From Saccharothrix algeriensis (GTDB lineage Bacteria > Actinomycetota > Actinomycetes > Mycobacteriales > Pseudonocardiaceae): 64,000 nt of DNA. Within the stretch, counting starts at the first letter, position 1, and the number at the start of each line of letters is the position of its first letter. The position numbers were made by a program, and so were the translations under genes. A model generated the notes under the pieces. That model worked only from the letters and a program-made list of their open reading frames with translations, did no database searches and had not been told where the DNA came from. Below are positions 1-64,000 of this stretch, piece by piece. The stretch spans positions 3,568,001 to 3,632,000 of the forward strand of contig NZ_JAFBCL010000001.1 in assembly GCF_016907655.1 (NCBI RefSeq). Direction: 5' to 3'.

Positions 1-582
1 ACGGCGATCCTGCCGACGCCGGTGGTGGGCGTGCTGGGCGTGATCGACGACGTCCGCCGCCGCATCCCGACCGGCATCGGCGCGGAGGCGGGCGAGACGC
101 TGCTGCTGCTCGGCGAGACCCGGGCGGAGTTCGGCGGCTCGGAGTGGGCGCACGTGGTGCACGGCCACCTGGGCGGCCTGCCGCCGGCGGTGGACCTGGC
201 CCGCGAGAAGCTGCTCGGCGAGGTGCTGGTGGCCGGGTCGCGGGACGGGATGCTGTCGGCCGCGCACGACCTGGCCGAGGGCGGCCTGGCGCAGGCGCTG
301 GTGGAGACCTGCCTGATCGGCGAGACCGGCGCGCGGGTGTTCCTGGGGGGCGACCTGTTCACCGAGCTGTTCAGCGAGTCCGCCGGCCGGGTGCTGGTGG
401 CCGTGCCGCGCACCGAGGAGCTGCGGTTCACCGACATGTGCACCGCGCGCGGCCTGCCGTGGCGCAAGGTCGGCGTGGTGGACCCGGAGTCGGACTCGCT
501 GGAGATCCAGGAGCTGGGCCGGCTCGGGCTGGCCGAGCTGCGCGCCGCGTGGGAGGGCACCCTCCCGGCGCTGTTCGACTGA
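1..582 (+). CDS. purL: Phosphoribosylformylglycinamidine synthase subunit PurL, C-terminal part
   Basis: This is the 3' end of purL, cut by the window edge; 193 residues are visible. PurL (FGAM synthase II) converts FGAR to FGAM in step 4 of de novo purine synthesis, with PurQ and PurS as partners. The visible part starts in the [12 protein letters not shown] segment and contains [15 protein letters not shown], the conserved Asp-Leu-Ala-Glu-Gly-Gly motif of the second AIR-synthase-like half. The [13 protein letters not shown] block typical of the C-terminal domain follows. The family call is firm; nothing can be said of the N-terminal half. purF and purM lie 16.5 kb downstream, a spacing widened by accessory genes. 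Confidence 0.95.
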
Positions 583-592
583 AGCCGGCGGT

Positions 593-629
593 GCGGTGGC
601 CGGGGGCGTGCGGCGCCCCCGGCCACCGC
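593..629. terminator. Bidirectional hairpin between purL and the muramidase gene
   Basis: A perfect 16-bp stem (left arm 593-608, right arm 614-629) closes on a 5-nt loop. It lies between two convergent genes that end at 582 and 641. No T-tract is present, as is usual for high-GC actinobacterial terminators. Confidence 0.75.
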
Positions 630-640
630 TCGCGCGGGCG

Positions 641-1441
641 TCAGCCGTCGGCCAGCGCTCGGAGCCGGTCGTAGGACCCGTTGAACAGGTTCTGGTCGAT
701 CGGCGTGGACGTGTACTGCCAGAACGTGTGGATGCCCCACCCGTGCGGCAGGGTCCCGACGGTGGACGCGTAGCGCGCCACCCACAGCGGGCTGGTCGAG
801 CCGAAGTCGCCCGCCGCGCACTGGTTCCACCAGCTGGTGGACGTGTAGATCACCGGCCGGCGGCCGGTGCGGTCCTGGTAGCGGTCGCTGAACGCCCGGA
901 CCCAGGACACCATCGCCTCCCGGGACAGCCCGTAGCAGGTCGGGCCGTAGGGGTTGTACTCCATGTCCAGCGCGCCGGGCAGGGTCCGGCCGTCGGGCGA
1001 CCACCCGCCGCCGTGGTCGACGAAGTAGTCGGCCTGGGCGTTGCCGGACGAGCGGTCGGGCAGGGCGAAGTGGTAGGCGCCGCGGATCATGCCGACCCGG
1101 TAGGAGCCGTTGTACTGCTGGGCGAAGTCCGGGTTGCGGTACCCGGTCCCCTCGGTCGCCTTGACGTAGGCGAACCGCTTGCCCTGGCCCCACCAGTGCA
1201 CCCAGTCGACGTCGCCCTGGTGGCTGCTGACGTCGATGCCGTGCACGACCTCCCGCGTGCCGGGGTCGACGACGGCCCGCGGGTCGCCGCGACCCTCGTG
1301 CCTGGCGATCTGCGAGCCCATCGCGTGGTCCTCCGCGGGTGGGGTGGCCGCGGGCGCGGCGACCGCCGGGGCGACCGCCCAGGCCACGACCAGGGACGTG
1401 CAGGTGGCCAGCACCGCCGCGCCGGTCAGGAGTGCTCTCAT
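641..1441 (-). CDS. Secreted GH25 muramidase (N,O-diacetylmuramidase)
   Basis: A 266-residue secreted glycoside hydrolase family 25 lysozyme that would cleave the MurNAc-GlcNAc bond of peptidoglycan. The ATG at 1441 is preferred to an upstream in-frame start because it has an AAAGG ribosome site and opens directly into a signal peptide (MRALLTG, a hydrophobic core, then AVAAPAA). The mature domain shows DVSSHQGDVDW near its start, YVKATEGTGY, RGAYHF, and the catalytic Asp-x-Glu in LDMEYNPYG. LWVARYA and FWQYTST follow near the C-terminus. No cell-wall binding repeats are present. A degenerate copy of its middle lies just upstream (1552-1698). It is transcribed convergently with purL. Confidence 0.9.
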   Translation of the reverse strand: MRALLTGAAVLATCTSLVVAWAVAPAVAAPAATPPAEDHAMGSQIARHEGRGDPRAVVDPGTREVVHGIDVSSHQGDVDWVHWWGQGKRFAYVKATEGTGYRNPDFAQQYNGSYRVGMIRGAYHFALPDRSSGNAQADYFVDHGGGWSPDGRTLPGALDMEYNPYGPTCYGLSREAMVSWVRAFSDRYQDRTGRRPVIYTSTSWWNQCAAGDFGSTSPLWVARYASTVGTLPHGWGIHTFWQYTSTPIDQNLFNGSYDRLRALADG

Positions 1442-1551
1442 CGCGAGTACCTTTCGAGCCAGTGCGGCGGCGACTCGTCGGGCAGTGTGCCGCCGACCCC
1501 ACCGGATGACCAGGGTCCGCGCCACCGGTCACGGGGACGGAGCAACCCCCG

Positions 1552-1698
1552 TCAGCCCAGCGCGTTCCCGCGCAGCTGCTCCGAGTCGCCGTAGGGGCTG
1601 TGCTCCGGGTCCACCGCGCCGGGCGGGGTCCGGCCGCCGGGCGACCACCCGCCGCCGCGGTCGACGGAGGGGTCGGCCGACCCCTCCGGCAGCGCCCG
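1552..1698 (-). pseudogene. Decayed fragment of a second GH25 muramidase gene
   Basis: About 48 codons on the minus strand match the middle of the adjacent muramidase. VDRGGGWSPGGRTPPGAV here aligns with VDHGGGWSPDGRTLPGAL there, and DPEHSPYG aligns with DMEYNPYG. The nucleotide match is also clear (1610-1680 against 965-1040). Similarity stops abruptly on both sides. No signal peptide, N-terminal DVSSHQG block or C-terminal half remains, so this is a duplication remnant rather than a gene. The short open frame 1552-1779 that contains it has no convincing ribosome site. Confidence 0.75.
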
Positions 1699-1846
1699 GC
1701 CCGGCGCGGCCGGCGCGAGCGCCGGCGCGGGCGACCGCGCGGACCGGTCGCGGGGACGAGTCGCCACCGACTCCTCCAATGGGCCTAGGCGTGTGCTGCT
1801 TCCGGCCTAGATCCTCGGGCCTGCCGTCGGGTTCCGCATTCCGGCG

Positions 1847-2692
1847 TCACCCGTCCAGCCGCACCAGCTCGTCGGCGGACAGCTCCAGGTGCGCGGCGGC
1901 GGCGGAGTCGCGGGCGCTCTCCGGGCGCGACGCGCCGGGGATCGGCACCACCACCGGCGCCTTGGCCAGCAGCCACGCCAGGCAGACCTGCTGCGGGCTC
2001 GCGCCGTGCGCGGCGCCGACCTCGGCGAAGGCCGCGAACCGCGCGCCCAGCTCGCCGGCCGCGCTCATGCCGCCCAGCGGGCTCCACGGCAGGAAGGCGA
2101 CGCCTAGCTCCGCGCACAGCTCCAGTTCGGGCTCGGAGGACCGGTACGCGGGCGAGAACTGGTTCTGCACCGCCGCCAGCCGCCCGCCGAGCACCTCGTC
2201 CGCCTCGCGGATCTGCGCGGCGTCGAAGTTGGACACGCCCGCGAGCCGGATCTTGCCCTCGTCCAGCAGCTCGGCCAGCGCGCCGACGGACTCGGCGGTC
2301 GGCACCTCCGGGTCGGGCCGGTGGAACTGGTACAGGTCGATCGCGTCGACCCGCAGCCGGCGCAGCGACGCCTCGCACGCCGCCTTCAGGTGCTCGGGCC
2401 GCCCGTCCAGCGCCCAGCCGCCGCCGGGCGTGCGGACGTGGCCGCCCTTGGTGGCCACCAGGACGCCGGAGACACCCCTCAGCGCCTCGGCGACCAGCTC
2501 CTCGTTGTGCCCGAAGTCGGTGTCGTCGACCGAGTAGGCGTCCGCCGTGTCGATCAGCGTGACACCCGCCTCGACGGCCGCGCGGATGGTCGCGAGGGAC
2601 CGCTCGCGGGGCGGGCCGCCCGCCACCGACATGGGCATCGCGCCCAGGCCGACGGCGCCGACCTCGACGTCCGCGATCCGGCGCTGCTGCAT
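1847..2692 (-). CDS. Aldo/keto reductase
   Basis: A 281-residue NADPH-dependent aldo/keto reductase of the (beta/alpha)8-barrel family, probably reducing aldehydes or ketones; the substrate is unknown. The catalytic tetrad is visible: Asp and Tyr in LIDTADAYS, Lys in LVATKGG and His in LYQFHRPDP. The cofactor-binding end carries VVPIPGASRPE. The ATG at 2692 was chosen over an upstream frame extension because GGAGG lies 7-8 nt before it and the protein then begins at the usual family N-terminus (QRRIADVEVGAVGLGAM). It stands alone, downstream of a hairpin that ends the pentapeptide-repeat pair. Confidence 0.9.
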   Translation of the reverse strand: MQQRRIADVEVGAVGLGAMPMSVAGGPPRERSLATIRAAVEAGVTLIDTADAYSVDDTDFGHNEELVAEALRGVSGVLVATKGGHVRTPGGGWALDGRPEHLKAACEASLRRLRVDAIDLYQFHRPDPEVPTAESVGALAELLDEGKIRLAGVSNFDAAQIREADEVLGGRLAAVQNQFSPAYRSSEPELELCAELGVAFLPWSPLGGMSAAGELGARFAAFAEVGAAHGASPQQVCLAWLLAKAPVVVPIPGASRPESARDSAAAAHLELSADELVRLDG

Positions 2693-2764
2693 GTCCTGTC
2701 CTCCGGGGTCGGCGTCGGCTGCGCCCCCAGCCTGCGCCGGCCGCGCCGGGCTGTCCACCGGAGG

Positions 2765-2798
2765 GCGCCGATCCGTCCACTGTGGACCGGTCGGCGCG
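2765..2798. terminator. Imperfect inverted repeat after the pentapeptide pair
   Basis: Two 16-nt arms (GCGCCGATCCGTCCAC and its near complement, ending at 2798) meet with almost no loop; about 14 of 16 positions pair. It lies between the stop at 2831 and the reductase start at 2692, both on the minus strand. It could end the upstream transcript or serve as an operator for the reductase; the sequence does not decide. Confidence 0.45.
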
Positions 2799-2830
2799 GC
2801 TCCCTCCCGGCGCGGCGGTCGCGGACCGGG

Positions 2831-3862
2831 TCAGCCGTCCTCGTCGGTGGTCCCCGGCTCGGGGCGGTGCTCGAAGGTCGCGTGCTCGGCGCCGACCAGC
2901 GCCCAGCCCGCCGGGTCCGCCTTCACCCGCGTCCCCTTCTCCAGCCCGAGCGCGCCGACCTGCGCCGGCGGGGTGGGCGGCAGGTGCAGGAAGCGGCCCA
3001 CCACCGCCCCGCGCACGTCCAGCTCGCCCGCGAACTCCGCGTCCTGGAACGAGATGCCGCCCGCGAACCGGCCGTCGCTGAAGTCGACCCGGCCGTGGAA
3101 GGTCGCGCCGGAGAACAGCGCGGGCTTGGCGAACCGCACCTCGTGGAACGCCGTGATCCCGTGGAACCGGGTCCGCCGCGCGGTGAGCCAGCCGATCCGC
3201 CTGCCCTCCAGCCGCAGGTACTCGACGTTCGCCCCGGTCAGGTCCAGGTGGTACCGCCGCTCGTCGGTGTCCCGGCCCCACGGCAGCAGGTCGGTGATCA
3301 GCCGCTGCGCCGTCAGCCGGACCGTCCGCTCCTGGTCCTCCTCGGCGGTCGGCGCGCGGCCCGGCCCGTTCCGACCCGGCCCGGCCCGGCCGGACCCGGC
3401 CCGGCGGTGGAACGCCTGGTCCGGGTCCTCCGGCAGGTGCTCGAACGCCGGGTGCTCGAACGGGCGGCGCAGGTACGCGCACAGCACGTCCAGCACGGTC
3501 TGCTTGTACCGGGGCGTGGCCTGCGCCAGCCCGGCCAGCGCGTGCATCGCGCCCACCCGCACCTGGTCGGCGTCGTTGCCGAGCATCTCCACGGCCCGCG
3601 CGAACCGCTCGTCGGCGACCTTCTCGCTCTCCATCCGGTGCCGCTGCGTCTCGATCTGCTGCCGCTCCTCGTCGGTGCGCCGCCGCCGGTCGTTGAGCCA
3701 CAGCGCGTACAGCGCCACGACCGCGCCGCCGGCCAGCCCGCCGGTCTTGACCGCCTCGGCCGCGGAGGTCCTCGGCTCGGCCCACAGCAGCGCGGCCGTG
3801 GTGGCCACCGTCACCAGGATCGCCGTGACCACGCCGGCCACGAGCAGCAACCGCCCCCGCAC
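2831..3862 (-). CDS. Membrane-anchored pentapeptide-repeat-like protein (paralogue 2)
   Basis: A 343-residue protein with two N-terminal membrane segments (about residues 5-27 and 38-57). A charged linker follows (LNDRRRRTDEERQQIETQR), then a helical part with RVGAMHALAGLAQ and VLDVLCAYLRRPF. The C-terminal third carries pentapeptide-like strands such as ANVEYLRLEGRR and ATFHGRVDFSDGRF. This layout is common in actinobacterial hypothetical membrane proteins; no function is known. The GTG start at 3862 follows GAGGAG and lies one nucleotide after the stop of its upstream paralogue, so translation is probably coupled. A low-complexity Arg/Gly/Pro insert (AGSGRAGPGRNGPGRAP) at about residues 155-172 is absent from the paralogue. 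Confidence 0.75.
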   Translation of the reverse strand: MRGRLLLVAGVVTAILVTVATTAALLWAEPRTSAAEAVKTGGLAGGAVVALYALWLNDRRRRTDEERQQIETQRHRMESEKVADERFARAVEMLGNDADQVRVGAMHALAGLAQATPRYKQTVLDVLCAYLRRPFEHPAFEHLPEDPDQAFHRRAGSGRAGPGRNGPGRAPTAEEDQERTVRLTAQRLITDLLPWGRDTDERRYHLDLTGANVEYLRLEGRRIGWLTARRTRFHGITAFHEVRFAKPALFSGATFHGRVDFSDGRFAGGISFQDAEFAGELDVRGAVVGRFLHLPPTPPAQVGALGLEKGTRVKADPAGWALVGAEHATFEHRPEPGTTDEDG

Positions 3863-3863
3863 G

Positions 3864-5018
3864 TCAGCTCCTCACCAGTCCGGTCGTGCCGTCCCGCCGG
3901 TCGACCACCCAGCCGGCCGGCAGCAGGTTCTCGTGCTCCAGCGACACCTTCATCCCGTGCGTGCGGGCGACCGCCCCCCGGGCGAGCCGCAGGTCCACCC
4001 CGGCCCGGAACTCGGCGCCGGTGAAGTCGATCGGCTCGGCGAACTCGCACCCCTCGAACGTCACCGGCCCGGTGCACACCACCCCGGCCAGCTTGTTCGG
4101 GCCGAGGAACCGGGTGTGGGCGGCGTCGACGGAGTCGTGCGCCCGGAACCGGCTGAACCAGCCCTTGCCGTGGAACACCACGTGGTGCAGGTGGAGCCGC
4201 CCGAAGCTCTCCGAGTCGGTGAACCACGCGCCGCGGTGCACGACGGCGTGGTGGAACGAGTTCGACCGGTGCAGCCGGGCCGCCCGGACCATCAGCACGC
4301 CGACCTGGCGGTGCGAGATGTCGAAGTACTGCAGGTGCGCCCTGGTCAGGTCGAGGTCGTAGTGGGCGGCGCCGGCCTCGGAGACCGGCGGCAGGAGGTC
4401 GGCGATCAGGCGCTGCGCGGTGAACCGGACCTCCTGCTCGCGCTCGCTGTCCGTCGTCGGCTCGGCGAAGCCGCCGGCGGTCCCGTCGGCGTCGGCGAGG
4501 ACCGGTTCGAACGGGCGGCGCAGGTACGCGCACAGCACGTCCAGCACGGTCTGCGTGTACTCCGGGCGCGACCGCGCCAGCCCGGCCAGCGCGTGCATCG
4601 CGCCCACCCGCACCTGTTCGGTGTCGTGCCCCAGGAGTTCGACCGACCGGGCGAACCTCTCGTCGGCGACCCGGGCCCGGTCGTGCTCGGCGCGCGCGTT
4701 CTCCAGCTCGTGCCGCTGCGCCTCGATCCGCTGGCGGTCCTCGTCGGTGCGCCGCCGCCGGTCGTTGAGCCACAGCGCGTACAGCGCCACGACCGCGCCG
4801 CCCGCCAGCCCGCCGGTCTTGACCGCCTCGTTCCTGGGCGCGGTCGGCTCCGCCGCCATCAACCACCCGGCGACCAGCAGGAAAGCCCCGATCGACGCCA
4901 CCAGGGCGGGCGCCAGGAAGTTCGGCTCGCCCCCCGCGCCGGCGCGCCTGCGGCGGACCGGCAGCAACACGGCGGCGACGACGAGGGCCACCGCCCCCGC
5001 GATCCAGAGGTGCTCCAC
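3864..5018 (-). CDS. Membrane-anchored pentapeptide-repeat-like protein (paralogue 1)
   Basis: A 384-residue paralogue of the next gene. The block GGLAGGAVVALYALWLND and the following DRRRRTDE linker are nearly identical, as is VLDVLCAYLRRPFEP. Three membrane segments are likely, at about residues 5-22, 35-55 and 65-80. The C-terminal half has degenerate pentapeptide strands (FEGCEFAEPIDFTGAEFRAGVDL). The start is uncertain. GTG at 5018 opens directly into the first membrane helix, as in the paralogue, and has GGGAAG upstream. An ATG at 5093 would add 25 residues but lacks a good ribosome site. Function is unknown; an envelope scaffold is only a guess. It diverges from the methyltransferase gene. 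Confidence 0.7.
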   Translation of the reverse strand: MEHLWIAGAVALVVAAVLLPVRRRRAGAGGEPNFLAPALVASIGAFLLVAGWLMAAEPTAPRNEAVKTGGLAGGAVVALYALWLNDRRRRTDEDRQRIEAQRHELENARAEHDRARVADERFARSVELLGHDTEQVRVGAMHALAGLARSRPEYTQTVLDVLCAYLRRPFEPVLADADGTAGGFAEPTTDSEREQEVRFTAQRLIADLLPPVSEAGAAHYDLDLTRAHLQYFDISHRQVGVLMVRAARLHRSNSFHHAVVHRGAWFTDSESFGRLHLHHVVFHGKGWFSRFRAHDSVDAAHTRFLGPNKLAGVVCTGPVTFEGCEFAEPIDFTGAEFRAGVDLRLARGAVARTHGMKVSLEHENLLPAGWVVDRRDGTTGLVRS

Positions 5019-5168
5019 AAGGCCGGCATTCTTCCCGGTGACCGGACGCGCGGTGACCGGAACGGCGCGAACGGCAACGCGGCGGTGTGCCATCTCACCG
5101 CTTTGGCCCATGATGTCGGGGCCACCGCGACGGCGCGGGGCCGACGGCGCGGAACCGGAGGAGGACGC

Positions 5169-5990
5169 GTGGACGGGGTGGAGCGGCCCGCCTGGGCGCC
5201 GGGCGACATCGACCTGAGCCGCCCGAGCATCGCGCGGGTCTACGACTACTGGCTGGGCGGCGCGCACAACTTCGCCGTCGACCGGGCCGTGGGCGACCGG
5301 GTGCTCGCCGACGTGCCGGTGCTCAGGGAGGTCATCCTGAACCACCGCGCCTTCCTGCGCCGCGCCGTGCGCCACCTGCTGGCGCGGGGCGTCCGGCAGT
5401 TCCTGGACCTCGGCTCGGGCATCCCGACCGTCGGCAACGTGCACGAGATCGCCCAGGCGGTGGACCCGACGGCCAGGGTGGTCTACGTCGACGTCGACCC
5501 GGTGGCGGTCGCGCACAGCCGGGCCATCCTGACCGGCAACGAGCTGGTCGGCGTGCTCCGGACCGACGTGCGGGACGCGCCGGCCGTGCTGGGCTCGCCC
5601 GAGGTCCGCGGGCTGCTCGACCTCGACCGGCCGGTCGGCGTGCTGATGGTCGCCCTGCTGCACTTCGTGCCCGACGAGGAGGACCCGCCGGGCCTGGTCG
5701 CCGCCTACCGGGACGCCGTCCCGCCCGGCAGCTACCTCGCGCTCTCGCACGCCGGGTACGAGGACGGCGAGTGGGACCCGGCGTGGGACGAGGCCAAGCG
5801 GGCCTACGACCGGGGGGTGAGCCGGATGACCTACCGGCGCAAGCAGGACGTGGAAGCCCTGCTCAAGGGGTTCGACCTGGTGGCGCCGGGGGTCGAGCGG
5901 CTGCCGCTGTGGCGCCCGGAGTCGCCCGACGACGTGGCCGGCGGCGCCGAGCACTTCCTCGGTTTCGGCGCGGTGGGGCGCAAGCCGTGA
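5169..5990 (+). CDS. SAM-dependent methyltransferase, DUF574 family
   Basis: A 273-residue protein of the actinobacterial S-adenosyl-methyltransferase family once called DUF574. Hallmarks are the N-terminal PSIARVYDYWLGGAHNFAVDR, the SAM-binding loop FLDLGSGIPTVGNVHEIAQ, the acidic VVYVDVDPVAVAHSR, and LMVALLHFVPD. These are usually small-molecule or uncharacterised methyltransferases present in many copies per genome; the substrate cannot be told. The GTG at 5169 follows GGAGGAGG. It is divergent from the pentapeptide gene with a 150-nt gap and is not obviously part of an operon. Confidence 0.85.
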   Translation: MDGVERPAWAPGDIDLSRPSIARVYDYWLGGAHNFAVDRAVGDRVLADVPVLREVILNHRAFLRRAVRHLLARGVRQFLDLGSGIPTVGNVHEIAQAVDPTARVVYVDVDPVAVAHSRAILTGNELVGVLRTDVRDAPAVLGSPEVRGLLDLDRPVGVLMVALLHFVPDEEDPPGLVAAYRDAVPPGSYLALSHAGYEDGEWDPAWDEAKRAYDRGVSRMTYRRKQDVEALLKGFDLVAPGVERLPLWRPESPDDVAGGAEHFLGFGAVGRKP

Positions 5991-6092
5991 TGGTGTCGTG
6001 CGAAATGGTCTGTACCTCGCCTGTCGACCCCGCGCCGCGACCGGCCGTATCCTCTGCGTTGTGCTCTGCGTTGTGGCGGTTGGCCGGCGGAC

Positions 6093-8252
6093 ATGACGGA
6101 ACAGGTTGACCATCGGGTGGCGCCTCCGAACCGATCGAACCCCGACCCCGCCGTACTGGCCGGGGCGGAGTCGTTCGCGCGGACCTGGGCCACGGCGGTG
6201 ATCGGCAGCAGTTACGTCCCCATGACCAGGGCCGAGGTCGCCGAGCACCTCCGGGCGCTGACCGAGGTGCTGGTGCACGCGCTGCACGCGAGCCCCTTCC
6301 GCACCGCGCCCGGCTACGAGATCGGGGCGCGGCTGGTGGAGGCCCACTTCACCGGCACCGACACCCTCGGGCGCACGGTGCAGCTGCTGGGCGACGACCT
6401 GCTCGACGAGCTGGGCATCGCGCCGGACGAGCTGATGCGGTCGCGGCTGGCCGCGCTGCAGGGCGCGCTGGCCGCCGGGTACGCCCGCGCGCTGCGGGAG
6501 CGGACGCTGTCCGAGCAGGAGGCCATCCGGGCGGCCGTGCTGGACGCCCGGGACCAGGCCGAGGCCGCCCTGCGGGCGTCCGAGGCGCGGTTCCGCGCGA
6601 TGTTCACCGAGGCCGCCATCGGCATCGGCATCGCCGACATCGAGGGCCGCATCCTGGACGTCAACCAGGCGCTGCAGGACATGCTCGGGTTCGGCGTCGA
6701 GGAGATGCGGCAGTACAACATCCGCGACCTGATGCACCCGGAAGACGGCTCCAGCGTGTGGCGGCTGTACGACCAGCTCACCGCCGGCGAGTGCGACCAC
6801 TACCGGGCGGAGAAGCGGTTCCGCCGCGCCGACGGCGAGCAGGTGTGGACGCACCTGACGCTGTCGCTGGTGCGCGACGACCACGGCGACCCGCAGTACC
6901 AGGTGGCGATGGTCGAGGACGTCACCGACCGCCACCTGCTGCAGAACCGGCTGCGCTACCAGGCGCTGCACGACCCGCTGACCGGCCTGCCCAACCGGGC
7001 GCTGTTCCTGGAGCGGCTCGGCCGGGTGTTCAACAACCGGGCGCGGCGGCGGGTCGGCCTGTGCTACCTGGACCTGGACGGGTTCAAGGTGATCAATGAC
7101 AGCCTCGGCCACGACATCGGCGACCAGCTGCTGGTCGAGGTCGGGCGGCGGCTGGACCACTCGGTGTCCGGCGACGGCAAGCTGGTCGCGCGGATGGGCG
7201 GCGACGAGTTCGTGATCCTGGTGGAGGGCTCGCGGGACACCCAGGACATCGTGAACGTCGCCGACCGCGTCTTACGGGAGCTGGAGTCGCCGATCCGCAT
7301 CGGCGGGCACGAGCTGACCGTGTCGGCGTCCATCGGGATCGTGGAGCGGGCGCTGACCGGCACCACGGCCGCCGACCTGATGCGGGACGCCGACATCACG
7401 CTGTACTGGGCGAAGGCCGACGGCAAGTCGCGCTGGGCGCTGTACGACCCGGAGCGCAACGCCAAGGAGGTCGCCCGGTTCACCCTGTCCGCGACCATGC
7501 CCGCGGCGCTGGAGCGCGACGAGTTCTACGTCGACTACCAGCCGCTGGTGCGGCTGGAGGACAGCACGGTGGTCGGCGTCGAGGCGCTGGTGCGCTGGCA
7601 GCACCCGGAGTTCGGGCGGCTGGCGCCGGACCGGTTCATCGAGCTGGCCGAGGAGACCGGCCTGATCGTCCCGCTGGGCCGCTGGGTGCTGCGCCGCGCC
7701 TGCGAGCAGGCCCGGCGGTGGCGGGAGGAGTTCGGCGACGCCGCGCCGTTCGTCAGCGTGAACCTGGCGGTGCGGCAGTCGCGCGACCCGGAGCTGGTGC
7801 GCGACGTCAAGCGCATCCTCGACGAGTGCTCCCTGCCGCCCCACCACCTGCAGCTGGAGCTGACCGAGAGCGCCATCATGGGCACCGCCGACGAGCCGCT
7901 GGAGGCGCTGCGGGCGCTGTCGGAGATGGGCGTGCGCATCGCGATCGACGACTTCGGCACCGGCTACTCCAACCTGGCCTACCTCAAGCACCTGCCGGTG
8001 CACGAGCTGAAGATCGCGGGCTCGTTCATGGAGGGCCTGCGCGCGGCCGACGAGGAGGACCCGGTCGACGCCCAGATCGTGTCCACGCTCGTGCAGCTGG
8101 CGCACGCCCTGGGCCTGGGGGTGACGGCGGAGGGCGTGGAGACCCCGGCGCAGGCCAAGCGCCTGCACCGGATCGGCTGCGACACCGGCCAGGGCTGGTT
8201 CTTCGCCAAGCCGATGAAACCCGGCGACGTCGACGAGCTGCTCCGCGGCTGA
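6093..8252 (+). CDS. PAS-GGDEF-EAL cyclic-di-GMP turnover protein
   Basis: A 719-residue cytoplasmic protein. An all-helical N-terminal region (about 1-160) is followed by a PAS domain (about 165-285), GGDEF (about 290-455) and EAL (about 465-715). The diguanylate cyclase signature Gly-Gly-Asp-Glu-Phe is intact at residues 369-373. The phosphodiesterase keeps Glu497 in VEALVRW, Asp619-Asp620 in DDFGTGYSN, AEGVET and CDTGQGWFF. In the usual LKID motif, however, the Asp is Ala642 (KIAGSF). It therefore looks competent to make c-di-GMP, while hydrolysis may be weakened. It has no membrane segment. An rsiG-like c-di-GMP receptor lies 28 kb away. Confidence 0.9.
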   Translation: MTEQVDHRVAPPNRSNPDPAVLAGAESFARTWATAVIGSSYVPMTRAEVAEHLRALTEVLVHALHASPFRTAPGYEIGARLVEAHFTGTDTLGRTVQLLGDDLLDELGIAPDELMRSRLAALQGALAAGYARALRERTLSEQEAIRAAVLDARDQAEAALRASEARFRAMFTEAAIGIGIADIEGRILDVNQALQDMLGFGVEEMRQYNIRDLMHPEDGSSVWRLYDQLTAGECDHYRAEKRFRRADGEQVWTHLTLSLVRDDHGDPQYQVAMVEDVTDRHLLQNRLRYQALHDPLTGLPNRALFLERLGRVFNNRARRRVGLCYLDLDGFKVINDSLGHDIGDQLLVEVGRRLDHSVSGDGKLVARMGGDEFVILVEGSRDTQDIVNVADRVLRELESPIRIGGHELTVSASIGIVERALTGTTAADLMRDADITLYWAKADGKSRWALYDPERNAKEVARFTLSATMPAALERDEFYVDYQPLVRLEDSTVVGVEALVRWQHPEFGRLAPDRFIELAEETGLIVPLGRWVLRRACEQARRWREEFGDAAPFVSVNLAVRQSRDPELVRDVKRILDECSLPPHHLQLELTESAIMGTADEPLEALRALSEMGVRIAIDDFGTGYSNLAYLKHLPVHELKIAGSFMEGLRAADEEDPVDAQIVSTLVQLAHALGLGVTAEGVETPAQAKRLHRIGCDTGQGWFFAKPMKPGDVDELLRG

Positions 8253-8270
8253 GGGGTCGGGCCGCCCCAC

Positions 8271-8345
8271 CGCCGGGCGACCGGCGCCTGGGCCGCCGCC
8301 GGGCCATCGGCGCCTGGGCCGCTGCCGGGCGACCGGCGCCGGGGC
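8271..8345. repeat. Three imperfect 26-bp tandem repeats
   Basis: Three copies of a unit containing CCGGGCGACCGGCGCC are arranged head to tail in the 126-nt gap after the GGDEF-EAL gene. Each copy can fold on itself, so the array may act as a transcription stop between the two convergent genes. Confidence 0.6.
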
Positions 8346-8378
8346 CGGCCGCACCCCGACCTCCGCGGGCCGGTGCGG

Positions 8379-9428
8379 CTAGGACAGGTCCACGACGACC
8401 TTCACGTCGTCCGCCGCGCGGTCCAGGGCCTCGGTGAAGCGGTCCAGCGGCACCCGCCGGGTGATGAGGCCGGCCAGCCACCGCCGGTCCGCCCCGGCCA
8501 GCGCCTCCGCGCCGTCCCGGTAGTCGGCCAACCCGGCGTTGACGGTGCCGACCACGGCCTTGTTGTGCAGCACGACCTGGTCGAACACGCTCGGGTCCAG
8601 GGCCACGGGGTCGTCCTCGCCCGCCAGGCCCGCCAGCACGGTGACCGACGCGCGCCGCACCGACTCCCAGATCAGCGGCGCCACGCCCGTGCACTCGACC
8701 GCCACGTCGACCTCGGCGGTCACGCGGTCCAGGCTCGGGTAGTAGGCCGCGCCGAGGGCGCGCACCAGGTCGGGCTTCGGGCCGTCCGCGGCCCGGTCGA
8801 CCACGTGCACGGCGAAGCCCCGCTGCACGCCCAGCAGCGCCGCCAGCAGGCCGATCGGGCCCGCGCCGGTGACCAGCACGGACCGCGCGGGCACGTGGGC
8901 GCGCTCCCACGCCGAGCGGGCCAGGGTCCACGCCTTCGCGACGACCGACGCGGGCTCGGCCAGCACGCCGAGGTCGCCCAGCGCCGGGTCCAGGCGGATC
9001 GCGAACTTCGGCGGCACGCCCCACCGCTGCGCCCCGTAGCCGTCCAGGCCCTTGATGCCGCGCTCGGTGTACCGACCGTTGCGGCAGAAGTCCCAGGCGT
9101 CCACCGCGCAGGCCGGGCACGGTTCGGGGTCCGGCCGCCGCACGACGCCGGCGATCAGGTCGCCCGCCTCGAACCCGGACCCCGCCGGCGCGCTGATCAC
9201 CCGCCCCAGGGACTCGTGGAACGGCACGACGGCCTCCTGCCCCGGCGGCGGCTCGCCGAAGCCGTCGTGGACGATCTCCGCGTCCGTCCCGCACACCCCG
9301 GCGAGCAGCCCCTCGGCCACCACCTCGTCGGGCCGTTCGTCGAACGTGCGCTCGACCACGCCCGCCCGCCCCGGTTCACCGGGAACGACCTGCGCCGCCT
9401 TGATGGTCCTTCGCCCCGTGTCGCCCAC
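8379..9428 (-). CDS. Glucose 1-dehydrogenase-like zinc MDR oxidoreductase
   Basis: A 349-residue medium-chain dehydrogenase resembling the glucose 1-dehydrogenases of archaea and actinobacteria, which oxidise glucose to gluconolactone with NAD(P). Zinc ligands appear in LLAGVCGTDAE and VPFHESLG. A structural-zinc-like Cys cluster is PEPCPACAVDAWDFCRNG, with three Cys visible. The Rossmann motif is VTGAGPIGLLAALLG. The C-terminal HNKAVVGTVNA block is typical of the subfamily. The GTG at 9428 has no ribosome site but lies 6 nt after a TAGCCT box, so it is probably translated from a leaderless transcript. It is divergent from the DUF3558 lipoprotein gene. Confidence 0.85.
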   Translation of the reverse strand: MGDTGRRTIKAAQVVPGEPGRAGVVERTFDERPDEVVAEGLLAGVCGTDAEIVHDGFGEPPPGQEAVVPFHESLGRVISAPAGSGFEAGDLIAGVVRRPDPEPCPACAVDAWDFCRNGRYTERGIKGLDGYGAQRWGVPPKFAIRLDPALGDLGVLAEPASVVAKAWTLARSAWERAHVPARSVLVTGAGPIGLLAALLGVQRGFAVHVVDRAADGPKPDLVRALGAAYYPSLDRVTAEVDVAVECTGVAPLIWESVRRASVTVLAGLAGEDDPVALDPSVFDQVVLHNKAVVGTVNAGLADYRDGAEALAGADRRWLAGLITRRVPLDRFTEALDRAADDVKVVVDLS

Positions 9429-9500
9429 GAGGCGAGGCTACGGTCCTTCGGCCCCGTGCACGATCCGAGCGACGTCGTGCCCGATGGCCTCCGCCGGCGG

Positions 9501-9539
9501 CGGGCGATGCCGCTGACGAGTCGGGCGATGCCGCTGACG
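9501..9539. repeat. Two exact 18-bp direct repeats in a divergent promoter region
   Basis: CGGGCGATGCCGCTGACG occurs at 9501-9518 and again at 9522-9539, a 21-bp period of about two helical turns. The pair lies between the divergent dehydrogenase (start 9428) and lipoprotein (start 9600) genes, where a regulator could bind both copies on one face of the DNA. No known operator is recognised. Confidence 0.7.
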
Positions 9540-9599
9540 GGTGACGTGACTGCTGTCGATCGCCACGCTGCGTGCCCGGCGATCCGATACGTTGACCCC

Positions 9600-10205
9600 A
9601 TGCGCCGTGCCGTGCCGATCATCGCCGCCGTCCTGCTGCTCGCGGGCTGCTCGCAGACCACGACCGGCTCGCCGACCTCGGGCTCCACCGGGACTTCCGA
9701 CGGGACCCCCGGCGCCTCCCCCGGGACCACGGCGTCGGACCGCCCGGGCTCCACCGCGAAGGAGCCGAAGAAGCGGCCGAAGACGATCGACGTCGAGGGC
9801 GTCGACCCGTGCACGCTGCTCACCGAGGCGCAGCGCGCCCAGTTCGGCGCCGACCAGCCGCCGCAGAAGAGCACCGTGCCGGAGCTGAACTGGTCGGTCT
9901 GCTACTTCAACCGCGGCGACCACAAGTACATCGTCGGCGCGACGGTGATCACCACCGACGGCATCGAGTTCTACACCGAGGGCCCCAAGAGCGCCGAGGC
10001 GGAGCGGCTGGAGGTCGGCGGCTTCCCGGCGGTCCTGGTCAAGGCGACCGGCCGCGCCCCCAGCTGCACGGTCGCGGTCGACGTGTCCGACGGCCAGATG
10101 GTGAACGCCAACATCGGCAGCTTCGGCGAGACCCCCGTCGAGGAGCTGTGCCGGCTGGCCCCCCAGGCGGCCGGAGCCGTCGTGGCCAACCTCATGGCCG
10201 AGTAG
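9600..10205 (+). CDS. DUF3558-family lipoprotein (ESX module 1)
   Basis: A 201-residue lipoprotein. The signal peptide ends in LLLAGCSQT, with the lipobox Cys at about residue 18. A Ser/Thr/Gly/Pro-rich tether follows to about residue 60, then a folded domain starting DPCTLLTEAQRAQF and containing two further Cys (WSVCYF and PSCTVAV). DUF3558 proteins are abundant in Pseudonocardiaceae and mycobacteria; their role is unknown. The start is ATG at 9600, 6 nt after a TACGTT box with no ribosome site, so it is probably leaderless. It heads a module (lipoprotein, small helical protein, PPE-like, EspG) that recurs at 55933-59271. Confidence 0.85.
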   Translation: MRRAVPIIAAVLLLAGCSQTTTGSPTSGSTGTSDGTPGASPGTTASDRPGSTAKEPKKRPKTIDVEGVDPCTLLTEAQRAQFGADQPPQKSTVPELNWSVCYFNRGDHKYIVGATVITTDGIEFYTEGPKSAEAERLEVGGFPAVLVKATGRAPSCTVAVDVSDGQMVNANIGSFGETPVEELCRLAPQAAGAVVANLMAE

Positions 10206-10319
10206 GACCGGTCCAACTGCTCCCCTTGCGCGGGAACCGGTCACGCGGCCGGCGCATCAGAGCTAAAGTCGTCCCGAATGCACACGCCGGGATATGTGCA
10301 GCACTGAGGAGGGTGTGCC

Positions 10320-10706
10320 GTGTTCATCGCGGATGGTGGCGGGAGGTCCTCGTCGACCCCGCCGGAGTACAGCGGGAAGCAGCAGAAGCTCAGCGTCGAC
10401 CCCACGGCGATCCCCGAGGCGCGCGCGGTCTTCACCGAGGCGCTGAACCGGCTGGACCCGCAGATCCGCAACGCGATGACCGCCGTCGAGGCGCGCCCCT
10501 GGGCGGGTGACCCGGTCAGCCGGGAGACCGCGGACGCGTTCAACCGCGACACCTTCGAGGCGGGCGACACCGCGGCGCTGAACGCCATCCTGGCCTACCG
10601 GGAGCAGCTGCAGGGCGTGGTCGACCAGTTGACCGCGATCGAGGCGGACTACCGCCGGGTCGAGGGCGACAACGTGGCGTCCTGGGGACGCATCCACAAC
10701 CAGTGA
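10320..10706 (+). CDS. Small helical ESX-type secreted protein (module 1)
   Basis: A 128-residue, predominantly helical acidic protein in the position held by WXG100-like cargo. It lacks a classical WXG turn but ends with ADYRRVEGDN, where Tyr111-x-x-x-Glu115 fits the YxxxD/E C-terminal export signal of type VII secretion. The GTG start at 10320 follows GAGGAGGG. A likely -10 box (TAAAGT) lies near 10263. It is followed 36 nt later by the PPE-like gene, its probable export partner. Its counterpart in module 2 starts at 55933. Export is inference; no ESX core ATPase or channel gene is in the window. Confidence 0.7.
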   Translation: MFIADGGGRSSSTPPEYSGKQQKLSVDPTAIPEARAVFTEALNRLDPQIRNAMTAVEARPWAGDPVSRETADAFNRDTFEAGDTAALNAILAYREQLQGVVDQLTAIEADYRRVEGDNVASWGRIHNQ

Positions 10707-10742
10707 CCGTGACGGACCACGCACCCGAGGGGGGCGAGCACG

Positions 10743-12083
10743 ATGGGTGACCACCGCTGGCGCGGGTATACCCACCCCGATCTGCACCGCATGATCAACG
10801 AAGGGCCCGGCGTCGCCGCCTCCCGCCCCGTGGAGGACGGCTGGAAGGGCCTGTCCGACGCGCTGGCCGAGGTCGACGAGTCGATCCACACCGCGCTGGC
10901 CAGGCTCGGCGCGAAGTGGGAGGGCTCCACCGCCGAGGAGACCCAGGCGGTGCTCTCGCCGCTGGGCATGTGGGCGGGCGACGCCAAGCAGGGTTCGGAC
11001 ACCATGAAGACCTCCGCGCAGCTGCAGGGCGAGTACATCGCGGACGCCCGCAAGAAGATGCCCGAGCCGGTGCCGGTCACCACCGAGGCGCCCTCCACCG
11101 GGGACAAGGTCCTCGGGGCGCTGGGCGGCCCGTTCGGCATGATGCACGTCATCAAGCAGCAGCAGGACCACGAGGCCCAGGAAGCGGCGCAGGACAACGC
11201 CGAGGCCAAGGCCGTCGAGGTGATGAACGACTACCAGGCCAGCAGCGAGTGGAACAGCAGCACGCTGGGCGAGTTCGTCCCGCCGCCGCAGGTCGTGATC
11301 GACACCCCGCCGCCCGGCGGTCCCGGCAGCTACAACCAGAGCAGCGCGAACTACGTCAGCTCGCAGACGTGGACCCCGCCGGGTGACGGCGGCGCCACGC
11401 GGCCGTCCTACGCGCCGCCCACCACGCCCGCGCCGCCCGTCGCGCCGCCGCCGGCCGTCGTCCCGCCGGGCGGCAACACCACCCCGTCGTGGGCGCCGCC
11501 GACGCCCCCGCCGCCCCCGCCGGTCCACGTCCCGCCGCCCGGTCCGGGCCCCACGCCGCCGCCCGGCGGCAACCCGCCGCCGCCCGGCCTGTGGCGCCCG
11601 CCGGCCGGTCCGGGCGTGCCGCCCAGGGGCGGCTCGCACGGCCCGACCAACCCCGTGCGCCCCGGCCTGCCGCCCGGCGCCCGCCCGCCCGGCGGCCCCG
11701 GCGCGGGCCGCGGCTTCGGCCCGGGTGCGCCCGGGATGCCCGGTGGTCCCGGGATGCCCGGTGGTCCGGGCGCGCCCGGCGGCCCCGGTGGGTCCGCCGG
11801 TGGCCCCGGCGCCGCCAACCCGAGCGGCGCGCCCGGTCGCGGCGGCCTGTCCGGCGTCGGCGGCTTCGGCCCCGGCGGCCCCGGCGGGCACGGTCCCGTC
11901 GGCGGTCCGGGCGCCGGTCGCCCCGGCGGTCCGGGCGCGGGCGGCGTGGGCGCCGGTCACGGCGCGGGGCAGGGCGAGGACGACGTCGAGCACAAGACCG
12001 CCGACTACCTGGTCGAGACGGACGACGTGTTCGGCGACGACCGCCTCGTCGCGCCGCCGGTGATCGGGGAGACCCCGCGGTAG
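10743..12083 (+). CDS. PPE-like protein with Pro/Gly-rich tail (module 1)
   Basis: A 446-residue protein. The N-terminal 190 residues are helical, with a WEGSTAEETQAVL turn that matches the W-x-G position of PPE/WXG proteins. A proline- then glycine-rich low-complexity stretch fills about residues 180-410. The last 30 residues form a separate acidic tail (EHKTADYLVETDDVFGD, then VAPPVIGE). That tail is nearly identical in the module 2 protein at 56933, so it is under selection despite the variable linker. It is predicted type VII cargo that pairs with EspG downstream. The ATG at 10743 follows GAGGGGGGC. Confidence 0.75.
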   Translation: MGDHRWRGYTHPDLHRMINEGPGVAASRPVEDGWKGLSDALAEVDESIHTALARLGAKWEGSTAEETQAVLSPLGMWAGDAKQGSDTMKTSAQLQGEYIADARKKMPEPVPVTTEAPSTGDKVLGALGGPFGMMHVIKQQQDHEAQEAAQDNAEAKAVEVMNDYQASSEWNSSTLGEFVPPPQVVIDTPPPGGPGSYNQSSANYVSSQTWTPPGDGGATRPSYAPPTTPAPPVAPPPAVVPPGGNTTPSWAPPTPPPPPPVHVPPPGPGPTPPPGGNPPPPGLWRPPAGPGVPPRGGSHGPTNPVRPGLPPGARPPGGPGAGRGFGPGAPGMPGGPGMPGGPGAPGGPGGSAGGPGAANPSGAPGRGGLSGVGGFGPGGPGGHGPVGGPGAGRPGGPGAGGVGAGHGAGQGEDDVEHKTADYLVETDDVFGDDRLVAPPVIGETPR

Positions 12084-12152
12084 CCGCCCGGCGGGCACGC
12101 GCGTGACGTCCGGGCCGGGTCCCCTCGCGGGGCCTGGCCCGGACCGGCAAGT

Positions 12153-12175
12153 GGCCCCGTCGTGGGGACGGGGCC
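12153..12175. terminator. Hairpin between PPE-like gene and EspG gene
   Basis: A 9-bp perfect stem GGCCCCGTC/GACGGGGCC with a 5-nt loop, preceded by another GC-rich inverted repeat. It lies inside a probable operon, so it may set the ratio of cargo to chaperone transcripts rather than end transcription completely. Confidence 0.5.
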
Positions 12176-12200
12176 GGTCCTCGGTCGACCGGGAGCAGCA

Positions 12201-13007
12201 GTGACCTATTTCGGGGGGCAGGCGGAGCGGGAGCCGATCACCCTCTCCGCCGAGGAGTTCGACGTCCTGTGGGAGCGGCTCGACCTGGGCCCGATGCCGT
12301 TGGTGATCAAGGTCCCGTCCCCCGGCAGGACCCACCGGGAGCGGGCCGAGCTGGAGCGCCGGGTGTGGCAGGGCGTCGGCGCGCGCGGCCTGGGCGGGCC
12401 GACCGGCCTGCACCCGGAGCTGGACCACCTGCTGCGGATGTTCTTCCGGCCGGAGCGCGAGGTCGACGGCCGGGTGTGGGTGGGCCGGAGCGTGCGCGTG
12501 CTGGCCGTGGCGAACGGCGACCGCGGCGCGGTGGCGACGCTGGCCGACGACCGGCTGGCGTTCCGCCGCACCGCGGGCAGCGGGCTGCCGTCGGCGGTCC
12601 TGGCCGCGCTCCCGGCGCACCCGGCGGGCACCGGGCACTCGGTGACGATGCCCAGCGCCGACCTGGAGGCCGCGGTCCGCGACTCCGACGGCTCGCCGAA
12701 GGGCCTGGAGAACTCGCTGCGCTCCTACGGCGTGCGGCAGGAGGACGCGGCGGCGCTGGTGAAGATGTTCACCGGCCTCGTGCACACCGGCAACTTCGGC
12801 GCGGCGGCCCGCGACAAGTACGGCAAGCGCTGCCGCCCCGACCGCGTGGTGGCCTTCTTCGACACCGAGGAGGGCCGCTACCTGCAGCAGCGCCGCACCT
12901 CCAACGGCAGCGCGCCGTGGAGCACGTTCAGCCCCACCGACTCCCGCCGGCTGGGCCACCAGGTGGCGGAGCTGCTCGGCGAGGCCGTGCGCGCGGCCGG
13001 GGCCTGA
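12201..13007 (+). CDS. EspG-family ESX secretion chaperone (module 1)
   Basis: A 268-residue EspG-like protein. EspG proteins are cytosolic chaperones that bind the tip of PE/PPE-type type VII substrates. Visible family features are the N-terminal [21 protein letters not shown], the middle [16 protein letters not shown] strand, and the C-terminal [17 protein letters not shown] followed by [20 protein letters not shown]. The GTG at 12201 gives the usual EspG length. It follows the PPE-like gene by 117 nt. A paralogue at 58477 ends in the comparable GRYMTQTRQG and WLTHAPADNARIAAQLAQEL. Confidence 0.8.
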
Positions 13008-13036
13008 CCGGCGCGGGCCGCCGCTACCCTGGTCCG

Positions 13037-13414
13037 GTGCCGCCCGGACCCGTCGACCCCCACGAGCTGCGCGCCGCCGTGGCCGCCGTCCTGCCGTGGC
13101 TGGAGGGCGCCGCCGACCGGCCCGGGCGCCCCGTCCTGGCCGCGGCGGTCCGCCTCAGCCTGCGCACCCTGGAGCAGGTCGCGCCGGGCCGCAGCGTGGA
13201 GGTCCGCGTCCCGCCGTTCGCCGCCGTGCAGTGCGTCGCGGGCCCCCGCCACACCCGCGGCACGCCGCCCAACGTGGTGGAGGCCGACCCGCGGACGTGG
13301 CTGCTGCTGGCGGTCGGGCGGCTGGAGTGGGCGGCGGCGGTGGACACCGGGGCGGTGACCGCGTCGGGCAGCCGGGCGGACCTGTCGGCGCTGCTGCCGG
13401 TGCTGCGGTTCTGA
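13037..13414 (+). CDS. Sterol-carrier-like protein (Rv0807-type)
   Basis: A 125-residue protein of the bacterial SCP orthologue type that sits beside purF in many actinobacteria (Rv0807 in M. tuberculosis). It shows [28 protein letters not shown], split here as a strand-turn-strand, then the conserved [19 protein letters not shown] hydrophobic-ligand role is inferred from the fold family only. The GTG at 13037 lies 6 nt after TACCCT and has no ribosome site, so it is probably leaderless and separately transcribed from EspG upstream. Confidence 0.75.
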
Positions 13415-13450
13415 CCACCGGGCGGGGCCGGGCCGGCTAGGCTCGACCGG

Positions 13451-13783
13451 GTGAAGGCGGCGAAGGCGGTCCCCGTGCTCCTCGCGGTCGGCGCGCTCCT
13501 GGTCGGGTGCGGCGGCGACGAGTGGTCGGGCGAGGTCCGGTTCCAGGTCACCCGGCTCAACCCGGCCTCCGGCGCGCAGCCGGCGTACGCGAACCTGGAG
13601 ATCGACCAGGAGGAGCCGAAGTCGATCGAACCGGTGAGCACGCGCATCGCCGACCTCGACCGGCTGCCCGCGGGGGTCGCGGTCGGCGACGCCGTCGTGT
13701 GCCGGGTGCGGCAGTCCGACGAGAGCGGCTTCGACCAGCGGGGCGTGCGCACCGAGGTCGACTCCTGCCGCCGCCCCGACTAG
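13451..13783 (+). CDS. Small putative lipoprotein
   Basis: A 110-residue protein with a signal peptide ending in LLVGCGGDE, so Cys21 is the likely lipidated residue. The rest is a compact beta-rich domain (VRFQVTRLNP, then VGDAVVCRVRQSDE) with two Cys near the C-terminus that could form a disulphide. No family is recognised. The GTG at 13451 lies 7 nt after TAGGCT, which suggests a leaderless transcript. It is convergent with the DUF1023 gene, only 4 nt separating their stops. Confidence 0.7.
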   Translation: MKAAKAVPVLLAVGALLVGCGGDEWSGEVRFQVTRLNPASGAQPAYANLEIDQEEPKSIEPVSTRIADLDRLPAGVAVGDAVVCRVRQSDESGFDQRGVRTEVDSCRRPD

Positions 13784-13787
13784 CGCG

Positions 13788-15773
13788 CTAGAACCAGGAC
13801 CCGATCGTCCTGTCCCACGCGCCGCGCGCGCCCTCCACGACGTCCCGGGTGCCCTCGACCACGTCGCCGACGCCGCCCGCGACGACGTCCACCGCGTCGT
13901 TCACGGCTTCCCGGCCGGTGTCGAGCAGGCCGGTGCCGGCCGCGGACCAGTCGCCGTTCCAGGCGTGGCGGCCGGCGTCGTAGAGCCCGGCGCCCGCGTC
14001 GCCGACGAGGTCCGCCGCGCCCACCGCGACACCGCCGACCGAGTCCACCACCGGGCCCACGACGGGCAGGTGCGAGCCGGGCAGCGAGGGGCCGAGCGGC
14101 GCGTCGTGCCACTTCTGCCCGGTGACCGAGCCGCCGTCGCCGGTGGCGATCCTGGCCAGGTTGTCCACCGACTCCGAGCCGGGGCGGTAGTACTGCGAGT
14201 GGGCGCCCAGGGCGGACGCGCCGTCGGCGGTGCCGAAGGTCCGCGCCCCGAACCGCTCGTCGTACGGGCCGGTCGAGGAGCCGTCCTCGGTGAACCAGGT
14301 GGAGCTGGTCCCCTGCACGACCGGGTCGTGCTCGGTCGCGCCGACGTAGACGTGCCCGGGGCCGGCCGAGAGCTGGTCGACGTGCGAGGCGCCCACGCCC
14401 GGCGACCCCACGAACGCGATGTCGTCCGCCGCGAGGCCGTTCATGCCGGCGTAGCCGACCGTCGTGGAGCCGTAGGAGTGGCCGATGACCGTCAGGTGCT
14501 GGCCGGGCGGGCCCGCCGCGCGGTAGCCGTCGACGTCGGCGACCAGGTTCGCCCCGCCCTCGCGGGCCTGCGCCGGGTCGTCCACCTCGCCGGGCGACCA
14601 GCCGGGGGCGTCGTAGCCGAGCCACTGGATGGTCGCGTTGCCCTCGGCGCCCATCGCGTGCCGCAGGTTGCCCGCCTGGTCGACGGAGAAGCCGTCCAGG
14701 GTCGAGCCGGTGCCCGGCACGCAGACCGCGAGGTTCCCCGCCGTGTCCGGGTCGCCGTAGGCGATGGCCGTCGCCCCGTCGCCGCGCGGGCCGTACGGGT
14801 CCCACGCCAGCACCCGGACGTCCGGCTCGCCGTCCGCGCCGTACCAGCCCTTCTCCCGCGCCAGCCGCTCGGCGTCGGCGATGCTCCGCTGGACCTTCTC
14901 GGCGTTCTCGGCCTTGGTGGCGGCCTCCTGCCGCTGCTCGGACAGCTCCGCGTAGCGCGGGTCGTTGAGCAGCTCGGTCAGGTCGTCGGACTTGGCCGGG
15001 TCCAGGCCCAGCTCCCGCGCGCGGGCGTCCAGCTGCTCCTGCAGCCGGTCGCGCTCGGCGGAGAAGCGCTGCCGGTCGTCCGCGATGCGCAGCCGGTTGG
15101 CCTCGTCGAGCACGTCGGACGGCAGCCCGCGCAGCCGGCCCAGCTCCTGGAAGTTCGCGCGCAGCAGCTCGTCGCGCTGCTGCTGCGACAGCGACCGCCA
15201 CCACGCGGCGACCTGCCTGGGGTCGGCGCCCGGACCGGGCACGGCCGCGGTGGTGCGCGCCTGCCGCACGGCGCCCGCCCAGCCGGCGTCCCGCCCCGCG
15301 GTCTCCTCGAAGCCGGGCCGGACCCCGGCCAGGGCCGTCGCGTAGGAGCGCAGCACCTTCTCGTAGCCGTCGCGGACGTTGGACAGCTGCTCGTTCACCC
15401 GCGCCGCCAGCTCGCGGGTCCGCGCCTCGTCCAGCGCGGGCGACCGGCCGCGCCAGAACTCGATCAGCCGGTCCGCGCTGCCGCGCATCTGCGCGTACGC
15501 GCGGGAGGCGGCCTGGACGACCTCCGCGCCGGCGCCCAGCCGCTCGGCGGCCACGGCGGCCGACCGGCTCGACAGGTCCGCGCGGGCGCCGAACCGCTCC
15601 GCCGTGCCGCCCCGCCAGGACGACGCGGCGGTGCCCCCGCCGGAGGCCACGGCGTCGCCGGCCCGGCCCACCGCGCTGATCGCGCCGGTGATCGGGTCGG
15701 TGGCGGCGGCCACGCGCCCGGCGTCGCCGGACGCCAGCCGGCCGTAGAGGACCTCGGGGTCGACGTGGCTCAC
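13788..15773 (-). CDS. DUF1023 alpha/beta-hydrolase with long helical N-terminus
   Basis: A 661-residue protein. The first 330 residues are helical, with coiled-coil character (DRLQEQLDARARELGLD and AATKAENAEKVQRSIADAE), and resemble ESX-type substrates. Residues about 340-560 form the DUF1023 hydrolase domain with the nucleophile elbow GHSYGSTTVGYAG, the acid-containing EHDPVV loop and the late His in LGAHSQYY. The C-terminal 90 residues are Gly/Val-rich amphipathic repeats. Its GTG overlaps the stop of the EspC-like gene by 4 nt (GTGA), so the pair is translationally coupled. This suggests a secreted or surface hydrolase exported with its small partner; the substrate is unknown. Confidence 0.8.
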   Translation of the reverse strand: MSHVDPEVLYGRLASGDAGRVAAATDPITGAISAVGRAGDAVASGGGTAASSWRGGTAERFGARADLSSRSAAVAAERLGAGAEVVQAASRAYAQMRGSADRLIEFWRGRSPALDEARTRELAARVNEQLSNVRDGYEKVLRSYATALAGVRPGFEETAGRDAGWAGAVRQARTTAAVPGPGADPRQVAAWWRSLSQQQRDELLRANFQELGRLRGLPSDVLDEANRLRIADDRQRFSAERDRLQEQLDARARELGLDPAKSDDLTELLNDPRYAELSEQRQEAATKAENAEKVQRSIADAERLAREKGWYGADGEPDVRVLAWDPYGPRGDGATAIAYGDPDTAGNLAVCVPGTGSTLDGFSVDQAGNLRHAMGAEGNATIQWLGYDAPGWSPGEVDDPAQAREGGANLVADVDGYRAAGPPGQHLTVIGHSYGSTTVGYAGMNGLAADDIAFVGSPGVGASHVDQLSAGPGHVYVGATEHDPVVQGTSSTWFTEDGSSTGPYDERFGARTFGTADGASALGAHSQYYRPGSESVDNLARIATGDGGSVTGQKWHDAPLGPSLPGSHLPVVGPVVDSVGGVAVGAADLVGDAGAGLYDAGRHAWNGDWSAAGTGLLDTGREAVNDAVDVVAGGVGDVVEGTRDVVEGARGAWDRTIGSWF

Positions 15774-16084
15774 GCGAGGCCGCCTTCCAGGCCGCGGAAC
15801 GAGCTGGTCGAGTCGTCGTCGGCGCGCTGGTAGGCGTCGGCGTTCTCGGCCAGGCCCTCGCCCGCGTCCCGGTACCAGGCCGACCCGCGGCGCAGGTCGT
15901 CGGACTGCTCGCCGGCCCACCGGGCCAGGGCGTCGGCGAACTCGGCCGCCGCGGGAACCCGGCCGAGCGCGTCCGCGTCGAGCCTGAGCATGGAGATCAG
16001 TTCCGCCCCGTCGCCGGTCGCGTCCGCGCCGTCGTGGAACTCCTTCGACGCCGCGCGCAGCGCCTCCGGTCGCACACCGAACAC
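15770..16084 (-). CDS. EspC-like type VII secretion target
   Basis: A 104-residue protein of the EspC/DUF2580 type: VRPEALRAASKEFHDGADA opens the first helix, and WYRDAGEGLAENADAYQRAD forms the second. Tyr85-x-x-x-Asp89 matches the YxxxD/E export signal. The GTG start at 16084 has GGGTGGGAA just upstream. It is coupled by a 4-nt overlap to the DUF1023 hydrolase, the usual arrangement in Pseudonocardiaceae. It may form a heterodimer with the helical N-terminus of that hydrolase. Confidence 0.8.
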   Translation of the reverse strand: MFGVRPEALRAASKEFHDGADATGDGAELISMLRLDADALGRVPAAAEFADALARWAGEQSDDLRRGSAWYRDAGEGLAENADAYQRADDDSTSSFRGLEGGLA

Positions 16085-16208
16085 GATTCCCACCCTTCGT
16101 GCCGCCAGCCGCTCCGACGGTGCGACGCGCGGGCATCGGCGCCGGTTCCCCGCCCGAACGCGCCGCGGTGCGGCACGATGACCCGGACGACGAACCAGGA
16201 GGCGGCGC

Positions 16209-16940
16209 GTGGCCGGAGGTTGGAACACCCAGCGGTGGGTGGGGAAGTCCGCCGAGCAGGCGGCGCTGTTCCGCGCGGCGGTCGGGCGGGCCGACCCCGC
16301 CGCGGCCGTGCCCGGCTGCCCGGGCTGGACGTTCACCGAGCTGACCCTGCACGTCGGGCGGTTCCTCCAGACCTCGCTGGAGTACCTGCGCAGCGGCAGC
16401 ACCGCGCGGCTGCGACCGCCACCGCCGCCGGTGGGCGCGGCGCCGCTGGAGTACCTGGACGCGCAGCTCGCGCAGGCCGCCGAGGTGCTGCCCGCGGTGC
16501 CCGGCAACCGGCCCGCCTGGACGTTCTCGCCCGCCTCCCCGGACCTGGCGTGGGTGTGGCACCGCCGCATCGCCCACGAGCTGGACCTGCGGCGGTGGGA
16601 CGCCCAGGCCGCGCTGCGCGAGCTGACCCCCGGTGACGCGGACTTCGCCGTCGACGGCATCGAGGAGTCCCTCGGCACGCTGCTGGCCGCCAAGTACGCC
16701 ACCGACGTGCCGCCGACCGCGAAGGGCACGGCGCTGGTGCGGCTGACCGACGTCCCGGAGGCGTGGGTGGTGGAGCTGGAGCCCGGCGCGGTGCCCGGGG
16801 TGCGCCCGGCGTGGCCCGGCGAGGCGACCGACCTCCTGATCACCGGCGAGGCGCAGGTCATGCACTACGGGCTGTGGGGGCGGGTGCCGCTGCGGGCGGA
16901 GGGCGATCGGGACGTGCTGAGCGCCCTCGAACTGGCCTGA
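16209..16940 (+). CDS. Maleylpyruvate isomerase-like (DinB/MDMPI fold) protein
   Basis: A 243-residue member of the actinobacterial TIGR03083/MDMPI group. VPGCPGWTFTELTLHVGRF near residue 35 carries the first metal-ligand His. VWHRRIAHELDLRRWDAQ carries a second conserved His pair. The C-terminal domain (DLLITGEAQVMHYGLWGR) is SCP2-like. Members are mycothiol-dependent isomerases or relatives, fitting an organism with mshD. The actual substrate is unknown. GTG at 16209 follows CAGGAGGCG. It diverges from the EspC-like gene and precedes purF by 149 nt. Confidence 0.75.
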   Translation: MAGGWNTQRWVGKSAEQAALFRAAVGRADPAAAVPGCPGWTFTELTLHVGRFLQTSLEYLRSGSTARLRPPPPPVGAAPLEYLDAQLAQAAEVLPAVPGNRPAWTFSPASPDLAWVWHRRIAHELDLRRWDAQAALRELTPGDADFAVDGIEESLGTLLAAKYATDVPPTAKGTALVRLTDVPEAWVVELEPGAVPGVRPAWPGEATDLLITGEAQVMHYGLWGRVPLRAEGDRDVLSALELA

Positions 16941-17045
16941 CGCCCGGACCACCCCCTCGTCGGCGGAGCGGTCCGGCGGGCCGTCGGCGTGCGTTTGGTC
17001 ACTCCCCACCCCGTCCGATGGGGGTAGTGCACCCCTCGCGCGCCT

Positions 17046-17051
17046 TACACT
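17046..17051 (+). promoter_or_regulatory. Candidate -10 box for purF
   Basis: TACACT lies 38 nt before the purF start in an otherwise GC-rich gap. No strong -35 hexamer is seen at the normal spacing. Confidence 0.4.
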
Positions 17052-17089
17052 CGGGGACGCAGCCCGATCTCGTCGCTAGGGAGCACTCG

Positions 17090-18613
17090 GTGGTCACCGA
17101 CCCGTCAGCAACCGGCCGAATCGACACCGAAGAGCAGGAGCCCCGGGAGGAATGCGGGGTGTTCGGCGTCTGGGCGCCCGGTGAAGAGGTCGCCAAGCTG
17201 ACCTACTACGGCCTGTACGCGTTGCAGCACCGCGGCCAGGAGGCCGCCGGCATCTCCGTCGGCGACGGCAGCCGGGTGGTGGTCTACAAGGACCTCGGCC
17301 TGGTCAGCCAGGTGTTCGACGAGCAGGTGCTGTCCTCGCTGCGCGGCCACGTCGCCGTCGGCCACTGCCGCTACTCCACCACGGGCTCCACGACGTGGGA
17401 GAACGCGCAGCCGACGTTCCGCACCACGGCCACCGGCTCCGGCCTGTCGCTGGGCCACAACGGCAACCTGGTCAACACCGCCGAGCTGCGGGAGCGGGTC
17501 CGCGAGGTGGGCGCGGACACCCGGCACGGCGCGACCACCGACTCCGACCTGGTGTGCGGGCTGCTCGCCGCCGCCGCGGCCGACATCGGCATCGAGCAGG
17601 CCGCGACGCAGCTGCTGCCGACCCTGCGCGGCGCGTTCTGCCTGGTGTTCTCCGACGAGTCGACGCTGTACGCGGCCCGCGACCCGCAGGGCGTCCGGCC
17701 GCTGGTGCTCGGCCGGCTGGAGCGCGGCTGGGTGGTGGCCAGCGAGACCGCCGCGCTGGACATCGTGGGCGCGTCGTTCGTCCGCGAGGTCGAGCCGGGC
17801 GAGCTGATCGCGATCGACGAGAACGGCCTGCGGTCGAGCCGGTTCGCCAACCCCGAGCCCAAGGGCTGCCTGTTCGAGTACGTCTACCTGGCCCGCCCGG
17901 ACACGACCATCGCCGGGCGGTCGGTGCACGCCACGCGCGTCGAGATCGGCCGCCGGCTGGCCCAGGAGCACCCGGTGGAGGCCGACCTGGTCATCCCGGT
18001 GCCCGAGTCCGGCACGCCTGCCGCCATCGGCTACGCGCAGGCCAGCGGCATCCCGTACGGGTCGGGCCTGGTCAAGAACGCCTACGTGGGCCGGACGTTC
18101 ATCCAGCCCTCGCAGACCATCCGCCAGCTCGGCATCCGGCTCAAGCTCAACCCGCTCAAGGACGTCATCCGCGGCAAGCGCCTGGTCGTGGTGGACGACT
18201 CGATCGTGCGCGGCAACACCCAGCGCGCCCTGGTGCGGATGCTGCGCGAGGCGGGCGCGGTCGAGGTGCACGTCCGGATCGCGTCGCCGCCGGTCAAGTG
18301 GCCGTGCTTCTACGGCATCGACTTCGCCTCCCGCGCCGAGCTGATCGCCAACGGCCTGGACGACGACGGCATCCGCCGCTCCATCGGCGCGGACTCGCTG
18401 GGCTACGTGTCGCTGGAGCAGCTCGTCGCGGCCAGCGAGCAGCCGAAGACGCGGCTGTGCGCGGCGTGCTTCGACGGCGAGTACCCGATCCCGCTGCCCG
18501 ACGACGCGCTGATCGGCAAGCACCTGCTGGAGGGCATCCGAGGCGTCTCGGGCTCGGCCGCCCCGGTCCTGGCGAACGGGTACGGTGCCGAGGACGCCCT
18601 ACAACGGCCCTGA
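17090..18613 (+). CDS. purF: Amidophosphoribosyltransferase
   Basis: A 507-residue PurF, the committed step of purine synthesis: PRPP plus glutamine gives phosphoribosylamine. GTG at 17090 has AGGGAGC upstream. A 21-residue propeptide precedes the catalytic Cys22 in EECGVFGVW, as in Bacillus-type enzymes. The glutaminase domain shows GHCRYSTTGS and GHNGNLVN. The PRPP loop is VVVDDSIVRGNT. Cys residues in GCLFEYVY, WPCFYGID and LCAACFDGEYP are placed like the four ligands of the [4Fe-4S] cluster. It ends one nucleotide before purM, so the two are co-transcribed. Confidence 0.97.
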   Translation: MVTDPSATGRIDTEEQEPREECGVFGVWAPGEEVAKLTYYGLYALQHRGQEAAGISVGDGSRVVVYKDLGLVSQVFDEQVLSSLRGHVAVGHCRYSTTGSTTWENAQPTFRTTATGSGLSLGHNGNLVNTAELRERVREVGADTRHGATTDSDLVCGLLAAAAADIGIEQAATQLLPTLRGAFCLVFSDESTLYAARDPQGVRPLVLGRLERGWVVASETAALDIVGASFVREVEPGELIAIDENGLRSSRFANPEPKGCLFEYVYLARPDTTIAGRSVHATRVEIGRRLAQEHPVEADLVIPVPESGTPAAIGYAQASGIPYGSGLVKNAYVGRTFIQPSQTIRQLGIRLKLNPLKDVIRGKRLVVVDDSIVRGNTQRALVRMLREAGAVEVHVRIASPPVKWPCFYGIDFASRAELIANGLDDDGIRRSIGADSLGYVSLEQLVAASEQPKTRLCAACFDGEYPIPLPDDALIGKHLLEGIRGVSGSAAPVLANGYGAEDALQRP

Positions 18614-18614
18614 A

Positions 18615-19706
18615 ATGGATGCCAGCAGAATCATGGAAGCCAGTGACGTGACCGACACCGCCAAGGCCACCTACGCCGCCGCCGGAGTGAGCATCACCGC
18701 GGGTGACGAGGCGGTGGAGAAGCTCAAGCCGTGGGCGGCGAAGGCGCAGCGTCCCGAGGTCCTCGGCGGCATCGGCGGCTTCGCGGGCCTGTTCAAGCTG
18801 CGCCTGGACCGCTGGAAGGAGCCCGTGCTCGCGTCGTCCACCGACGGGGTCGGCACGAAGATCGCGGTCGCCCAGGCGCTGGACAAGCACGACACGATCG
18901 GCATCGACCTGGTCGCCATGGTGGTGGACGACCTGGTGGTCTGCGGCGCCGAGCCGCTGTTCCTGCAGGACTACATCGCGGTCGGCCGCGTGGTGCCGGA
19001 CCGGATCGCGGCGCTGGTCAAGGGCATCTCGGAGGGCTGCGTGCTGGCCGGGTGCGCGCTGCTGGGCGGCGAGACCGCCGAGCACCCCGGCCTGATGGGC
19101 GAGGACGACTACGACGTCTCCGGCACCGGCGTGGGCGTCGTGGAGGCGGCCGGGATGCTCGGGCCCGACCGCGTGCGCGACGGCGACGTGGTGATCGCCA
19201 TGGGCTCGTCCGGGCTGCACTCGAACGGGTACTCGCTGGCGCGGCACGTGCTGCTCGACATCGCCCGGATGCCGCTGTCGGGGCACGTGGAGGAGTTCGG
19301 CCGCACCCTCGGCGAGGAGCTGCTGGAGCCGACCCGCATCTACGCCAAGGACTGCCTGGCGCTGGCGGCGGAGGCCGAGGTGCGCACGTTCGCGCACGTC
19401 ACCGGCGGCGGCCTGGCGGCGAACCTGGCCCGCGTGCTGCCCGCCGGCCTGCACGCCCGGCTGGACCGCGGCACGTGGTCCCCGGCCCCGGTGTTCGCGC
19501 TGATCGCGCAGCGCGGCCGGGTGGACCGCGAGGAGATGGAGAGGACGTTCAACATGGGCGTCGGCATGGTCGCCGTCGTCTCCCCGGAGGACGTCGACCG
19601 CTCCCTGGCCGTGCTGACCGCCCGCCACGTCCCGGCGTGGGTGCTGGGCGAGGTCGGCCGCTCCGACGAGCCCACCGCCCTGGTCGGCGACCACCCCAGG
19701 TTCTGA
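18615..19706 (+). CDS. purM: Phosphoribosylformylglycinamidine cyclo-ligase (AIR synthetase)
   Basis: A 363-residue PurM, which closes FGAM to AIR with ATP in step 5 of purine synthesis. Landmarks are VLASSTDGVGTKIAVAQ near residue 75, GIDLVAMVVDDLVVCGAEP, LLGGETAEHPG, GSSGLHSNGYSL and the late AHVTGGGLAANL. ATG at 18615 leaves a single nucleotide after the purF stop; a second in-frame ATG at 18633 would give 357 residues and is possible. A hairpin follows the gene. Confidence 0.95.
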   Translation: MDASRIMEASDVTDTAKATYAAAGVSITAGDEAVEKLKPWAAKAQRPEVLGGIGGFAGLFKLRLDRWKEPVLASSTDGVGTKIAVAQALDKHDTIGIDLVAMVVDDLVVCGAEPLFLQDYIAVGRVVPDRIAALVKGISEGCVLAGCALLGGETAEHPGLMGEDDYDVSGTGVGVVEAAGMLGPDRVRDGDVVIAMGSSGLHSNGYSLARHVLLDIARMPLSGHVEEFGRTLGEELLEPTRIYAKDCLALAAEAEVRTFAHVTGGGLAANLARVLPAGLHARLDRGTWSPAPVFALIAQRGRVDREEMERTFNMGVGMVAVVSPEDVDRSLAVLTARHVPAWVLGEVGRSDEPTALVGDHPRF

Positions 19707-19723
19707 CCCCGCTCCCGGCGCCG

Positions 19724-19747
19724 GTCGCCCGTGACGCCACGGGCGAC
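19724..19747. terminator. Hairpin after purM
   Basis: A 10-bp perfect stem GTCGCCCGTG/CACGGGCGAC with a 4-nt loop, 17 nt past the purM stop. Confidence 0.7.
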
Positions 19748-19829
19748 CCGCGTCCGGTGATCCACCCCGGGTGACGGGCAACCTCCCGCGCCGGTCGGTC
19801 CGTATGTAGCGGCGACCGAGGGAGGCGAG

Positions 19830-20324
19830 TTGGACCGCGATCGCGAATTCGAGGAGTTCGTGGACGCCCGGACGTCGGTGCTGCGGCGGACCGCGTACCT
19901 GCTGTGCGGTGACTGGCACCGCGCCGAGGACCTGGTGCAGACGGCGCTGGCCAAGCTGTACGTCGCGTGGCCCCGCGTGCGGCGGGACGGCGCGGTCGAC
20001 GCCTACGCGCGCAAGGTGCTCGTGCGGGCGGCGATCGACGAGTCGCGGCACGGGTTCCGCCGCCGGGAGACGGTGGTCGGGTCGCTGCCGGACAACCCGA
20101 CGGCCGGCGACGCGCCCGCGGACCTCGACGTGCGGGGCGCGCTGGCCGCGCTCCCGCCCGGGCAGCGCGCCGTCGTGGTCCTGCGGTACTGGGAGGACCT
20201 GAGCGTCACCGAGACCGCCCGCCTCCTCGGTCGGACCGAAGGCACCGTGAAGAGCCAGGCGGCGAAGGGCCTCGCCGCGCTCCGGCGGCTTCTCGGCAGC
20301 CCCGCACTGGAGGAGCAGGTGTGA
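19830..20324 (+). CDS. ECF sigma factor, SigE family of actinobacteria
   Basis: A 164-residue sigma-70 family protein of the small SigE/TIGR02983 type. Region 2 is RRTAYLLCGDWHRAEDLVQT. Region 4 is LPPGQRAVVVLRYWEDLSVT followed by the helix-turn-helix ETARLLGRTEGTVKSQAAKG. The start is a TTG at 19830 with GAGGGAGG 7 nt upstream; no ATG or GTG fits. It overlaps the downstream membrane-anchored gene by 4 nt (GTGA), the usual coupling of a sigma factor to its regulator. Its targets are unknown. Confidence 0.85.
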   Translation: MDRDREFEEFVDARTSVLRRTAYLLCGDWHRAEDLVQTALAKLYVAWPRVRRDGAVDAYARKVLVRAAIDESRHGFRRRETVVGSLPDNPTAGDAPADLDVRGALAALPPGQRAVVVLRYWEDLSVTETARLLGRTEGTVKSQAAKGLAALRRLLGSPALEEQV

Positions 20325-21013
20325 CCGACATCAGGCAGGTGCTGGAAACCGCGTTCGACGACGAACCGCCGTCGAACCTCGACAAGTCCGCGATCGTCCG
20401 GGCCGGCCGCCGCCGGCTGGGCGCGCGCCGCGCCACGACGGCCGGCGCCGTGCTCGCCGCCGTGACGGCGGTGGGCGTGCCGGTCGTGCTCGCGGCGGGC
20501 GGCGGGGCGTCGGTGGCGCCGGTGGCGTCGCAGCCCGCCACCGCCGCGCCGGCGCCGGTCGGCTCGTCCGCGCGCAGGCCGCCGACCATCCAGCGCGCCG
20601 CCGAGCTGAGCGCGCTGCTGGCGAACTCCGGCGCGCTGCCGGAGATGCAGGTCCACCGGTGGTCCTTCGGCACCCGGGAGGAGGGGTACCTGGTGCGGGC
20701 GGAGCTGGGCGGCGGGCCGGCGGGTGAGCTGAACGTCCGCCTGGCCGACGAGCCGTTCGAGTGCGGCGCCGCGCCCGCGGACGACCGGGTGGACTGCGAG
20801 ACCCGGCAGTACCGCGGTGTGCCGGTCGTGGTGCGGCAGTCGGGCGACGGGGCGTCGAGGTCGTTCAAGGTCTCGGCCAGGACCGCGGACGGCGGGGTGC
20901 TCTCGGCGGAGGTCGTCACCGGTGGCGCGGTCGACGGGCGGCCCGCCCCGCCGCAGCCGCTGACCTACGAGCAGGTGGCAAAGCTCGCGACAGTGCCGGG
21001 GGTGACGTTCTAA
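20321..21013 (+). CDS. Membrane-anchored partner of the ECF sigma factor
   Basis: A 230-residue protein. A cytoplasmic N-terminus of about 40 residues (VTDIRQVLETAFDDEPPS) is followed by one membrane segment (about 46-68) and an extracytoplasmic Ala/Pro linker. The beta-rich outer domain has two Cys (FECGAAP and VDCETRQ). Its position and topology suggest an anti-sigma or sensing factor, but no zinc-type HxxxCxxC anti-sigma motif is visible. The role is therefore inferred from context. Its TAA stop lies within the -10 box (TAACCT) of the next gene. Confidence 0.65.
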   Translation: MTDIRQVLETAFDDEPPSNLDKSAIVRAGRRRLGARRATTAGAVLAAVTAVGVPVVLAAGGGASVAPVASQPATAAPAPVGSSARRPPTIQRAAELSALLANSGALPEMQVHRWSFGTREEGYLVRAELGGGPAGELNVRLADEPFECGAAPADDRVDCETRQYRGVPVVVRQSGDGASRSFKVSARTADGGVLSAEVVTGGAVDGRPAPPQPLTYEQVAKLATVPGVTF

Positions 21014-21022
21014 CCTGGTCGC

Positions 21023-21451
21023 GTGGCCGAGGACCTGATCGTGACGCGGGCGCTGGTGGTGCCGGCGGCCGAGCTGAGCGAGCGCTTCTCGCGGTCCTCC
21101 GGGCCCGGCGGGCAGGGCGTCAACACGGCGGACAGCCGGGTCGAGCTGTCGTTCGACCTGGCGTCCTCGCCGTCCGTGCCGGAGTGGCTGCGGTCGCGGA
21201 TGCTCGCCCGGCTCGGGCGCCGGCTGGTCGACGGCGTGCTGACCGTCGCGGCGAGCGAGCACCGCGCCCAGCTGCAGAACCGCGCGGCGGCCCGCGAGCG
21301 CCTGGCCCGCCTGCTGCGCGACGCCGCCGCGGCCCCGCCCCCGGTCCGCCGGGCCACCAAGCCCACCAGGGGTTCGCAGGAGCGCCGCATCGCCGCCAAG
21401 AAGCGCCGCGCGCAGACCAAGCAGGGCCGCCGCGGCGGTGGCTGGGACTGA
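21023..21451 (+). CDS. arfB: Alternative ribosome-rescue release factor ArfB (YaeJ)
   Basis: A 142-residue ArfB/YaeJ homologue that hydrolyses peptidyl-tRNA on stalled ribosomes. The catalytic GGQ sits in RSSGPGGQGVNTADSRVEL at about residues 29-31. The basic C-terminal tail (KPTRGSQERRIAAKKRRAQT) is the part that enters the mRNA channel in characterised homologues. GTG at 21023 lies 6 nt downstream of TAACCT and has no ribosome site, so the message is probably leaderless. Fitting that start, the preceding gene ends only 9 nt upstream. Confidence 0.93.
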   Translation: MAEDLIVTRALVVPAAELSERFSRSSGPGGQGVNTADSRVELSFDLASSPSVPEWLRSRMLARLGRRLVDGVLTVAASEHRAQLQNRAAARERLARLLRDAAAAPPPVRRATKPTRGSQERRIAAKKRRAQTKQGRRGGGWD

Positions 21452-21490
21452 CCCGCGGGGCCCGCCGAACCCGGGCCCCGGGATCGGGCT

Positions 21491-21542
21491 GCGGGACCCG
21501 GCTGCGGGACCCGGTCGCGGGATCCGGTCGCGGGATCCGGTC
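21491..21542. repeat. Four 13-bp tandem repeats downstream of arfB
   Basis: The unit GCGGGAYCCGGTC (with one GCT variant) repeats four times at exactly 13 bp, with a degraded fifth copy after it. It lies in the 129-nt gap between the convergent arfB and response-regulator genes. Each unit contains a short GGGATCC or GGGACCC inverted core, so it may form alternative terminator stems. Confidence 0.75.
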
Positions 21543-21580
21543 GCGGTGTCCGCCGAGCCGGGGACCGGTCGGCGGGTCCG

Positions 21581-22261
21581 TCAACCCGCGGGCCGGTCGA
21601 GCCACACGTACCGCCGCTCGGGCCGCCCGGTGCCGCCGTACCGCAGCCGCACCTCCGCCCGGCCGGTCGCCACGAAGTGCTCCAGGTACCGGCGCGCGGA
21701 CACCCGGGCCAGCTCGGTCGCCGAGGCGCACTCGCGCGCCGACACCCCGCCCGGCCGGTCCCGCAGGACCCGCTCGACCAGGCCCGCCGTCTGCGCGGTC
21801 AACCCCTTGGGCAGCGCGGTCGACGTGCGCGGCCGGGCGCCGAAGACCTCGTCCACGTCGGCCTGGCCCGCCGACGCCAACCGGCCCAGCCTGCGGTCCA
21901 GCGCGGCGAAGTGCGCGAGCCGGTCGCGCAGCGCGGCGTACTCGAACGGCTTGATCAGGTAGTGCAGGGCGCCGCCGCGCAGGGCGCTGCGCACGGTGTC
22001 GACGTCGGTCGCCGCGGTGATCACGATGACGTCCACCTCGTCGCGCACCGCCCGCAGCTCGCTCAGCACGCCCAACCCGTCCAGGTCCGGCAGGTAGACG
22101 TCCAGCAGCACCAGGTCGGGCCGCAGGGCGCGGGTCAGCCGCAGCGCCTGCGCCCCGGTGTGCGCGACGCCGACGACCTCGAAGCCGGGCGTCCGCGCCA
22201 CGTACCCGCTGTGGACCTTCGCGACCATGAAGTCGTCGTCCACCACCAGGACCCGGATCAC
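21581..22261 (-). CDS. CitB/DpiA-type response regulator
   Basis: A 226-residue response regulator. The receiver domain shows VLVVDDDFMVAKVHSGY, the phosphoacceptor Asp in LVLLDVYLPDLDG, Thr in VIVITAATD and Lys in YLIKPFEYAAL. The C-terminal third has the helix-turn-helix layout of the CitB group (GVSARECASATELARVSARR). Its GTG overlaps the kinase stop by 4 nt. With the kinase it probably controls the divergent tctCBA tricarboxylate uptake genes, an arrangement known for CitA/CitB and TctD/TctE-type systems. Confidence 0.88.
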   Translation of the reverse strand: MIRVLVVDDDFMVAKVHSGYVARTPGFEVVGVAHTGAQALRLTRALRPDLVLLDVYLPDLDGLGVLSELRAVRDEVDVIVITAATDVDTVRSALRGGALHYLIKPFEYAALRDRLAHFAALDRRLGRLASAGQADVDEVFGARPRTSTALPKGLTAQTAGLVERVLRDRPGGVSARECASATELARVSARRYLEHFVATGRAEVRLRYGGTGRPERRYVWLDRPAG

Positions 22262-23826
22262 GCCGGCACCGCCACGGGCAGCCGGGCGGTGAACACCGCG
22301 CCGTCCTCGTTGTGCACCCGCACGCACCCGCCGCGCCGCAGGCAGGTCTGCCGGGTCAGCGCCAGGCCCAGCCCGCGCCGGCCCTGCTCGGCGGCCTTGG
22401 TGGTGAACCCGTGCCGGAACACCTCCTCCGCCAGCCCCGGCGCGACACCGGGGCCGGAGTCCCGCACCACCACGCGGACCTCGCCGTCGACCAGGCGCAC
22501 CGAGACCTCGACCCAGCCGCGTCCGGCCAGCGCGTCCAGCGCGTTGTCCACGAGGTTGCCCAGCACCGTCACCAGGTCCGTGGACAGCACCTCGTCCACC
22601 GGCCCGAGCGCGCTGCCCGGGTCGAGCCGCAGCCCGATGCCGCGCTCGGCGGCCAGGCTCGCCTTGGCGATCAGCAGGGCCGCCACCGCCGGGTCGGCGA
22701 TCCGCGTGCCCACCTCGGCGCGCCACCGGCCCTGCGCGCCGCTGATCCGGTCGATGAACCCGCGGGCCTCGTCGTACTCGCCCAGCTCGACCAGCCCGGC
22801 GATGGTGTGCAGGCGGTTGCTGAACTCGTGGGCCTGCGCGCGCAGGGTGTCGGTGGCGTGCCGGTTCGCGTCCAGCTCCTCCTGGAGCGTCATCAGCTCC
22901 GTGCGGTCGCGCAGCGTCACCACGGCGCCGTGCACGTCGAGGGGCATCCGGTTCAGGGTGAGCACCCGCCCCCGGCCCAGCACCAGCTGGTCGGCGCCGG
23001 TGGACCGCCCGGTGAGCACGTCGCGCAGCCGCCCGTCCAGGGCCAGGCCCGGGTCGTCCACGGCCCGGCCGACGACCTCGGGCGGCAGGTCGAGCAGTTC
23101 CCGGGCGTGGTCGTTGACCAGGGTGATCCGCTGGTGCGGGTCGAGCGCGACGACGCCCTCCTTGATGCCGTGCAGCAGCGCCTCCCGGTACTCCACCAGC
23201 GCGGTGATCTCGTGCGGTTCCAGGCCCAGCGTCTGGTTCTTCACCCGCCGCGCGAGCAGCAGCGACCCGGCCACGCCGATCACCAGGGCCGCGCCGAGCA
23301 GCCGCAGCGCGTCGTCCGGCGAGTCCAGCACACCCTCCCAGAACCCCGCCGCCCGCCGCCCGGCGGCGACCACGCCGAGCACCTCGCCGCCGTCGCCGAT
23401 CACCGGGACGTGCGCCACCGTCGCGCCGTCCAGCTCGCCCACCCACGACCGGCCCCGCGGCGCGGTGCTGCCGCCGGTCGCCAGCGGCTCGCCGACCCGG
23501 CGCGGGTCGGGCGAGGCGAGGATGGTCCGGTCGGCCCGCGCGATGACGACGTAGCTCGCGCCGGACAGGCTCTGGGCGCTGGTGGCGAACGGGGCCAGCC
23601 GCGCGGGCAGCGCGCAGCAGGGCGCGGCCGGGTCGGCGAGCAGCGCCCGCACGCCGGGGGTGGCGGCCACGTCCTCGGCCACCGACAGCATCCGGCGCCC
23701 CTCGGTGGTGCGGAAGTTCTCCCCGGCCTGCACCACCGACAGCGCGCCCACCGCGCACAGCAGCGCCACCACGACGAAGAGCTGCCACCCGAGCAGCTGA
23801 CGGGCCAGCGAACCGCGTCCACCCAT
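22258..23826 (-). CDS. CitA/DcuS-type sensor histidine kinase
   Basis: A 522-residue kinase. The first membrane helix (about residues 12-33) is followed by an extracytoplasmic PAS-like (PDC) sensor to about 165 (VVIARADRTILASPDPRRVGEP). A second helix spans about 172-193, then a cytoplasmic PAS. The H-box is QAHEFSNRLHTIAG, as in the citrate/fumarate kinase group. The ATPase domain has GNLVDNALDAL and GRRGLGLALTRQT. ATG at 23826 has GGAGGTG upstream. It is divergent from tctC with a 112-nt gap. The ligand is probably a di- or tricarboxylate (inference from family and neighbours). Confidence 0.88.
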   Translation of the reverse strand: MGGRGSLARQLLGWQLFVVVALLCAVGALSVVQAGENFRTTEGRRMLSVAEDVAATPGVRALLADPAAPCCALPARLAPFATSAQSLSGASYVVIARADRTILASPDPRRVGEPLATGGSTAPRGRSWVGELDGATVAHVPVIGDGGEVLGVVAAGRRAAGFWEGVLDSPDDALRLLGAALVIGVAGSLLLARRVKNQTLGLEPHEITALVEYREALLHGIKEGVVALDPHQRITLVNDHARELLDLPPEVVGRAVDDPGLALDGRLRDVLTGRSTGADQLVLGRGRVLTLNRMPLDVHGAVVTLRDRTELMTLQEELDANRHATDTLRAQAHEFSNRLHTIAGLVELGEYDEARGFIDRISGAQGRWRAEVGTRIADPAVAALLIAKASLAAERGIGLRLDPGSALGPVDEVLSTDLVTVLGNLVDNALDALAGRGWVEVSVRLVDGEVRVVVRDSGPGVAPGLAEEVFRHGFTTKAAEQGRRGLGLALTRQTCLRRGGCVRVHNEDGAVFTARLPVAVPA

Positions 23827-23938
23827 CGGCACCTCCGTGACCACAACGACCAAAAGAACCTCAAGGCGCGCAAGCGGGACTTCACTGTCTACACGAGGGC
23901 ACCATGTCGAACCACGCGGAGGAGAGGCGGAGGTCGCT

Positions 23939-24922
23939 GTGTCCCGGTGGAGCAACTGGCTGGCGGTGGCCGGCGCGCTGGCGGTGGTCGTCCTGGTGCC
24001 GCCGCTGCTGACGTCCGGCGCGGAACCCCAGGCGGGCCTGCGCGCCCTGCGGGTGCTGGTGCCCAACGCGCCCGGCGGCGGCTACGACGTCACCGCGCGC
24101 ACCGCCGCGAAGGCCATGGAGGACGCGGAGCTGATCCGCACCGCCGAGGTGTTCAACCTGCCCGGCGCGGGCGGCACCGTCGGCCTGGGGCGGACGGTCG
24201 GCGAGCGCGGCAACGGCAGGCTCGTGATGTCCATGGGCCTCGGCGTGGTCGGCAGCGTCCACACCAACCGGTCCCCGTCGTCGCTGCTGGACACGACCCC
24301 GATCGCGAAGCTGATCGAGGAGCCGGACATCGTCGTGGTCGACCGGGACTCGCCGTACCGGGCGCTGGGCGAGCTGCTGGCCGCCTGGCGCGCCGCGCCG
24401 GGCTCGGTGCCGGTGGGCGGCGGGTCGTCGCCCGGCGGGCCGGACCACCTCGCGCCCATGCTGATCGCGAAGGCGGTCGGCCTGCCGCCCCGGCAGGTCA
24501 ACTACGTCCCGTTCGACGGCGGCGGCGAGCTGCTGGCGTCGGTGCTGGGCGGGAAGGTCGCCTTCGGCGTGTCCGGCGTGGGCGAGTACCGCGACCAGAT
24601 CGAGGCGGGCCGGCTCCGGGTGCTGGCGGTGACCGGCGGCGAGCGGCTGCCCGGGGTGGACGCCCCGACGCTGCGCGAGGCCGGGGTGGACGTGGAGTTC
24701 ACCAACTGGCGCGGCGTGGTCGCGCCGCCCGGCATCACCGACGCGGACCGCGCGCGCCTGGTGGACCTCTTCACCGACCTGCACGGCAGCCCGCAGTGGC
24801 GGGAGGCCCTGGCGCGCAACGGCTGGACCGACGCCTTCACCCCCGGCGCGGAGTTCGGGTCGTTCCTGCGGGAGGAGAACGAGCGGGTGGCGACGGTGCT
24901 GAAGGACCTGGGGCTGGCATGA
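23939..24922 (+). CDS. tctC: Tripartite tricarboxylate transporter, solute-binding protein TctC
   Basis: A 327-residue TctC/BugT-type extracytoplasmic receptor. After an N-terminal membrane or signal segment (LAVAGALAVVVLVPPLL) comes the family start LRVLVPNAPGGGYDVTARTA. VGGGSSPGGPDH and QVNYVPFDGGGELLASVLGG form the ligand-clasping loops typical of Bug proteins. GTG at 23939 has GCGGAGG upstream; an earlier in-frame ATG at 23837 would add an implausible basic leader. Substrate identity (citrate, tartrate, aromatic acid) cannot be told. Confidence 0.88.
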   Translation: MSRWSNWLAVAGALAVVVLVPPLLTSGAEPQAGLRALRVLVPNAPGGGYDVTARTAAKAMEDAELIRTAEVFNLPGAGGTVGLGRTVGERGNGRLVMSMGLGVVGSVHTNRSPSSLLDTTPIAKLIEEPDIVVVDRDSPYRALGELLAAWRAAPGSVPVGGGSSPGGPDHLAPMLIAKAVGLPPRQVNYVPFDGGGELLASVLGGKVAFGVSGVGEYRDQIEAGRLRVLAVTGGERLPGVDAPTLREAGVDVEFTNWRGVVAPPGITDADRARLVDLFTDLHGSPQWREALARNGWTDAFTPGAEFGSFLREENERVATVLKDLGLA

Positions 24923-25602
24923 CGGGCGGCGGAGGTGTCGAAGGGGCCGGCCTGACCGGCGGCGGCTTGACCGGTGGTGGTCGGACGAGTGGCGGCGGTC
25001 GGACGGGTGGCGGTCTGACGGGCGGAGGTCGGACGGGTGGCGGTCGGACGGGTGGCGGCGTGACCGGTGGTGGTGGCCCGAAGGGTGGCGGCGGAGCCGG
25101 CCCGGACCGGCGGTCGTGGTGGCGGGAGCACTCCGAGTTGGGGGTCTGCGCCGTCCTGGTGGCCCTGGGCGTCCTGGTGCTCGTGGACGCCGTCCGCATC
25201 CCCACCGACTTCGCCCAGCGCGGCCCGGTCGGCCCGAAGGCCGTCCCGGTCGTCGTCGGCGCGGCGCTGCTGGTCGTCGCGGCGCTGCTGGCGCGCGACG
25301 TGCTGCGCGGCGGGCGCGGCGAGGCCGAGGGCGGCGAGGACGTCGACCCGGACGCGCCCGCCGACTGGCGCACGGTCCTGCTGCTGTGCGGGGCGTTCCT
25401 CGCCAACGCCGCGCTCATCGGCGTGGTCGGCTTCCCGATCTCCGGCGCGATCCTGTTCTGGGGCGCCGCCTACGCCCTGGGCAGCCGCCACTTCGTGCGC
25501 GACCCGCTGCTCGCCGCCGGCCTGTCGGTGCTGACCTTCGCGGTGTTCGACGTGCTGCTGGGCGTCCCGCTGCCGGGCGGCCCGCTGGTGGGGGTGCTCT
25601 GA
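24919..25602 (+). CDS. tctB: Tripartite tricarboxylate transporter, small membrane subunit TctB
   Basis: A 227-residue TctB. The membrane part begins near residue 70 and has four helices ([72 protein letters not shown]), as is usual for the family. It overlaps tctC by 4 nt (ATGA). The odd feature is an N-terminal extension of about 60 residues made of GGG-[LR]-T repeats, which standard TctB proteins lack. A start further downstream cannot be excluded, but the ATG coupling is clean. Confidence 0.82.
24955..25085 (+). repeat. Coding tandem repeats encoding a Gly-Gly-Gly-x-Thr arm
   Basis: A 15-nt unit close to GGTGGCGGTCGGACG repeats about eight times inside the 5' end of tctB, with some slipped copies. 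It encodes glycine-rich pentads alternating Arg-Thr or Leu-Thr. Replication slippage is the likely source. Confidence 0.8.
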
Positions 25603-25603
25603 C

Positions 25604-27118
25604 GTGGAGGCGTTCGGGAACCTGGTCGAGGGGTTCGCCACCGCGCTGACCCCGGCGCACCTCGGGCTGGCCGCGCTGGGCGTGCTGCTCGGCACGGCGA
25701 TCGGCGTGCTGCCCGGCATCGGGCCGGCGATGGCGGTGGCGCTGCTGCTGCCGGTCACCTACGGCCTGGAGCCGACCGGGGCGTTCATCATGTTCGCGGG
25801 CATCTACTACGGCGGCATGTTCGGCGGCTCCACCACGTCGATCCTGCTCAACACGCCCGGCGAGAGCGCGGCGGTGGTCGCGGCGATCGACGGCAACCCG
25901 ATGGCGCGCGCGGGACGCGGTGCGCAAGCGCTTGCCGCCGCCGCGATCGGGCACTTCGTCGGCGGCCTCATCGGCACCGCCCTGCTCGTCCTGCTGGCGC
26001 CGGTGGTGGCGGCGCACGCCGTGGACATCGGCGCGCCGGACTTCTTCGCGATCATGGTGCTGGCGTTCGTCGCCGTCACCTCCGTGCTCGGCGCGTCCCG
26101 CGTGCGCGGGTTCGCCTCGCTGCTGGTCGGGCTGGCCATCGGCCTGGTCGGGCTGGACGAGATGACCGGGCAGCAGCGGCTGACGTTCGGGTCGCTGCAC
26201 CTGGCGGACGGCGTCGACGTGGTCGTGGTGGCGGTGGCGCTGTTCGCGGTGGGCGAGTCGCTGTGGGTGGCGGCGCACCTGCGGCGCGCGGCGGTGCGGC
26301 CCATCCCGGTCGGCCGGCCGTGGCTGCACCGCGCCGACCTGCGGCGCGCGTGGAAGCCGTGGCTGCGCGGGCCGCTCATCGGGTTCCCGTTCGGCGCGGT
26401 GCCGGCGGGCGGCGCGGAGATCCCCACGTTCCTGTCGTACGTGGCCGAGAAGCGGCTGTCCAAGCACCGCGACGAGTTCGGCCGGGGCGCGATCGAGGGC
26501 GTGGCGGGCCCGGAGGCCACGGCGTCCGCGTCGGCGGCGGGCACGCTCGTGTCGATGCTGACGCTGGGCCTGCCGACCACGGCGGTGGCGGCGGTGCTGC
26601 TGGCCGCGTTCCAGCAGTACGGCATCCAGCCGGGACCGCTGCTGTTCCAGCGGGAGCCCGCGCTGGTGTGGGGGCTGATCGCGTCGCTGTTCGTCGGCCT
26701 GTGCCTGCTGCTGGTGCTGAACCTGCCGCTGGCCCCGGTGTGGGCGAAGCTGCTGCGCATCCCCCGGCCGTACCTGTACGCGGGCATCCTGTTCTTCGCG
26801 AGCGTCGGCGCCTACGCGGTCAACGCCGACGTGTTCGACCTGCTGGTGATGTTCGTGATCGGCCTGCTGGGCTTCGCGATGCGCCGCTACGGCCTGCCGG
26901 TGCTGCCCGCGATCATCGGCGTCATCCTCGGCCCGGCCGCCGAGCAGCAGATGCGCCGGGCCCTGCAGCTGTCGGACGGCTCGCTCACGGGCCTGGTCGA
27001 CACCCCCCTGGCCGTCGCGGTGCACGGCGTGGTGGCGGTCCTGCTGGTGTGGCCGCTCGCGCGCCGGGCGCTGCGCAGGCGGTCGGGCCGGGAAGCGCGG
27101 CCGGAGGTCGACGCCTGA
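25604..27118 (+). CDS. tctA: Tripartite tricarboxylate transporter, large permease TctA
   Basis: A 504-residue polytopic TctA with about 11-12 membrane helices. Family signatures are [17 protein letters not shown] near residue 36, [20 protein letters not shown] near 70, [20 protein letters not shown] near 262, and [19 protein letters not shown]. The last two are the duplicated G-x-x-P-G-x-G-type loops that line the transport path. GTG at 25604 lies one nucleotide after the tctB stop. A strong hairpin follows, which closes the tctCBA operon. Confidence 0.93.
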
Positions 27119-27124
27119 CCCCGC

Positions 27125-27150
27125 GGGCGGCGGCCCGGCTGCCGCCGCCC
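27125..27150. terminator. Terminator of tctCBA
   Basis: A 10-bp perfect GC stem (GGGCGGCGGC/GCCGCCGCCC) with a 6-nt loop, 6 nt after the tctA stop and upstream of the next ABC operon. Confidence 0.75.
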
Positions 27151-27231
27151 GGCGCGTTGACGGCGGCCCGCCCCGGCCAACAGCATGGGTCCCGAGTGCT
27201 CTCCCCGCCACACCTCCCGCGAGGAGCGACG

Positions 27232-28215
27232 ATGACAGCCACCCGGAAACCGCTCACCGCCCTCGTGCCGGCCCTCGCCCTCGCCCTGGCGGCCTGCACC
27301 GGCCCCGGCGGGGCGGACCGACCCGCCGGCGGCACGGTCCTCGACCGCGCCACCGGCGACCTGCGCGTCGCGGTGATCACGCACGGCACGGCCGGCGACG
27401 CGTTCTGGAACGTCGTGAAGAACGGCGCCACCGACGCGGGCGGGCAGCTCGGCGTCGCGGTGGACTACCACTCCGACGGCGACCCCGGCCGGCAGTCCGC
27501 GCTGGTCGACAACGCGGTGTCGCAGGGGGTCGGCGGCATCGTGGTGTCGATGGCCAACCCGGACGCGCTGCGCACGTCGGTCGGCCGGGCGGTGGCGGCG
27601 GGGATCCCGGTCGTCACCATCAACTCCGGCAGCGAGCACAGCACCGCGTTCGGGGCGCTGGCGCACATCGGCCAGGAGGAGGGCATCGCGGGGGAGCAGG
27701 CGGGCGCTCGGCTGCGGGCCGCCGGGAGGACCAGGCTGGTGTGCGTGGTCCACGAGGCCGGCAACGTGGGGCTCGACCAGCGCTGCGCCGGCGCGCGGGC
27801 CGGGTTCGGCGGCTCGGTGGTCGACCTGCGGGTCGACATCAACAACCCGACCGACGTGGCGGCCCGCATCAGGGGCGCGTTGCAGGCCGACCCCGCCGTG
27901 GACGCGGTGCTGGCGCTCAACCCGCAGGTCGCGGTCGGCGCGGTGAGCGCGGTCAAGGGCCTGTCGGCCGGGACCGCCGTGGCGACGTTCGACCTCAGCC
28001 CCGACGTCACGGACGCGATCAAGGCCGGTGACGTGCTGTTCGCCGTCGACCAGCAGCAGTACGAGCAGGGCTACCTGGCGATCGTCGCGCTCAAGCTCCA
28101 CCACGACAACGCCAACACCGTCGGCGGCGGCCGGCCGGTGCTCACCGGTCCGGGCTTCGTCGACCGGTCCACCGTGGACCGGGTCGCCGAGTACGCCGCG
28201 CGGGGCACCCGGTGA
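27232..28215 (+). CDS. Sugar ABC transporter substrate-binding lipoprotein
   Basis: A 327-residue periplasmic-binding protein of the ribose/LacI type (FrcB-like). The lipobox is ALAACTGPG. The domain begins [22 protein letters not shown] and includes [31 protein letters not shown], and late hinge elements ([19 protein letters not shown]). ATG at 27232 has GAGGAG upstream. It forms an operon with the permease and ATPase (4-nt overlaps). Pentose or fructose uptake is likely from family; the exact sugar is unknown. Confidence 0.88.
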
Positions 28216-29219
28216 CCTCGCCGGGGCCGCTCCACCGGCTGGCGGCCCGGCCGGAGGTCGGCGCGCTGCTCGGCGCGGTGCTGGTGTTCGCGTTCTTCTC
28301 GGTGGCGACCGAGCGGTTCCTCAGCCCCGGCGGGGTGGCGACCTGGCTGGACGACGCGTCCGCGCTGGGCATCGTGGCGGTCGCGGTGGCCCTGCTGATG
28401 ATCGGCGGCGAGTTCGACCTGTCCGCCGGGGTGATGACGGCGTCCACCGCCCTGGTCACGGCCGTGCTGTCCACCCGGCTGGGCTGGAACGCCTGGCCCG
28501 CGCTGGCCGCCTCGCTGGTGTTCGCGCTGGCGGTGGGCGCGCTCAACGGGTGGCTGGTGCTGCGGACCGGGCTGCCGAGCTTCATCGTCACACTCGGCGC
28601 GTTCCTCGCCCTCCAGGGCGTGAACCTGGGCGTCACGCGGCTGGTCACCGGCACCGTGCAGGTGTCCGGGATGCGGTCGGTTCCCGGCTACGAGTCGGCG
28701 GGGTTCGTGTTCGCGTCCACCGTCCAGGTCGGCGGCACGGCGTTCCCGGTGTCGATCGCGTGGTGGGTGCTGTGCACGGCGGTCGCCGCGACGGCCCTGG
28801 CGCGCACGCCGTTCGGCAACCGGGTGTTCGCGGTCGGCGGCGCGGTGGAGGCCGCGCGCGCGGTGGGCGTCCCGGTGCGGCGCACGAAGGTGCTGCTGTT
28901 CATGGCGACGGCGGGCGCGGCGTGGCTGGTCGGGACGATCAACATCCTGCGGTTCACCAGCGTGCAGGCCAACCAGGGGATCGGGCTGGAGTTCCAGTTC
29001 ATCGTCGCGGCGGTGATCGGCGGCTGCCTGCTCACCGGCGGGTTCGGCTCGGTCGTGGGCGCGGCGCTCGGCGCGCTGGTCTTCGGCATGGCCCGGCAGG
29101 GCATCGTCCACGCGAACTGGGACAGCGACTGGTTCCAGCTGTTCCTGGGCGTGCTGCTGCTGGCCGCCGTGCTGGTCAACAACGCGCTGCGGCGGCGGGT
29201 GGAGGGGGTGCGGGGATGA
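28212..29219 (+). CDS. Sugar ABC transporter permease
   Basis: A 335-residue BPD_transp_2-type permease with 8-10 helices (RbsC/FrcC family). [20 protein letters not shown] near residue 58 and [20 protein letters not shown] near 118 are the family signatures. [20 protein letters not shown] near 272 is the coupling region. GTG at 28212 overlaps the binding-protein stop (GTGA), and its own stop overlaps the ATPase start (ATGA). One permease probably forms a homodimer. Confidence 0.92.
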
Positions 29220-30001
29220 CCGGGGCGCCGCTGCTGGAGGCCCGGGGCATCGGCAAGAGCCACGGCGGCGTCGTCGCGCTGCGCGACGTCTCGGTGGTGG
29301 TCCGCGCGGGCGAGGTGACCTGCGTGCTGGGCGACAACGGCGCGGGCAAGTCGACGCTGATCAAGGTCTTGGCGGGCGTGCACCGGCCCGACCGGGGCGT
29401 GCTGCTGGTGGCGGGCGAGGAGACCCGGTTCGCCTCGCCGCGCGAGGCGCTGGACCGGGGCATCGCCACCGTGCACCAGGACCTGGCGGTCGTGCCGCTG
29501 ATGAGCGTGTGGCGCAACTTCGTCCTCGGCTCGGAGCCCACCAGGGGCTTCGGGCCGCTCCGGCTGCTCGACCGCCGCCGGGCCCGCGAGGTCACCCGGT
29601 CCGCGCTGGCCGCGCTGGGCGTCGACCTGCGGGACGTGGAGCAGCCCGTGGGCACGCTGTCCGGCGGCGAGCGGCAGTGCGTGGCCATCGCGCGGGCCGT
29701 GCACCTCGGGGCGAAGGTGCTGATCCTGGACGAGCCGACCGCCGCGCTGGGCGTCAAGCAGGCCGGGCTGGTGCTCCGGCACGTGGCCCGGGCGCGCGAC
29801 CGCGGGCTGGGCGTCGTCCTGATCACCCACAACCCGCAGCACGCCTACTCGGTGGGCGACCGCTTCCTGCTGCTCGAACGCGGCCGGGTGGTGAGCAGCC
29901 ACATGAAGTCGGGGATCGGCCCGGTGGGGTCGGCCGCCGGGATGGCGGGCGGCGCGGGGGCGGCGGCGCTGGAGCGCGAACTGCGGGGCGACGCCGGGTG
30001 A
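29216..30001 (+). CDS. Sugar ABC transporter ATPase, single nucleotide-binding domain
   Basis: A 261-residue ATPase with one NBD, unlike the double-NBD RbsA; this matches the FrcA subgroup. Walker A is [10 protein letters not shown], the Q-loop region [14 protein letters not shown], the signature [14 protein letters not shown], Walker [13 protein letters not shown], and the switch His is in [12 protein letters not shown] Gly/Ala-rich tail of about 25 residues follows the fold. It is the last gene of the operon. Confidence 0.92.
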
Positions 30002-30273
30002 CCGCGCGGGGTTGGCCGCGCGGGGTCGGCAGCGCCGGGTGGTTGTGCGGGGTCGGCTGTGCGGGCCGGCCGCGCGAGGTGGCTGCACGGGTGCGCGCGG
30101 GGCCACCGCGCGGGTCGGTGGTCGTGCGAGCCGGTCCGGCCGCGGCCAGGTGGGCGCGCGCGACCGCCGACCCGCGCCGCCGTCCCGACGCGCGCACCCC
30201 TCATCGCCCACCGCCTCGACCGGCGCGTCCGCGACGACGCCGGCCGGCGGCGGGCTCCGCGCCCGCTCCCCGG
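30002..30273. other. GC-rich gap without a supported gene
   Basis: 272 nt between the convergent ATPase and cyclase-like genes. Open frames here are low-complexity Arg/Ala/Pro strings with no ribosome site or family match. The sequence has loosely repeated GCGCGGGGT and GCGGGTCGG elements that could fold into terminators, but no clean stem is seen. Confidence 0.5.
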
Positions 30274-31089
30274 CTACCCGGCCTGCCCTCCCCTGCCGCC
30301 GGTCGGGCCGAAGCTCGACCCGCGCTGGTCGTTGTGGGAGAAGTACTGGACCGAGTCGGCGTGCTGCCAGATCGGCACGTGCGCGTCGGCGCCCGCCTGG
30401 ACCACCGTCGAACCCCCGGTGGCAGTGGCGCTCTGGTGCACGGTGGCCCCCTGCGGCGCGGCGAGCTCCCGCGGCGCGGCCGGTGCGCCGGGCAGGTGCA
30501 GCGCGTGGACGTCGCCGTTGGGCACCCACATCCAGCCGTGGCCGCGGAAGGTCTTCTCCACCACTTCGACCCGGCGGAAGTCGGTGGGGCGCAGGGTGGT
30601 GTGCCCGGCCAGCACCAGCGTGGAATACACGATCTCCGACAGCACGACCACCAGATCGGCCTCCGGGAATTCGTCGAGGGCGATATGCGCCGGTTTGCTG
30701 TTCAACAACCGGGAGACCAACACGGAATCCTGACCGGGGAATCCGTTCGCGCCGTCGACCACCGCGCCGTGGTGGATCGCGAGGCGCAACCGGGCGCGCG
30801 CTTCGGGCACCCGGTAGCGGTTCGCCGCCGACAGCTCCGCCGCCAGCGCGCGGACGTAGTGGTCGACGACCAGGTGCTCCGGGGCGTCGGGCGGCAGCAC
30901 GGCCCACTCCTCGTCGCCCTTGGCCTGGCGGTGCCACGTCGACCGGTCCAGCCCGGCCGCCCGGCCCGCCTGGTCGAGGCTGCGGACCAGGACTTCCTGC
31001 AGGTCGCGCTGGAGCTGGTCGTCAGCCGCGCCGTAGCGCCTGAGGTCGCAGCAGACCAGCAGGCTGCGCCGGAACGTGGCAGGACTCAT
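30274..31089 (-). CDS. Degenerate class III nucleotidyl-cyclase-fold protein
   Basis: A 271-residue protein whose first 190 residues follow the class III cyclase homology pattern. LLVCCDLRRYG supplies one metal-type Asp (Asp15) and AKGDEEWAVLP a second (Asp59). ARLRLAIHHGAVV matches the core strand. In NGFPGQDSVLVSRLLNS the usual Val-Asn-x-Ala-Ala-Arg motif has lost its Asn. The C-terminal 70 residues are Ala/Gln/Thr-rich and likely disordered. Enzymatic activity is therefore doubtful, and nucleotide sensing is an alternative. It lies 112 nt downstream of a Crp/Fnr-type gene on the same strand, suggesting a paired signalling unit. ATG at 31089 has GAAAGG upstream. Confidence 0.6.
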   Translation of the reverse strand: MSPATFRRSLLVCCDLRRYGAADDQLQRDLQEVLVRSLDQAGRAAGLDRSTWHRQAKGDEEWAVLPPDAPEHLVVDHYVRALAAELSAANRYRVPEARARLRLAIHHGAVVDGANGFPGQDSVLVSRLLNSKPAHIALDEFPEADLVVVLSEIVYSTLVLAGHTTLRPTDFRRVEVVEKTFRGHGWMWVPNGDVHALHLPGAPAAPRELAAPQGATVHQSATATGGSTVVQAGADAHVPIWQHADSVQYFSHNDQRGSSFGPTGGRGGQAG

Positions 31090-31201
31090 GGACTCGGCCT
31101 TTCGGGAAGTGGCGGTGGCGTCACCGCCGGGGCTGACCGGGGTGCAGGGCCACTGTGGAGCACCGCCCGGGAGCGGATGCCGCAGAACTGCGGCCCCGCT
31201 C

Positions 31202-31909
31202 TCAGATGCCCGCGAATTTCCGCAGGCCCTCCAGGTCGGGCACCAGCACGTCCCGCCGGAGGTGGCTCACGACCACCCCCGCCTTGCGCAGGTCGCTGAA
31301 CGCCTTCTCCGCCGTTCTCGGCTTCATCCCGGCGATGGAGGCCAGCTCGACCTTGGTGAGCGGGATCCCCAGCGTCCAGCCCGCCGGTTCCTCCCGCCCG
31401 TAGGTCTGCACCAGCTCGACGAGCACTCGGGCCACCCGTTCGGCGGCGGGGTGGGACAGGAAGTCGCGGCGGCGCTGGTTGGCCCAGCGCAGCCGGTCGT
31501 TGATCATCCCGATCAGCTCCACGAACACGTCGTTGCGCCGGTGCAGGAAGCTCATCAGCTCACCGCTGGTGATCAGCTTCGCCACCACGTCGCCGCACGT
31601 CACGACGGTGGCCGAGCGCGGCTTCTGGTCCAGCGCCGCCATCTCGCCCACCAGGTCGCCCGCGACGCGGATCGCGAGCAGGGCCGTGTCGCCCGTCTCG
31701 TCGGTGGTCTGCACCTTCACCACGCCGTCGAGCAGCAAGAGGACGTGGGTGTCGTTCGCGTCCTGCTCGATGACCTCCCGGTCGGCCGTGTAGCGCACGA
31801 CCGTGCCGATGTTCAGCAGCTCTTGTCGGGTGTTGTCGCGGAGGCGACCCAGCAGGCTGTTGCTGGGCCACCCTGGATCCTGTGTCATCGTGGTCGGCAT
31901 GGGCAGCAT
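31202..31909 (-). CDS. Crp/Fnr-family transcriptional regulator
   Basis: A 235-residue regulator. The N-terminal cyclic-nucleotide-binding beta-roll (about 20-135) has the phosphate-cassette-like AGDLVGEMAALDQKPRSATV, where the Arg-Ser-Ala matches cAMP-binding members. A long dimer helix follows, then a winged helix-turn-helix (LTKVELASIAGMKPRTAEKAFSDLRKAG). No Cys cluster of FNR type is seen. Three in-frame ATGs occur (31909, 31900, 31888); the first has AGGATC upstream. The same-strand neighbour has a cyclase-like fold, so the ligand may be a cyclic nucleotide (inference). Confidence 0.85.
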   Translation of the reverse strand: MLPMPTTMTQDPGWPSNSLLGRLRDNTRQELLNIGTVVRYTADREVIEQDANDTHVLLLLDGVVKVQTTDETGDTALLAIRVAGDLVGEMAALDQKPRSATVVTCGDVVAKLITSGELMSFLHRRNDVFVELIGMINDRLRWANQRRRDFLSHPAAERVARVLVELVQTYGREEPAGWTLGIPLTKVELASIAGMKPRTAEKAFSDLRKAGVVVSHLRRDVLVPDLEGLRKFAGI

Positions 31910-32236
31910 GTGGATCCTGTTACTGTCGTGACCGGCGGGAATTGGGATTCGAGCCGACCTGCGTCGGGCGGCAAGTGATGGTCTCCCCGAACGTGGTGCG
32001 GACAGTACACCCGAATGGGCGTAACTGGTCCTGACCGGCGGTGCGTTTCGAGCCGCGCCCCCCTATTCAAGATCACGTGCTAATGTACGCGCAATACCGA
32101 ATCGAATGGAATTGTGCTGCTCCCGTGCGGTGGGACGGTCGTCACGCGGGGAACAACCTGTCCGATCCGGGACCTTGGACCCGTTGAGGGGTCCGAAGGA
32201 CCCGTCGTCGTACCGGAACCACCCGAGGAGACGCAT
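31910..32236. promoter_or_regulatory. Divergent regulatory gap with an inverted repeat
   Basis: 327 nt between the Crp/Fnr gene and the old yellow enzyme gene. The middle (about 32060-32115) is unusually AT-rich for this window and probably holds promoters for both directions. At 32170-32213 an imperfect inverted repeat (GGGACCTTGGACCC, then GGGTCCGAAGGACCC) could form a leader hairpin just upstream of the oxidoreductase ribosome site, or an operator. Confidence 0.45.
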
Positions 32237-33301
32237 GTGAGTGCGCTGTTCAGCCCGCTGATCCTCCGCTCGGTCACGCTCCCGAACCGGATCGCCGTCA
32301 GCCCGATGTGCCAGTACTCCGCTCGTGACGGCTTCCCCGACGAATGGCACCTGGTGCACCTCGGCTCGCGTGCGGTCGGTGGCGCGGGGCTGGTGCTGGC
32401 GGAGGCGACCGCCGTCCAGGCGGTGGGTCGGATCTCGCCCGAGGACACCGGCCTGTGGGACGACGCCCACGTCGAGGCGTGGCGGCCGATCACCGCGTTC
32501 ATCCGGGCCCAGGGCGCGGTGCCGGGGGTGCAGCTGGCCCACGCCGGCCGCAAAGCCTCCACCTACTCGCCGTTCGCGGCCGGGCACGGCGGCGTGCCCG
32601 ACGCCGAGGGCGGCTGGACGCCCGTCGCGCCGAGCGCCGTGCCGTTCGACGAGTCCTACCGGGCGCCGGTCGAGCTGGACGGGGCCGGCGTCGCGCGGGT
32701 CGTGTCCGACTTCGCCGCCGCGGCGCGCCGCGCGGTCGCCGCCGGGTTCGAGGTCGTCGAGGTCCACGCCGCCCACGGCTACCTCCTGCACCAGTTCCTG
32801 TCCCCGCTGAGCAACCGGCGGACCGACCGCCACGGCGGCTCGCTGGAGAACCGCACGCGGTTGGCGCGCGAGGTGACCGCCGCGGTGCGCGCGGCGGTGG
32901 GCGAGGACGTGCCGGTGCTGGTGCGCGTCTCGGCCACGGACTGGGTCGAGGGCGGCTGGACGCCCGAGGACACCGTCGTGCTGGCGCGCGAACTGGCCGC
33001 CGCGGGCGCGGACCTGGTCGACGTGTCGACCGGCGGCAACGTGCCGAGGGCGGAGATCCCGGTCGGGCCGGGCTACCAGGTGCCGTTCGCCGAGACCGTG
33101 CGGCGGGAGGCCGACGTGCCCGTCGGGGCAGTCGGCCTGATCACCGAAGCCCGGCAGGCGGAGCGGGTCGTCGCCGACGGCTCAGCCGACCTGGTCCTGC
33201 TCGCGCGGGAGCTGCTGCGGGACCCGTACTGGCCCCGGCGCGCGGCCGGGGAGCTCGGGGCGCAGGTCACTCCGCCGAAGCAGTACGCCAGGGCGTTCTG
33301 A
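32237..33301 (+). CDS. Old yellow enzyme family NADH:flavin oxidoreductase (YqjM type)
   Basis: A 354-residue FMN-dependent ene-reductase. It starts [21 protein letters not shown] and has Cys in SPMCQYS, the redox-tuning Cys of the YqjM subgroup. Substrate-binding His residues are in HAGRKAS and the pair in [20 protein letters not shown]. The FMN-binding end is [13 protein letters not shown] and [19 protein letters not shown] at 32237 has CGAGGAG upstream. It reduces activated C=C bonds; the physiological substrate is unknown. It ends in a very strong hairpin. Confidence 0.93.
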
Positions 33302-33312
33302 GGTCCGCCTCA

Positions 33313-33351
33313 AAGGTTGGGCTGCCGGTGCGGAACCGGCAGCCCAACCTT
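33313..33351. terminator. Strong bidirectional terminator
   Basis: A perfect 17-bp stem (AAGGTTGGGCTGCCGGT and its complement) with a 5-nt GCGGA loop, flanked by AA on the left and TT on the right. It separates the convergent oxidoreductase and DUF3073 genes. Confidence 0.9.
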
Positions 33352-33370
33352 CGAAGCGGGTAGTGGTGTG

Positions 33371-33556
33371 TCAGCGACGGTAGTCGTCGTACTCGTCGTC
33401 CGACGGCTCGTCGTAGCGGTCATCGCCGCTACGGCGCCCGCCGTCGGAATCGCCGGACAGCTCGCGTTGCAAGGCGTCAAAGTCGGTGTTGTGAGAGCTG
33501 TACTTCAGCTCCCGCGCCACCTTCGTCTGCTTGGCCTTCGCTCGGCCGCGCCCCAT
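33371..33556 (-). CDS. DUF3073 small conserved protein (Rv0810c type)
   Basis: A 61-residue protein. It begins MGRGRAKAKQTKVARELKY and continues SSHNTDFDALQRELSG, the invariant core of DUF3073. An acidic tail (DEPSDDEYDDYRR) follows. It is a standard neighbour of purM in actinobacteria and has no known function; the basic head and acidic tail suggest RNA or protein binding (inference). ATG at 33556 with GAGGGGG upstream is clearly the start; the longer open frame before it is unrelated sequence. Confidence 0.92.
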   Translation of the reverse strand: MGRGRAKAKQTKVARELKYSSHNTDFDALQRELSGDSDGGRRSGDDRYDEPSDDEYDDYRR

Positions 33557-33718
33557 GGCTCGACCCCCTCGCACAGGGACGGGGGCGGCCGGGGGAACGG
33601 CGGCCCCACTCGTCTCGACAACTAGTTCCTGGTAACTACCGTACCGTGTCGAAGGGGTTCCTCGCGACGCGGTAGGCGTGACACGTGCCGCCAATTCTCC
33701 GCGTGGGAGGATGCGCGG

Positions 33719-34600
33719 GTGCCTCGACCGTTCGTCGCCTACCTCAGGGTGTACGAACCGCTGTCGGCTCTTGACGGACCGTTGGCCGACCGGGTGCGAA
33801 AAGCCCTGGCAGCGGGCCCGTTGAGCCGAGCGGACGCCGGAGCCCGGGAACGGGAGCTGTGGCTGCGATCACAACTGGCCCGGCCGCGCCGGCTGCTGCC
33901 GGGTGAGCTGCCGGACGGGCGTGTCGCGCCCGACGCGCCGTTCGACGTGATGACCATCAGCCCGGCGGAGGTCCCCGGCGAGGTGGGCCCCGGCCCCCTG
34001 GTGTGCCCGCTGGACCTCCGGGCGCGGTCGGCGGCGGCGCTGGTGGGGTTCCTGGCGTCGGCCGGCGGGCCGCTGCAGGACGAAGCCCTGTCGGTGGGTC
34101 CGGAGGCCATCCGGGCGCGGGCCTCGGCGGTGCTGGCCGAGCTGACCGGCGGCGCGGTCCACGTCATCTCGACCACCTGGACGGTGCCGCTGCCCTGGTT
34201 CGCCCTGGTCGACCCGGACACCCGGCGCATCGTCCCGGCCCCCCGCGACGACCCCGAGCGGCAGGTGTCGTGGCGGGTGTCCATGGCGGACGCCCGGCAC
34301 CGGGTGGCGCGGGCGCACAAGGTCGTGTCCCGGTCCCTGGGTGAGGAGGGGCCGGCCAAGGTGCTGGCGGACACGGCGCGCTGGCTGGACCACTTCTCGC
34401 CCGGGTCGGCGGTGGAGCTGGACTACGGCGGCCTCGTGCAGCTGATCGAGGACCAGGACCTGCTGGAGGACACCTCCGCGCAGGACGTGAACGCGATCGT
34501 GGACGCGCTCGAAGCCGAGGACGCCGAGGAGGTCGCCCTGCGCTACGAACGCCTGCGCGAGTTCTGGGGCGAACTGGCCCGCCGCGAACGCCACGGCTAG
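33719..34600 (+). CDS. Conserved hypothetical actinobacterial protein
   Basis: A 293-residue soluble protein that I do not recognise as a named family. It starts MPRPFVAYLRVYEPLSALD, has VHVISTTWTVPLPWFALVDP in the middle, a probable domain core at SWRVSMADARHRVARAHKVV, and an acidic helical C-terminus (NAIVDALEAEDAEEVALRYE). No membrane segment or catalytic motif is visible. GTG at 33719 is preceded by GGGAGGATG; this reads either as a ribosome site or as a poor -10 box 6 nt upstream. Confidence 0.65.
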   Translation: MPRPFVAYLRVYEPLSALDGPLADRVRKALAAGPLSRADAGARERELWLRSQLARPRRLLPGELPDGRVAPDAPFDVMTISPAEVPGEVGPGPLVCPLDLRARSAAALVGFLASAGGPLQDEALSVGPEAIRARASAVLAELTGGAVHVISTTWTVPLPWFALVDPDTRRIVPAPRDDPERQVSWRVSMADARHRVARAHKVVSRSLGEEGPAKVLADTARWLDHFSPGSAVELDYGGLVQLIEDQDLLEDTSAQDVNAIVDALEAEDAEEVALRYERLREFWGELARRERHG

Positions 34601-34817
34601 CCGCCGGGCCGGCCATCTGGCCGGCCACCCGTGCGGGGCGCTCCCCGCAGCCACGCGCAGCCCGCGCCGCACCGCCGCCTCGCCGACAGCCGGTGACCTC
34701 CGACCCGAGGCCACCCCGCGGGAACACCGCCAACCCGAGACGACCCCGGCCCGCCTGGGACGGCCCCGGCCCGCCGGCACGACCCCGCCCAGGACGGCCC
34801 GCCCGGCAAGCCCCGCG

Positions 34818-34877
34818 CAGGACAGCTCTGCCCAGGACAGCCCCGGGCAGGACAGCTCTGCCCAGGACAGCTCTGCG
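34818..34877. repeat. Four 15-bp tandem repeats
   Basis: CAGGACAGCTCTGCC repeats four times at exactly 15 bp, the second copy being CAGGACAGCCCCGGG. It sits in the 433-nt gap between the hypothetical gene and the convergent MFS gene. The gap holds no supported gene. The unit contains an AGCT core that could pair between copies. Confidence 0.8.
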
Positions 34878-34986
34878 CTGCTCGGCGTGGCCCTACCCGG
34901 TACTGGCCCAGGGGTCGGCCCCGCCCGGCTCGCGGCGCCCCGACCCAGGCGGTCGTGGTCGGTGGGCTCGGCGGGCAGCTCGCCGC

Positions 34987-35063
34987 CGGCGCCCCCTACC
35001 CGGCCCGGCGCCCCCTACCCGGCCCGGCGCCCCCTACCCGGCCCGACGTCCCCTACCCGCCGG
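34987..35063. repeat. 19-bp tandem repeats running into the end of the MFS gene
   Basis: CGGCGCCCCCTACCCGGCC is repeated three times exactly (34987, 35006, 35025), with a degenerate fourth copy. On the minus strand the CTA of the third copy is the TAG stop of the transporter. The array thus sets the stop codon and the 3' end of the message. Confidence 0.8.
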
Positions 35064-36245
35064 CCCGGGGCGGCCGGCCGGCGGCGTGGGGGCGCCGTGG
35101 CGCGGGGTGAAGGCCGGGGCGAGCAGGAGGCGGGCCGCGGTGGCCCCGGCGGCGGCCAGGAGCAGGGCCGCCGGCCACCCCAGGGCCACCACCACCCAGC
35201 CCGCCAGCGCCGGGGTGACGGTGGCGCTGAGGTAGTTCGCCGTGTTCTGCACCCCCAGCGCCGTGCCGCTGCTGCCCTCCGGGGCGAGTTCGGCGGCGGC
35301 CGTCACCGCCACGCCGTTCCAGCACAGCGCCACCGCCGCCGTCGCGACCAGGGCCGCCGCCAGCAGGCACACCGGGGCCCGGAGCAGCGCCGCGCACCCG
35401 GCGAAGGCCACCGCCACGACGACGCTCAGGGTCCTCAGCGGCCCCACCCGGTCGCGCACCCGGTCCGACCACGCGCCCACGCCCAGCCTGCCCAGGCCGC
35501 CGAGCACTTGGGCCACCGCGAACAGCCCCGCCGCCGCGCCCGCCGTCACACCGCGGTGCGCGTGGAGCAGCTCCACCATCAGCGCGGCGGCGGTGAACTG
35601 GGGCACCACCAGCAGGCCGGTGGCCGCGCTGAGGCGGATCAGGGCGCGGTCGGTCAGGACGACGCCGCGGCCGTGCGCGGCGCGGGGCGCTCCCGGTGGT
35701 TCCCGCACCAGGACCGCCACCGCCGTGGCCACGAGCGCCGTGAACCCCGCCAGCGCCAGGAAGGCCGTCGGCACGCCGGCCGCGACCGCCACCACCGGCA
35801 GCACCGCGGCCGTGAGCGCCGCGCCGAGTGGCGTCGCGGTCTGGCGGATGCCCATGGCCAGGCCCCGCCGGTCCGCCGGGAACCACGTCATCACGGCACG
35901 GCCGCTCGCCGCGTTGACGCTCGCCCCGAACAGGCCGACACCCACCAGTGCCAGCCCGGCGACCACCGGGCCGCCCAGGGCGGCCACGGCCAGGCACGCC
36001 GCCGCACCCACGCCGCCGACGGCCATCACCAGGCGTTCGCCGCGGCGATCCGCGACCGCGCCCCAGGCGACCAGGGTGAGCATCGTGCCGAGGTTGACCG
36101 CGCCCAGCAGCAGCCCGACCTGGGGCAGCGTCAGGTCGAAGTGCTCGCGCAGCTGCGGGGTGATCGCCGGGAGCCCGAGGAACACCGCCGCATTCGTGCC
36201 TTGCGCCAGCGCGCCCACGGCCAGGACGACCCAGCGGTAACCCAT
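35034..36245 (-). CDS. MFS transporter
   Basis: A 403-residue major facilitator with 12 predicted helices. MFS motif A is visible as LVAWGAVADRRGERLVM after helix 2. RRGLAMGIRQTATPLGAAL marks helix 5, and GVGAWSDRVRDRVGPLR is the repeat of motif A in the second half. The substrate is unknown; the fold resembles nitrate/oxalate-type and sugar-acid porters only loosely. The C-terminal tail (PTPPAGRPGPAGRGRR) is low complexity and ends within DNA repeats. ATG at 36245 lies 6 nt after TAGCGT with no ribosome site, so it is probably leaderless. Confidence 0.85.
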   Translation of the reverse strand: MGYRWVVLAVGALAQGTNAAVFLGLPAITPQLREHFDLTLPQVGLLLGAVNLGTMLTLVAWGAVADRRGERLVMAVGGVGAAACLAVAALGGPVVAGLALVGVGLFGASVNAASGRAVMTWFPADRRGLAMGIRQTATPLGAALTAAVLPVVAVAAGVPTAFLALAGFTALVATAVAVLVREPPGAPRAAHGRGVVLTDRALIRLSAATGLLVVPQFTAAALMVELLHAHRGVTAGAAAGLFAVAQVLGGLGRLGVGAWSDRVRDRVGPLRTLSVVVAVAFAGCAALLRAPVCLLAAALVATAAVALCWNGVAVTAAAELAPEGSSGTALGVQNTANYLSATVTPALAGWVVVALGWPAALLLAAAGATAARLLLAPAFTPRHGAPTPPAGRPGPAGRGRRAG

Positions 36246-36548
36246 ACCCGCACGCTAGGGCGACCGCTCAGGATCTGGGAGTGTCATCCCAGGTGTTGGT
36301 ACATCGTCCAGGGCTGATCACCTCCTCCTCGCGTCCGCGCCGCCCCGAAATGTGGCCCCTGTCATTGTCGAACAGGGGTTCGAGGTGGAGCAAGGTCACG
36401 ATCGGGTGATCATGCGGAAAGACCTGCTCACCGGCCGTCCAAGGCAACACTCGAAAGGAGGAGCCGGTGCGCGTGCGGAGGGCATCCGGCGGACGGACCG
36501 CACGGCCGGCGCCTGCGGAGGACGCCGACCGGGAGGAGGGGAGCGGGA
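36246..36548. other. Intergenic gap of lower GC
   Basis: 303 nt between the MFS start and the rsiG-like stop. It holds the MFS promoter at its left end. Near 36458 a perfect AAAGGAGGAG is followed by GTG (36467), but the frame it opens runs antisense into the rsiG-like gene and has no recognisable content. No gene is called here. Confidence 0.5.
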
Positions 36549-37169
36549 TCAGTCCCGGGCGCGACCGGGGTTCGTGGGCCAGCCGCGCTCGGCGGCCAGC
36601 AGCTCGTCCACCGACGCGCTGCCGCTCTGGTACCGGCCCGCGATCTCGGCGTTCAACCGGTCCACCACCACCTGCACCTCGCGCCGCCGCGCGGACACCG
36701 AAGCCTCCTCGCTCACGAACGTCCGCAGCGCCAGGTCCAGCTTGTCGTCCGACAGCGCGCTGACGTCGGACAGGTCCACGTCCGACACCAGCGCCTCGAC
36801 GTGCCGCCGGTGCGCCTCGGCCCGCGACGGCTCCTGCGTCTGGTACCGGCCCAGGCCGGTCGCCGGCCCCACCGCGTTCGAGGCCAGGATCGTCGCCAGC
36901 TGGTCGACCACCGCCGAGCCGCCGTCGGTGCGCCGCGCCTGCTCGGCCCGCACGATGTCGATCCGCGCGTGCAGCAGCCGCCGCAGGTACGACAGGTCCG
37001 TCTCCTCCTGCGCCGCTTCGTCGCGCAGCGCGCGCACCTCGGCGAGCGGGAGCTGCTCGACCCCCTCCGCGTAGTCGGGGGCGAGCACCCGGTCGATACG
37101 GCGGCGCCCGCCGGGACGCACCTCGATCACGTACTCATCCTGAGGTAGATGCTGCCCACCCGCCAACAC
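36549..37169 (-). CDS. rsiG: RsiG-like c-di-GMP-binding anti-sigma factor
   Basis: A 206-residue helical protein. Two copies of the RsiG c-di-GMP signature E-x3-S-x2-R-x3-Q-x3-D are visible. The C-terminal one is perfect (Glu155, Ser159, Arg162, Gln166, Asp170). The N-terminal one has His in place of Gln (Glu56, Ser60, Arg63, His67, Asp71). In Streptomyces, RsiG bound to c-di-GMP sequesters the sporulation sigma factor WhiG. The GTG start at 37169 is tentative; a GTG at 37130 after CAGGATGAG is an alternative that would drop 13 residues. It may be co-transcribed with the BKACE gene 21 nt upstream. No whiG is in the window. Confidence 0.85.
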   Translation of the reverse strand: MLAGGQHLPQDEYVIEVRPGGRRRIDRVLAPDYAEGVEQLPLAEVRALRDEAAQEETDLSYLRRLLHARIDIVRAEQARRTDGGSAVVDQLATILASNAVGPATGLGRYQTQEPSRAEAHRRHVEALVSDVDLSDVSALSDDKLDLALRTFVSEEASVSARRREVQVVVDRLNAEIAGRYQSGSASVDELLAAERGWPTNPGRARD

Positions 37170-37190
37170 AAACCTGCTTCCAAAGTTGTT

Positions 37191-38039
37191 TCAAACCTGT
37201 ACCGGACTGCCCGCACCCAGCAGCTCCCGGGCCTGCGCCGGGGTCAGCGGCGGGCGCTGGGCGATCTTCGCCAGCCCCGCGGCGCGCGCGACCAGCTGCG
37301 CGTTGTCCCGGACCGGTTGGCCCTTGGCGTAGCTGAGGGTGTCCTCCATCCCGACCCGGAGGTGACCGCCGGTGCTCAGCGCGGCCAGCATCACCGGCAG
37401 CGTCGTGCGGCCGATCCCGGTGGCGGAGAACGACGCGCCCTCCGGCAGCAGCCGCAGCGCCGCCACCAGCGTCTCCGCGTCGCCCGGCATCCCGCCCGGC
37501 ACGCCCGTCACCAGGTCGACGTGCACCTTCCCGCCCGCCGGCAGGCCGTGCCGGTCCAGCAGCCGGCGCAGCGAGGCGAGCTGGCCGAGGTCGAAGATCT
37601 CGTACTCGGGCGCGATCCCGCGCTCCTGCATCCCCTTGTGCAGGGCGACGACGAACTCCCACCGGTTCAGGAAGACGTCGTCGCCGAAGTTCACCGTCCC
37701 CATGGTGCAGGACGCCGAGTCGGGCAGCGCGTCCAGCACGCGCAGCCGGTCGGCCTCCGGGTCGGTGACCGCGCCGCCGGTGGACAGCTGCACGACCAGC
37801 GACGTCTGCTCGCGCAGCGCCTGCACGGCGTCCTTGAGCAGGCCGAGGTCGAGCGTCGGGCGCGCGTCCGCGTCCCGGATGTGGACGTGCACCACCGCCG
37901 CGCCGACCTGCTCGCACGCCACCGCGGTGGCGACCAGCTCGTCCAGCGTGACGGGCAGCTGGGGGACGTCGGCCTTGGCGTGCTCGGCCCCGGTGGGGGC
38001 GACGGTGAGCAGCGTGCCGTGGGAACCGGGTCGGGACAT
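37191..38039 (-). CDS. Beta-keto acid cleavage enzyme (BKACE, DUF849)
   Basis: A 282-residue zinc-dependent enzyme of the BKACE family. Members condense a beta-keto acid with acetyl-CoA to yield acetoacetate and a CoA ester (3-keto-5-aminohexanoate cleavage is the type reaction). Metal and substrate motifs are AVVHVHIRDADARPTLD, VVQLSTGGA, CTMGTVNFGDDVFLN and HVDLVTGVPGGMPGD. The Glu/Arg set near HLRVGMEDTLSY completes the barrel end. ATG at 38039 has AGGATC upstream. The substrate cannot be predicted by eye. Confidence 0.88.
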   Translation of the reverse strand: MSRPGSHGTLLTVAPTGAEHAKADVPQLPVTLDELVATAVACEQVGAAVVHVHIRDADARPTLDLGLLKDAVQALREQTSLVVQLSTGGAVTDPEADRLRVLDALPDSASCTMGTVNFGDDVFLNRWEFVVALHKGMQERGIAPEYEIFDLGQLASLRRLLDRHGLPAGGKVHVDLVTGVPGGMPGDAETLVAALRLLPEGASFSATGIGRTTLPVMLAALSTGGHLRVGMEDTLSYAKGQPVRDNAQLVARAAGLAKIAQRPPLTPAQARELLGAGSPVQV

Positions 38040-38080
38040 GTCGTGATCCTGGCACAGAACCCGCCCCGCCCGGGCGGTCG

Positions 38081-39172
38081 CTACCGCCCGAGGTTGCGGG
38101 CGGCCTCCCGGCCCAGGCCGGGGGTGTCCGGCGGCACGGAGTCGGGGTCGACCGACGCCTGCACGACCCGGTCCTCCGCCCCGACCAGCAGCTCGGCCTC
38201 CACCGGCACGGACCGCTTGACCAGCGCCAGCGCGATCGGCCCCAGCTCGTGGTGCAGGGCGACGGACCCGACGCGGCCCACCACCCGGTCGCCGGCCAGC
38301 ACCGGGTCGCCGGTCTCGGGCTGGACCTCGCGCGACCCGTCCAGGTGCAGCAGCAGCAGCCGCCGCGGCGGGCGGCCGACGTTGTGCACCTTCGACACCG
38401 TCTCCTGGCCCCGGTAGCAGCCCTTGTCCAGGTGGACGGCCGCGCCGATCCAGTTCGCCTCGTGCGGGATGGTCCTCCCGTCGGTGTCCACGCCCAGCCG
38501 GGGCCGCAGCGCCTCGACCCGCAGCGCCTCGAACGCCCAGCTCCCGGCCGGCCGCGCGCCGCCGTCGGTCAGCCTGCGCCACCAGTCGGCCAGCTCCGCG
38601 CGCGGCACCACCAGGTCGGCCGCGTCCGGGCCCGGCCACGGCATCCGGCGGACGAACCCGCCGGCGGGCAGCGCCGCCACGCCCAGGACGTCCGGCAGCG
38701 GCACGTCCAGCCGGGCGAGCAGCGCCGCGGTCTCCGGCCCGACCACGGACAGCACGGCCAGCTCCGGTGTCGCGTCGCGCGGCTCGACCTTGGACCAAAA
38801 CACCATCTTGGTCAGGTAGGCCAGCAGCGGCCCGGCGGTGGCGGCCTCGGTGTCGAGGTAGACCGCGCCGCCGACGTTCGCGACCACGGCGTGGTGCTCG
38901 ACCCGCCCCTGCACGTCCAGGACCAGCGCCTCGCTGCCCCGGCCCTCGCCCAGCCCCTCGAAGTGCTGGCTGGTCAGCGAGTGCAGCCAGGTCAGCCGGT
39001 CCTCGCCGGGCACCGCGACCACGGCCCGGTGCGACCGGTCGACCACGACGACCGACCGCGCCGCCGACCGCTGCTCCGCGAACGGGTCTCCGAAGTGCCA
39101 CGGCACGCCTTGGTCGACGGCGCCCTCGAACGGCGCGACGGCTCCGGGCACGGCCAGCAGTGGTGAGCTCAC
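38081..39172 (-). CDS. ygfZ: YgfZ/GcvT-like folate-binding protein (Rv0811c type)
   Basis: A 363-residue protein of the YgfZ family, which supports Fe-S enzyme maturation or repair through folate. The signature K-G-C-Y-x-G-Q-E is present as LDKGCYRGQETVSKVHN near residue 245. The first half matches the GcvT-like domain (VVVVDRSHRAVVAVPGEDRL, then WLHSLTSQHFEGL). GTG at 39172 overlaps the stop of fur by 4 nt (GTGA). Iron regulation by the coupled Fur protein fits an Fe-S role (inference). Confidence 0.9.
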   Translation of the reverse strand: MSSPLLAVPGAVAPFEGAVDQGVPWHFGDPFAEQRSAARSVVVVDRSHRAVVAVPGEDRLTWLHSLTSQHFEGLGEGRGSEALVLDVQGRVEHHAVVANVGGAVYLDTEAATAGPLLAYLTKMVFWSKVEPRDATPELAVLSVVGPETAALLARLDVPLPDVLGVAALPAGGFVRRMPWPGPDAADLVVPRAELADWWRRLTDGGARPAGSWAFEALRVEALRPRLGVDTDGRTIPHEANWIGAAVHLDKGCYRGQETVSKVHNVGRPPRRLLLLHLDGSREVQPETGDPVLAGDRVVGRVGSVALHHELGPIALALVKRSVPVEAELLVGAEDRVVQASVDPDSVPPDTPGLGREAARNLGR

Positions 39173-39603
39173 GGGTTCTCCTTCAGGCAGTCGCGGCAGC
39201 GACCGGACAGCGCGAGGTGGCTCGCATCCAGTTCGAACCCGTGCTCGGCCCGCAGTGTTCCGGCGAGGGGTGAAAGGGTTTCACACGGCACCTCGTCGAC
39301 GTGGCCGCACCGGTGGCACACCAGGTGCACGTGCTCGTGCTCGCCCACCGAGTAGCTCGGCGCGCCGTGGCCGAGGTGGGTGTGCCGCACCAGGCCGAGC
39401 CGGTCGAGCAGGTCGAGGGTCCGGTAGACCGTCGTGATGTTCACCGAGGGCGCCGCGGCCTGCACCCGGCGGCAGACCTGCTCCGGCGTCGCGTGGCCCA
39501 GCTCGCGCACCGCGTCCAGCACGAGCTGGCGCTGCGGCGTCATCCTCATGCCCCGGTCGTGCAGCGTCTTGCGCAGGGCCCTGGGGCCGCTCGCGGTGTC
39601 CAC
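39169..39603 (-). CDS. Fur-family metalloregulator
   Basis: A 144-residue Fur-type repressor. A winged helix (MRMTPQRQLVLDAVRELGHA and VNITTVYRTLDLLDRLGLV) is followed by the metal-sensing dimer domain with HTHLGHGAPSY and EHEHVHLVCHRCGHVDEVP. Two CxxC pairs (CHRC and CRDC) would bind structural zinc. Fur, Zur and PerR cannot be separated by eye. GTG at 39603 lies 7 nt after TACCAT with no ribosome site, so it is probably leaderless. It is coupled to ygfZ and diverges from the aminotransferase gene with only 34 bp between start codons. Confidence 0.92.
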   Translation of the reverse strand: MDTASGPRALRKTLHDRGMRMTPQRQLVLDAVRELGHATPEQVCRRVQAAAPSVNITTVYRTLDLLDRLGLVRHTHLGHGAPSYSVGEHEHVHLVCHRCGHVDEVPCETLSPLAGTLRAEHGFELDASHLALSGRCRDCLKENP

Positions 39604-39610
39604 GAGCCCG

Positions 39611-39631
39611 ATGGTAGAGCGTGAGTAGGCT
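39611..39631. promoter_or_regulatory. Back-to-back -10 boxes of a 34-bp divergent promoter
   Basis: TACCAT (39611-39616, read on the minus strand) serves fur, and TAGGCT (39626-39631, plus strand) serves the aminotransferase gene. Each lies 6-7 nt from its start codon. The -35 region of each promoter must therefore fall inside the coding sequence of the other gene, so the two should compete. Confidence 0.6.
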
Positions 39632-39637
39632 CACCGT

Positions 39638-40480
39638 ATGCGCGTGCTCGCCCTGCTCGACGGAACACTGGCCGACCCGGACGCCCCGCTGATCAGGGCG
39701 GACGACCTCGGCCTGCTGCGCGGTGACGGCATCTTCGAGACGGTCCTGGTCGTGGACGGCAGGCCCCGGGAGCTGGACCCGCACCTGGACCGGCTGGCCC
39801 GCTCGGCGGCCATGCTGGACCTGCCCGAGCCGGACCGGGCCGCGTTCGAGCGGGCGGTCGGCCTGGTGGTGGACAACTGGACCGGCGGGCGGGAGATCGC
39901 CCTCAAGCTCGTCTGCACGCGGGGCGCCGAGGGCGGCGACGGCACGCCCACCGGGTTCGCCCTCGGGGTGGAGGTCCCGGCGAAGGCGATCGGCCAGCGC
40001 GTCGACGGCATCGCGGCGGTCACCCTGGAGCGGGGTGTCGAGCCGGGTCTGGCCGAGCGCGCGCCGTGGCTGCTGCTGGGCGCCAAGTCGCTGTCCTACG
40101 CGGTGAACATGGCGAGCCTGCGCGAGGCGGAGCGGCGCGGCGCGGCCGAGGTCGTGTTCACCACGTCCACCGGCTCGGTGCTGGAGGGGCCGACGTCCAC
40201 GCTGGTCGCGGCGCGCGGCCGGACGCTGACCACCCCGCCCGCGACGCTGGGCGTCCTGCCCGGCACGACGCAGGCCGCGCTGTTCCGGGCCGCCGCGCGC
40301 GCCGGCTGGACCACGGAGGTCGCGCCGGTCCAGGCGGACGACCTGTACGCCGCGGACGGCGTGTTCCTGGTCTCCAGCGTCCGCAAGATCACGCGCGTGC
40401 ACACGCTGGACGGCAAGGCGCTGCCCGACTCCGCGCAGCTGCACGGGGAGCTGGCGGACCTGTACGAGTCGGAGTACTAG
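39638..40480 (+). CDS. pabC: Class IV aminotransferase / aminodeoxychorismate lyase-like (Rv0812 type)
   Basis: A 280-residue PLP enzyme of fold type IV. Landmarks are LGLLRGDGIFETVLVVDG near residue 24, RSAAMLDLP, the PLP Lys in LLGAKSLSYAVNMASLREAE, the Glu in TGSVLEGPTSTL and LPGTTQAALF. It most likely makes 4-aminobenzoate for folate, which fits the neighbouring folate-binding YgfZ, but D-amino-acid or branched-chain transaminase activity cannot be excluded. ATG at 39638 lies 6 nt after TAGGCT and is probably leaderless. Confidence 0.82.
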   Translation: MRVLALLDGTLADPDAPLIRADDLGLLRGDGIFETVLVVDGRPRELDPHLDRLARSAAMLDLPEPDRAAFERAVGLVVDNWTGGREIALKLVCTRGAEGGDGTPTGFALGVEVPAKAIGQRVDGIAAVTLERGVEPGLAERAPWLLLGAKSLSYAVNMASLREAERRGAAEVVFTTSTGSVLEGPTSTLVAARGRTLTTPPATLGVLPGTTQAALFRAAARAGWTTEVAPVQADDLYAADGVFLVSSVRKITRVHTLDGKALPDSAQLHGELADLYESEY

Positions 40481-40486
40481 CCGGGG

Positions 40487-40518
40487 GCGCCGCCCCCCGG
40501 CAGGGCGGGGGGCGGCGC
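40487..40518. terminator. Bidirectional hairpin between pabC and chitinase genes
   Basis: A 12-bp perfect stem GCGCCGCCCCCC/GGGGGGCGGCGC with an 8-nt loop, centred in the 45-nt gap between convergent genes. Confidence 0.85.
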
Positions 40519-40525
40519 GCCGGGG

Positions 40526-43078
40526 TTACTTCAACCCGGTGTCGACGGCGCTCATCAGGGTGCCGGTGTCACCGGACATCTCCCAGATCATCGCGCCCAG
40601 CAGGCCGCGCTGCTTCATCCACGCGGTCTTCTTCTGGATCGCCCACACGTCGTCGAACGTCCACCACTGCCCGCCGTTGCCGGTGAAGCAGGACGTCGCC
40701 ACCGCGGCTTCGTCGTGGTGGACCGTGCAGTTGGGCACGCTGGCCATCAGGTTCGAGTACCCGCGCGTGCCGGCCTCCTCCGCGAACTGGCCCGGCGCGG
40801 CGCCGGTCGCGGACTGCCACTCGCCCTTCTTCCCGCCGTCCTGGACGCCCTGCCAGCCGCGGCCGTAGAACGCCAGCCCGACGGTGATCTTGCGCGGGTG
40901 CACCCCCGCTTCGAGGTAGGCGTTGACCGTGTCCTCCACGCTGAAGTGGAACGGGTACGGGTCGTCCGCGTCCTTGTACAGGTTGCCCTGGTGGCCGGTG
41001 CGGTTGGGCTCCCACGAGTTGTCGCTGCCCGAGCCGTGGAAGTCGTAGCCCTGGACGTTGAAGATGTCCATCGACTTCGCGACCTCGGCCAGCTCCCAGC
41101 CGGCGTCGATCTTCGCCCGGTCGGCCGGCGTGAACGCGGTCAGCTGGTAGCGCTTGCCGGTGGTCTTGGTCAGCTCGTCCATCTGCTTGCGGAACTCCTC
41201 GATCAGGAGGGTGTTGTTCCGCTTGTCGTCCGGACCGATGTGGTTGCCCGGGTGGCCTTCCGCGCCCGGCCACTCCCAGTCGAGGTCCACGCCGTCGAAG
41301 ATGCCCGCCGCGGAACCCGGGCCGCCCGCCGCGTTGTAGGTCGGCAGGTTGCCCTTGAGGTAGATGTCGATGCAGGACGACACGAACTTCTTGCGCGCCG
41401 CGTCGGTGGCCGCGACGTCGGAGAAGTACTTCGAGTACGTCCAGCCGCCCAGCGAGATCAGGACCTTCAGGTGCGGGTGCTTGGCCTTGAGCTTCCTGAG
41501 CTGGTTGTAGTTGCCGCGCAACGGCTCCCAGCCGGTGTCCGCGACGCCGTCGACGGACTGCGCCGCGCTGAACGGCCTGCTGTAGTCGGCTTCCGCGTCA
41601 CCCGCGCCGTCGCCCTGGTTGGGGTCCTGCGGGTTGGGCGAGGTGCCCTTCGTGACGCCCTGCAGGCACGTCAGGTTGACCGGGTCGATGTTGCCGAACG
41701 CGTAGTTGATGTGCGTCAGCTTCGCCGCGGCGCCGTTGGTGTCCAGGTTCTTCACGAAGAACTGGCGGCCGTAGATGCCCCACTGGACGAAGTAGCCGAC
41801 CTTCGCGTAGCCGCCGACGATGTCCGCGGTGGTCACCTTGACGCTGTCGCTGTGGCCGGACTCGTTGTCGTAGATGTCGCGCGCCTTCACCGTGAACGTG
41901 TACTCGGTGGACGGTGACAGGCCGTCGATCTTCGCCGTGGTCTCGGTGACCGTGGCGCGGACCGTGGAGCCCTGGTACACGTCGTAGTTCGCGACCTTGC
42001 TGTTGTCGGTGGAGGCGTTCCACGCGAGCGTGACGCTGCCCGCGTCCTTGGCGGTGCTGCGCAGGTTGGTCGGCGTGGTCGGCGGCTGGGTGTCGTCGGC
42101 CGGGTTGTTCGTGGTGACGCTGACCGCGTTGCTGGCGGCGGACTGCGTGCCCTTGGTGTCCTTGGCCTTCACCGTGAACGAGTAGGCGGTGTTCGGGGTG
42201 AGGCCGGTGACCGTGGCGGTGGTGCCGGTGACCGTGGTGGCCAGCGCCGTCCCGTTGTAGACGTCGTAGCCCGCGACCGGCAGGGAGCCGGCGGTGGAGG
42301 CGTTCCACTGGAGCGTCACGGTCTTGGTGGTCTTCACCGGCGAGCGCAGGTCGCCCGGCGCGGTCGGCGGCACGTCCGGCGAGCCGTCGCAGTTGGCGTT
42401 GTTGATCCGGCAGGTCACCGGCTCCACCGCGCGGCTGAGCGTGAACGTCGGGCTGTACGGCTCGGTCGTCTTCCGCGGGCCCACCGACTTGTTGTAGTGG
42501 ACCGGCGCCACCGTGACCGTGTTGCCGCTCTGGCTGACGGTGCCGTTGTTCGCGTTGCTCGCCGTGACGCCCGCGGGCAGGGTGAAGGTGATCGCCCAGT
42601 CGGACAGGGTGGCGTCGGTGTTGTTGGCGACGATGAACTTGCCGGTGCTGCCGGACAGGCTGAAGTCGGCCGTGACCGGCGCGGGCGGCGGCGGTTCGGG
42701 GCCGGTGCCGTCGCAGTTCGCGCCGTTGAGCGTGCAGGAGGTCGGGTCGGCCTCCTGGCTGAGCGTGAACGTCGGGCTGAACGGGTCGGTGTTGCGGCCC
42801 GCCTGGATCGTGTTGATGTAGTAGGCCGGGGTGAGCGTGACCCTGGTCCCGTTCTGGGTGGTCGACGCGTTCTGCGCCCCGCTCACCGTGACGCCGGGCG
42901 GCACGTCGAACTTGATCGACCAGCCGGTGATGGCGGCCGACGTCGGGTTGGACACCACGAACTTGCCCGTGGTCCCGGTCCTGCTGAACGTCGCGGTCAG
43001 GCCCGCGGCGGCGGATGCCGGCGTGACGGTGGTGGCGATGGTGGCGAGTGCCACCAGCGCGATGGCTAGTCGGCGCAT
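40526..43078 (-). CDS. Secreted multidomain GH18 chitinase
   Basis: An 850-residue secreted chitinase. A signal peptide (MRRLAIALVALATIATTVTPA) precedes two CBM2-like binding modules (about 25-120 and 135-230), each ending in a CxxNxANCDG-type loop. Two fibronectin III domains follow (about 235-325 and 335-420), then a family 18 catalytic domain (about 430-850). The catalytic motif is FDGVDLDWEWPG (D-x-x-D-x-D-x-E); LISLGGWTYSKYF, QGYDFHG and GAMIWEMSGD complete the barrel. ATG at 43078 has GAGAGG upstream and begins the signal peptide. A DasR-type operator precedes its promoter, so induction by chitin breakdown products is expected. Confidence 0.93.
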   Translation of the reverse strand: MRRLAIALVALATIATTVTPASAAAGLTATFSRTGTTGKFVVSNPTSAAITGWSIKFDVPPGVTVSGAQNASTTQNGTRVTLTPAYYINTIQAGRNTDPFSPTFTLSQEADPTSCTLNGANCDGTGPEPPPPAPVTADFSLSGSTGKFIVANNTDATLSDWAITFTLPAGVTASNANNGTVSQSGNTVTVAPVHYNKSVGPRKTTEPYSPTFTLSRAVEPVTCRINNANCDGSPDVPPTAPGDLRSPVKTTKTVTLQWNASTAGSLPVAGYDVYNGTALATTVTGTTATVTGLTPNTAYSFTVKAKDTKGTQSAASNAVSVTTNNPADDTQPPTTPTNLRSTAKDAGSVTLAWNASTDNSKVANYDVYQGSTVRATVTETTAKIDGLSPSTEYTFTVKARDIYDNESGHSDSVKVTTADIVGGYAKVGYFVQWGIYGRQFFVKNLDTNGAAAKLTHINYAFGNIDPVNLTCLQGVTKGTSPNPQDPNQGDGAGDAEADYSRPFSAAQSVDGVADTGWEPLRGNYNQLRKLKAKHPHLKVLISLGGWTYSKYFSDVAATDAARKKFVSSCIDIYLKGNLPTYNAAGGPGSAAGIFDGVDLDWEWPGAEGHPGNHIGPDDKRNNTLLIEEFRKQMDELTKTTGKRYQLTAFTPADRAKIDAGWELAEVAKSMDIFNVQGYDFHGSGSDNSWEPNRTGHQGNLYKDADDPYPFHFSVEDTVNAYLEAGVHPRKITVGLAFYGRGWQGVQDGGKKGEWQSATGAAPGQFAEEAGTRGYSNLMASVPNCTVHHDEAAVATSCFTGNGGQWWTFDDVWAIQKKTAWMKQRGLLGAMIWEMSGDTGTLMSAVDTGLK

Positions 43079-43134
43079 GTCGGTTGTGCCTCTCGATTGA
43101 CAGGGACAGTCGAGAACCACGGCGGCCAAGTCCG

Positions 43135-43163
43135 AACGTAGGTCGTGCCACCTTGAATGACAA
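43135..43163 (-). promoter_or_regulatory. Chitinase promoter
   Basis: On the minus strand, TTGTCA (43163-43158) and TACGTT (43140-43135) are separated by exactly 17 nt. The -10 box lies about 57 nt before the chitinase ATG. The -35 box touches the edge of the DasR-type palindrome. Confidence 0.65.
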
Positions 43164-43179
43164 TGGGTCTAGACCATTT
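43162..43179. promoter_or_regulatory. DasR-type operator (dre)
   Basis: AATGGGTCTAGACCATTT closely fits the Streptomyces DasR consensus ACTGGTCTAGACCACT, with the 10-bp core GGTCTAGACC exact. DasR is a GntR-family repressor released by glucosamine 6-phosphate and GlcNAc-6-P. The site abuts the -35 box of the chitinase promoter, a position where bound protein would block polymerase. Confidence 0.82.
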
Positions 43180-43187
43180 GCGTCCGT

Positions 43188-44051
43188 TCAGCCCTGCGGG
43201 CGGAAGCGGACCGGTGTCCCCGGGCACGCCTGGCCCAGCAGCGGCAGCGCCGCCGGCGGCACCACGCCGACCACCGGGTAGCCGCCCGTCGTGGGGTGGT
43301 CGGCGAGGAAGACCACCGGTCGGCCGTCCGCGGGCACCTGGACGGCGCCGGTGACGAGGCCCTCGCTGGGCAGCTCCCGGCCCCGGTGGCGGTCGGTCCG
43401 GTCGAGCGCGGGGCCGGTCAGCCGGACCCCCACGCGGTTGCTCCGCTCGGACACCACCCACCGGCCGGCGCGCAGCCGGGCCGCGGGGTCGGCGAACCAG
43501 TCGTCGCGGGGGCCGAGGTGGACGGGGACGCTCAGCTCGGCCCCGACCCGCACGGGCGGCAGGACGTCCGCGCCGACCGGGATCCCGGTCGGCGGGCCGA
43601 GCGGCAGGACGTCGCCGGGCGCGAGCGGGGCCGGCCCGATGCCGGAGAGCAGGTCGGTGGCGCGGCTGCCCAGCGCCGGCGGGACGGCGATGCCGCCGGA
43701 GACGGCCAGGTAGCAGCGCAGCCCGCCGGTCGGGGCGCCGACGGCCAGCTCGTCGCCGGGCCGCAGGTGGCACGGCGAGTCGCGGTGCACGCCGTTGACC
43801 AGCACCGGCGCGCTGGGGCCGGTGACGGCCGCGGTGCACGGGGCCGAGGCGCGCACGACGAGGCCGCCGAGCAGGACCTCCAGGCCGGCGGCCCCCTCGG
43901 GGTTGCCCACCAGGCGGTTGGCCAGGCGCAGGGACGGCTGGTCGAGCGCGCCCGACGGCGGCACGCCCAGGTGCGCGTGGCCGGGCCTGCCCAGGTCCTG
44001 GACCAGCGCCTGCGGCCCGGTGCGCAGGACGGTCAGCGACCGGCGGGTCAT
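43188..44051 (-). CDS. pxpC: 5-oxoprolinase subunit C (biotin-carboxyltransferase-like, KipA)
   Basis: A 287-residue PxpC/KipA protein. Visible are LTVLRTGPQALVQDLGRPGH, HLGVPPSGALDQPSLRLAN and NPEGAAGLEVLLGG, then late GLVTGAVQVPADGRPVVFLA and HPTTGGYPVVGVV. PxpABC cleaves 5-oxoproline to glutamate using ATP. ATG at 44051 overlaps the pxpB stop by 4 nt. The LamB/YcsF subunit pxpA is not found beside them. Confidence 0.9.
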   Translation of the reverse strand: MTRRSLTVLRTGPQALVQDLGRPGHAHLGVPPSGALDQPSLRLANRLVGNPEGAAGLEVLLGGLVVRASAPCTAAVTGPSAPVLVNGVHRDSPCHLRPGDELAVGAPTGGLRCYLAVSGGIAVPPALGSRATDLLSGIGPAPLAPGDVLPLGPPTGIPVGADVLPPVRVGAELSVPVHLGPRDDWFADPAARLRAGRWVVSERSNRVGVRLTGPALDRTDRHRGRELPSEGLVTGAVQVPADGRPVVFLADHPTTGGYPVVGVVPPAALPLLGQACPGTPVRFRPQG

Positions 44052-44653
44052 CCCACCGCCTCGAACCGGACCCGGTCGCCGGGCGCGAGCAGGGCGGGCG
44101 CGTCCCGGGCCGGGTCGAACAGCGGGGCGTCGGTGCGGCCGATCAGCCGCCAGCCGCCGGGCGTCGACCTCGGGTACGCGGCGGTGTACTCGCCGGCCAC
44201 GCCGACCGAGCCCGCCGGCACGCTGGTGCGGGGGGAGTCCAGGCGCGGCTGGCGCAGCGGTCCGGGCAGCCCCGCCAGGTAGGCGAAGCCGGGCGCGAAG
44301 CCGCAGAACGCCACCGAGTACGTCGCGCCGGAGTGCAGCCGGACCACCTCGTCGGCGGTGAGGCCCGCGGTCCGCGCGACCAGCTCCAGGTCCGGCCCGT
44401 CGTAGACGACCGGGAGCACCACCTCGTGGGACGGGACGCCCGCGCGGTGCGCCGGGTCGACGTCCTCCAGAACCCCGAGCACGGCCGGCAGCCCACCGGG
44501 GCGGGTCGCGACCAGCACCGTGCGCGCCGCCGGGACGACCTCGACCACCTCGGGCAGCGCGGCGGCCCGGACCGCCGCGCGCACGGCCTCGACCTCGCCG
44601 AGCGAGTCGACCTCGACCAGCACCGCGTCGGTACCGCAACGCCGCAGCCGCAT
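44048..44653 (-). CDS. pxpB: 5-oxoprolinase subunit B (KipI)
   Basis: A 201-residue PxpB/KipI protein. The characteristic core is VAFCGFAPGFAYLAGLP followed by PRTSVPAGSVGVAGEYTAAY and STPGGWRLIGRT. The N-terminal half (VLVEVDSLGEVEAVRAAV) is the allophanate-hydrolase-like domain. ATG at 44653 lies 6 nt after TATCCT without a ribosome site, so it is probably leaderless. In Bacillus, KipI and KipA were first described as sporulation kinase modulators; oxoprolinase is now the accepted activity. Confidence 0.9.
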   Translation of the reverse strand: MRLRRCGTDAVLVEVDSLGEVEAVRAAVRAAALPEVVEVVPAARTVLVATRPGGLPAVLGVLEDVDPAHRAGVPSHEVVLPVVYDGPDLELVARTAGLTADEVVRLHSGATYSVAFCGFAPGFAYLAGLPGPLRQPRLDSPRTSVPAGSVGVAGEYTAAYPRSTPGGWRLIGRTDAPLFDPARDAPALLAPGDRVRFEAVG

Positions 44654-44701
44654 GGCTGGAGGATAGGGGCTCGGGCGACCGCGCCGGGCGACGGCGCGCC
44701 C

Positions 44702-45337
44702 TCAGCCGACGACGCGCTTGAGGTGGGCCGAGGTGTGCGGCTGGAGCGGTTGGCCGACCATCGCGCGCTCCTCGACGTAGGCCAGGTCGCCGTTGTTGAC
44801 GATGCCGTAGAGCCGCTGCGCGCCGGTGACCTCCTTGGCGGTCGCCGTGCGGATCACCGCGTCGGTGCCGAACTCCCAGGACGTCTGCGTGCGCGGCTTG
44901 CCGTAGTACAGCTCCACGATCCCGGTGTTGTGCGTCAGCAGCACCTCGATCGTGTCGTCCGCCTGGGGCCGCCAGAAGCCCGTCTCGCGGGCCGCCGGGC
45001 GGATCACCGCGCCGTCGGCGTCCAGCAGCCACGACCGGGCCTCGTAGTACAGGAACGGGCGGCCGTCGTGCGCGAACGTGACCTGCTGGCCGAACCGGTA
45101 CGGGCCCTCGATCGTCGGGTACACGACCTCGCCCTCGCCGCGCCACACGCCGACCAGCGGCAGCAGCGCCAGGCACGCGTCGTGCAGCGACGGGCCCTCC
45201 CGCAGGTTCGCCGTGTCCGCCGGGACCGGCAGGTCGTCGAACTGCGGCAGGTTGCGGGAGCCGGTCACCCGGGCGCGCGAGGCGGCGGCCTGCACGGCCG
45301 CGTCACCGCTGCCCGGCCGGGGCGGGGTGTCGGTCAT
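44702..45337 (-). CDS. Nitrobindin-like heme/fatty-acid-binding beta-barrel (Rv0813c type)
   Basis: A 211-residue protein with a short disordered N-terminus, then the 10-stranded nitrobindin barrel. [20 protein letters not shown] opens the barrel, [14 protein letters not shown] is the conserved mid strand, and [10 protein letters not shown] at the C-terminus contains the candidate heme-ligand His. Characterised homologues bind ferric heme and isomerise peroxynitrite. ATG at 45337 overlaps the stop of an upstream 32-residue gene by one base (TGATG), so the two are translationally coupled. Confidence 0.85.
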
Positions 45338-45435
45338 CAGCGCTGGTCGGAGTACAGCCGGTACACCACGTAGCCGGCGAACCACACCACGAGCAGCGCC
45401 ACCACGACCAGGAGCCCTGTGAAGAAGTGTTCCAC
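45337..45435 (-). CDS. 32-residue single-span membrane protein
   Basis: A tiny gene encoding a single hydrophobic helix: it starts with GTG and the residues EHFFTG, continues through [18 protein letters not shown], and ends RLYSDQR (basic, so probably cytoplasmic). Its TGA shares its last base with the ATG of the nitrobindin gene (TGATG). TAGGAT lies 6 nt upstream of the GTG, so the transcript is probably leaderless and begins with this gene. Coding is supported by the start/stop architecture and coupling; the function is unknown, and a membrane tether or regulator of nitrobindin is a guess. Confidence 0.65.
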
Positions 45436-45496
45436 CCGCCGATCCTATCGCCCGGACCGCGCCCGGGCCGGGCCGCCGTGGTCAACGCCACCGAAC

Positions 45497-45537
45497 GCGC
45501 GGAACCCCGGCGCCCGCCGGGCGCCGGGGTTCCGCGC
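45497..45537. terminator. Strong terminator after the sulfur operon
   Basis: A perfect 19-bp stem (GCGCGGAACCCCGGCGCCC and its complement) with a 3-nt loop. It follows the DUF1416 gene on the minus strand and insulates the nitrobindin unit. Confidence 0.9.
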
Positions 45538-45576
45538 GGGTGGCGCCGGGTCGACCCCGTGCGCCCCCGCGGTCCG

Positions 45577-45876
45577 TCAGGCCACCGCCACCGACACCGG
45601 GTGCACGCCCGGGCCGTCGGCGGACACCGACGCCTGGCCGTTGCCCGACCGGTGCAGCGCCCGGATCGTCCACGTGCCGGGCGCGGCGTAGAAGCGGAAG
45701 TCGCCCTCGGGCGAGGACACGACCTCGGCGGTGAACTCGCCGGTCGAGTCGAGCAGCCGCACGAACGCGCCGCCCACCGGGCCGTCGGCCGCGCTGACCT
45801 TGCCGGTCAGCACCACCTCGTCCGCGCCCACCGGGATGTCCACGCCCTGCACCGGGGCGCCGCAACCGTCGCTCAT
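45577..45876 (-). CDS. DUF1416 protein (SseC type)
   Basis: A 99-residue protein of the DUF1416/SseC family, always found beside CysA-type rhodanese genes in actinobacteria. The N-terminal CGAPVQGVDIP is the conserved Cys segment; the rest is a transthyretin-like beta sandwich (GGAFVRLLDSTGEFTAEVV, then GDFRFYAAPGTWTIRALH). Its exact role in sulfur metabolism is not known. ATG at 45876 shares one base with the stop of cysA and has GAGGAGG upstream. Confidence 0.9.
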   Translation of the reverse strand: MSDGCGAPVQGVDIPVGADEVVLTGKVSAADGPVGGAFVRLLDSTGEFTAEVVSSPEGDFRFYAAPGTWTIRALHRSGNGQASVSADGPGVHPVSVAVA

Positions 45877-46721
45877 CAGTCCTCCTCGCCGTTGCCGAGC
45901 GCGATCGGCACGCCGATGAGCGAGCCGTACTCGGTCCAGGAACCGTCGTAGTTCTTCGCGTCCTCGTGCCCGAGGAGCTCGTGCAGCACGAACCAGGTGT
46001 GGGACGAGCGCTCGCCGATGCGGCAGTAGGCGATGGTCTTGCGGGAGCCGTCGAACCCGGCCTCCCGGTAGATCTCGGCCAGCTCCTCGTCGGACTTGAA
46101 CGTGCCGTCCTCGTTGGCCGCCTTGCTCCACGGCACGTTGATCGCGGACGGGATGTGGCCGCCGCGCTGCGCCTGCTCCTGCGGCAGGTGCGCGGGCGCG
46201 AGCAGCTTGCCGGAGAACTCGTCGGGCGACCGGACGTCGACCAGGTTCTTGTTGCCGATCGCGTCCACGACCTCGTCGCGGAACGCGCGGATCGACAGGT
46301 CCTGCTCCTGCGCCTGGTACGACGTGGCCTCGCGGGTGACGGTCTCCTTGTCCAGCGGGCGGCCGTCGAGCTCCCACTTCTTGCGGCCACCGTCGAGCAG
46401 CTTGACCGAGTCGTGGCCGTACAGCTTGAAGTACCAGTAGGCGTAGGCGGCGAACCAGTTGTTGTTGCCGCCGTAGAGGATCACGGTGTCGTCGTTGGAG
46501 ATCCCCTTGGCGGACAGGAGCTTCTCGAAGCCGGCCCGGTCCACGAAGTCGCGGCGGACCGGGTCCTGCAGCTCGGTCCTCCAGTCGATGCGCACCGCGC
46601 CGGGGATGTGGCCCCCCTCGTAGGCGGTGGTGTCCTCGTCGACCTCCACGAACACCACACCGGGGGTGCCGAGGTTCTCCTCGGACCAAGCGGCCGAGAC
46701 CAGGACGTCTTCACGGCTCAT
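45876..46721 (-). CDS. cysA: Thiosulfate sulfurtransferase (two-domain rhodanese)
   Basis: A 281-residue rhodanese corresponding to CysA2/CysA3 of mycobacteria (not the sulfate ABC ATPase of the same name). The N-terminal inactive domain (EYVE-type GGHIPGAVRIDWR) is followed by the active domain. Its catalytic loop is CRIGERS, within TIAYCRIGERSSHTWFVLHE near residue 232. It transfers sulfur from thiosulfate to thiophilic acceptors. It overlaps the DUF1416 gene and follows the DUF4395 gene by 28 nt; the unit lies under a Cys-containing leader peptide. Confidence 0.93.
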   Translation of the reverse strand: MSREDVLVSAAWSEENLGTPGVVFVEVDEDTTAYEGGHIPGAVRIDWRTELQDPVRRDFVDRAGFEKLLSAKGISNDDTVILYGGNNNWFAAYAYWYFKLYGHDSVKLLDGGRKKWELDGRPLDKETVTREATSYQAQEQDLSIRAFRDEVVDAIGNKNLVDVRSPDEFSGKLLAPAHLPQEQAQRGGHIPSAINVPWSKAANEDGTFKSDEELAEIYREAGFDGSRKTIAYCRIGERSSHTWFVLHELLGHEDAKNYDGSWTEYGSLIGVPIALGNGEED

Positions 46722-46749
46722 CGAGCTGCTCCTGTTGGTAGTATCCGAC

Positions 46750-47187
46750 TTACTGCGGGCGGGCGAGGGCGGGGGCGAAGCGGCGCAGGAGCAGGAACAT
46801 CTCGCAGCCCAGGCACAGGCCGACCGCTGCGTTGAGCAGCGCGGCGACCAGTGCGGCGGACGTGGCGACCACTCCGAGCGCGGGGAGACCGGCGGCGTAC
46901 CCGACGGTGCCCACCAGGGCGAAGACGAACCCGACGCCCTGCGCGAACCGCAGCGGGGCGGCCTCCTCGCGCTCGGCCGCGGGCTCGATCCTCGGCTGGA
47001 CGGCGTGCCGGTAGAACTGCCCCCAGGGGTTGAGCCTGAGCGAGACGAAAGCGCACAGGCCGAACAGCACCGTCTGCGCCGCGAGCAACCGCCACGACCC
47101 GGTCACCAGCACGACCGCGAGGACCGCGGTGGTGAACCAGGCGCTGAAGCGCGGACCTCGCGGGTCCACGGGGGCATCTTTCGGCAC
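46750..47187 (-). CDS. DUF4395 membrane protein
   Basis: A 145-residue protein with four likely membrane segments (WFTTAVLAVVLVTG; TVLFGLCAFVSL; GVGFVFALVGTVGY; ALVAALLNAAVGLCLGCEMF). The conserved family motif is SLRLNPWGQFYRHAVQPR, and the C-terminal CLGCE is a CxxC. DUF4395 is regularly linked to rhodaneses and thioredoxins in actinobacteria, suggesting sulfur or thiol transfer at the membrane (inference). GTG at 47187 follows AGGAGGTC. Confidence 0.88.
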   Translation of the reverse strand: MPKDAPVDPRGPRFSAWFTTAVLAVVLVTGSWRLLAAQTVLFGLCAFVSLRLNPWGQFYRHAVQPRIEPAAEREEAAPLRFAQGVGFVFALVGTVGYAAGLPALGVVATSAALVAALLNAAVGLCLGCEMFLLLRRFAPALARPQ

Positions 47188-47293
47188 GACGACCTCCTGA
47201 CGGTGACATGACGGGGCAGTCCGTCTTCAGGCGGTGTTAGGGCAGCCGCGCGCGCCCGTCAAGGGCACCCGGCCGCCGGGTCGGTCCGCCCGG

Positions 47294-47371
47294 TCAGCTC
47301 GCCGCGCGACACAGGCTGCTGCGGACGCGGCAGAGGTCCACCGCGAGTCGCTTCGTCAGCAGCGCGTTCAT
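47294..47371 (-). CDS. Cys-containing leader peptide of the sulfur operon (25 residues)
   Basis: A 25-codon open frame: MNALLTKRLAVDLCRVR followed by SSLCRAAS. It fits the actinobacterial leader-peptide pattern (TKRxAVDLxRVxSxLCR) found before sulfur and cysteine genes. The two Cys codons are placed for ribosome stalling when Cys-tRNA is scarce, as shown for cysteine attenuators in mycobacteria. The ATG lies 7 nt after TACCCT, so the transcript is probably leaderless. A GC-rich inverted repeat follows the stop (about 47265-47293) and could be the attenuator stem. The controlled operon is DUF4395-cysA-DUF1416. Confidence 0.75.
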   Translation of the reverse strand: MNALLTKRLAVDLCRVRSSLCRAAS

Positions 47372-47378
47372 GGCGTCG

Positions 47379-47384
47379 AGGGTA
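47379..47384 (-). promoter_or_regulatory. -10 box for the leader peptide
   Basis: TACCCT on the minus strand ends 7 nt before the leader ATG. Initiation would fall at or next to the ATG. A clear -35 hexamer at normal spacing is not evident. Confidence 0.55.
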
Positions 47385-47438
47385 GCCGGTCGTCCCCCCT
47401 GTCGGGAGTGGTGTCCAGGAAGTGGGAGTTCCCCGATT

Positions 47439-47864
47439 TCACCCGTTCGGTTCCGGCAGGTGCGGGCGCAGCGCGGCCAGCAGGGCGTCCCGCCTCGGCA
47501 CGCCCCCGACGCGCAGGAGCTCGGCCCCCGAGGCGTCCAGCGCGAGCGTCGTCGGGGTGCGCAGGACGCCCAGCCCGGTGGCCACCTCGGGCCGGTCCGT
47601 CACGTCCAGCTCGACGTGGCGCAGGCCCTCCGTGCGGTCCGCGAGGTCCGCCAGCAGCGCGCGGGCGTGCCGGCAGGGCGCGCAGAAGGCGGTGGACAGC
47701 TGCACCAGCGTCACCGGCGCCGGCGGGTCGAGCAGCTCGCGCACCGGCTCGGGCAGCTCGACGGCCCGGCCGGTGACCCGGACCCGGCCGGCGCGCACCC
47801 GCAGCACCACCCCGATGACCGCCGCCAGCGCGACCGAGCCCAGCAGCGCCCACGTCCCGGCCAC
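47439..47864 (-). CDS. thiX: Membrane-anchored thioredoxin-like protein (ThiX type)
   Basis: A 141-residue protein. An uncleaved N-terminal helix (WALLGSVALAAVIGVVLRV) precedes a thioredoxin fold with the active site CAPC in LVQLSTAFCAPCRHAR near residue 61, and the cis-Pro in GVLRTPTTLALD. It corresponds to Rv0816c by position and layout. The thioredoxin domain is expected on the cytoplasmic or outer face depending on helix orientation; the Arg-rich residues after the helix favour an N-out, C-in topology. It lies 6 nt after lmeA, so the two are co-transcribed. Confidence 0.87.
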   Translation of the reverse strand: MAGTWALLGSVALAAVIGVVLRVRAGRVRVTGRAVELPEPVRELLDPPAPVTLVQLSTAFCAPCRHARALLADLADRTEGLRHVELDVTDRPEVATGLGVLRTPTTLALDASGAELLRVGGVPRRDALLAALRPHLPEPNG

Positions 47865-47870
47865 GGCGGC

Positions 47871-48674
47871 TCAGCCCTCGTCGAGCGGGATGTCGTTGAT
47901 CGTCCCCTCCACCGTCAGGGCGCCGCTCTCCACCCGGACGGCCGTCGGCGTCACCGTGAAGGGCAGCGCGCCGGGGTCGATGGTCACGCTCAGCGCCTGC
48001 TTCACCACGCCCAGCGCCTCGTTGAGGCCCGCCAGGGAGGTGTCGTCCAGCTCCACGTCGTTCACCGACACCAGGACCTGCCCGTCGACCAGCGCGACCG
48101 CCCCGTACGCGGCGATGCGGATCTCGCGGCCGGCCACCGTGGTCCTGCCGCTGAGCTTCACCGCGGCCCTGGTCGGGTCCGGCTTCACCAGGGCCGGGTC
48201 CGGGGTCGCCACCGGCCGGGTGTCCGGCTCGATCGCCATGTCGGTGAACGGGGTGACCGAGTTGACCAGCCGGTTCAGGTCGTTGGCCTTGATCTTGACG
48301 CTGCCGGTCACCTGGTCGATCCGCGCGTCGCGGGTGTTGCCCGCGAGCAGGTCGGACAGGCCGATGCGGGTGTGCCGCAGGTTGGCCCGGATCTCCAGGT
48401 CGCGCAGCGAGTCCCGCACCGGCACGCCGGTCGCGGCGATCTCGATGTCCCGGTAGTCCCCGGCCAGCGCCTGCGTGATGAACGGGAACCCGTTGATCCG
48501 GACCGTCGGGTCGTCGGCGAGCTGGAACTTGGCCCGCATCTTCTGCGCGACCTGGTACTCACCGGCCGCCGCGAGCCCGAAGTCGGCCGCGACCAGCAGG
48601 CCGACCACCACCAGTCCGGCGACGATCAGCTTGCGGCCCCTGGTCGGGCGGCGTTTGGCGGTCGTGGTGGTCAT
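47871..48674 (-). CDS. lmeA: LmeA-like DUF2993 lipid-binding protein
   Basis: A 267-residue DUF2993 protein corresponding by position to Rv0817c (LmeA), a periplasmic phospholipid-binding protein needed for mannan elongation of lipoarabinomannan in mycobacteria. An N-terminal membrane or signal helix (LIVAGLVVVGLLVAADFGLA) is followed by a beta-rich domain with VRINGFPFITQALAGDYRDI, the conserved NGFPFLTQ-type motif of the family. ATG at 48674 starts the gene. Whether this organism makes lipoarabinomannan is not shown here. Confidence 0.85.
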   Translation of the reverse strand: MTTTTAKRRPTRGRKLIVAGLVVVGLLVAADFGLAAAGEYQVAQKMRAKFQLADDPTVRINGFPFITQALAGDYRDIEIAATGVPVRDSLRDLEIRANLRHTRIGLSDLLAGNTRDARIDQVTGSVKIKANDLNRLVNSVTPFTDMAIEPDTRPVATPDPALVKPDPTRAAVKLSGRTTVAGREIRIAAYGAVALVDGQVLVSVNDVELDDTSLAGLNEALGVVKQALSVTIDPGALPFTVTPTAVRVESGALTVEGTINDIPLDEG

Positions 48675-49019
48675 CGCAGTCCTCAGTGTTCGGGGCCGGT
48701 GGTCGAGCGGGTCGGCCAGGTCGCGGTCCGGTCTACCAGAGCCGGCGCCCCCGCGGGCCGCGCGGCGCGGTCCGGGTCGCGGCGACGGGGCGGTCCCGGC
48801 GCCCGGTGCGCCCCGCGCCCGCCGGGCCCCGCGGCCCGGCGCCCGCCGCGCCGGTGGGGCAGCGCCGCGGGGCCGAGTGTGACCCTGCCCTGCTGACCTG
48901 GGTCTTTCCTGGCGCCCACCGGTATCGTCTCCGTCATCCGCAGGCAACGGGGCCCGGTCACCGTACTCGCGCCCGGCTGGTCCGGTGACCCGGACACCGG
49001 CCGAACAGGAGGGCCCGCG
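48675..49019. other. Divergent gap between lmeA and glnR
   Basis: 345 nt with no supported gene. The left two thirds are extremely GC-rich with many short GCCCGGCGC-type inverted repeats. The right third, nearer glnR, has TATCGT at about 48931-48936 as a possible -10 box and GGAGGG just before the glnR ATG. Confidence 0.5.
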
Positions 49020-49763
49020 ATGAGCATCGACGTGCTGCTGCTGACCACCGACCCCGATCCCGAGGCGGTGCTGCCCGCGCTGGCGCTGCTCCCGCACGAC
49101 GTCCACCCGCTGCGCCCGGAGGTCTCCGCGCTGCTCGACGCCGGCCCGCACGACGTCGTCCTGGTCGACGCCCGCACCGACCTGGCCGCCGCGCGCGGCC
49201 TGTGCCGGCTGCTGGCGGCCGGCGGCGTGGACGTGCCCGTGGTGGCGGTGGTCACCGAGGGCGGCCTGGTCGCGGTGACCGGCGACTGGAGCGTGGACGA
49301 GATCCTGCTGCCCGGGGCCGGTCCGACCGAGGTGGACGCCCGGCTGCGGCTGGTGCGGTCCCGGCGCGGCGCGACCCGGCCCGACGGCGACGGCTCGGTG
49401 CAGCTCGGCGAGCTGGTCATCGACGAGAACACCTACACCGCCCGCCTGCGCGGCCGGCCGCTCGACCTGACCTACAAGGAGTTCGAGCTGCTGAAGTACC
49501 TGGCGCAGCACGCGGGCCGGGTGTTCACCCGCGCGCAGCTGCTCCAGGAGGTCTGGGGCTACGACTTCTTCGGCGGCACCCGCACGGTGGACGTGCACGT
49601 GCGGCGCCTGCGCGCCAAGCTCGGCCCCGAGCACGAGTCCCTGATCGGCACCGTCCGCAACGTCGGCTACAAGCTCGTCCGCCCGCCCCGCCGCGTCGAC
49701 CCGGCCGCGACCGCGGAGCGGTCCGACGACGACCGGCCGGCCCGCGCGGGGTCGCCCCGGTAG
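49020..49763 (+). CDS. glnR: GlnR-type OmpR-family nitrogen regulator (Rv0818 type)
   Basis: A 247-residue orphan response-regulator-like protein. The N-terminal domain ([20 protein letters not shown] and [16 protein letters not shown]) has the receiver fold, but the phosphorylation pocket is incomplete. This fits GlnR proteins, which work as phosphorylation-independent dimers. The C-terminal winged helix is of OmpR type ([47 protein letters not shown]). No histidine kinase is adjacent. GlnR governs nitrogen assimilation genes in actinobacteria; the position before mshD matches Rv0818-Rv0819. Confidence 0.9.
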
Positions 49764-49827
49764 GGGGCCGCCGCCCCGGCGATCACCGCCCGCGCGCCCG
49801 CGACCGCGGGCGCAGTAGGTTTGCGGT

Positions 49828-50706
49828 GTGGAATCGACTTGGTCCGAGGAGCTGTCGCCCGAGCAGGCCGACGAAGTGAGGGCGCTGCTGTCGGCCGCCG
49901 AGGCCGCCGACGGCGTGGCCCCGGTGGGTGAGCAGGTGGTCCTGCGGCTCCGGCCGGGCGCCCGCGGCAGCGGTCACCTGCTGGCGCGCGAGGGCGGCGC
50001 GCTGGTCGGCTACCTCCACCTGGACCTGTTCGGCGACGCCGAGGACAACAAGGTGGCCGAGCTGGCCGTCCACCCCGACCACCGCCGGCGCGGCGTGGGC
50101 GCGGCGCTGGTCGAGGCCGCCGCCGGGCGCGCCGAGCCGCTGCGGATCTGGTCGCACGGCGGGCACCCCGGCGCGCGGGCGCTGGCCGCGAAGCTGGGCT
50201 ACCGCAAGGTGCGCGAGCTGCTGCGGCTGCGCCGGCCGCTGGACGGGGAGCTGCCCGGTCCGCGGCTGCCCGAGGGCGTCCGGCTGCGGGCGTTCGAGCC
50301 CGGTCGCGACGAGGCGGCCGTCGTCTACGTCAACCACCGGGCGTTCTCCTGGCACCCCGAGCAGGGCGCGATGAGCATCGAGGACGTGCGGGAGAAGGAG
50401 CAGGAGCCCTGGTTCGACGCGAGCGGCTTCCTGCTCGCCGTGGACGCCGAGGAGCGGCTGCTCGGCTTCCACTGGACCAAGGTCCACACGCCCCGGCTGG
50501 GCGAGGTCTACGTCGTGGGCGTCGACCCGGACGCGCAGGGCGGCGGCCTGGGCAAGGCGCTCACCCTCGCCGGGCTGGCCCACCTGCGCGAGTCCGGTCT
50601 CTCCGAGGTGATGCTCTACGTCGAGGCCGACAACGCTGCGGCACTGGCCGTTTACACTCGGTTGGGGTTCACCCGGTGGGACTCGGACGCCCAGTACGCC
50701 AAGTAG
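49828..50706 (+). CDS. mshD: Mycothiol synthase
   Basis: A 292-residue MshD with two tandem GNAT domains. It acetylates Cys-GlcN-inositol in the last step of mycothiol synthesis. The C-terminal catalytic domain has NHRAFSWHPEQGAMSIEDV, GFHWTKVH, VYVVGVDPDAQGGGLGKAL (acetyl-CoA loop), and YVEADNAAALAVYTRLGF. The N-terminal domain has ELAVHPDHRRRGVGAALVEA. GTG at 49828 lies 6 nt after TAGGTT with no ribosome site, so it is probably leaderless. The gene marks the organism as an actinobacterium. Confidence 0.95.
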   Translation: MESTWSEELSPEQADEVRALLSAAEAADGVAPVGEQVVLRLRPGARGSGHLLAREGGALVGYLHLDLFGDAEDNKVAELAVHPDHRRRGVGAALVEAAAGRAEPLRIWSHGGHPGARALAAKLGYRKVRELLRLRRPLDGELPGPRLPEGVRLRAFEPGRDEAAVVYVNHRAFSWHPEQGAMSIEDVREKEQEPWFDASGFLLAVDAEERLLGFHWTKVHTPRLGEVYVVGVDPDAQGGGLGKALTLAGLAHLRESGLSEVMLYVEADNAAALAVYTRLGFTRWDSDAQYAK

Positions 50707-50787
50707 TGACAAACCTGTCACGCCACGCAAACGTGCAGGTCACGGGATCACTCGAAGGGCGGTGTCCCTAGTCACCTCCCGTGTGGA

Positions 50788-50809
50788 GTTCACCCCTCGT
50801 TCACCTACT
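50788..50809 (+). promoter_or_regulatory. PHO box upstream of pstS
   Basis: Two adjacent 11-bp direct repeats, GTTCACCCCTC and GTTCACCTACT, match the Streptomyces PhoP box (GTTCACC repeated every 11 bp). They lie about 93 nt before the pstS start, with TACCGT at 50837-50842 as a possible -10 box. Phosphate starvation should therefore induce pstSCAB through PhoR-PhoP or SenX3-RegX3. Confidence 0.85.
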
Positions 50810-50901
50810 CCTGGGCACCTGTCCACCATCGCTGCCTACCGTCCGTGCCGAGCGGCGAGGTCCGTCGCGTCAATCCCGCTTCCGTTAGGTGGAGGACCCA
50901 G

Positions 50902-52017
50902 GTGAAGACCAAGCGGCACGGCGCCGTCGTCGGCCTGATCGCGGCCGGTGCGCTTCTGCTCACCGCATGTGGCAGCGACAACAACACCGGCTCGAACACC
51001 CCGGCGTCCAACGCGTCCGGCGTGCCCGTCGAGTGCGGCGGCAAGACCAAGCTGAACGCAGAGGGCTCCTCCGCGCAGAAGAACGCGATCGACACCTTCA
51101 TCCAGGCGTACCAGCAGCGCTGCCCCGGCGTCGACGTCGCGTACAACGCGTCCGGCTCCGGCACGGGCGTGAAGAACTTCAACGCCGGCCAGGTCGACTT
51201 CGGCGGTTCGGACTCGGCGCTGTCCAAGGACAAGGGCGAGGTCGAGGCCGCCGCCAAGCGCTGCCAGACCAACCCGGCCTGGCACCTCCCGCTGGTCTTC
51301 GGCCCGGTCGCCATCGGCTACAAGCTCGAGGGCGTCGACGGCCTGGTGCTCAACGGCGACGTCACCGCCAAGATCTTCAACGGCACCGTCAAGAAGTGGA
51401 ACGCCCCGGAGATCCAGGCGCTCAACTCCGGCGCCTCCCTGCCGGACAAGGACATCACGGTCGTCTACCGGTCCGACGAGTCCGGCACCACCGACAACTT
51501 CCAGAAGTACCTGAAGATCGCGTCCAAGGGCTCCTGGACCCAGGGCGACGGCAAGCAGTTCAAGGGCGGTGTCGGCGAGGGCAAGGAGAAGTCCGCCGGC
51601 GTCGCGCAGGCCACCGGCTCGGTCGACGGCGCCATCACCTACGTCGAGCTGTCGTTCGCGCAGGAGAACAAGCTGTCGCTGGCCAAGATCGACAACGGCG
51701 CCGGCCCGGTCGAGCTGACCAACGAGACCGTCGGCAAGGCCATCGACGCCGCGAAGATCAAGGGCGAGGGCAACGACCTGGTCCTCGACCTCGACTCCAT
51801 CTACGGCACCACGACCGCGGGCGCCTACCCGCTGCTGCTGGCCACCTACGAGATCGTGTGCTCCAAGGGCTACGACGCCGAGACCGCGCAGGCCATCCGC
51901 GCGTTCCTGACGGTCGCGGCGACCGACGGCCAGGCCGGCCTCGCCGACGCGGGCTACGCCCCGCTGCCCAAGGCATTCCAGGACAAGCTGCTGACCGCCA
52001 TCAAGGCGATCGCCTGA
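50902..52017 (+). CDS. pstS: Phosphate ABC transporter substrate-binding lipoprotein
   Basis: A 371-residue PstS. The lipobox is [10 protein letters not shown], followed by a Ser/Asn/Thr tether. The phosphate-binding loops are [12 protein letters not shown] near residue 55, [13 protein letters not shown] near 88, FGGSDSAL, and [16 protein letters not shown] near 190. GTG at 50902 has GGTGGAGG upstream; a longer frame starting at 50845 has no signal-peptide logic. First gene of the pstSCAB operon. Confidence 0.95.
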
Positions 52018-52054
52018 CCCGGCCGGCCGACACCCCGCCGACGCCGTAGCAGCG

Positions 52055-53113
52055 ATGAACGACCGCACTGTGGCCCAGCGCCCCGCGGGCACCGGAACCC
52101 CCGGCGCCCGCCGGGGCGTTCCGGCTGCTCGACCCGACTCGGAGGCTCCGATTCCCCCGACCACGGAAGCCGATCAGAAAGCACCACACGTCCGGCCGGG
52201 TGACCGGATCTTCCGCGGCCTCGCCACCGGCTCGGGCGTCTTCATCGTCGTCCTCATCGGGGCCATCGGGCTCTTCCTGCTGTTGCAGGCCGTCCCGTCC
52301 CTCGCGCTGGACCAGGTCAACTTCCTGACCAGCCGCGAGTGGTCCACCGGCGACGTGAGCAACATGCGGTACGGCATCCTCGACCTCCTCCTGGTCACCG
52401 TGGTGTCGTCCGCGTTCGCCCTGGTCATCGCGATGCCCATCGCCCTGGGCATCGCCCTGTTCCTCACCCAGTACGCGCCGCGCCGGCTCGCCCGGCCGTT
52501 CGCCTACGTCGTCGACCTGCTCTCGGCCGTGCCGTCGATCATCTACGGCCTGTGGGGCCTGCTGGTGCTCGCGCCCGTGCTGACGCCGGTCGGCGAGTGG
52601 CTGACCGGCGCGCTGGGCTTCATCCCGCTGTTCGCCGAGGGCAACGTCAGCATCGCGCTGGGCGGCACCATCTTCACCGCCGGCATCGTGCTCGCCGTGA
52701 TGATCCTGCCGATCATCACCGCGGTCAGCCGCGAGGTCTTCGAGCGCACGCCGCCCGCGCACGTCGAGGGCGCCATCGCGCTGGGCGCCACCAAGTGGGA
52801 GGTCGTGCGGACCACCGTCCTGCCGTTCGGCAAGGCGGGCTACGTCAGCGCCTCCATGCTCGGCCTCGGCCGCGCCCTCGGCGAGACCATCGCGCTGATG
52901 ATCATCCTGAGCGCCACCAACTCGGCGTTCGGCTGGAGCCTGTTCGACGGCGGCGCGACCTTCGCGTCCAAGATCGCGCTGGCCGCGCCGGAGTTCAACG
53001 ACCCGCGCTCGGCGGGCGCGTACATCGCCGCCGGCCTGGTGCTGTTCCTGTTGACCTTCGTGGTCAACGCCATCGCCCGGGCCATCGTCGCCGGCCACAA
53101 GGAGTACGAATGA
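52055..53113 (+). CDS. pstC: Phosphate ABC transporter permease PstC
   Basis: A 352-residue permease with six core helices and an unusually long, Pro/Arg-rich cytoplasmic N-terminus of about 50 residues. The first helix is [20 protein letters not shown]. The EAA-type coupling loop is [20 protein letters not shown] followed by [15 protein letters not shown]. It overlaps pstA by 4 nt (ATGA). Confidence 0.94.
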
Positions 53114-54024
53114 AGACGGCGACGGCGGACCTGAACCGCCTCGCGACGCCGCCGACGTTCCAGAGCGTCAGCGCCGCGCGCAAGGTCAAGAACGGCATCG
53201 CGACCGCACTGGTGTACCTGGCCTTCGCCGTCGCGATCGTGCCGCTGGCGTGGGTGCTCTACACCGTCGTGCAGCGCGGCCTGCCGGTCGCCCTGGACCT
53301 CGACTGGTGGCAGAAGTCGCTGTCCGGCCTGCTGTCCAAGCAGGAGGGCGGCGGCGTCTACCACGCCATCTACGGCACCCTGACGCAGGGCCTGGTGTGC
53401 GGCCTGATCTCCGTGCCGATCGGCCTGTTCGTGGCGATCTACCTGGTCGAGTACGGCGGCCGGTCCCGGCTGGCGAAGGCCACCACGTTCATGGTCGACA
53501 TCCTGACCGGTGTGCCGTCCATCGTGGCCGCGCTGTTCGTCTACACGCTGTGGATCACCACGTTCGGCTTCGGCCGCAGCGGGTTCGCGGTGTCGCTGGC
53601 GCTGGTGCTGCTGATGGTGCCGGTGATCGTGCGCACCACCGAGGAGATGCTCAAGATCGTCCCGGACGAGCTGCGCGAGGCGTCCTACGCGCTGGGCATC
53701 CCGAAGTGGAAGACCATCGTCAAGATCGTCATCCCGACGGCGCTGTCCGGCATCCTGACCGGCGTCATGCTCGCCCTGGCCCGCGTCATGGGCGAGACCG
53801 CGCCGGTGCTGGTCCTGGCCGCGTACGCGCCGTTCATCAACTACAACCTGTTCGACGGGCCGATGGCGTCGCTCCCGCTGCTGATGGCCAACGAGCGCAA
53901 CAACCCGACCCAGGCGGGTTTCGAGCGGATCTGGGGTGCGGCGATCACCCTGGTCCTGATCATCACGCTGTTCAACCTGCTGGCGACCGCGATCTCGCGG
54001 TGGCTGGCCCCGAAGACCAAGTGA
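53110..54024 (+). CDS. pstA: Phosphate ABC transporter permease PstA
   Basis: A 304-residue permease with six helices. Signatures are [36 protein letters not shown], the coupling loop [20 protein letters not shown], and [19 protein letters not shown]. The ATG at 53110 overlaps the pstC stop. pstB follows 10 nt later. Confidence 0.95.
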
Positions 54025-54034
54025 GCGGGCGGTT

Positions 54035-54811
54035 ATGGCCAAGCGCATCGACGTGAAGGACCTCAACCTGTACTACGGCAAGTTCCACGCCGTGGACGGG
54101 GTTTCGCTCGCCGTGCCGCCGAAGAACGTGACCGCGTTCATCGGCCCGTCGGGTTGCGGCAAGTCCACCGTGCTGCGGTCGCTGAACCGGATGCACGAGG
54201 TGGCGCCCGGCGCCCGCGTCGAGGGCAACGTGCTGCTGGACGGCGAGGACATCTACGCCTCCGCGGTCGACCCCGTGCAGGTGCGGCGGACCATCGGCAT
54301 GGTGTTCCAGCGCCCCAACCCGTTCCCCACGATGTCCATCCGCGACAACGTGGTGGCGGGCCTGAAGCTCGCGGGTGAGCGCAGCAAGAAGAAGCTCGAC
54401 GAGGTGGCCGAGCGGTCGCTGCGCGGGGCGAACCTGTGGAACGAGGTGAAGGACCGCCTCGACCGGCCCGGCGGCGGCCTGTCCGGTGGTCAGCAGCAGC
54501 GCCTGTGCATCGCGCGGGCCATCGCCGTGCAGCCCGACGTGCTGCTGATGGACGAGCCGTGCTCCGCGCTGGACCCGATCTCCACGCTGGCGATCGAGGA
54601 CCTGATCACGGAGTTGAAGAAGGAGTACACGATCGTCATCGTGACCCACAACATGCAGCAGGCGGCGCGGGTCAGCGACCAGACCGCGTTCTTCAACCTG
54701 CTCGGCGTGGGCCAGCCCGGTCGGCTGATCGAGGTGGACGACACGGAGAAGATCTTCTCCAACCCCAGCCAGAAGGCCACCGAGGACTACATCTCGGGTC
54801 GTTTCGGCTGA
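54035..54811 (+). CDS. pstB: Phosphate ABC transporter ATPase PstB
   Basis: A 258-residue ATPase. Walker A is [10 protein letters not shown], the Q-loop region [15 protein letters not shown], the signature [14 protein letters not shown], Walker [14 protein letters not shown] and the switch His in [13 protein letters not shown]. The C-terminus EDYISGRFG is standard for PstB. Its last 30 nt also exist as a decayed copy at 55688-55720, showing that the gene end was one boundary of a tandem duplication. Confidence 0.96.
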
Positions 54812-54827
54812 GTCGTTGCCGGTCTTG

Positions 54828-54861
54828 CAGGGGCCTTCCCGCCGTGGCGGGAAGGCCCCTG
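54828..54861. terminator. pstSCAB terminator (copy A)
   Basis: A 16-bp GC stem starting CAGGGGCCTTCCCGCC with a 2-nt loop, 17 nt after pstB. The same hairpin recurs at 55737-55770 as part of the duplicated segment. Confidence 0.88.
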
Positions 54862-54985
54862 TGTGTTGTGGTTCTGGTCACGTCATCACCCGGCCGGGTG
54901 TGCTGCCGCTACGTGTCGCGTGGCCGTCGAGGCACCGGTCTGATTCGGCGGCCGTCGTAGTCGAGACGGGTTCTGGGCTGCGCGG

Positions 54986-54991
54986 TACCGT
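54986..54991 (+). promoter_or_regulatory. Candidate -10 box, copy A of duplicated promoter
   Basis: TACCGT lies within GGTTCTGGGCTGCGCGGTAC, a stretch shared with copy B (55895-55900). Conservation of both copies suggests a working promoter for each lipoprotein unit. The -35 region differs between copies (CGAGAC against GGGACA). Confidence 0.5.
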
Positions 54992-54997
54992 TCTCGA

Positions 54998-55087
54998 CTT
55001 GCCGACGCGAGGGTCGCTCTCCAGAAAGCGATCGGGAACTATCGCGAAGTTGGCGACGCGGCCGCCGGCGGTCTGAAGCGTTACTGA
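54998..55087 (+). pseudogene. 3' remnant of a small ESX gene
   Basis: Ninety nucleotides encode the last 29 residues and stop of a copy of the small ESX protein at 55933. ALQKAIGNYREVGDAAAGG here aligns with ALRKAIENYREVDDAAASG there, in frame and at the same distance (1 nt) from the following lipoprotein start. The first 105 codons, start and ribosome site are deleted. The export motif is also lost, since Asp124 of the intact gene is Gly here. Confidence 0.82.
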
Positions 55088-55088
55088 G

Positions 55089-55658
55089 GTGGGGATGCAG
55101 TTGACCAGGGATTTAGCGACCCGTTCCATCCTGCTGATCCTGGTGGCAGGGTTGGTGCTGACGGGGTGCACGACGACGGATCCAGGCAACGCCACGGCGG
55201 GTCGTGACAGCACCTTTACGACGGAGACCTCGGAGGGGACCACCACCACGTCAGCGCCTGCGGGTGGAGGGGACGAGTTGGCCAAGTTCGACGCGTGCGC
55301 CGAGTTGAACGCCGTCGCGGGCCAGTTCGCGCTGTCTCGGATCGAGAAGGTCGGCGCCAAGGGGTGCCAGGCACGCTGGGGGCAGACGACGACCGCCGTC
55401 ACGATCGTCGCAGTCCCGGAGCTGCCCATCGGGGAGGCCACCGGCGGGCCCGACGCCCGGTACTCCGATGTCATGATCGGTGCGCGCAAGGCCAAGCGCG
55501 TCGAGGCCGGTCTCACCGACGTCTCGTGCCTGGTGGCGGTCGAGGTCACTGCCGAGTCCCGAGTCGACTTCTACGGTGCGGCCACCACGTCCGTCGACGA
55601 GTCCTGCGCTGCTGCGACCAAGCTCGCCGAAGCCGTCGAACCCAAGCTGCCGAAGTAG
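55089..55658 (+). CDS. DUF3558-family lipoprotein (duplicated copy A)
   Basis: A 189-residue lipoprotein with lipobox LVLTGCTTTDPGN and a Thr-rich tether, followed by FDACAELNAVAGQFALSRIE and the closing KLAEAVEPKLPK. It is a paralogue of the gene at 56339; signal peptide, tether composition and the last 12 residues are almost identical, while the centre has diverged. GTG at 55089 (ATG in the paralogue) follows the ESX remnant. With its ESX partner lost, its own expression must come from the duplicated promoter at 54986. The reading frame is intact, so the gene is probably functional. Confidence 0.82.
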   Translation: MGMQLTRDLATRSILLILVAGLVLTGCTTTDPGNATAGRDSTFTTETSEGTTTTSAPAGGGDELAKFDACAELNAVAGQFALSRIEKVGAKGCQARWGQTTTAVTIVAVPELPIGEATGGPDARYSDVMIGARKAKRVEAGLTDVSCLVAVEVTAESRVDFYGAATTSVDESCAAATKLAEAVEPKLPK

Positions 55659-55663
55659 GGCTG

Positions 55664-55720
55664 GAGCGGAATCTGAAGCAGGTGGTCGAGGGCTACGTCT
55701 CGGGTGGTCGTTCCGGCTGA
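55664..55720 (+). pseudogene. Fused remnants of a PPE-like gene and the pstB tail
   Basis: 55664-55696 matches 57119-57151 inside the intact PPE-like gene at 29 of 33 positions (encoding Leu-Glu-Gln-Val-Val-Glu-Asp-Tyr there). From 55688 onward the sequence instead matches the pstB 3' end, through its stop at 55720 and on into the terminator. The two matches meet at GAGGGCTAC, the counterpart of GAGGACTAC in both parents. This is the novel joint of a tandem duplication. Confidence 0.82.
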
Positions 55721-55736
55721 GTCGTTGCCGGTCTTG

Positions 55737-55770
55737 CAGGGGCCTTCCCGCCATGGTGGGAAGGCCCCTG
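55737..55770. terminator. Duplicated pstB-type terminator (copy B)
   Basis: The same hairpin as at 54828 (13-bp stem CAGGGGCCTTCCC) with a changed loop. It now separates the first lipoprotein gene from the second ESX unit. Confidence 0.85.
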
Positions 55771-55894
55771 TGTGTTGTGGTTCTGATCACGTCATCACCC
55801 GGTCAGGTGTGCTGCCGCTGCGTGGCACGTGGCCGTCGGGGAACCCGTCTGATTCGGTCGTCGTCATAGTTGGGACAGGTTCTGGGCTGCGCGG

Positions 55895-55900
55895 TACCGT
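55895..55900 (+). promoter_or_regulatory. Candidate -10 box, copy B of duplicated promoter
   Basis: TACCGT in the same context as copy A, 33 nt before the small ESX gene start. TTGGGACAG upstream is a possible -35 element. Confidence 0.5.
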
Positions 55901-55932
55901 GCTGGGCGGGAATCGCGTGATCGCGGGGGGTA

Positions 55933-56337
55933 GTGGTGTCGGCACAGGGAGCGTGGAGCGCGCAGTCCATGCAGGCGATGACGGCCGGCATGCAGGGGCT
56001 CAAGCAGGCGGCGGAGTCCGGCTCGTTCGCCATCAGCCAGGCCGGTGCCGAGGCTTACATCAAGGCCATCGAAGACGCCGAGGGTGAGATCAACAACCTG
56101 GACCTCAACCTCCTCGACCTCGCGCAGGAGACCAAGCTCGGCACCAGCCCTGATGCCCAGGCGATGAGTCGCTACAACATGGAGAACGTGCACGGCGGCG
56201 GGGGCACCACCGGCATCATGCCCGCGATCGACCAGCTGAAGGCCGCGCTGTCGGAGGCCAAGGCGGCGTTGCGAAAGGCGATCGAGAACTACCGCGAAGT
56301 CGACGACGCGGCGGCGAGCGGTCTCAAGAGCTACTGA
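55933..56337 (+). CDS. Small helical ESX-type secreted protein (module 2)
   Basis: A 134-residue helical-hairpin protein. The C-terminal ENYREVDDAAA provides Tyr120-x-x-x-Asp124, the YxxxD/E type VII export signal. A glycine turn (VHGGGGTTGIMP) joins two helical halves. The W-x-G turn is absent. GTG at 55933 or at 55936 could start it; GGGGGG lies just upstream. It is followed 1 nt later by the lipoprotein gene, so they are coupled. A truncated copy lies at 54998. Confidence 0.72.
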   Translation: MVSAQGAWSAQSMQAMTAGMQGLKQAAESGSFAISQAGAEAYIKAIEDAEGEINNLDLNLLDLAQETKLGTSPDAQAMSRYNMENVHGGGGTTGIMPAIDQLKAALSEAKAALRKAIENYREVDDAAASGLKSY

Positions 56338-56338
56338 G

Positions 56339-56917
56339 ATGGGGATGCAGTTGTCCAGGAAGCTGGCGGTCCGTTCGGTCCTGCCGATCGCAGTGGTCGG
56401 CCTGGTGCTGGCGGGGTGCACGACGAAGGACCCCGGGAACCCCACGTCGAGTGGTGACAGCACCACTACCGGCGCCACGACCGGGACGTCGGAGGAGTCG
56501 ACCACCACTTCGGCTCCTACCGGCGGTGGCGCGGACCTGGCGAAGTTCGATCCATGCGCGGAGATGAACGCCGTCGCGGGTCAGCTCTCGCTGACCGGCA
56601 TCGAGGAGGACGGCAAGCAGGCGTGCATGGCCAAGTGGGGCAACTCGACGACCAGGGTGCGTATCAGGGTGTACCCGGAGCTCGGCATCGCCGACGTGGT
56701 GGCGAAGCCTGACGCGCAGATCACCGAGACCACCATCGGTTCGCACAAAGCCAAGATTGCCAAAGCCGCGCTGAGCAAGACCGACTGCGATGTGTCCGTC
56801 GAGATCACCGCCAAGTCCAGGGTCGACTTCTTCGGCGCGGCCACCGCCTCCGCCGACGAGGCGTGCGACGCGGCCAAGGAGCTCGCCGAAGCCGTCGAAC
56901 CCAAGCTGCCGAAGTAG
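56339..56917 (+). CDS. DUF3558-family lipoprotein (copy B, module 2)
   Basis: A 192-residue lipoprotein. The lipobox is LVLAGCTTKDPGN, then a Ser/Thr-rich tether to about residue 60, and a domain with FDPCAEMNAVAGQLSLTGIE, QACMAKWGN and SKTDCDVSVEI. It is paralogous to the gene at 55089 and more distantly to that at 9600. ATG at 56339 follows the ESX gene by one nucleotide. The PPE-like gene starts 15 nt after its stop. Confidence 0.83.
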   Translation: MGMQLSRKLAVRSVLPIAVVGLVLAGCTTKDPGNPTSSGDSTTTGATTGTSEESTTTSAPTGGGADLAKFDPCAEMNAVAGQLSLTGIEEDGKQACMAKWGNSTTRVRIRVYPELGIADVVAKPDAQITETTIGSHKAKIAKAALSKTDCDVSVEITAKSRVDFFGAATASADEACDAAKELAEAVEPKLPK

Positions 56918-56932
56918 GACAGGAGCAGAGCC

Positions 56933-58480
56933 GTGGCACCGCCGGACCCGCAGAACCCCAACGCGACCAAGGTCGACTACGTCGGTCAGACCGAGGCGGA
57001 GCTGCGTGCCGAGTACGACCGGAAGGTCCAGGAGAACCCGGGCTTCGGCAACGTGGTTCCCAACTTCCTGGCCTACCTCGACTACAAGTCGGAGTCGGCG
57101 CGGCACCAGGCCCAGCAGGAGCGGCAGCTGGAGCAGGTGGTCGAGGACTACCGGCCGCCGATGTCGACGGCCGGGTCGTTCTACCTGGGCTACCCGCACG
57201 ACCAGCTCAAGTCCATGGTCACCGACAACATGGCGCCCAGCACGGCCGACGAGCAGGGCGAGGCGTGGACGAAGATCGGCAACACGCTGGTCGACCTGCA
57301 GGACAACCTGACCAAGGCGACCGAGGCCAGCAAGGGCGCGTGGCAGGGCGCCGCGGCGAGCGCCGCGCAGGGCTACTTCACCGACATGGCCGCCTGGTCG
57401 GGCAACGCCGCCCAGGGCGCGCAGCTGACCGGCAACAAGCTCTACGAGCAGAGCCAGGCCGCCGAGACGGCCAAGTCGGCGATGCCCGAGCCGGTGCAGT
57501 TCAGCACGGCCGACGCCTACAAGATGTTCTTCTCCGAGCCGAACCCGTTCAAGTGGGCGGAGACGATCGACAAGATCGAGCAGAAGTTCGAGGAGAAGCA
57601 GCAGGCGCACGAGCGGGCGGCCGAGGTCATGACGACCATGTCGACCTCGTTCCAGGAGACCGGTTCCACGATGCCCGCGTTCGCGCCGCCCCCCACCATG
57701 GAGGGCTCCGGCGGCACGGGTGACTCGACCAACCCGAACCAGACCGGTGTCGGCGGCCGACCGACGGTCCCGGACGCCCCCGGCGGCGGTACGGGGGTCA
57801 CCGGCATCCCCGGCCCCGGTGGTGGCGGCAAGGGCGGTGGCAACACCAACCAGTCCGGCTGGACCCCGGGCGGTGGTCCCGGTGGCGGGCCGGGCGGCAT
57901 CCCCGGTCCGGGTCCCGGTCCCGGTGGCGGCGGTTGGCAACCCGGCCCCGCACCCATCCCGGGACCCGTCCCGGGACCGGGTCCCGGCCCCAGGCCCGGT
58001 CCGGGCAACCGGCCGCCCACGGGCCCGCGCCCGCCCGGCGTGCCGATCGGCCGCCCGGGCCCCGGTGGCGGTCCGGGCGGACGGGGCCTGCCCGGTGGTG
58101 GCGGCCCCGGTGGTGGCTCCGGCGGCGGTCGCGGCGGGCTGGGCGGGGGCCCTGGTGGCCTCGGTGGTCTCGGTGGCCCGGGCGGGTCGGCGGCGGCCGG
58201 TCGCGGCGGCTTCGGGCCCGGCGGGTCCTCGGGGATGCTGGGCGAGGCCGGGCGGTCCGGCGCGGGCGGCTTCGGCCCGTCCGGCAGCGGCGGTCCCGGT
58301 GGCGCGGCGGCCGGCCGCGGTGGCGCCGCCGCCGGGATGGGCATGGGCGGCATGGGCGCCGGGGCCGGTCGGGGTCAGGGCGAGGAGGACAAGGAGCACA
58401 AGGCCGCCTCGTACCTGGTCGAGACCGAGGACGTCTTCGGCGACGGCACGATGGTCGCGCCCCCGGTCATCGGCGGGTGA
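56933..58480 (+). CDS. PPE-like protein with Gly/Pro-rich tail (module 2)
   Basis: A 515-residue protein. The helical N-terminal 250 residues carry the WXG-type turn ASKGAWQGAAASAAQGYF near residue 141. A glycine/proline low-complexity region covers about 265-480. The acidic C-terminal tail is EHKAASYLVETEDVFGDG, then VAPPVIGG, matching the module 1 protein almost residue for residue. It is predicted ESX cargo bound by the downstream EspG. GTG at 56933 has ACAGGAG upstream. The stop overlaps the EspG start by 4 nt. Confidence 0.77.
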   Translation: MAPPDPQNPNATKVDYVGQTEAELRAEYDRKVQENPGFGNVVPNFLAYLDYKSESARHQAQQERQLEQVVEDYRPPMSTAGSFYLGYPHDQLKSMVTDNMAPSTADEQGEAWTKIGNTLVDLQDNLTKATEASKGAWQGAAASAAQGYFTDMAAWSGNAAQGAQLTGNKLYEQSQAAETAKSAMPEPVQFSTADAYKMFFSEPNPFKWAETIDKIEQKFEEKQQAHERAAEVMTTMSTSFQETGSTMPAFAPPPTMEGSGGTGDSTNPNQTGVGGRPTVPDAPGGGTGVTGIPGPGGGGKGGGNTNQSGWTPGGGPGGGPGGIPGPGPGPGGGGWQPGPAPIPGPVPGPGPGPRPGPGNRPPTGPRPPGVPIGRPGPGGGPGGRGLPGGGGPGGGSGGGRGGLGGGPGGLGGLGGPGGSAAAGRGGFGPGGSSGMLGEAGRSGAGGFGPSGSGGPGGAAAGRGGAAAGMGMGGMGAGAGRGQGEEDKEHKAASYLVETEDVFGDGTMVAPPVIGG

Positions 58481-59271
58481 GCGTGTTCTCGTTCGCCCTG
58501 TCGCACGCGGCGGCCGACGTGCTCTGGGAGGACCTGGAGCTGGGCAGCAGGCCGTACCCGTTCGACTTCCCCTACCTGGGGCAGACCCTCGACGAGCGGC
58601 GCGGCATCCGCAACGCCGTCTACCAGGACCTGGAAGCCCGCGGCCTGGCCCACCGCGGGCGGGTCGCCGCGGAGGTCGAGGAGGCGCTGACCCTGCTGGT
58701 GCGCTTCGAGCACTCGTTCACCGCGATCGCCTCGCTGGACCCGAAGAACGTGGAGCGCCAGCTGCTGGTCCGCAGCGGCGCGCAGGGCGAGCTGGCGGCG
58801 GTGGCGGTGCTGGACGAGCGCCGGCTGAAGGTCGACACCGTGCGGTCGTCGGCACTGCTGCGCGCGGTGGTGGACCGGATCCCGCCGGAGCGTCCCGGTC
58901 CGGGGCAGTCGCTGACGGTGCCGGTGCCGTCGTCCGCCCCGCCACCGCCGCGCCGCGACGAGGACTTCGCCGACGCCGGCTTCACCCGGGCGATGACGCC
59001 CCGGTCGACGGCGGCCTCGCAGGTGCGCGCCCTGGAAGCGGTGTTCGAGCGGCCCCGGCTGCGCGCCGGTCAGTTCGGCGTCACGGTCCGCGGCCGGCAC
59101 GGCCGGGAGCAGCGCGCGCCCCAGGTCGCCTGGTTCGACAACGACCAGGGCCGCTACATGACGCAGACGCGGCAGGGGCAGGACGGCCGGAAGTGGCTGA
59201 CCCACGCCCCCGCCGACAACGCGCGCATCGCCGCGCAGCTCGCCCAGGAGCTGAACGGACTGCTCAACTAG
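58477..59271 (+). CDS. EspG-family ESX secretion chaperone (module 2)
   Basis: A 264-residue EspG-like protein. It starts VFSFALSHAAADVLWEDLEL, with YPFDFPYLGQTLDERRGIRN, and has a C-terminal VAWFDNDQGRYMTQTRQGQ then WLTHAPADNARIAAQLAQEL. Residues about 145-175 form a Pro/Arg-rich loop (SSAPPPPRRDEDF). GTG at 58477 overlaps the PPE-like stop (GTGA), tighter than in module 1 where 117 nt and a hairpin intervene. It ends convergently with phoU. Confidence 0.8.
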   Translation: MSVFSFALSHAAADVLWEDLELGSRPYPFDFPYLGQTLDERRGIRNAVYQDLEARGLAHRGRVAAEVEEALTLLVRFEHSFTAIASLDPKNVERQLLVRSGAQGELAAVAVLDERRLKVDTVRSSALLRAVVDRIPPERPGPGQSLTVPVPSSAPPPPRRDEDFADAGFTRAMTPRSTAASQVRALEAVFERPRLRAGQFGVTVRGRHGREQRAPQVAWFDNDQGRYMTQTRQGQDGRKWLTHAPADNARIAAQLAQELNGLLN

Positions 59272-59322
59272 CCGCACCGCCCGCGAACTGCTCGACCGCC
59301 GCACCCGCCCGGGCGCGGCTGG

Positions 59323-59988
59323 TCAGTCGTCCATTTCGGTGCTGTAGCCGGGCATCCGGCCGGTGACCACGAAGACGGTGCGCTTGGCCACCGACACGGC
59401 GTGGTCGGCGAACCGCTCGTAGAAGCGGCCCAGCAGCGTGGTGTCCACGGCCGAGGGCACGCCGTGCGGCCACTCCTTGTCCATGATCACCGTGAACAGG
59501 TGGCGGTGCAGGTCGTCCATCGCGTCGTCCGCGTCCTCCAGCGAACGCGCCCGCTCGACGTCCTGGGTGCGGATGATGTCGGTGGCCTCCCGCGCGAGCT
59601 CGACCGCGATGCGGCCCATCTCGGCGAAGTACGGCTGCACCGTGTCGGACAGCACGTGGTTGGGGTGCCTGCGCCGCGCGGCCTTCGCCACGTGCAGCGC
59701 GAGGTCGCCCATGCGCTCGACGCTCTCCGCGGCGTGGATCACCGCGAGGACGATCCGCAGGTCGGTCGCGACCGGCGCCTGCAGGGCGAGCAGCGCGTAC
59801 GCCTGCTCCTCGATGCTGGCGCGGACGTCGTCGATCTTGACGTCGTCGCCGATCACCTGCTCGGCCAAGCCGAGGTCGGCTTGGAGCAGCGCGGAGGTCG
59901 CGCGCTGCATGGCCTCACCGGCCATGCCGCACATGTCGGCGAGCTGGTCGGCGAGTTGTCCGAGCTGGTCGTGGTAAGCCTCACGCAT
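59323..59988 (-). CDS. phoU: Phosphate transport system regulator PhoU (PhoY2 type)
   Basis: A 221-residue PhoU made of two three-helix bundles. Metal-cluster motifs are visible in each half: [20 protein letters not shown] and [18 protein letters not shown] (E-R-x-x-D-H/x). PhoU links Pst occupancy to the phosphate two-component system and persistence traits in mycobacteria (PhoY2). ATG at 59988 was chosen because the family begins MREAYHDQL and TACGCT lies 7 nt upstream, giving a leaderless start. A PHO box lies further upstream. Confidence 0.93.
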
Positions 59989-59995
59989 GGCAGCC

Positions 59996-60001
59996 AGCGT
60001 A
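59996..60001 (-). promoter_or_regulatory. -10 box for phoU
   Basis: TACGCT on the minus strand ends 7 nt before the phoU ATG. The PHO box begins 29 nt further upstream, just beyond where a -35 box would lie, the usual place for an activator. Confidence 0.6.
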
Positions 60002-60029
60002 CGTGCAGGTTGTCGCCGTAGCGACATAC

Positions 60030-60051
60030 CCCGGTGAACCCGAGGTGAACC
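60030..60051 (-). promoter_or_regulatory. PHO box upstream of phoU
   Basis: On the minus strand, GGTTCACCTCG (60051-60041) is followed directly by GGTTCACCGGG (60040-60030). These are two 11-bp direct repeats with the GTTCACC core of the Streptomyces PhoP box, like those upstream of pstS. Confidence 0.83.
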
Positions 60052-60075
60052 CGTGACGGCCAGATGGCCCAACGG

Positions 60076-63000
60076 CTAGCTGCACGGGTCGGCGCCCGCG
60101 TTCACATAGGACAGATCCTCCGGCGGCGCCGCCTTGCCCTGCTCGGGGGCGGCCCCCTCCCCCTTCGGGGCGACGACCTGCTCGTCCCAGCCGGGCCCGA
60201 TGAGCAGCGTCACCGCGCCGCCCTGGCTCGCGTCGACCTCGAGCACGGCGCCGGGAACGGCTTTCGCGAGCGTGAACGCGGCGTCCTCGCCGCCCGCGCC
60301 GTACCGGATGACGGTCTTCGCGGCGGGCGGCGCGGTGCCGCTGTTGACGACGACGAAACCCAGTTGCGACAAGGCGTTCTTGGCCCGCCCGGCCGCGCCG
60401 TCGTTGTCCGCGTCGCCGTTGAACACCTGGATCTTCAACCCCTTGGGGTCGACCACCTTGCCCTGCTTGGGTTCCGCGGCCTTGTCGGCGGTGGCGGGCG
60501 GCTGCGCCGCGTCCGCCTCCGGCGCCTCGCCCGGCAGCGGCGTGCCGTCGATGATCGCCTGGAACAGCGCCCGGGTCTCGTCGACCTTCAGCATCTCGAT
60601 GTTGTCGTCGTTGGACGTCGTGGGGCCCTCGTCCGTCGCGTGCGGCACGGTGACGAAGCTGACCCGGCCGGCCTCGATGCCCTGCAGCGACTGCGCCAGC
60701 GTCAGCATGTCCTTGACGCCGATGTTCTGGCCGACGGTGGACGCGGCGAACGCGTTGAGGAAGTTGTTGAGCTTGCCCGGGTTGAGCAGCATCTCGCTGG
60801 ACAGCGCCGTGCGCAGCAGGGAGGACATGAACTTCTGCTGCCGCGTGACCCGGTCGTAGTCGCCGAACTCCTCGGTCTTCACGTGCCGGGCCCGCACGTA
60901 GTCCAGCGCCTTCTGACCGTCCACGTCGTACCTGCCGGGCTTGTCGAAGATCATGCCCAGCTCGCCGTCGTCCATCACCTTCGGCACGCAGATGTTGATC
61001 TTGCCGATGGCGTCGACCATCCCCTTGAAACCGTTGAAGTCCACGGACACGAAGTGGTTGATGGTCAAGCCGGTCAGCTCGGTCATGAACGTGCTGACGC
61101 ACTTGGGCCCGCCGTCGGCGTAAGCCTGGTTGGCCTTCACGCCCTTGGCGGCCGGCAGGACCTCGCCGGTGTACTCCCCGGTCTCGGAGTCCCACTTCTC
61201 GCACTCGGGCCGGGTGATCTGCAGGTCGCGCGGCACCGACACCACTACGACCCGCTTCCGGTCGGCCGGGATGTGGGCCAGCATCAGCACGTCCGACCGC
61301 GCGCCCCGCTCCTTGGCGGCGTCGCCGACGCCGTCCTCGGGCTTCGCGCCCGCGCGGGTGTCCGACCCGACGATGAGGAAGTTCTCGTCGCCCAACTGCT
61401 TCTCGGCCTCGTGCACGGCCGCCGAGTTGGTGTTCAGCGCGTCGATCTCGGTGAACTTGCTGTCCACGTAGAGCATCGCGCCCCACCCGAGGCCGGTCGC
61501 GACGAACACGATGACGGCGGCGGTCAGCGACAGCGCCTTGACGGCGCGGACGACCTGGACGTGCTTGGGCGTGCGGACCCGCCGGCGCGGGGCCTCGGGG
61601 TCGTCCCCGTCCTCGACGGCCGGGGTGAACACGGTCGCCTCTTCGTCGTGCTCGACCTTCCACGGCATGAGCTTCTGCCGGCGCTCCTTGCGCTGGCGCT
61701 CCTGCTCGGCGAGTTCGTCGTGCACCGCGGAGAACCTGGCCAGCGTGTGGTCGACCTCGCGGCGCTTCTTGACGTCGTCGCTGATGGCCTCCATCTCCGT
61801 GGTGAGGCTCGCCGGGTCGACCTGGTCGCGCCTCTCGGGCGCCGGCGCGCCGAGCCGGCCGGCGATGCCGTCCCGGCCCGCGTCGCCCCCGGCTTCCGCT
61901 GGCCGCCGGTCGACCACGGGCCGCGGTCCGCTGCCGTCGGGGCCGCCGGCCGGTCGGCGCGGCCCGTCGGGCGCGCCCTCAACCGGTCGGCGCGGGCCGT
62001 CGGGCGCCCCCTCGACCGGCCGGCGCGGCCCGTCCGGCGCGCCTTCGACCGGTCGGCGCGGGCCGTCCGGCGCGCCTTCCGCGCCGCGTCGTGGTCCGTC
62101 GGCCGGTCCGTCGGCCGGTCGCCGCGGCCCGTCCGGCGCGCCTTCGGGGTGCCGGCGCGGGCCGTCCGGTCCGCTGTCGGCCAACCGGCGCGGCCCGGAG
62201 CCGTCCGGTCCGCCTTCCGCGAGCCGGCGCGGTCCGTCCGGCGCGCCCTCGGCGAGGCGTCGTGGTCCGTCGGCCGGCCCGTCGGCGAGCCTGCGCGGTC
62301 CGCTGCCGTCCGGTCCGCCCGGCGCGAGCCTGCGCGGTCCGCCGTCGGGACCGCCGTCACCGGGGCGCCGCGCGCCGGGTCCGCCCTCGACGGGGCGCCG
62401 CGGCCCACCGGCGTTCGGCGCGCCCTCGGCGAGCCGGCGCGGCCCGGAGCCGTCCGGTCCGCCCGCGAGCCGGCGAGGTCCACCGCCGTCCACGGGACCG
62501 CGTGGTCCGCCGGGCTCCGCCGGTCCGTCCGGTGCGAGCCTGCGCGGTCCGCCGTCGGGCTCGCCGGCGAGCCGTCGGGGGCCGCTGCCGTCCGGGCCGC
62601 CCGCGGGCCGCTGCGGGCCGTCCACGTCGGGCCGGGGCCGCCGGCCGGTGGCGTCGGGCCGGCGCGGGTCGTCGGGGGCGAACCGCTGGCCGGGTGCGCC
62701 GTTCGCGGGGGGCCGGCGCCTGTCCTCGGGGGGCGCGGCCGGGTGCGGCCGTCGTCCGGTCGCGTCCGGGCCGCCCAGGCGCTGGGCGACGTCGTCGGCC
62801 GGGGGCGGGAGGGCCCGCCGACCGGTCTCCGCGGGCGGGCGGGACCTGCGACCGGCGCCCTCCGACGGCGGCCCGAACGCGTCGGCCGGCCGTGCGCGCC
62901 GACCGGCGTCCTCGGGCGGCGTCGCGCCGTTGGCGGGGTGCGGCCGTCGGCCGGTGTCCTCCGGCGCAGGCGGTCGTGCGCGGCGGCCGGTGTCCTCGTG

Positions 63001-63747
63001 GGAGGGAGCGCCGTCGGGTCGTGCGCGCCGACCGGCGTCCTCAGGGGCGAACGTCTCGGTCGGCACGGCCGCGGCGGCGCGTGCGCGTCGGCCGGCGTCC
63101 TCGGCGGGGGGGCGTGCGCGGCGGCCGGTGTCCTCAGGGGCGGAGTGTCCTGGGGAGCGGCCGAGGTCTTCGGGTGCGGAGGGTCGTGCGCGGCGGCCGG
63201 TCCCGTCAGGGGCGGAGTGCCCCGGGAGGCCGCCGGGGTCTTCGGGGGCGGGCGGTCGCGCTCGCCGGCCGGCGTCCTCGGGCGCGTGCGGACGCGCTCG
63301 TCGGCCGGTGTCCTCGGCGGGCGGGGCCGAGCCGTTCGGCGGGGGCGGGGCGGGGCGCGCCCGGCGGCCGGTCTCCTCGGGGGCCGGGCGCCCCGCGGAC
63401 GGCGTGAAGTGGTCGGGCGGCGCGCCGTTCGGCCGGCGGACGCCCTCGGGAGGCGGCAGGCCCGGGCCGCGGTCGGCCCGGGGCTGCCGGGCGTCACCGG
63501 GTTCCGGGGCCGCGCGCCGCCCGGTCGGCTGCGGCGCGCCGGCCGGCGGACCCGACGGCTCGGGTCTGCGCTCGTCCGGCGGCACGGGCCGCGGGATGTT
63601 CGACCGGCTGTGCTGCTCCAGCAACTCGGAGACGCTCAGACCGCCGCCGCCCTCCAGCGAGCGGCGTCGGCGGCCGGTCGGCTGGTCGTCCTGCGGGGCC
63701 TGGTCACCTCGGGGTCCGGGGCCGCCACGGCGGGGCTCGTCGGGCAC
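60076..63747 (-). CDS. LytR-CpsA-Psr protein with very long repetitive cytoplasmic arm
   Basis: A 1,223-residue LCP protein (Rv0822c position). LCP enzymes transfer glycopolymers such as arabinogalactan or teichoic acid onto peptidoglycan. Residues about 1-620 are Arg/Pro/Gly-rich repeats; a charged coil lies at about 640-700 and one membrane helix at about 735-760 (AVIVFVATGLGWGAMLYV). The LCP domain is at about 787-985 (NFLIVGSDTRAG, VVVVSVPRDLQI, GKINICVP, ALDYVRARHV, YDRVTRQQKFM). A LytR_C domain lies at about 1100-1190 (LKIQVFNGDADNDGAAG). GTG at 63747 is preferred over TTG at 63762 because AAGGGAG lies 7 nt before it. The arm is far longer than in usual LCP proteins. Confidence 0.88.
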   Translation of the reverse strand: MPDEPRRGGPGPRGDQAPQDDQPTGRRRRSLEGGGGLSVSELLEQHSRSNIPRPVPPDERRPEPSGPPAGAPQPTGRRAAPEPGDARQPRADRGPGLPPPEGVRRPNGAPPDHFTPSAGRPAPEETGRRARPAPPPPNGSAPPAEDTGRRARPHAPEDAGRRARPPAPEDPGGLPGHSAPDGTGRRARPSAPEDLGRSPGHSAPEDTGRRARPPAEDAGRRARAAAAVPTETFAPEDAGRRARPDGAPSHEDTGRRARPPAPEDTGRRPHPANGATPPEDAGRRARPADAFGPPSEGAGRRSRPPAETGRRALPPPADDVAQRLGGPDATGRRPHPAAPPEDRRRPPANGAPGQRFAPDDPRRPDATGRRPRPDVDGPQRPAGGPDGSGPRRLAGEPDGGPRRLAPDGPAEPGGPRGPVDGGGPRRLAGGPDGSGPRRLAEGAPNAGGPRRPVEGGPGARRPGDGGPDGGPRRLAPGGPDGSGPRRLADGPADGPRRLAEGAPDGPRRLAEGGPDGSGPRRLADSGPDGPRRHPEGAPDGPRRPADGPADGPRRGAEGAPDGPRRPVEGAPDGPRRPVEGAPDGPRRPVEGAPDGPRRPAGGPDGSGPRPVVDRRPAEAGGDAGRDGIAGRLGAPAPERRDQVDPASLTTEMEAISDDVKKRREVDHTLARFSAVHDELAEQERQRKERRQKLMPWKVEHDEEATVFTPAVEDGDDPEAPRRRVRTPKHVQVVRAVKALSLTAAVIVFVATGLGWGAMLYVDSKFTEIDALNTNSAAVHEAEKQLGDENFLIVGSDTRAGAKPEDGVGDAAKERGARSDVLMLAHIPADRKRVVVVSVPRDLQITRPECEKWDSETGEYTGEVLPAAKGVKANQAYADGGPKCVSTFMTELTGLTINHFVSVDFNGFKGMVDAIGKINICVPKVMDDGELGMIFDKPGRYDVDGQKALDYVRARHVKTEEFGDYDRVTRQQKFMSSLLRTALSSEMLLNPGKLNNFLNAFAASTVGQNIGVKDMLTLAQSLQGIEAGRVSFVTVPHATDEGPTTSNDDNIEMLKVDETRALFQAIIDGTPLPGEAPEADAAQPPATADKAAEPKQGKVVDPKGLKIQVFNGDADNDGAAGRAKNALSQLGFVVVNSGTAPPAAKTVIRYGAGGEDAAFTLAKAVPGAVLEVDASQGGAVTLLIGPGWDEQVVAPKGEGAAPEQGKAAPPEDLSYVNAGADPCS
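61905..62640 (-). repeat. Coding repeats: Asp-Gly-Pro-Arg-Arg units
   Basis: The LCP gene encodes about 25 copies of (D)GPRR separated by short EGAP, AGGP or ADGP spacers (for example PVEGAPDGPRR). Four near-exact 33-bp DNA repeats lie at about 61975-62090. The strongly repeated DNA suggests recent slippage expansion. Confidence 0.85.
62890..63390 (-). repeat. Coding repeats: (D/A)GRRARP-APED units
   Basis: A second repeat class in the same protein, about twelve copies of ED(T/A)GRRARP with APED linkers, irregularly spaced by 12-25 residues. It lies N-terminal to the GPRR class, so the arm was built from two separate expansions. Confidence 0.82.
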
Positions 63748-64000
63748 CCGGTCTCCCTTCAACCTTCGGTCAGTAGCGGGTCGTCATCACGAGTTGACGA
63801 CATCAAGGACACATTGGTTGCACCAACGGCGTGTCACTTGCCTTGGCGATACTACGGATGACCGCCAGTCCTGACGACCACTCCCGGTGATACAGGGGTG
63901 GTGGGTACTCGATTGCGCGCAGCATGGTACGCCCGAGCGGGTGATCTACCTAGCAAATCAGTAACCAGCTACCCGCGATTCGGCTATCCCGCGCCGCCCC
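63748..64000. other. Upstream region of the LCP gene, no gene seen
   Basis: 253 nt of lower GC. A short inverted repeat TTGGTTGCACCAA lies at about 63812-63824. TTGACGACAT at about 63793 and TATCAC-type sequences on the minus strand may belong to the LCP promoter. No open frame with a start signal is seen before the window edge. Confidence 0.45.

Follow-up and report, generated by a model that had tools for sequence, protein, structure and literature searches.

Two DUF3558 lipoprotein alleles, probably stacked by recombination, between pstB and a PPE/EspG pair in Saccharothrix algeriensis

The window analysed here is a stretch of 64,000 nt from the soil bacterium Saccharothrix algeriensis, in which pstB is followed by a module of ESX, lipoprotein (LP), PPE and EspG genes. 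Our results suggest, with a probability of roughly 0.7, that the region is a stack of two LP alleles in a recombination-prone slot between pstB and the PPE/EspG pair. Judged by sequence comparison, it appears to exemplify a process in which ESX-linked LP alleles are repeatedly swapped and stacked.

Results

The features of the locus, all on the + strand, are the following:
54035..54811, +, pstB, phosphate ABC transporter ATPase (ORF; ABC_tran 111 bits); its 3' end is one parent of the joint (10-nt homology)
54826..54863, +, terminator-like hairpin, copy A (MFE −36.8 kcal/mol, z −6.6; T-poor tail)
54941..54997, +, putative promoter region, copy A, recognised because congeners conserve it upstream of ESX (conserved alignment block; copy B identical at 46/54 positions)
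54998..55087, +, ESX remnant, last 29 codons and stop, lacking a start codon (tblastn match 54983-55084)
55089..55658, +, lipoprotein A, DUF3558-like, 189 aa from GTG (ORF; 28.4 bits, under the 34.1 cut-off)
55660..55696, +, PPE-gene fragment, parent 57115-57151 (32/37 identical)
55688..55720, +, pstB-tail fragment joined to the PPE fragment, forming the novel joint (27/30 identical to 54782-54811, plus a 3-nt insertion)
55735..55772, +, terminator-like hairpin, copy B (MFE −34.9 kcal/mol, z −5.8)
55933..56337, +, small ESX-like protein, 134 aa, intact (ORF; weak EspC and WXG100 matches under cut-offs)
56339..56917, +, lipoprotein B, DUF3558, 192 aa (39.6 bits, cut-off 34.1; AF2 model)
56933..58480, +, PPE-like protein, 515 aa (PPE 22.6 bits, cut-off 26); the first ~219 nt form the joint's second parent
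58483..59271, +, EspG-family chaperone (221.8 bits)

The tandem duplication with a readable novel joint that the initial annotation had proposed was recovered by a mechanical repeat search, almost exactly where it had been placed. The repeat pairs are 54797-54994 with 55706-55903 (90% over 198 nt), 55004-55219 with 56254-56469 (77%), 55218-55394 with 56477-56653 (73%) and 55448-55670 with 56707-56929 (74%). The diagonal between the copies is unbroken except for two gaps, both in copy A: one comprises the end of the intergenic region and roughly the first 105 ESX codons, the other the PPE start. The ESX gene of copy A is indeed cut to its last 29 codons, in which in-frame ATG, GTG and TTG were looked for and none was found. 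The PPE fragment is real, its length being 37 nt and not about 33; it is 86% identical to its parent, and its 32 matches compare with a maximum of 23 in 300 first-order Markov resamples of the target. At the joint this fragment is fused to the pstB tail across 10 identical nt, CGAGGACTAC, so that the short homology stands and is one nucleotide longer than had been stated. The PPE deletion of copy A ends at a 7-nt direct repeat, CAGGAGC (56920 and 57116). The joint, the two gaps and this repeat bear out the proposed short-homology duplication followed by two internal deletions.

Some details of copy A have to be read with care. The two terminator-like sites compare with a mean of 1.2 in shuffles, so their count alone is not significant, and a sigma-70 consensus scan of the promoter region of copy A returned no promoter-like site. 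By eye, the TTG at 55101, which is conserved in congeners, seems a likelier start of LP A than the GTG. Both LP frames are intact, as had been claimed, and within this genome LP A and LP B are close only to each other (60% identity, the next of 7 matches being 26%).

Divergence between the copies is uneven. Identity is 27/30 in the pstB tail, 118/129 in the terminator and intergenic part (about 90% for the intergenic copies) and 46/54 in the promoter region; it is 75/90 in the ESX tail, 62/81 in the LP signal, 82/110 in the LP linker and 116/168 and 155/202 in the mature LP. Synonymous differences in the mature LP amount to 53/125 sites (pS 0.42) as compared to 19/183 intergenic differences (Fisher p 1e-10), and 42% is about the synonymous divergence between lipoproteins of different species. 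Intergenic identity is 0.88 between A and B and 0.71-0.73 to the sister species (G015). Ks of the LPs is 0.58 for A-B, 0.57 for A-G015 and 0.45 for B-G015, while flank genes of the two species differ with Ks 0.14-0.29. That LP A is a simple duplicate of LP B, as the initial annotation had taken it to be, is thus not supported: one duplication, two deletions and LP retention explain the flanks and not the lipoproteins, and that account is only partly supported.

If the duplication were nevertheless plain and recent, the LPs would have diverged unusually fast under positive selection. This is very unlikely. The joint and flanks fit, and Ka between A and B is high (0.29); synonymous sites, however, have diverged as between species against 10% in intergenic DNA, which would need a local mutation rate about 4 times higher inside the LP. 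Omega is 0.51 for A-B and stays below 1 in 55/55 LP pairs (maximum 0.74). Since no pair exceeds 1, positive selection on the LPs is not demonstrated, and its simple form was rejected.

LP A is instead a mosaic, sharing sites with the G015 allele in its core and with LP B at its 3' end (permutation p 0.009). Altogether 7 of 8 triplet tests gave p < 0.01, the exception being B against A and G015 (p 0.63); a core-versus-ends table for the third LP of another congener, G016, gave p 0.19. In the LP protein tree A groups with G015 at a support of only 91/57, and A and B as sisters are not rejected (p 0.36). A sister relationship of LP A with the G015 lipoprotein is favoured by these sequences, not proven.

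Extra LP copies or remnants occur at 5 of 22 Saccharothrix pst-linked loci. The single-copy arrangement expected in relatives was found in 17 of 20 congener loci; among the features looked for, unrelated intact genes took the place of copy A at no locus of this set. The window has 2 LP copies, G016 has 4 and S. coeruleofusca 5. All 4 are intact in G016, as are 4 of 5 in S. coeruleofusca; extra LPs are decayed in G023 and probably in G021. Selection for a second lipoprotein, as suggested earlier, is therefore plausible and does not hold generally. In G016, mature domains about 70% identical lie within pseudogene flanks that are 94-98% identical. Units 2 and 3 share 161/165 in a PPE fragment, 151/160 in a PstC fragment, 57/60 in the ESX tail and 83/84 in the LP signal, as compared to 135/190 and 133/191 in the mature LP; pseudogene differences are 13/325 and LP synonymous differences 55/123 (p 6e-24). 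Joints are PPE-pstB in the window, PPE-PstC-ESX tail in G016, and an LP end near an ESX tail in S. coeruleofusca. Because the joints differ, separate array-forming events are likelier than one ancestral duplication common to all arrays, which we set aside on this comparison.

These arrays also bear on the assembly. The genome is scored 90% complete despite being one contig, which might raise the suspicion of an artefact; the two copies differ throughout, however, and comparable arrays stand in the independently assembled G016 and S. coeruleofusca, so that an artefact is hardly conceivable.

Single-copy loci are swapped as well. G006 and G024, two genomes that are nearly identical otherwise, diverge in a stretch of about 1.2 kb that begins in mid ESX, takes in the LP and ends within PPE. 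Outside this island their identity is 0.93-1.00 (mostly 0.97-1.00); inside, it falls to 0.59-0.77 for the LP and to 0.63-0.82 over most of ESX. In all 10 species pairs tried, pS is higher in the mature LP than in pstB, EspG and phoU, and the LP tree rejects all 5 tested flank-tree groups (p 0.011 to 6e-6). The LPs of G017 and G005 are sisters, and G006 and G024 share 97-99% identity at two other DUF3558 loci; the conflict with flank genes is thus not universal. It is important to note that the swapping analysis covers Saccharothrix, where genomes carry 8-21 DUF3558 lipoprotein genes; other genera entered the homologue searches only. Given the extra LPs, the array contrast in G016 and the island between G006 and G024, the window is not a one-off.

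An older duplication with concerted evolution has to be weighed against the stacking of swapped alleles. A and B would have split before or near the split from G015, with gene conversion later evening out the terminator-promoter part alone. Conversion is feasible between direct repeats 909 bp apart, Ks between LP A and LP B is equal to that between species, and the tree leaves A and B free to be sisters. Yet the PPE fragment at the joint lacks a tandem partner and has still diverged from its parent at only 5/37 positions, which suggests a young joint, with the caveat that the parent is under coding constraint. Moreover, the same contrast of flanks and LP recurs in the G016 pseudogene flanks, and the single-copy island is left unexplained. 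We regard this history as unlikely, while taking it seriously.

Discussion

Our reading as a stack of swapped alleles can be put as a sequence of events. A short-homology event placed a second unit of pstB end, terminator, promoter, ESX, LP and PPE start beside the first, as the joint shows. Deletions then removed the ESX head and the PPE start of the upstream unit, in the second case across the 7-nt repeat; what remained was an LP with an upstream region of its own, flanked by two hairpins. The mature LP domains have diverged much further than the flanks of the repeat, so that homologous recombination has either imported an LP allele from a divergent source or prevented the flanks from drifting apart; the mosaic is observed, its direction we infer. 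In Saccharothrix, the ESX-LP pair is exchanged between lineages while pstB, EspG and phoU stay in place, and extra LPs build up, interspersed with ESX and PPE remnants.

DUF3558 (PF12079) denotes exported lipoproteins with a lipobox cysteine. LP B passes the Pfam gathering score and LP A stays under it; the putative lipobox cysteine, C27, is invariant in 18/18 aligned LPs. The AF2 model of LP B is of high confidence between about residues 71 and 190 (means over ten residues at least 92), with 7 strands and a C-terminal helix. A PDB sequence search gave nothing below E 0.28, and none of 1209 Foldseek matches reached E ≤ 1e-3; the best 50 of these include Tsi3 (3wa5_B) at E 0.26, with PsbP-like folds ranking higher. 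Weak matches to the subtilisin inhibitor SSI (LP A 22.7 bits, cut-off 23.9; LP B 15.0) and to NF009716 (18.9 of 197) look like signal and linker similarity. The label ESX rests on size, gene context and profile matches under cut-offs (EspC 14.9 against 23.5, WXG100 13.3 against 27.3, TIGR03930 14.7 against 44.85). The PPE-like protein is likewise under the PF00823 cut-off, and EspG comes next. Actinobacterial modules such as those of mycobacteria have a PPE-like protein followed by the EspG chaperone, and the window shares this order; it differs in adjoining pst genes, away from the single EccD gene of the genome, and in having a DUF3558 LP between ESX and PPE. In the literature collection searched, no paper related to DUF3558 or PF12079 was found.

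What do these lipoproteins do? Across 17 genomes, mature LP distance has a partial rho of 0.56 with the ESX mid segment, 0.53 with the ESX C segment and 0.38 with the LP's own signal and linker. This correlation may be due to linkage alone. We infer that the DUF3558 LP could be a membrane-anchored partner of a co-inherited ESX-family type VII substrate, with the swapped domain as its specificity part. By a different account, escape from phages or other predators would have driven the diversification of a surface LP, and ESX would have hitch-hiked through linkage. Swapping is confined to the exported, membrane-anchored protein and its close neighbours, as this would require; however, the mature LP covaries more closely with the variable ESX segments than with its own signal and linker, and PADLOC gave no defence match. 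We find predator escape improbable.

As described in PMC9484751, esaG of S. aureus and tipC of streptococci form strings of non-identical type VII immunity paralogues in Firmicutes, whose copy number changes by recombination between paralogues; tipC has conserved blocks at the gene ends and a variable centre, and the related tsaI cluster contains fragments of the partner gene tspA. The loci of the window, G016 and S. coeruleofusca resemble these arrays in their tandem non-identical paralogues beside type VII genes, in recombination between LP paralogues (mosaic tests, segment contrasts), in the conserved ends and variable centre seen in G016, and in partner-gene fragments inside the array. Saccharothrix differs in belonging to another phylum, in having DUF3558 and not EsaG or TipC, in lacking a recognised toxin gene, and in that single-copy loci are also swapped between species. 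PMC10730906 describes the S. aureus immunity lipoprotein TilA and the DUF576 tandem lipoproteins, with a lipase toxin as substrate. Membrane lipoproteins in variable tandem clusters beside genes for a type VII substrate and small helical partners are common to both, whereas ESX and PPE of the window show no enzyme domain. The Pfam matches of the window proteins include no DUF576, and an NCBIfam search for known enzyme functions gave matches below cut-offs.

By analogy, each DUF3558 LP might neutralise the polymorphic ESX/PPE product, itself secreted, that matches it, and orphans might give protection from neighbours; LPs retained without their ESX would resemble orphan-immunity stacking. Tandem non-identical LPs, the G016 pattern of a variable mature part flanked by better conserved ends, partner-gene fragments inside arrays, ESX-LP co-inheritance and the parallels in the two papers speak for such an immunity array. 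Against it, no known immunity fold matched at E < 1e-3, and no toxin domain was found in ESX, PPE or EspG by Pfam and NCBIfam. For the latter reason we have not filed the locus as a type VII immunity array, which seems possible and on balance unlikely. It is rather doubtful, too, that the ESX-linked DUF3558 LPs of Saccharothrix supply the membrane side of a type VII recognition system that is polymorphic and specific for each pair, an actinobacterial counterpart of the Firmicute orphan-immunity arrays; ESX mid and mature LP would then travel as allele pairs, with superseded LPs kept as a record of alleles still to be tolerated.

A swapped ESX-LP allele pair, with superseded LPs left standing, would offer a direct handle on what DUF3558 LPs recognise. 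ESX-LP alleles appear exchangeable between close species and hence testable. The finding would extend recombination-driven type VII repertoires, described only for Firmicutes in PMC9484751 and PMC10730906, to actinobacteria.

Results

The tandem repeat that had been claimed between pstB and the ESX module is present in the window by repeat and alignment comparison. The decayed upstream copy A opens with a pstB tail, followed by a hairpin, the ESX promoter region and the final 29 codons of ESX; next come an entire lipoprotein gene, 37 nt of the PPE gene and a pstB-tail fragment, in which copy B starts. The proposed short-homology joint is borne out by 10 identical bases found in both parents, and a 7-nt repeat lies at the end of the PPE deletion in copy A. 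No third close copy was found in the organism's own genome, a single contig of 6,878,582 bases. At 6.88 Mb this one-contig genome is 90% complete by score, its congeners being 7.4–10.9 Mb; it may be reduced or carry sequencing errors. The two DUF3558-type lipoprotein (LP) genes of the repeat are:

55089..55658 (+), LP A, in the decayed upstream copy
56339..56917 (+), LP B, in the downstream copy

In a profile search LP B scores above the DUF3558 cut-off and LP A below it. TTG codons occur at homologous places (55101 and 56351), and TTG is present in the LP starts viewed by eye across the genus. The purine-rich stretch 5' of these codons overlaps the ESX stop codon, which suggests that they may be the true LP start and that translation is coupled to that of ESX. 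The predicted LP model is confident at about residue 71 to 190 and has seven strands and a C-terminal helix. Its PDB fold matches are weak, BT_1490 being the best (E 2e-3), followed by PsbP-like folds. TipC, for which seven strands and terminal helices are described (PMC9484751), resembles the model in strand count only and is absent among the best 50 fold matches listed. Elsewhere in the window, a large ORF (60076-63762, minus strand) has a long near-repeat stretch (GPRRL/DGPRR-type) before its C-terminal part, which may vary in length between strains.

The order pstB, ESX, DUF3558 LP, PPE, EspG and convergent phoU is found in 20 congener stretches from a genus sample of 25 genomes, with a single ESX-LP pair in 17 of them. 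The other four genomes apparently lack the pst-linked arrangement: in G004, G011 and G013 the 12 stretches examined hold ESX-LP pairs without a close pstB, and a search with the window LPs gave no LP match in G018. One record, S. coeruleofusca, was added from a further collection of 13 loci, most of which probably overlap the genus sample. Among the 22 pst-linked loci compared, additional LPs or remnants occur in five (the window itself, G016, S. coeruleofusca, G023 and G021, the last a weak match of 33.9 bits); older remnants could have been missed, since only the window LPs served as queries. The four LPs of G016 are all intact; the DNA separating them holds ESX tails, fragments of PstC and PPE starts interrupted by early stop codons:

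L047:7245-9480, G016 array, PstC-gene fragments in three places between PPE starts and ESX tails (E 5e-6, 0.024 and 1e-6)

As the PstC gene is located farther upstream in this operon, the array joints have repeatedly taken up pst DNA. The S. coeruleofusca array opens with an ESX-LP pair that has decayed, continues with three LPs whose ESX is partial or decayed, and ends in an intact pair. Joints in both arrays are unlike that of the window. A different contig of S. coeruleofusca carries a further ESX-LP pair (L078:7001-7967), with an upstream region resembling that of the pst-linked pair by eye and no pstB or PPE match within the surrounding stretch. Tandem DUF3558 copies are not confined to the pst locus, as close-set genes also occur away from it (G016:C1:3962101-3964411, G013:C3:437228-439847 and G018:C1:7308254-7309435). 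The window's own genome has a single EccD gene (G000:C1:3869812-3871158) versus 12 DUF3558 matches, and one secretion machine may serve many satellite modules.

Copies A and B differ at 19 of 183 intergenic positions versus about 53 of 125 synonymous sites of the mature LP (Fisher p 1e-10). Intergenic identity is 0.88 between A and B, and 0.71 and 0.73 to the sister species G015. LP Ks is 0.58 for A–B, 0.57 for A–G015 and 0.45 for B–G015, and flank-gene Ks against G015 is 0.14–0.29. Since LP and ESX Ks are high throughout between species, codon-usage constraint in the flank genes may explain part of the between-species contrast; the within-genome contrast is independent of it. Units 2 and 3 of G016 show 94–99% identity across the PPE fragment, PstC fragment, ESX tail and signal sequence, past which it falls sharply to 70–73%. 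The contrast is softer for units 1 and 4 (intergenic 137/147, signal 77/84, mature 134/190 and 151/188). Synonymous differences between units 2 and 3 number 1/24 in the signal and 55/123 in the mature part. By these comparisons the flanks are younger than the lipoproteins. The contrast in the window is compatible both with import of a divergent LP and with homogenisation of the flanks.

LP A is itself a mosaic, sharing 59 sites with G015 and 28 with B in the core, and 14 with B and 6 with G015 at the 3' end (permutation p 0.009 for the switch). Across eight triplets seven gave p <0.01 and the remaining one 0.63. In a protein tree of 30 LPs, LP A and G015 group weakly (91/57) and A and B as sisters are not rejected (p 0.36), so the window case stands on divergence contrasts and the mosaic rather than on the tree. 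At single-copy loci all five flank-tree groupings tested on LPs (flank support 92/91 to 100/100) were rejected (p 0.011, 7e-6, 0.0012, 0.0011 and 6e-6); they were picked after viewing the first LP tree, a choice against which the test itself cautions. The LPs of G017 and G005 are sisters, agreeing with the flank tree.

The closely related pair G006 and G024 is 0.93–1.00 identical over about 9 kb (mostly 0.97–1.00), 0.82 falling to 0.59 from mid ESX through LP, and 0.83–0.93 at the PPE start. Their pS is 0.02–0.03 in pstB, EspG and phoU, 0.35 in ESX and 0.43 in mature LP. In all 10 species pairs compared, pS is higher in mature LP than in pstB, EspG and phoU; in one of them (G022/G014) the PPE value matches that of LP. 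Four more of the DUF3558 loci, of which G006 has eight by PF12079, were compared in this pair as a control. Two are 97 and 99% identical, while in two others (L094-L097, small-ORF/DUF3558/PPE-like) identity falls across the LP and the small gene next to it, most flanks being 0.95–1.00 and one flank of the second unaligned. Swapping is therefore neither specific to the pst locus nor universal. By eye (n=5), the swapped loci have the LP between a small ORF and PPE, and the conserved ones (L090, L092) are ordered differently.

Discussion

Recombination at the LP slot is well supported. The initial annotation proposed a single duplication; the scar of that event is real and was read correctly, and the wider loci add recurrent exchange at the same slot. 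In 17 single-copy genomes, mature LP distance, given flank distance, shows partial correlations of 0.56 with mid ESX, 0.53 with ESX C, 0.39 with ESX N, 0.38 with LP signal plus linker, 0.32 with PPE 76-256 and 0.25 (p 0.07) with PPE 1-75. Mid ESX lies farther on the DNA from mature LP than the signal does, yet tracks it better, which hints that the two are paired. Linkage, or saturation in the linker, are alternative sources of this correlation.

The function of the ESX-linked lipoprotein is inferred, and the closest working analogy comes from the type VII systems of Firmicutes, whose immunity repertoires recombine. No toxin was found at the Saccharothrix slot, and for this reason the slot is not assigned to type VII immunity arrays. 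On the wider evidence the window is one example of a slot that exchanges ESX-LP alleles and accumulates lipoproteins as the accompanying ESX and PPE genes decay.
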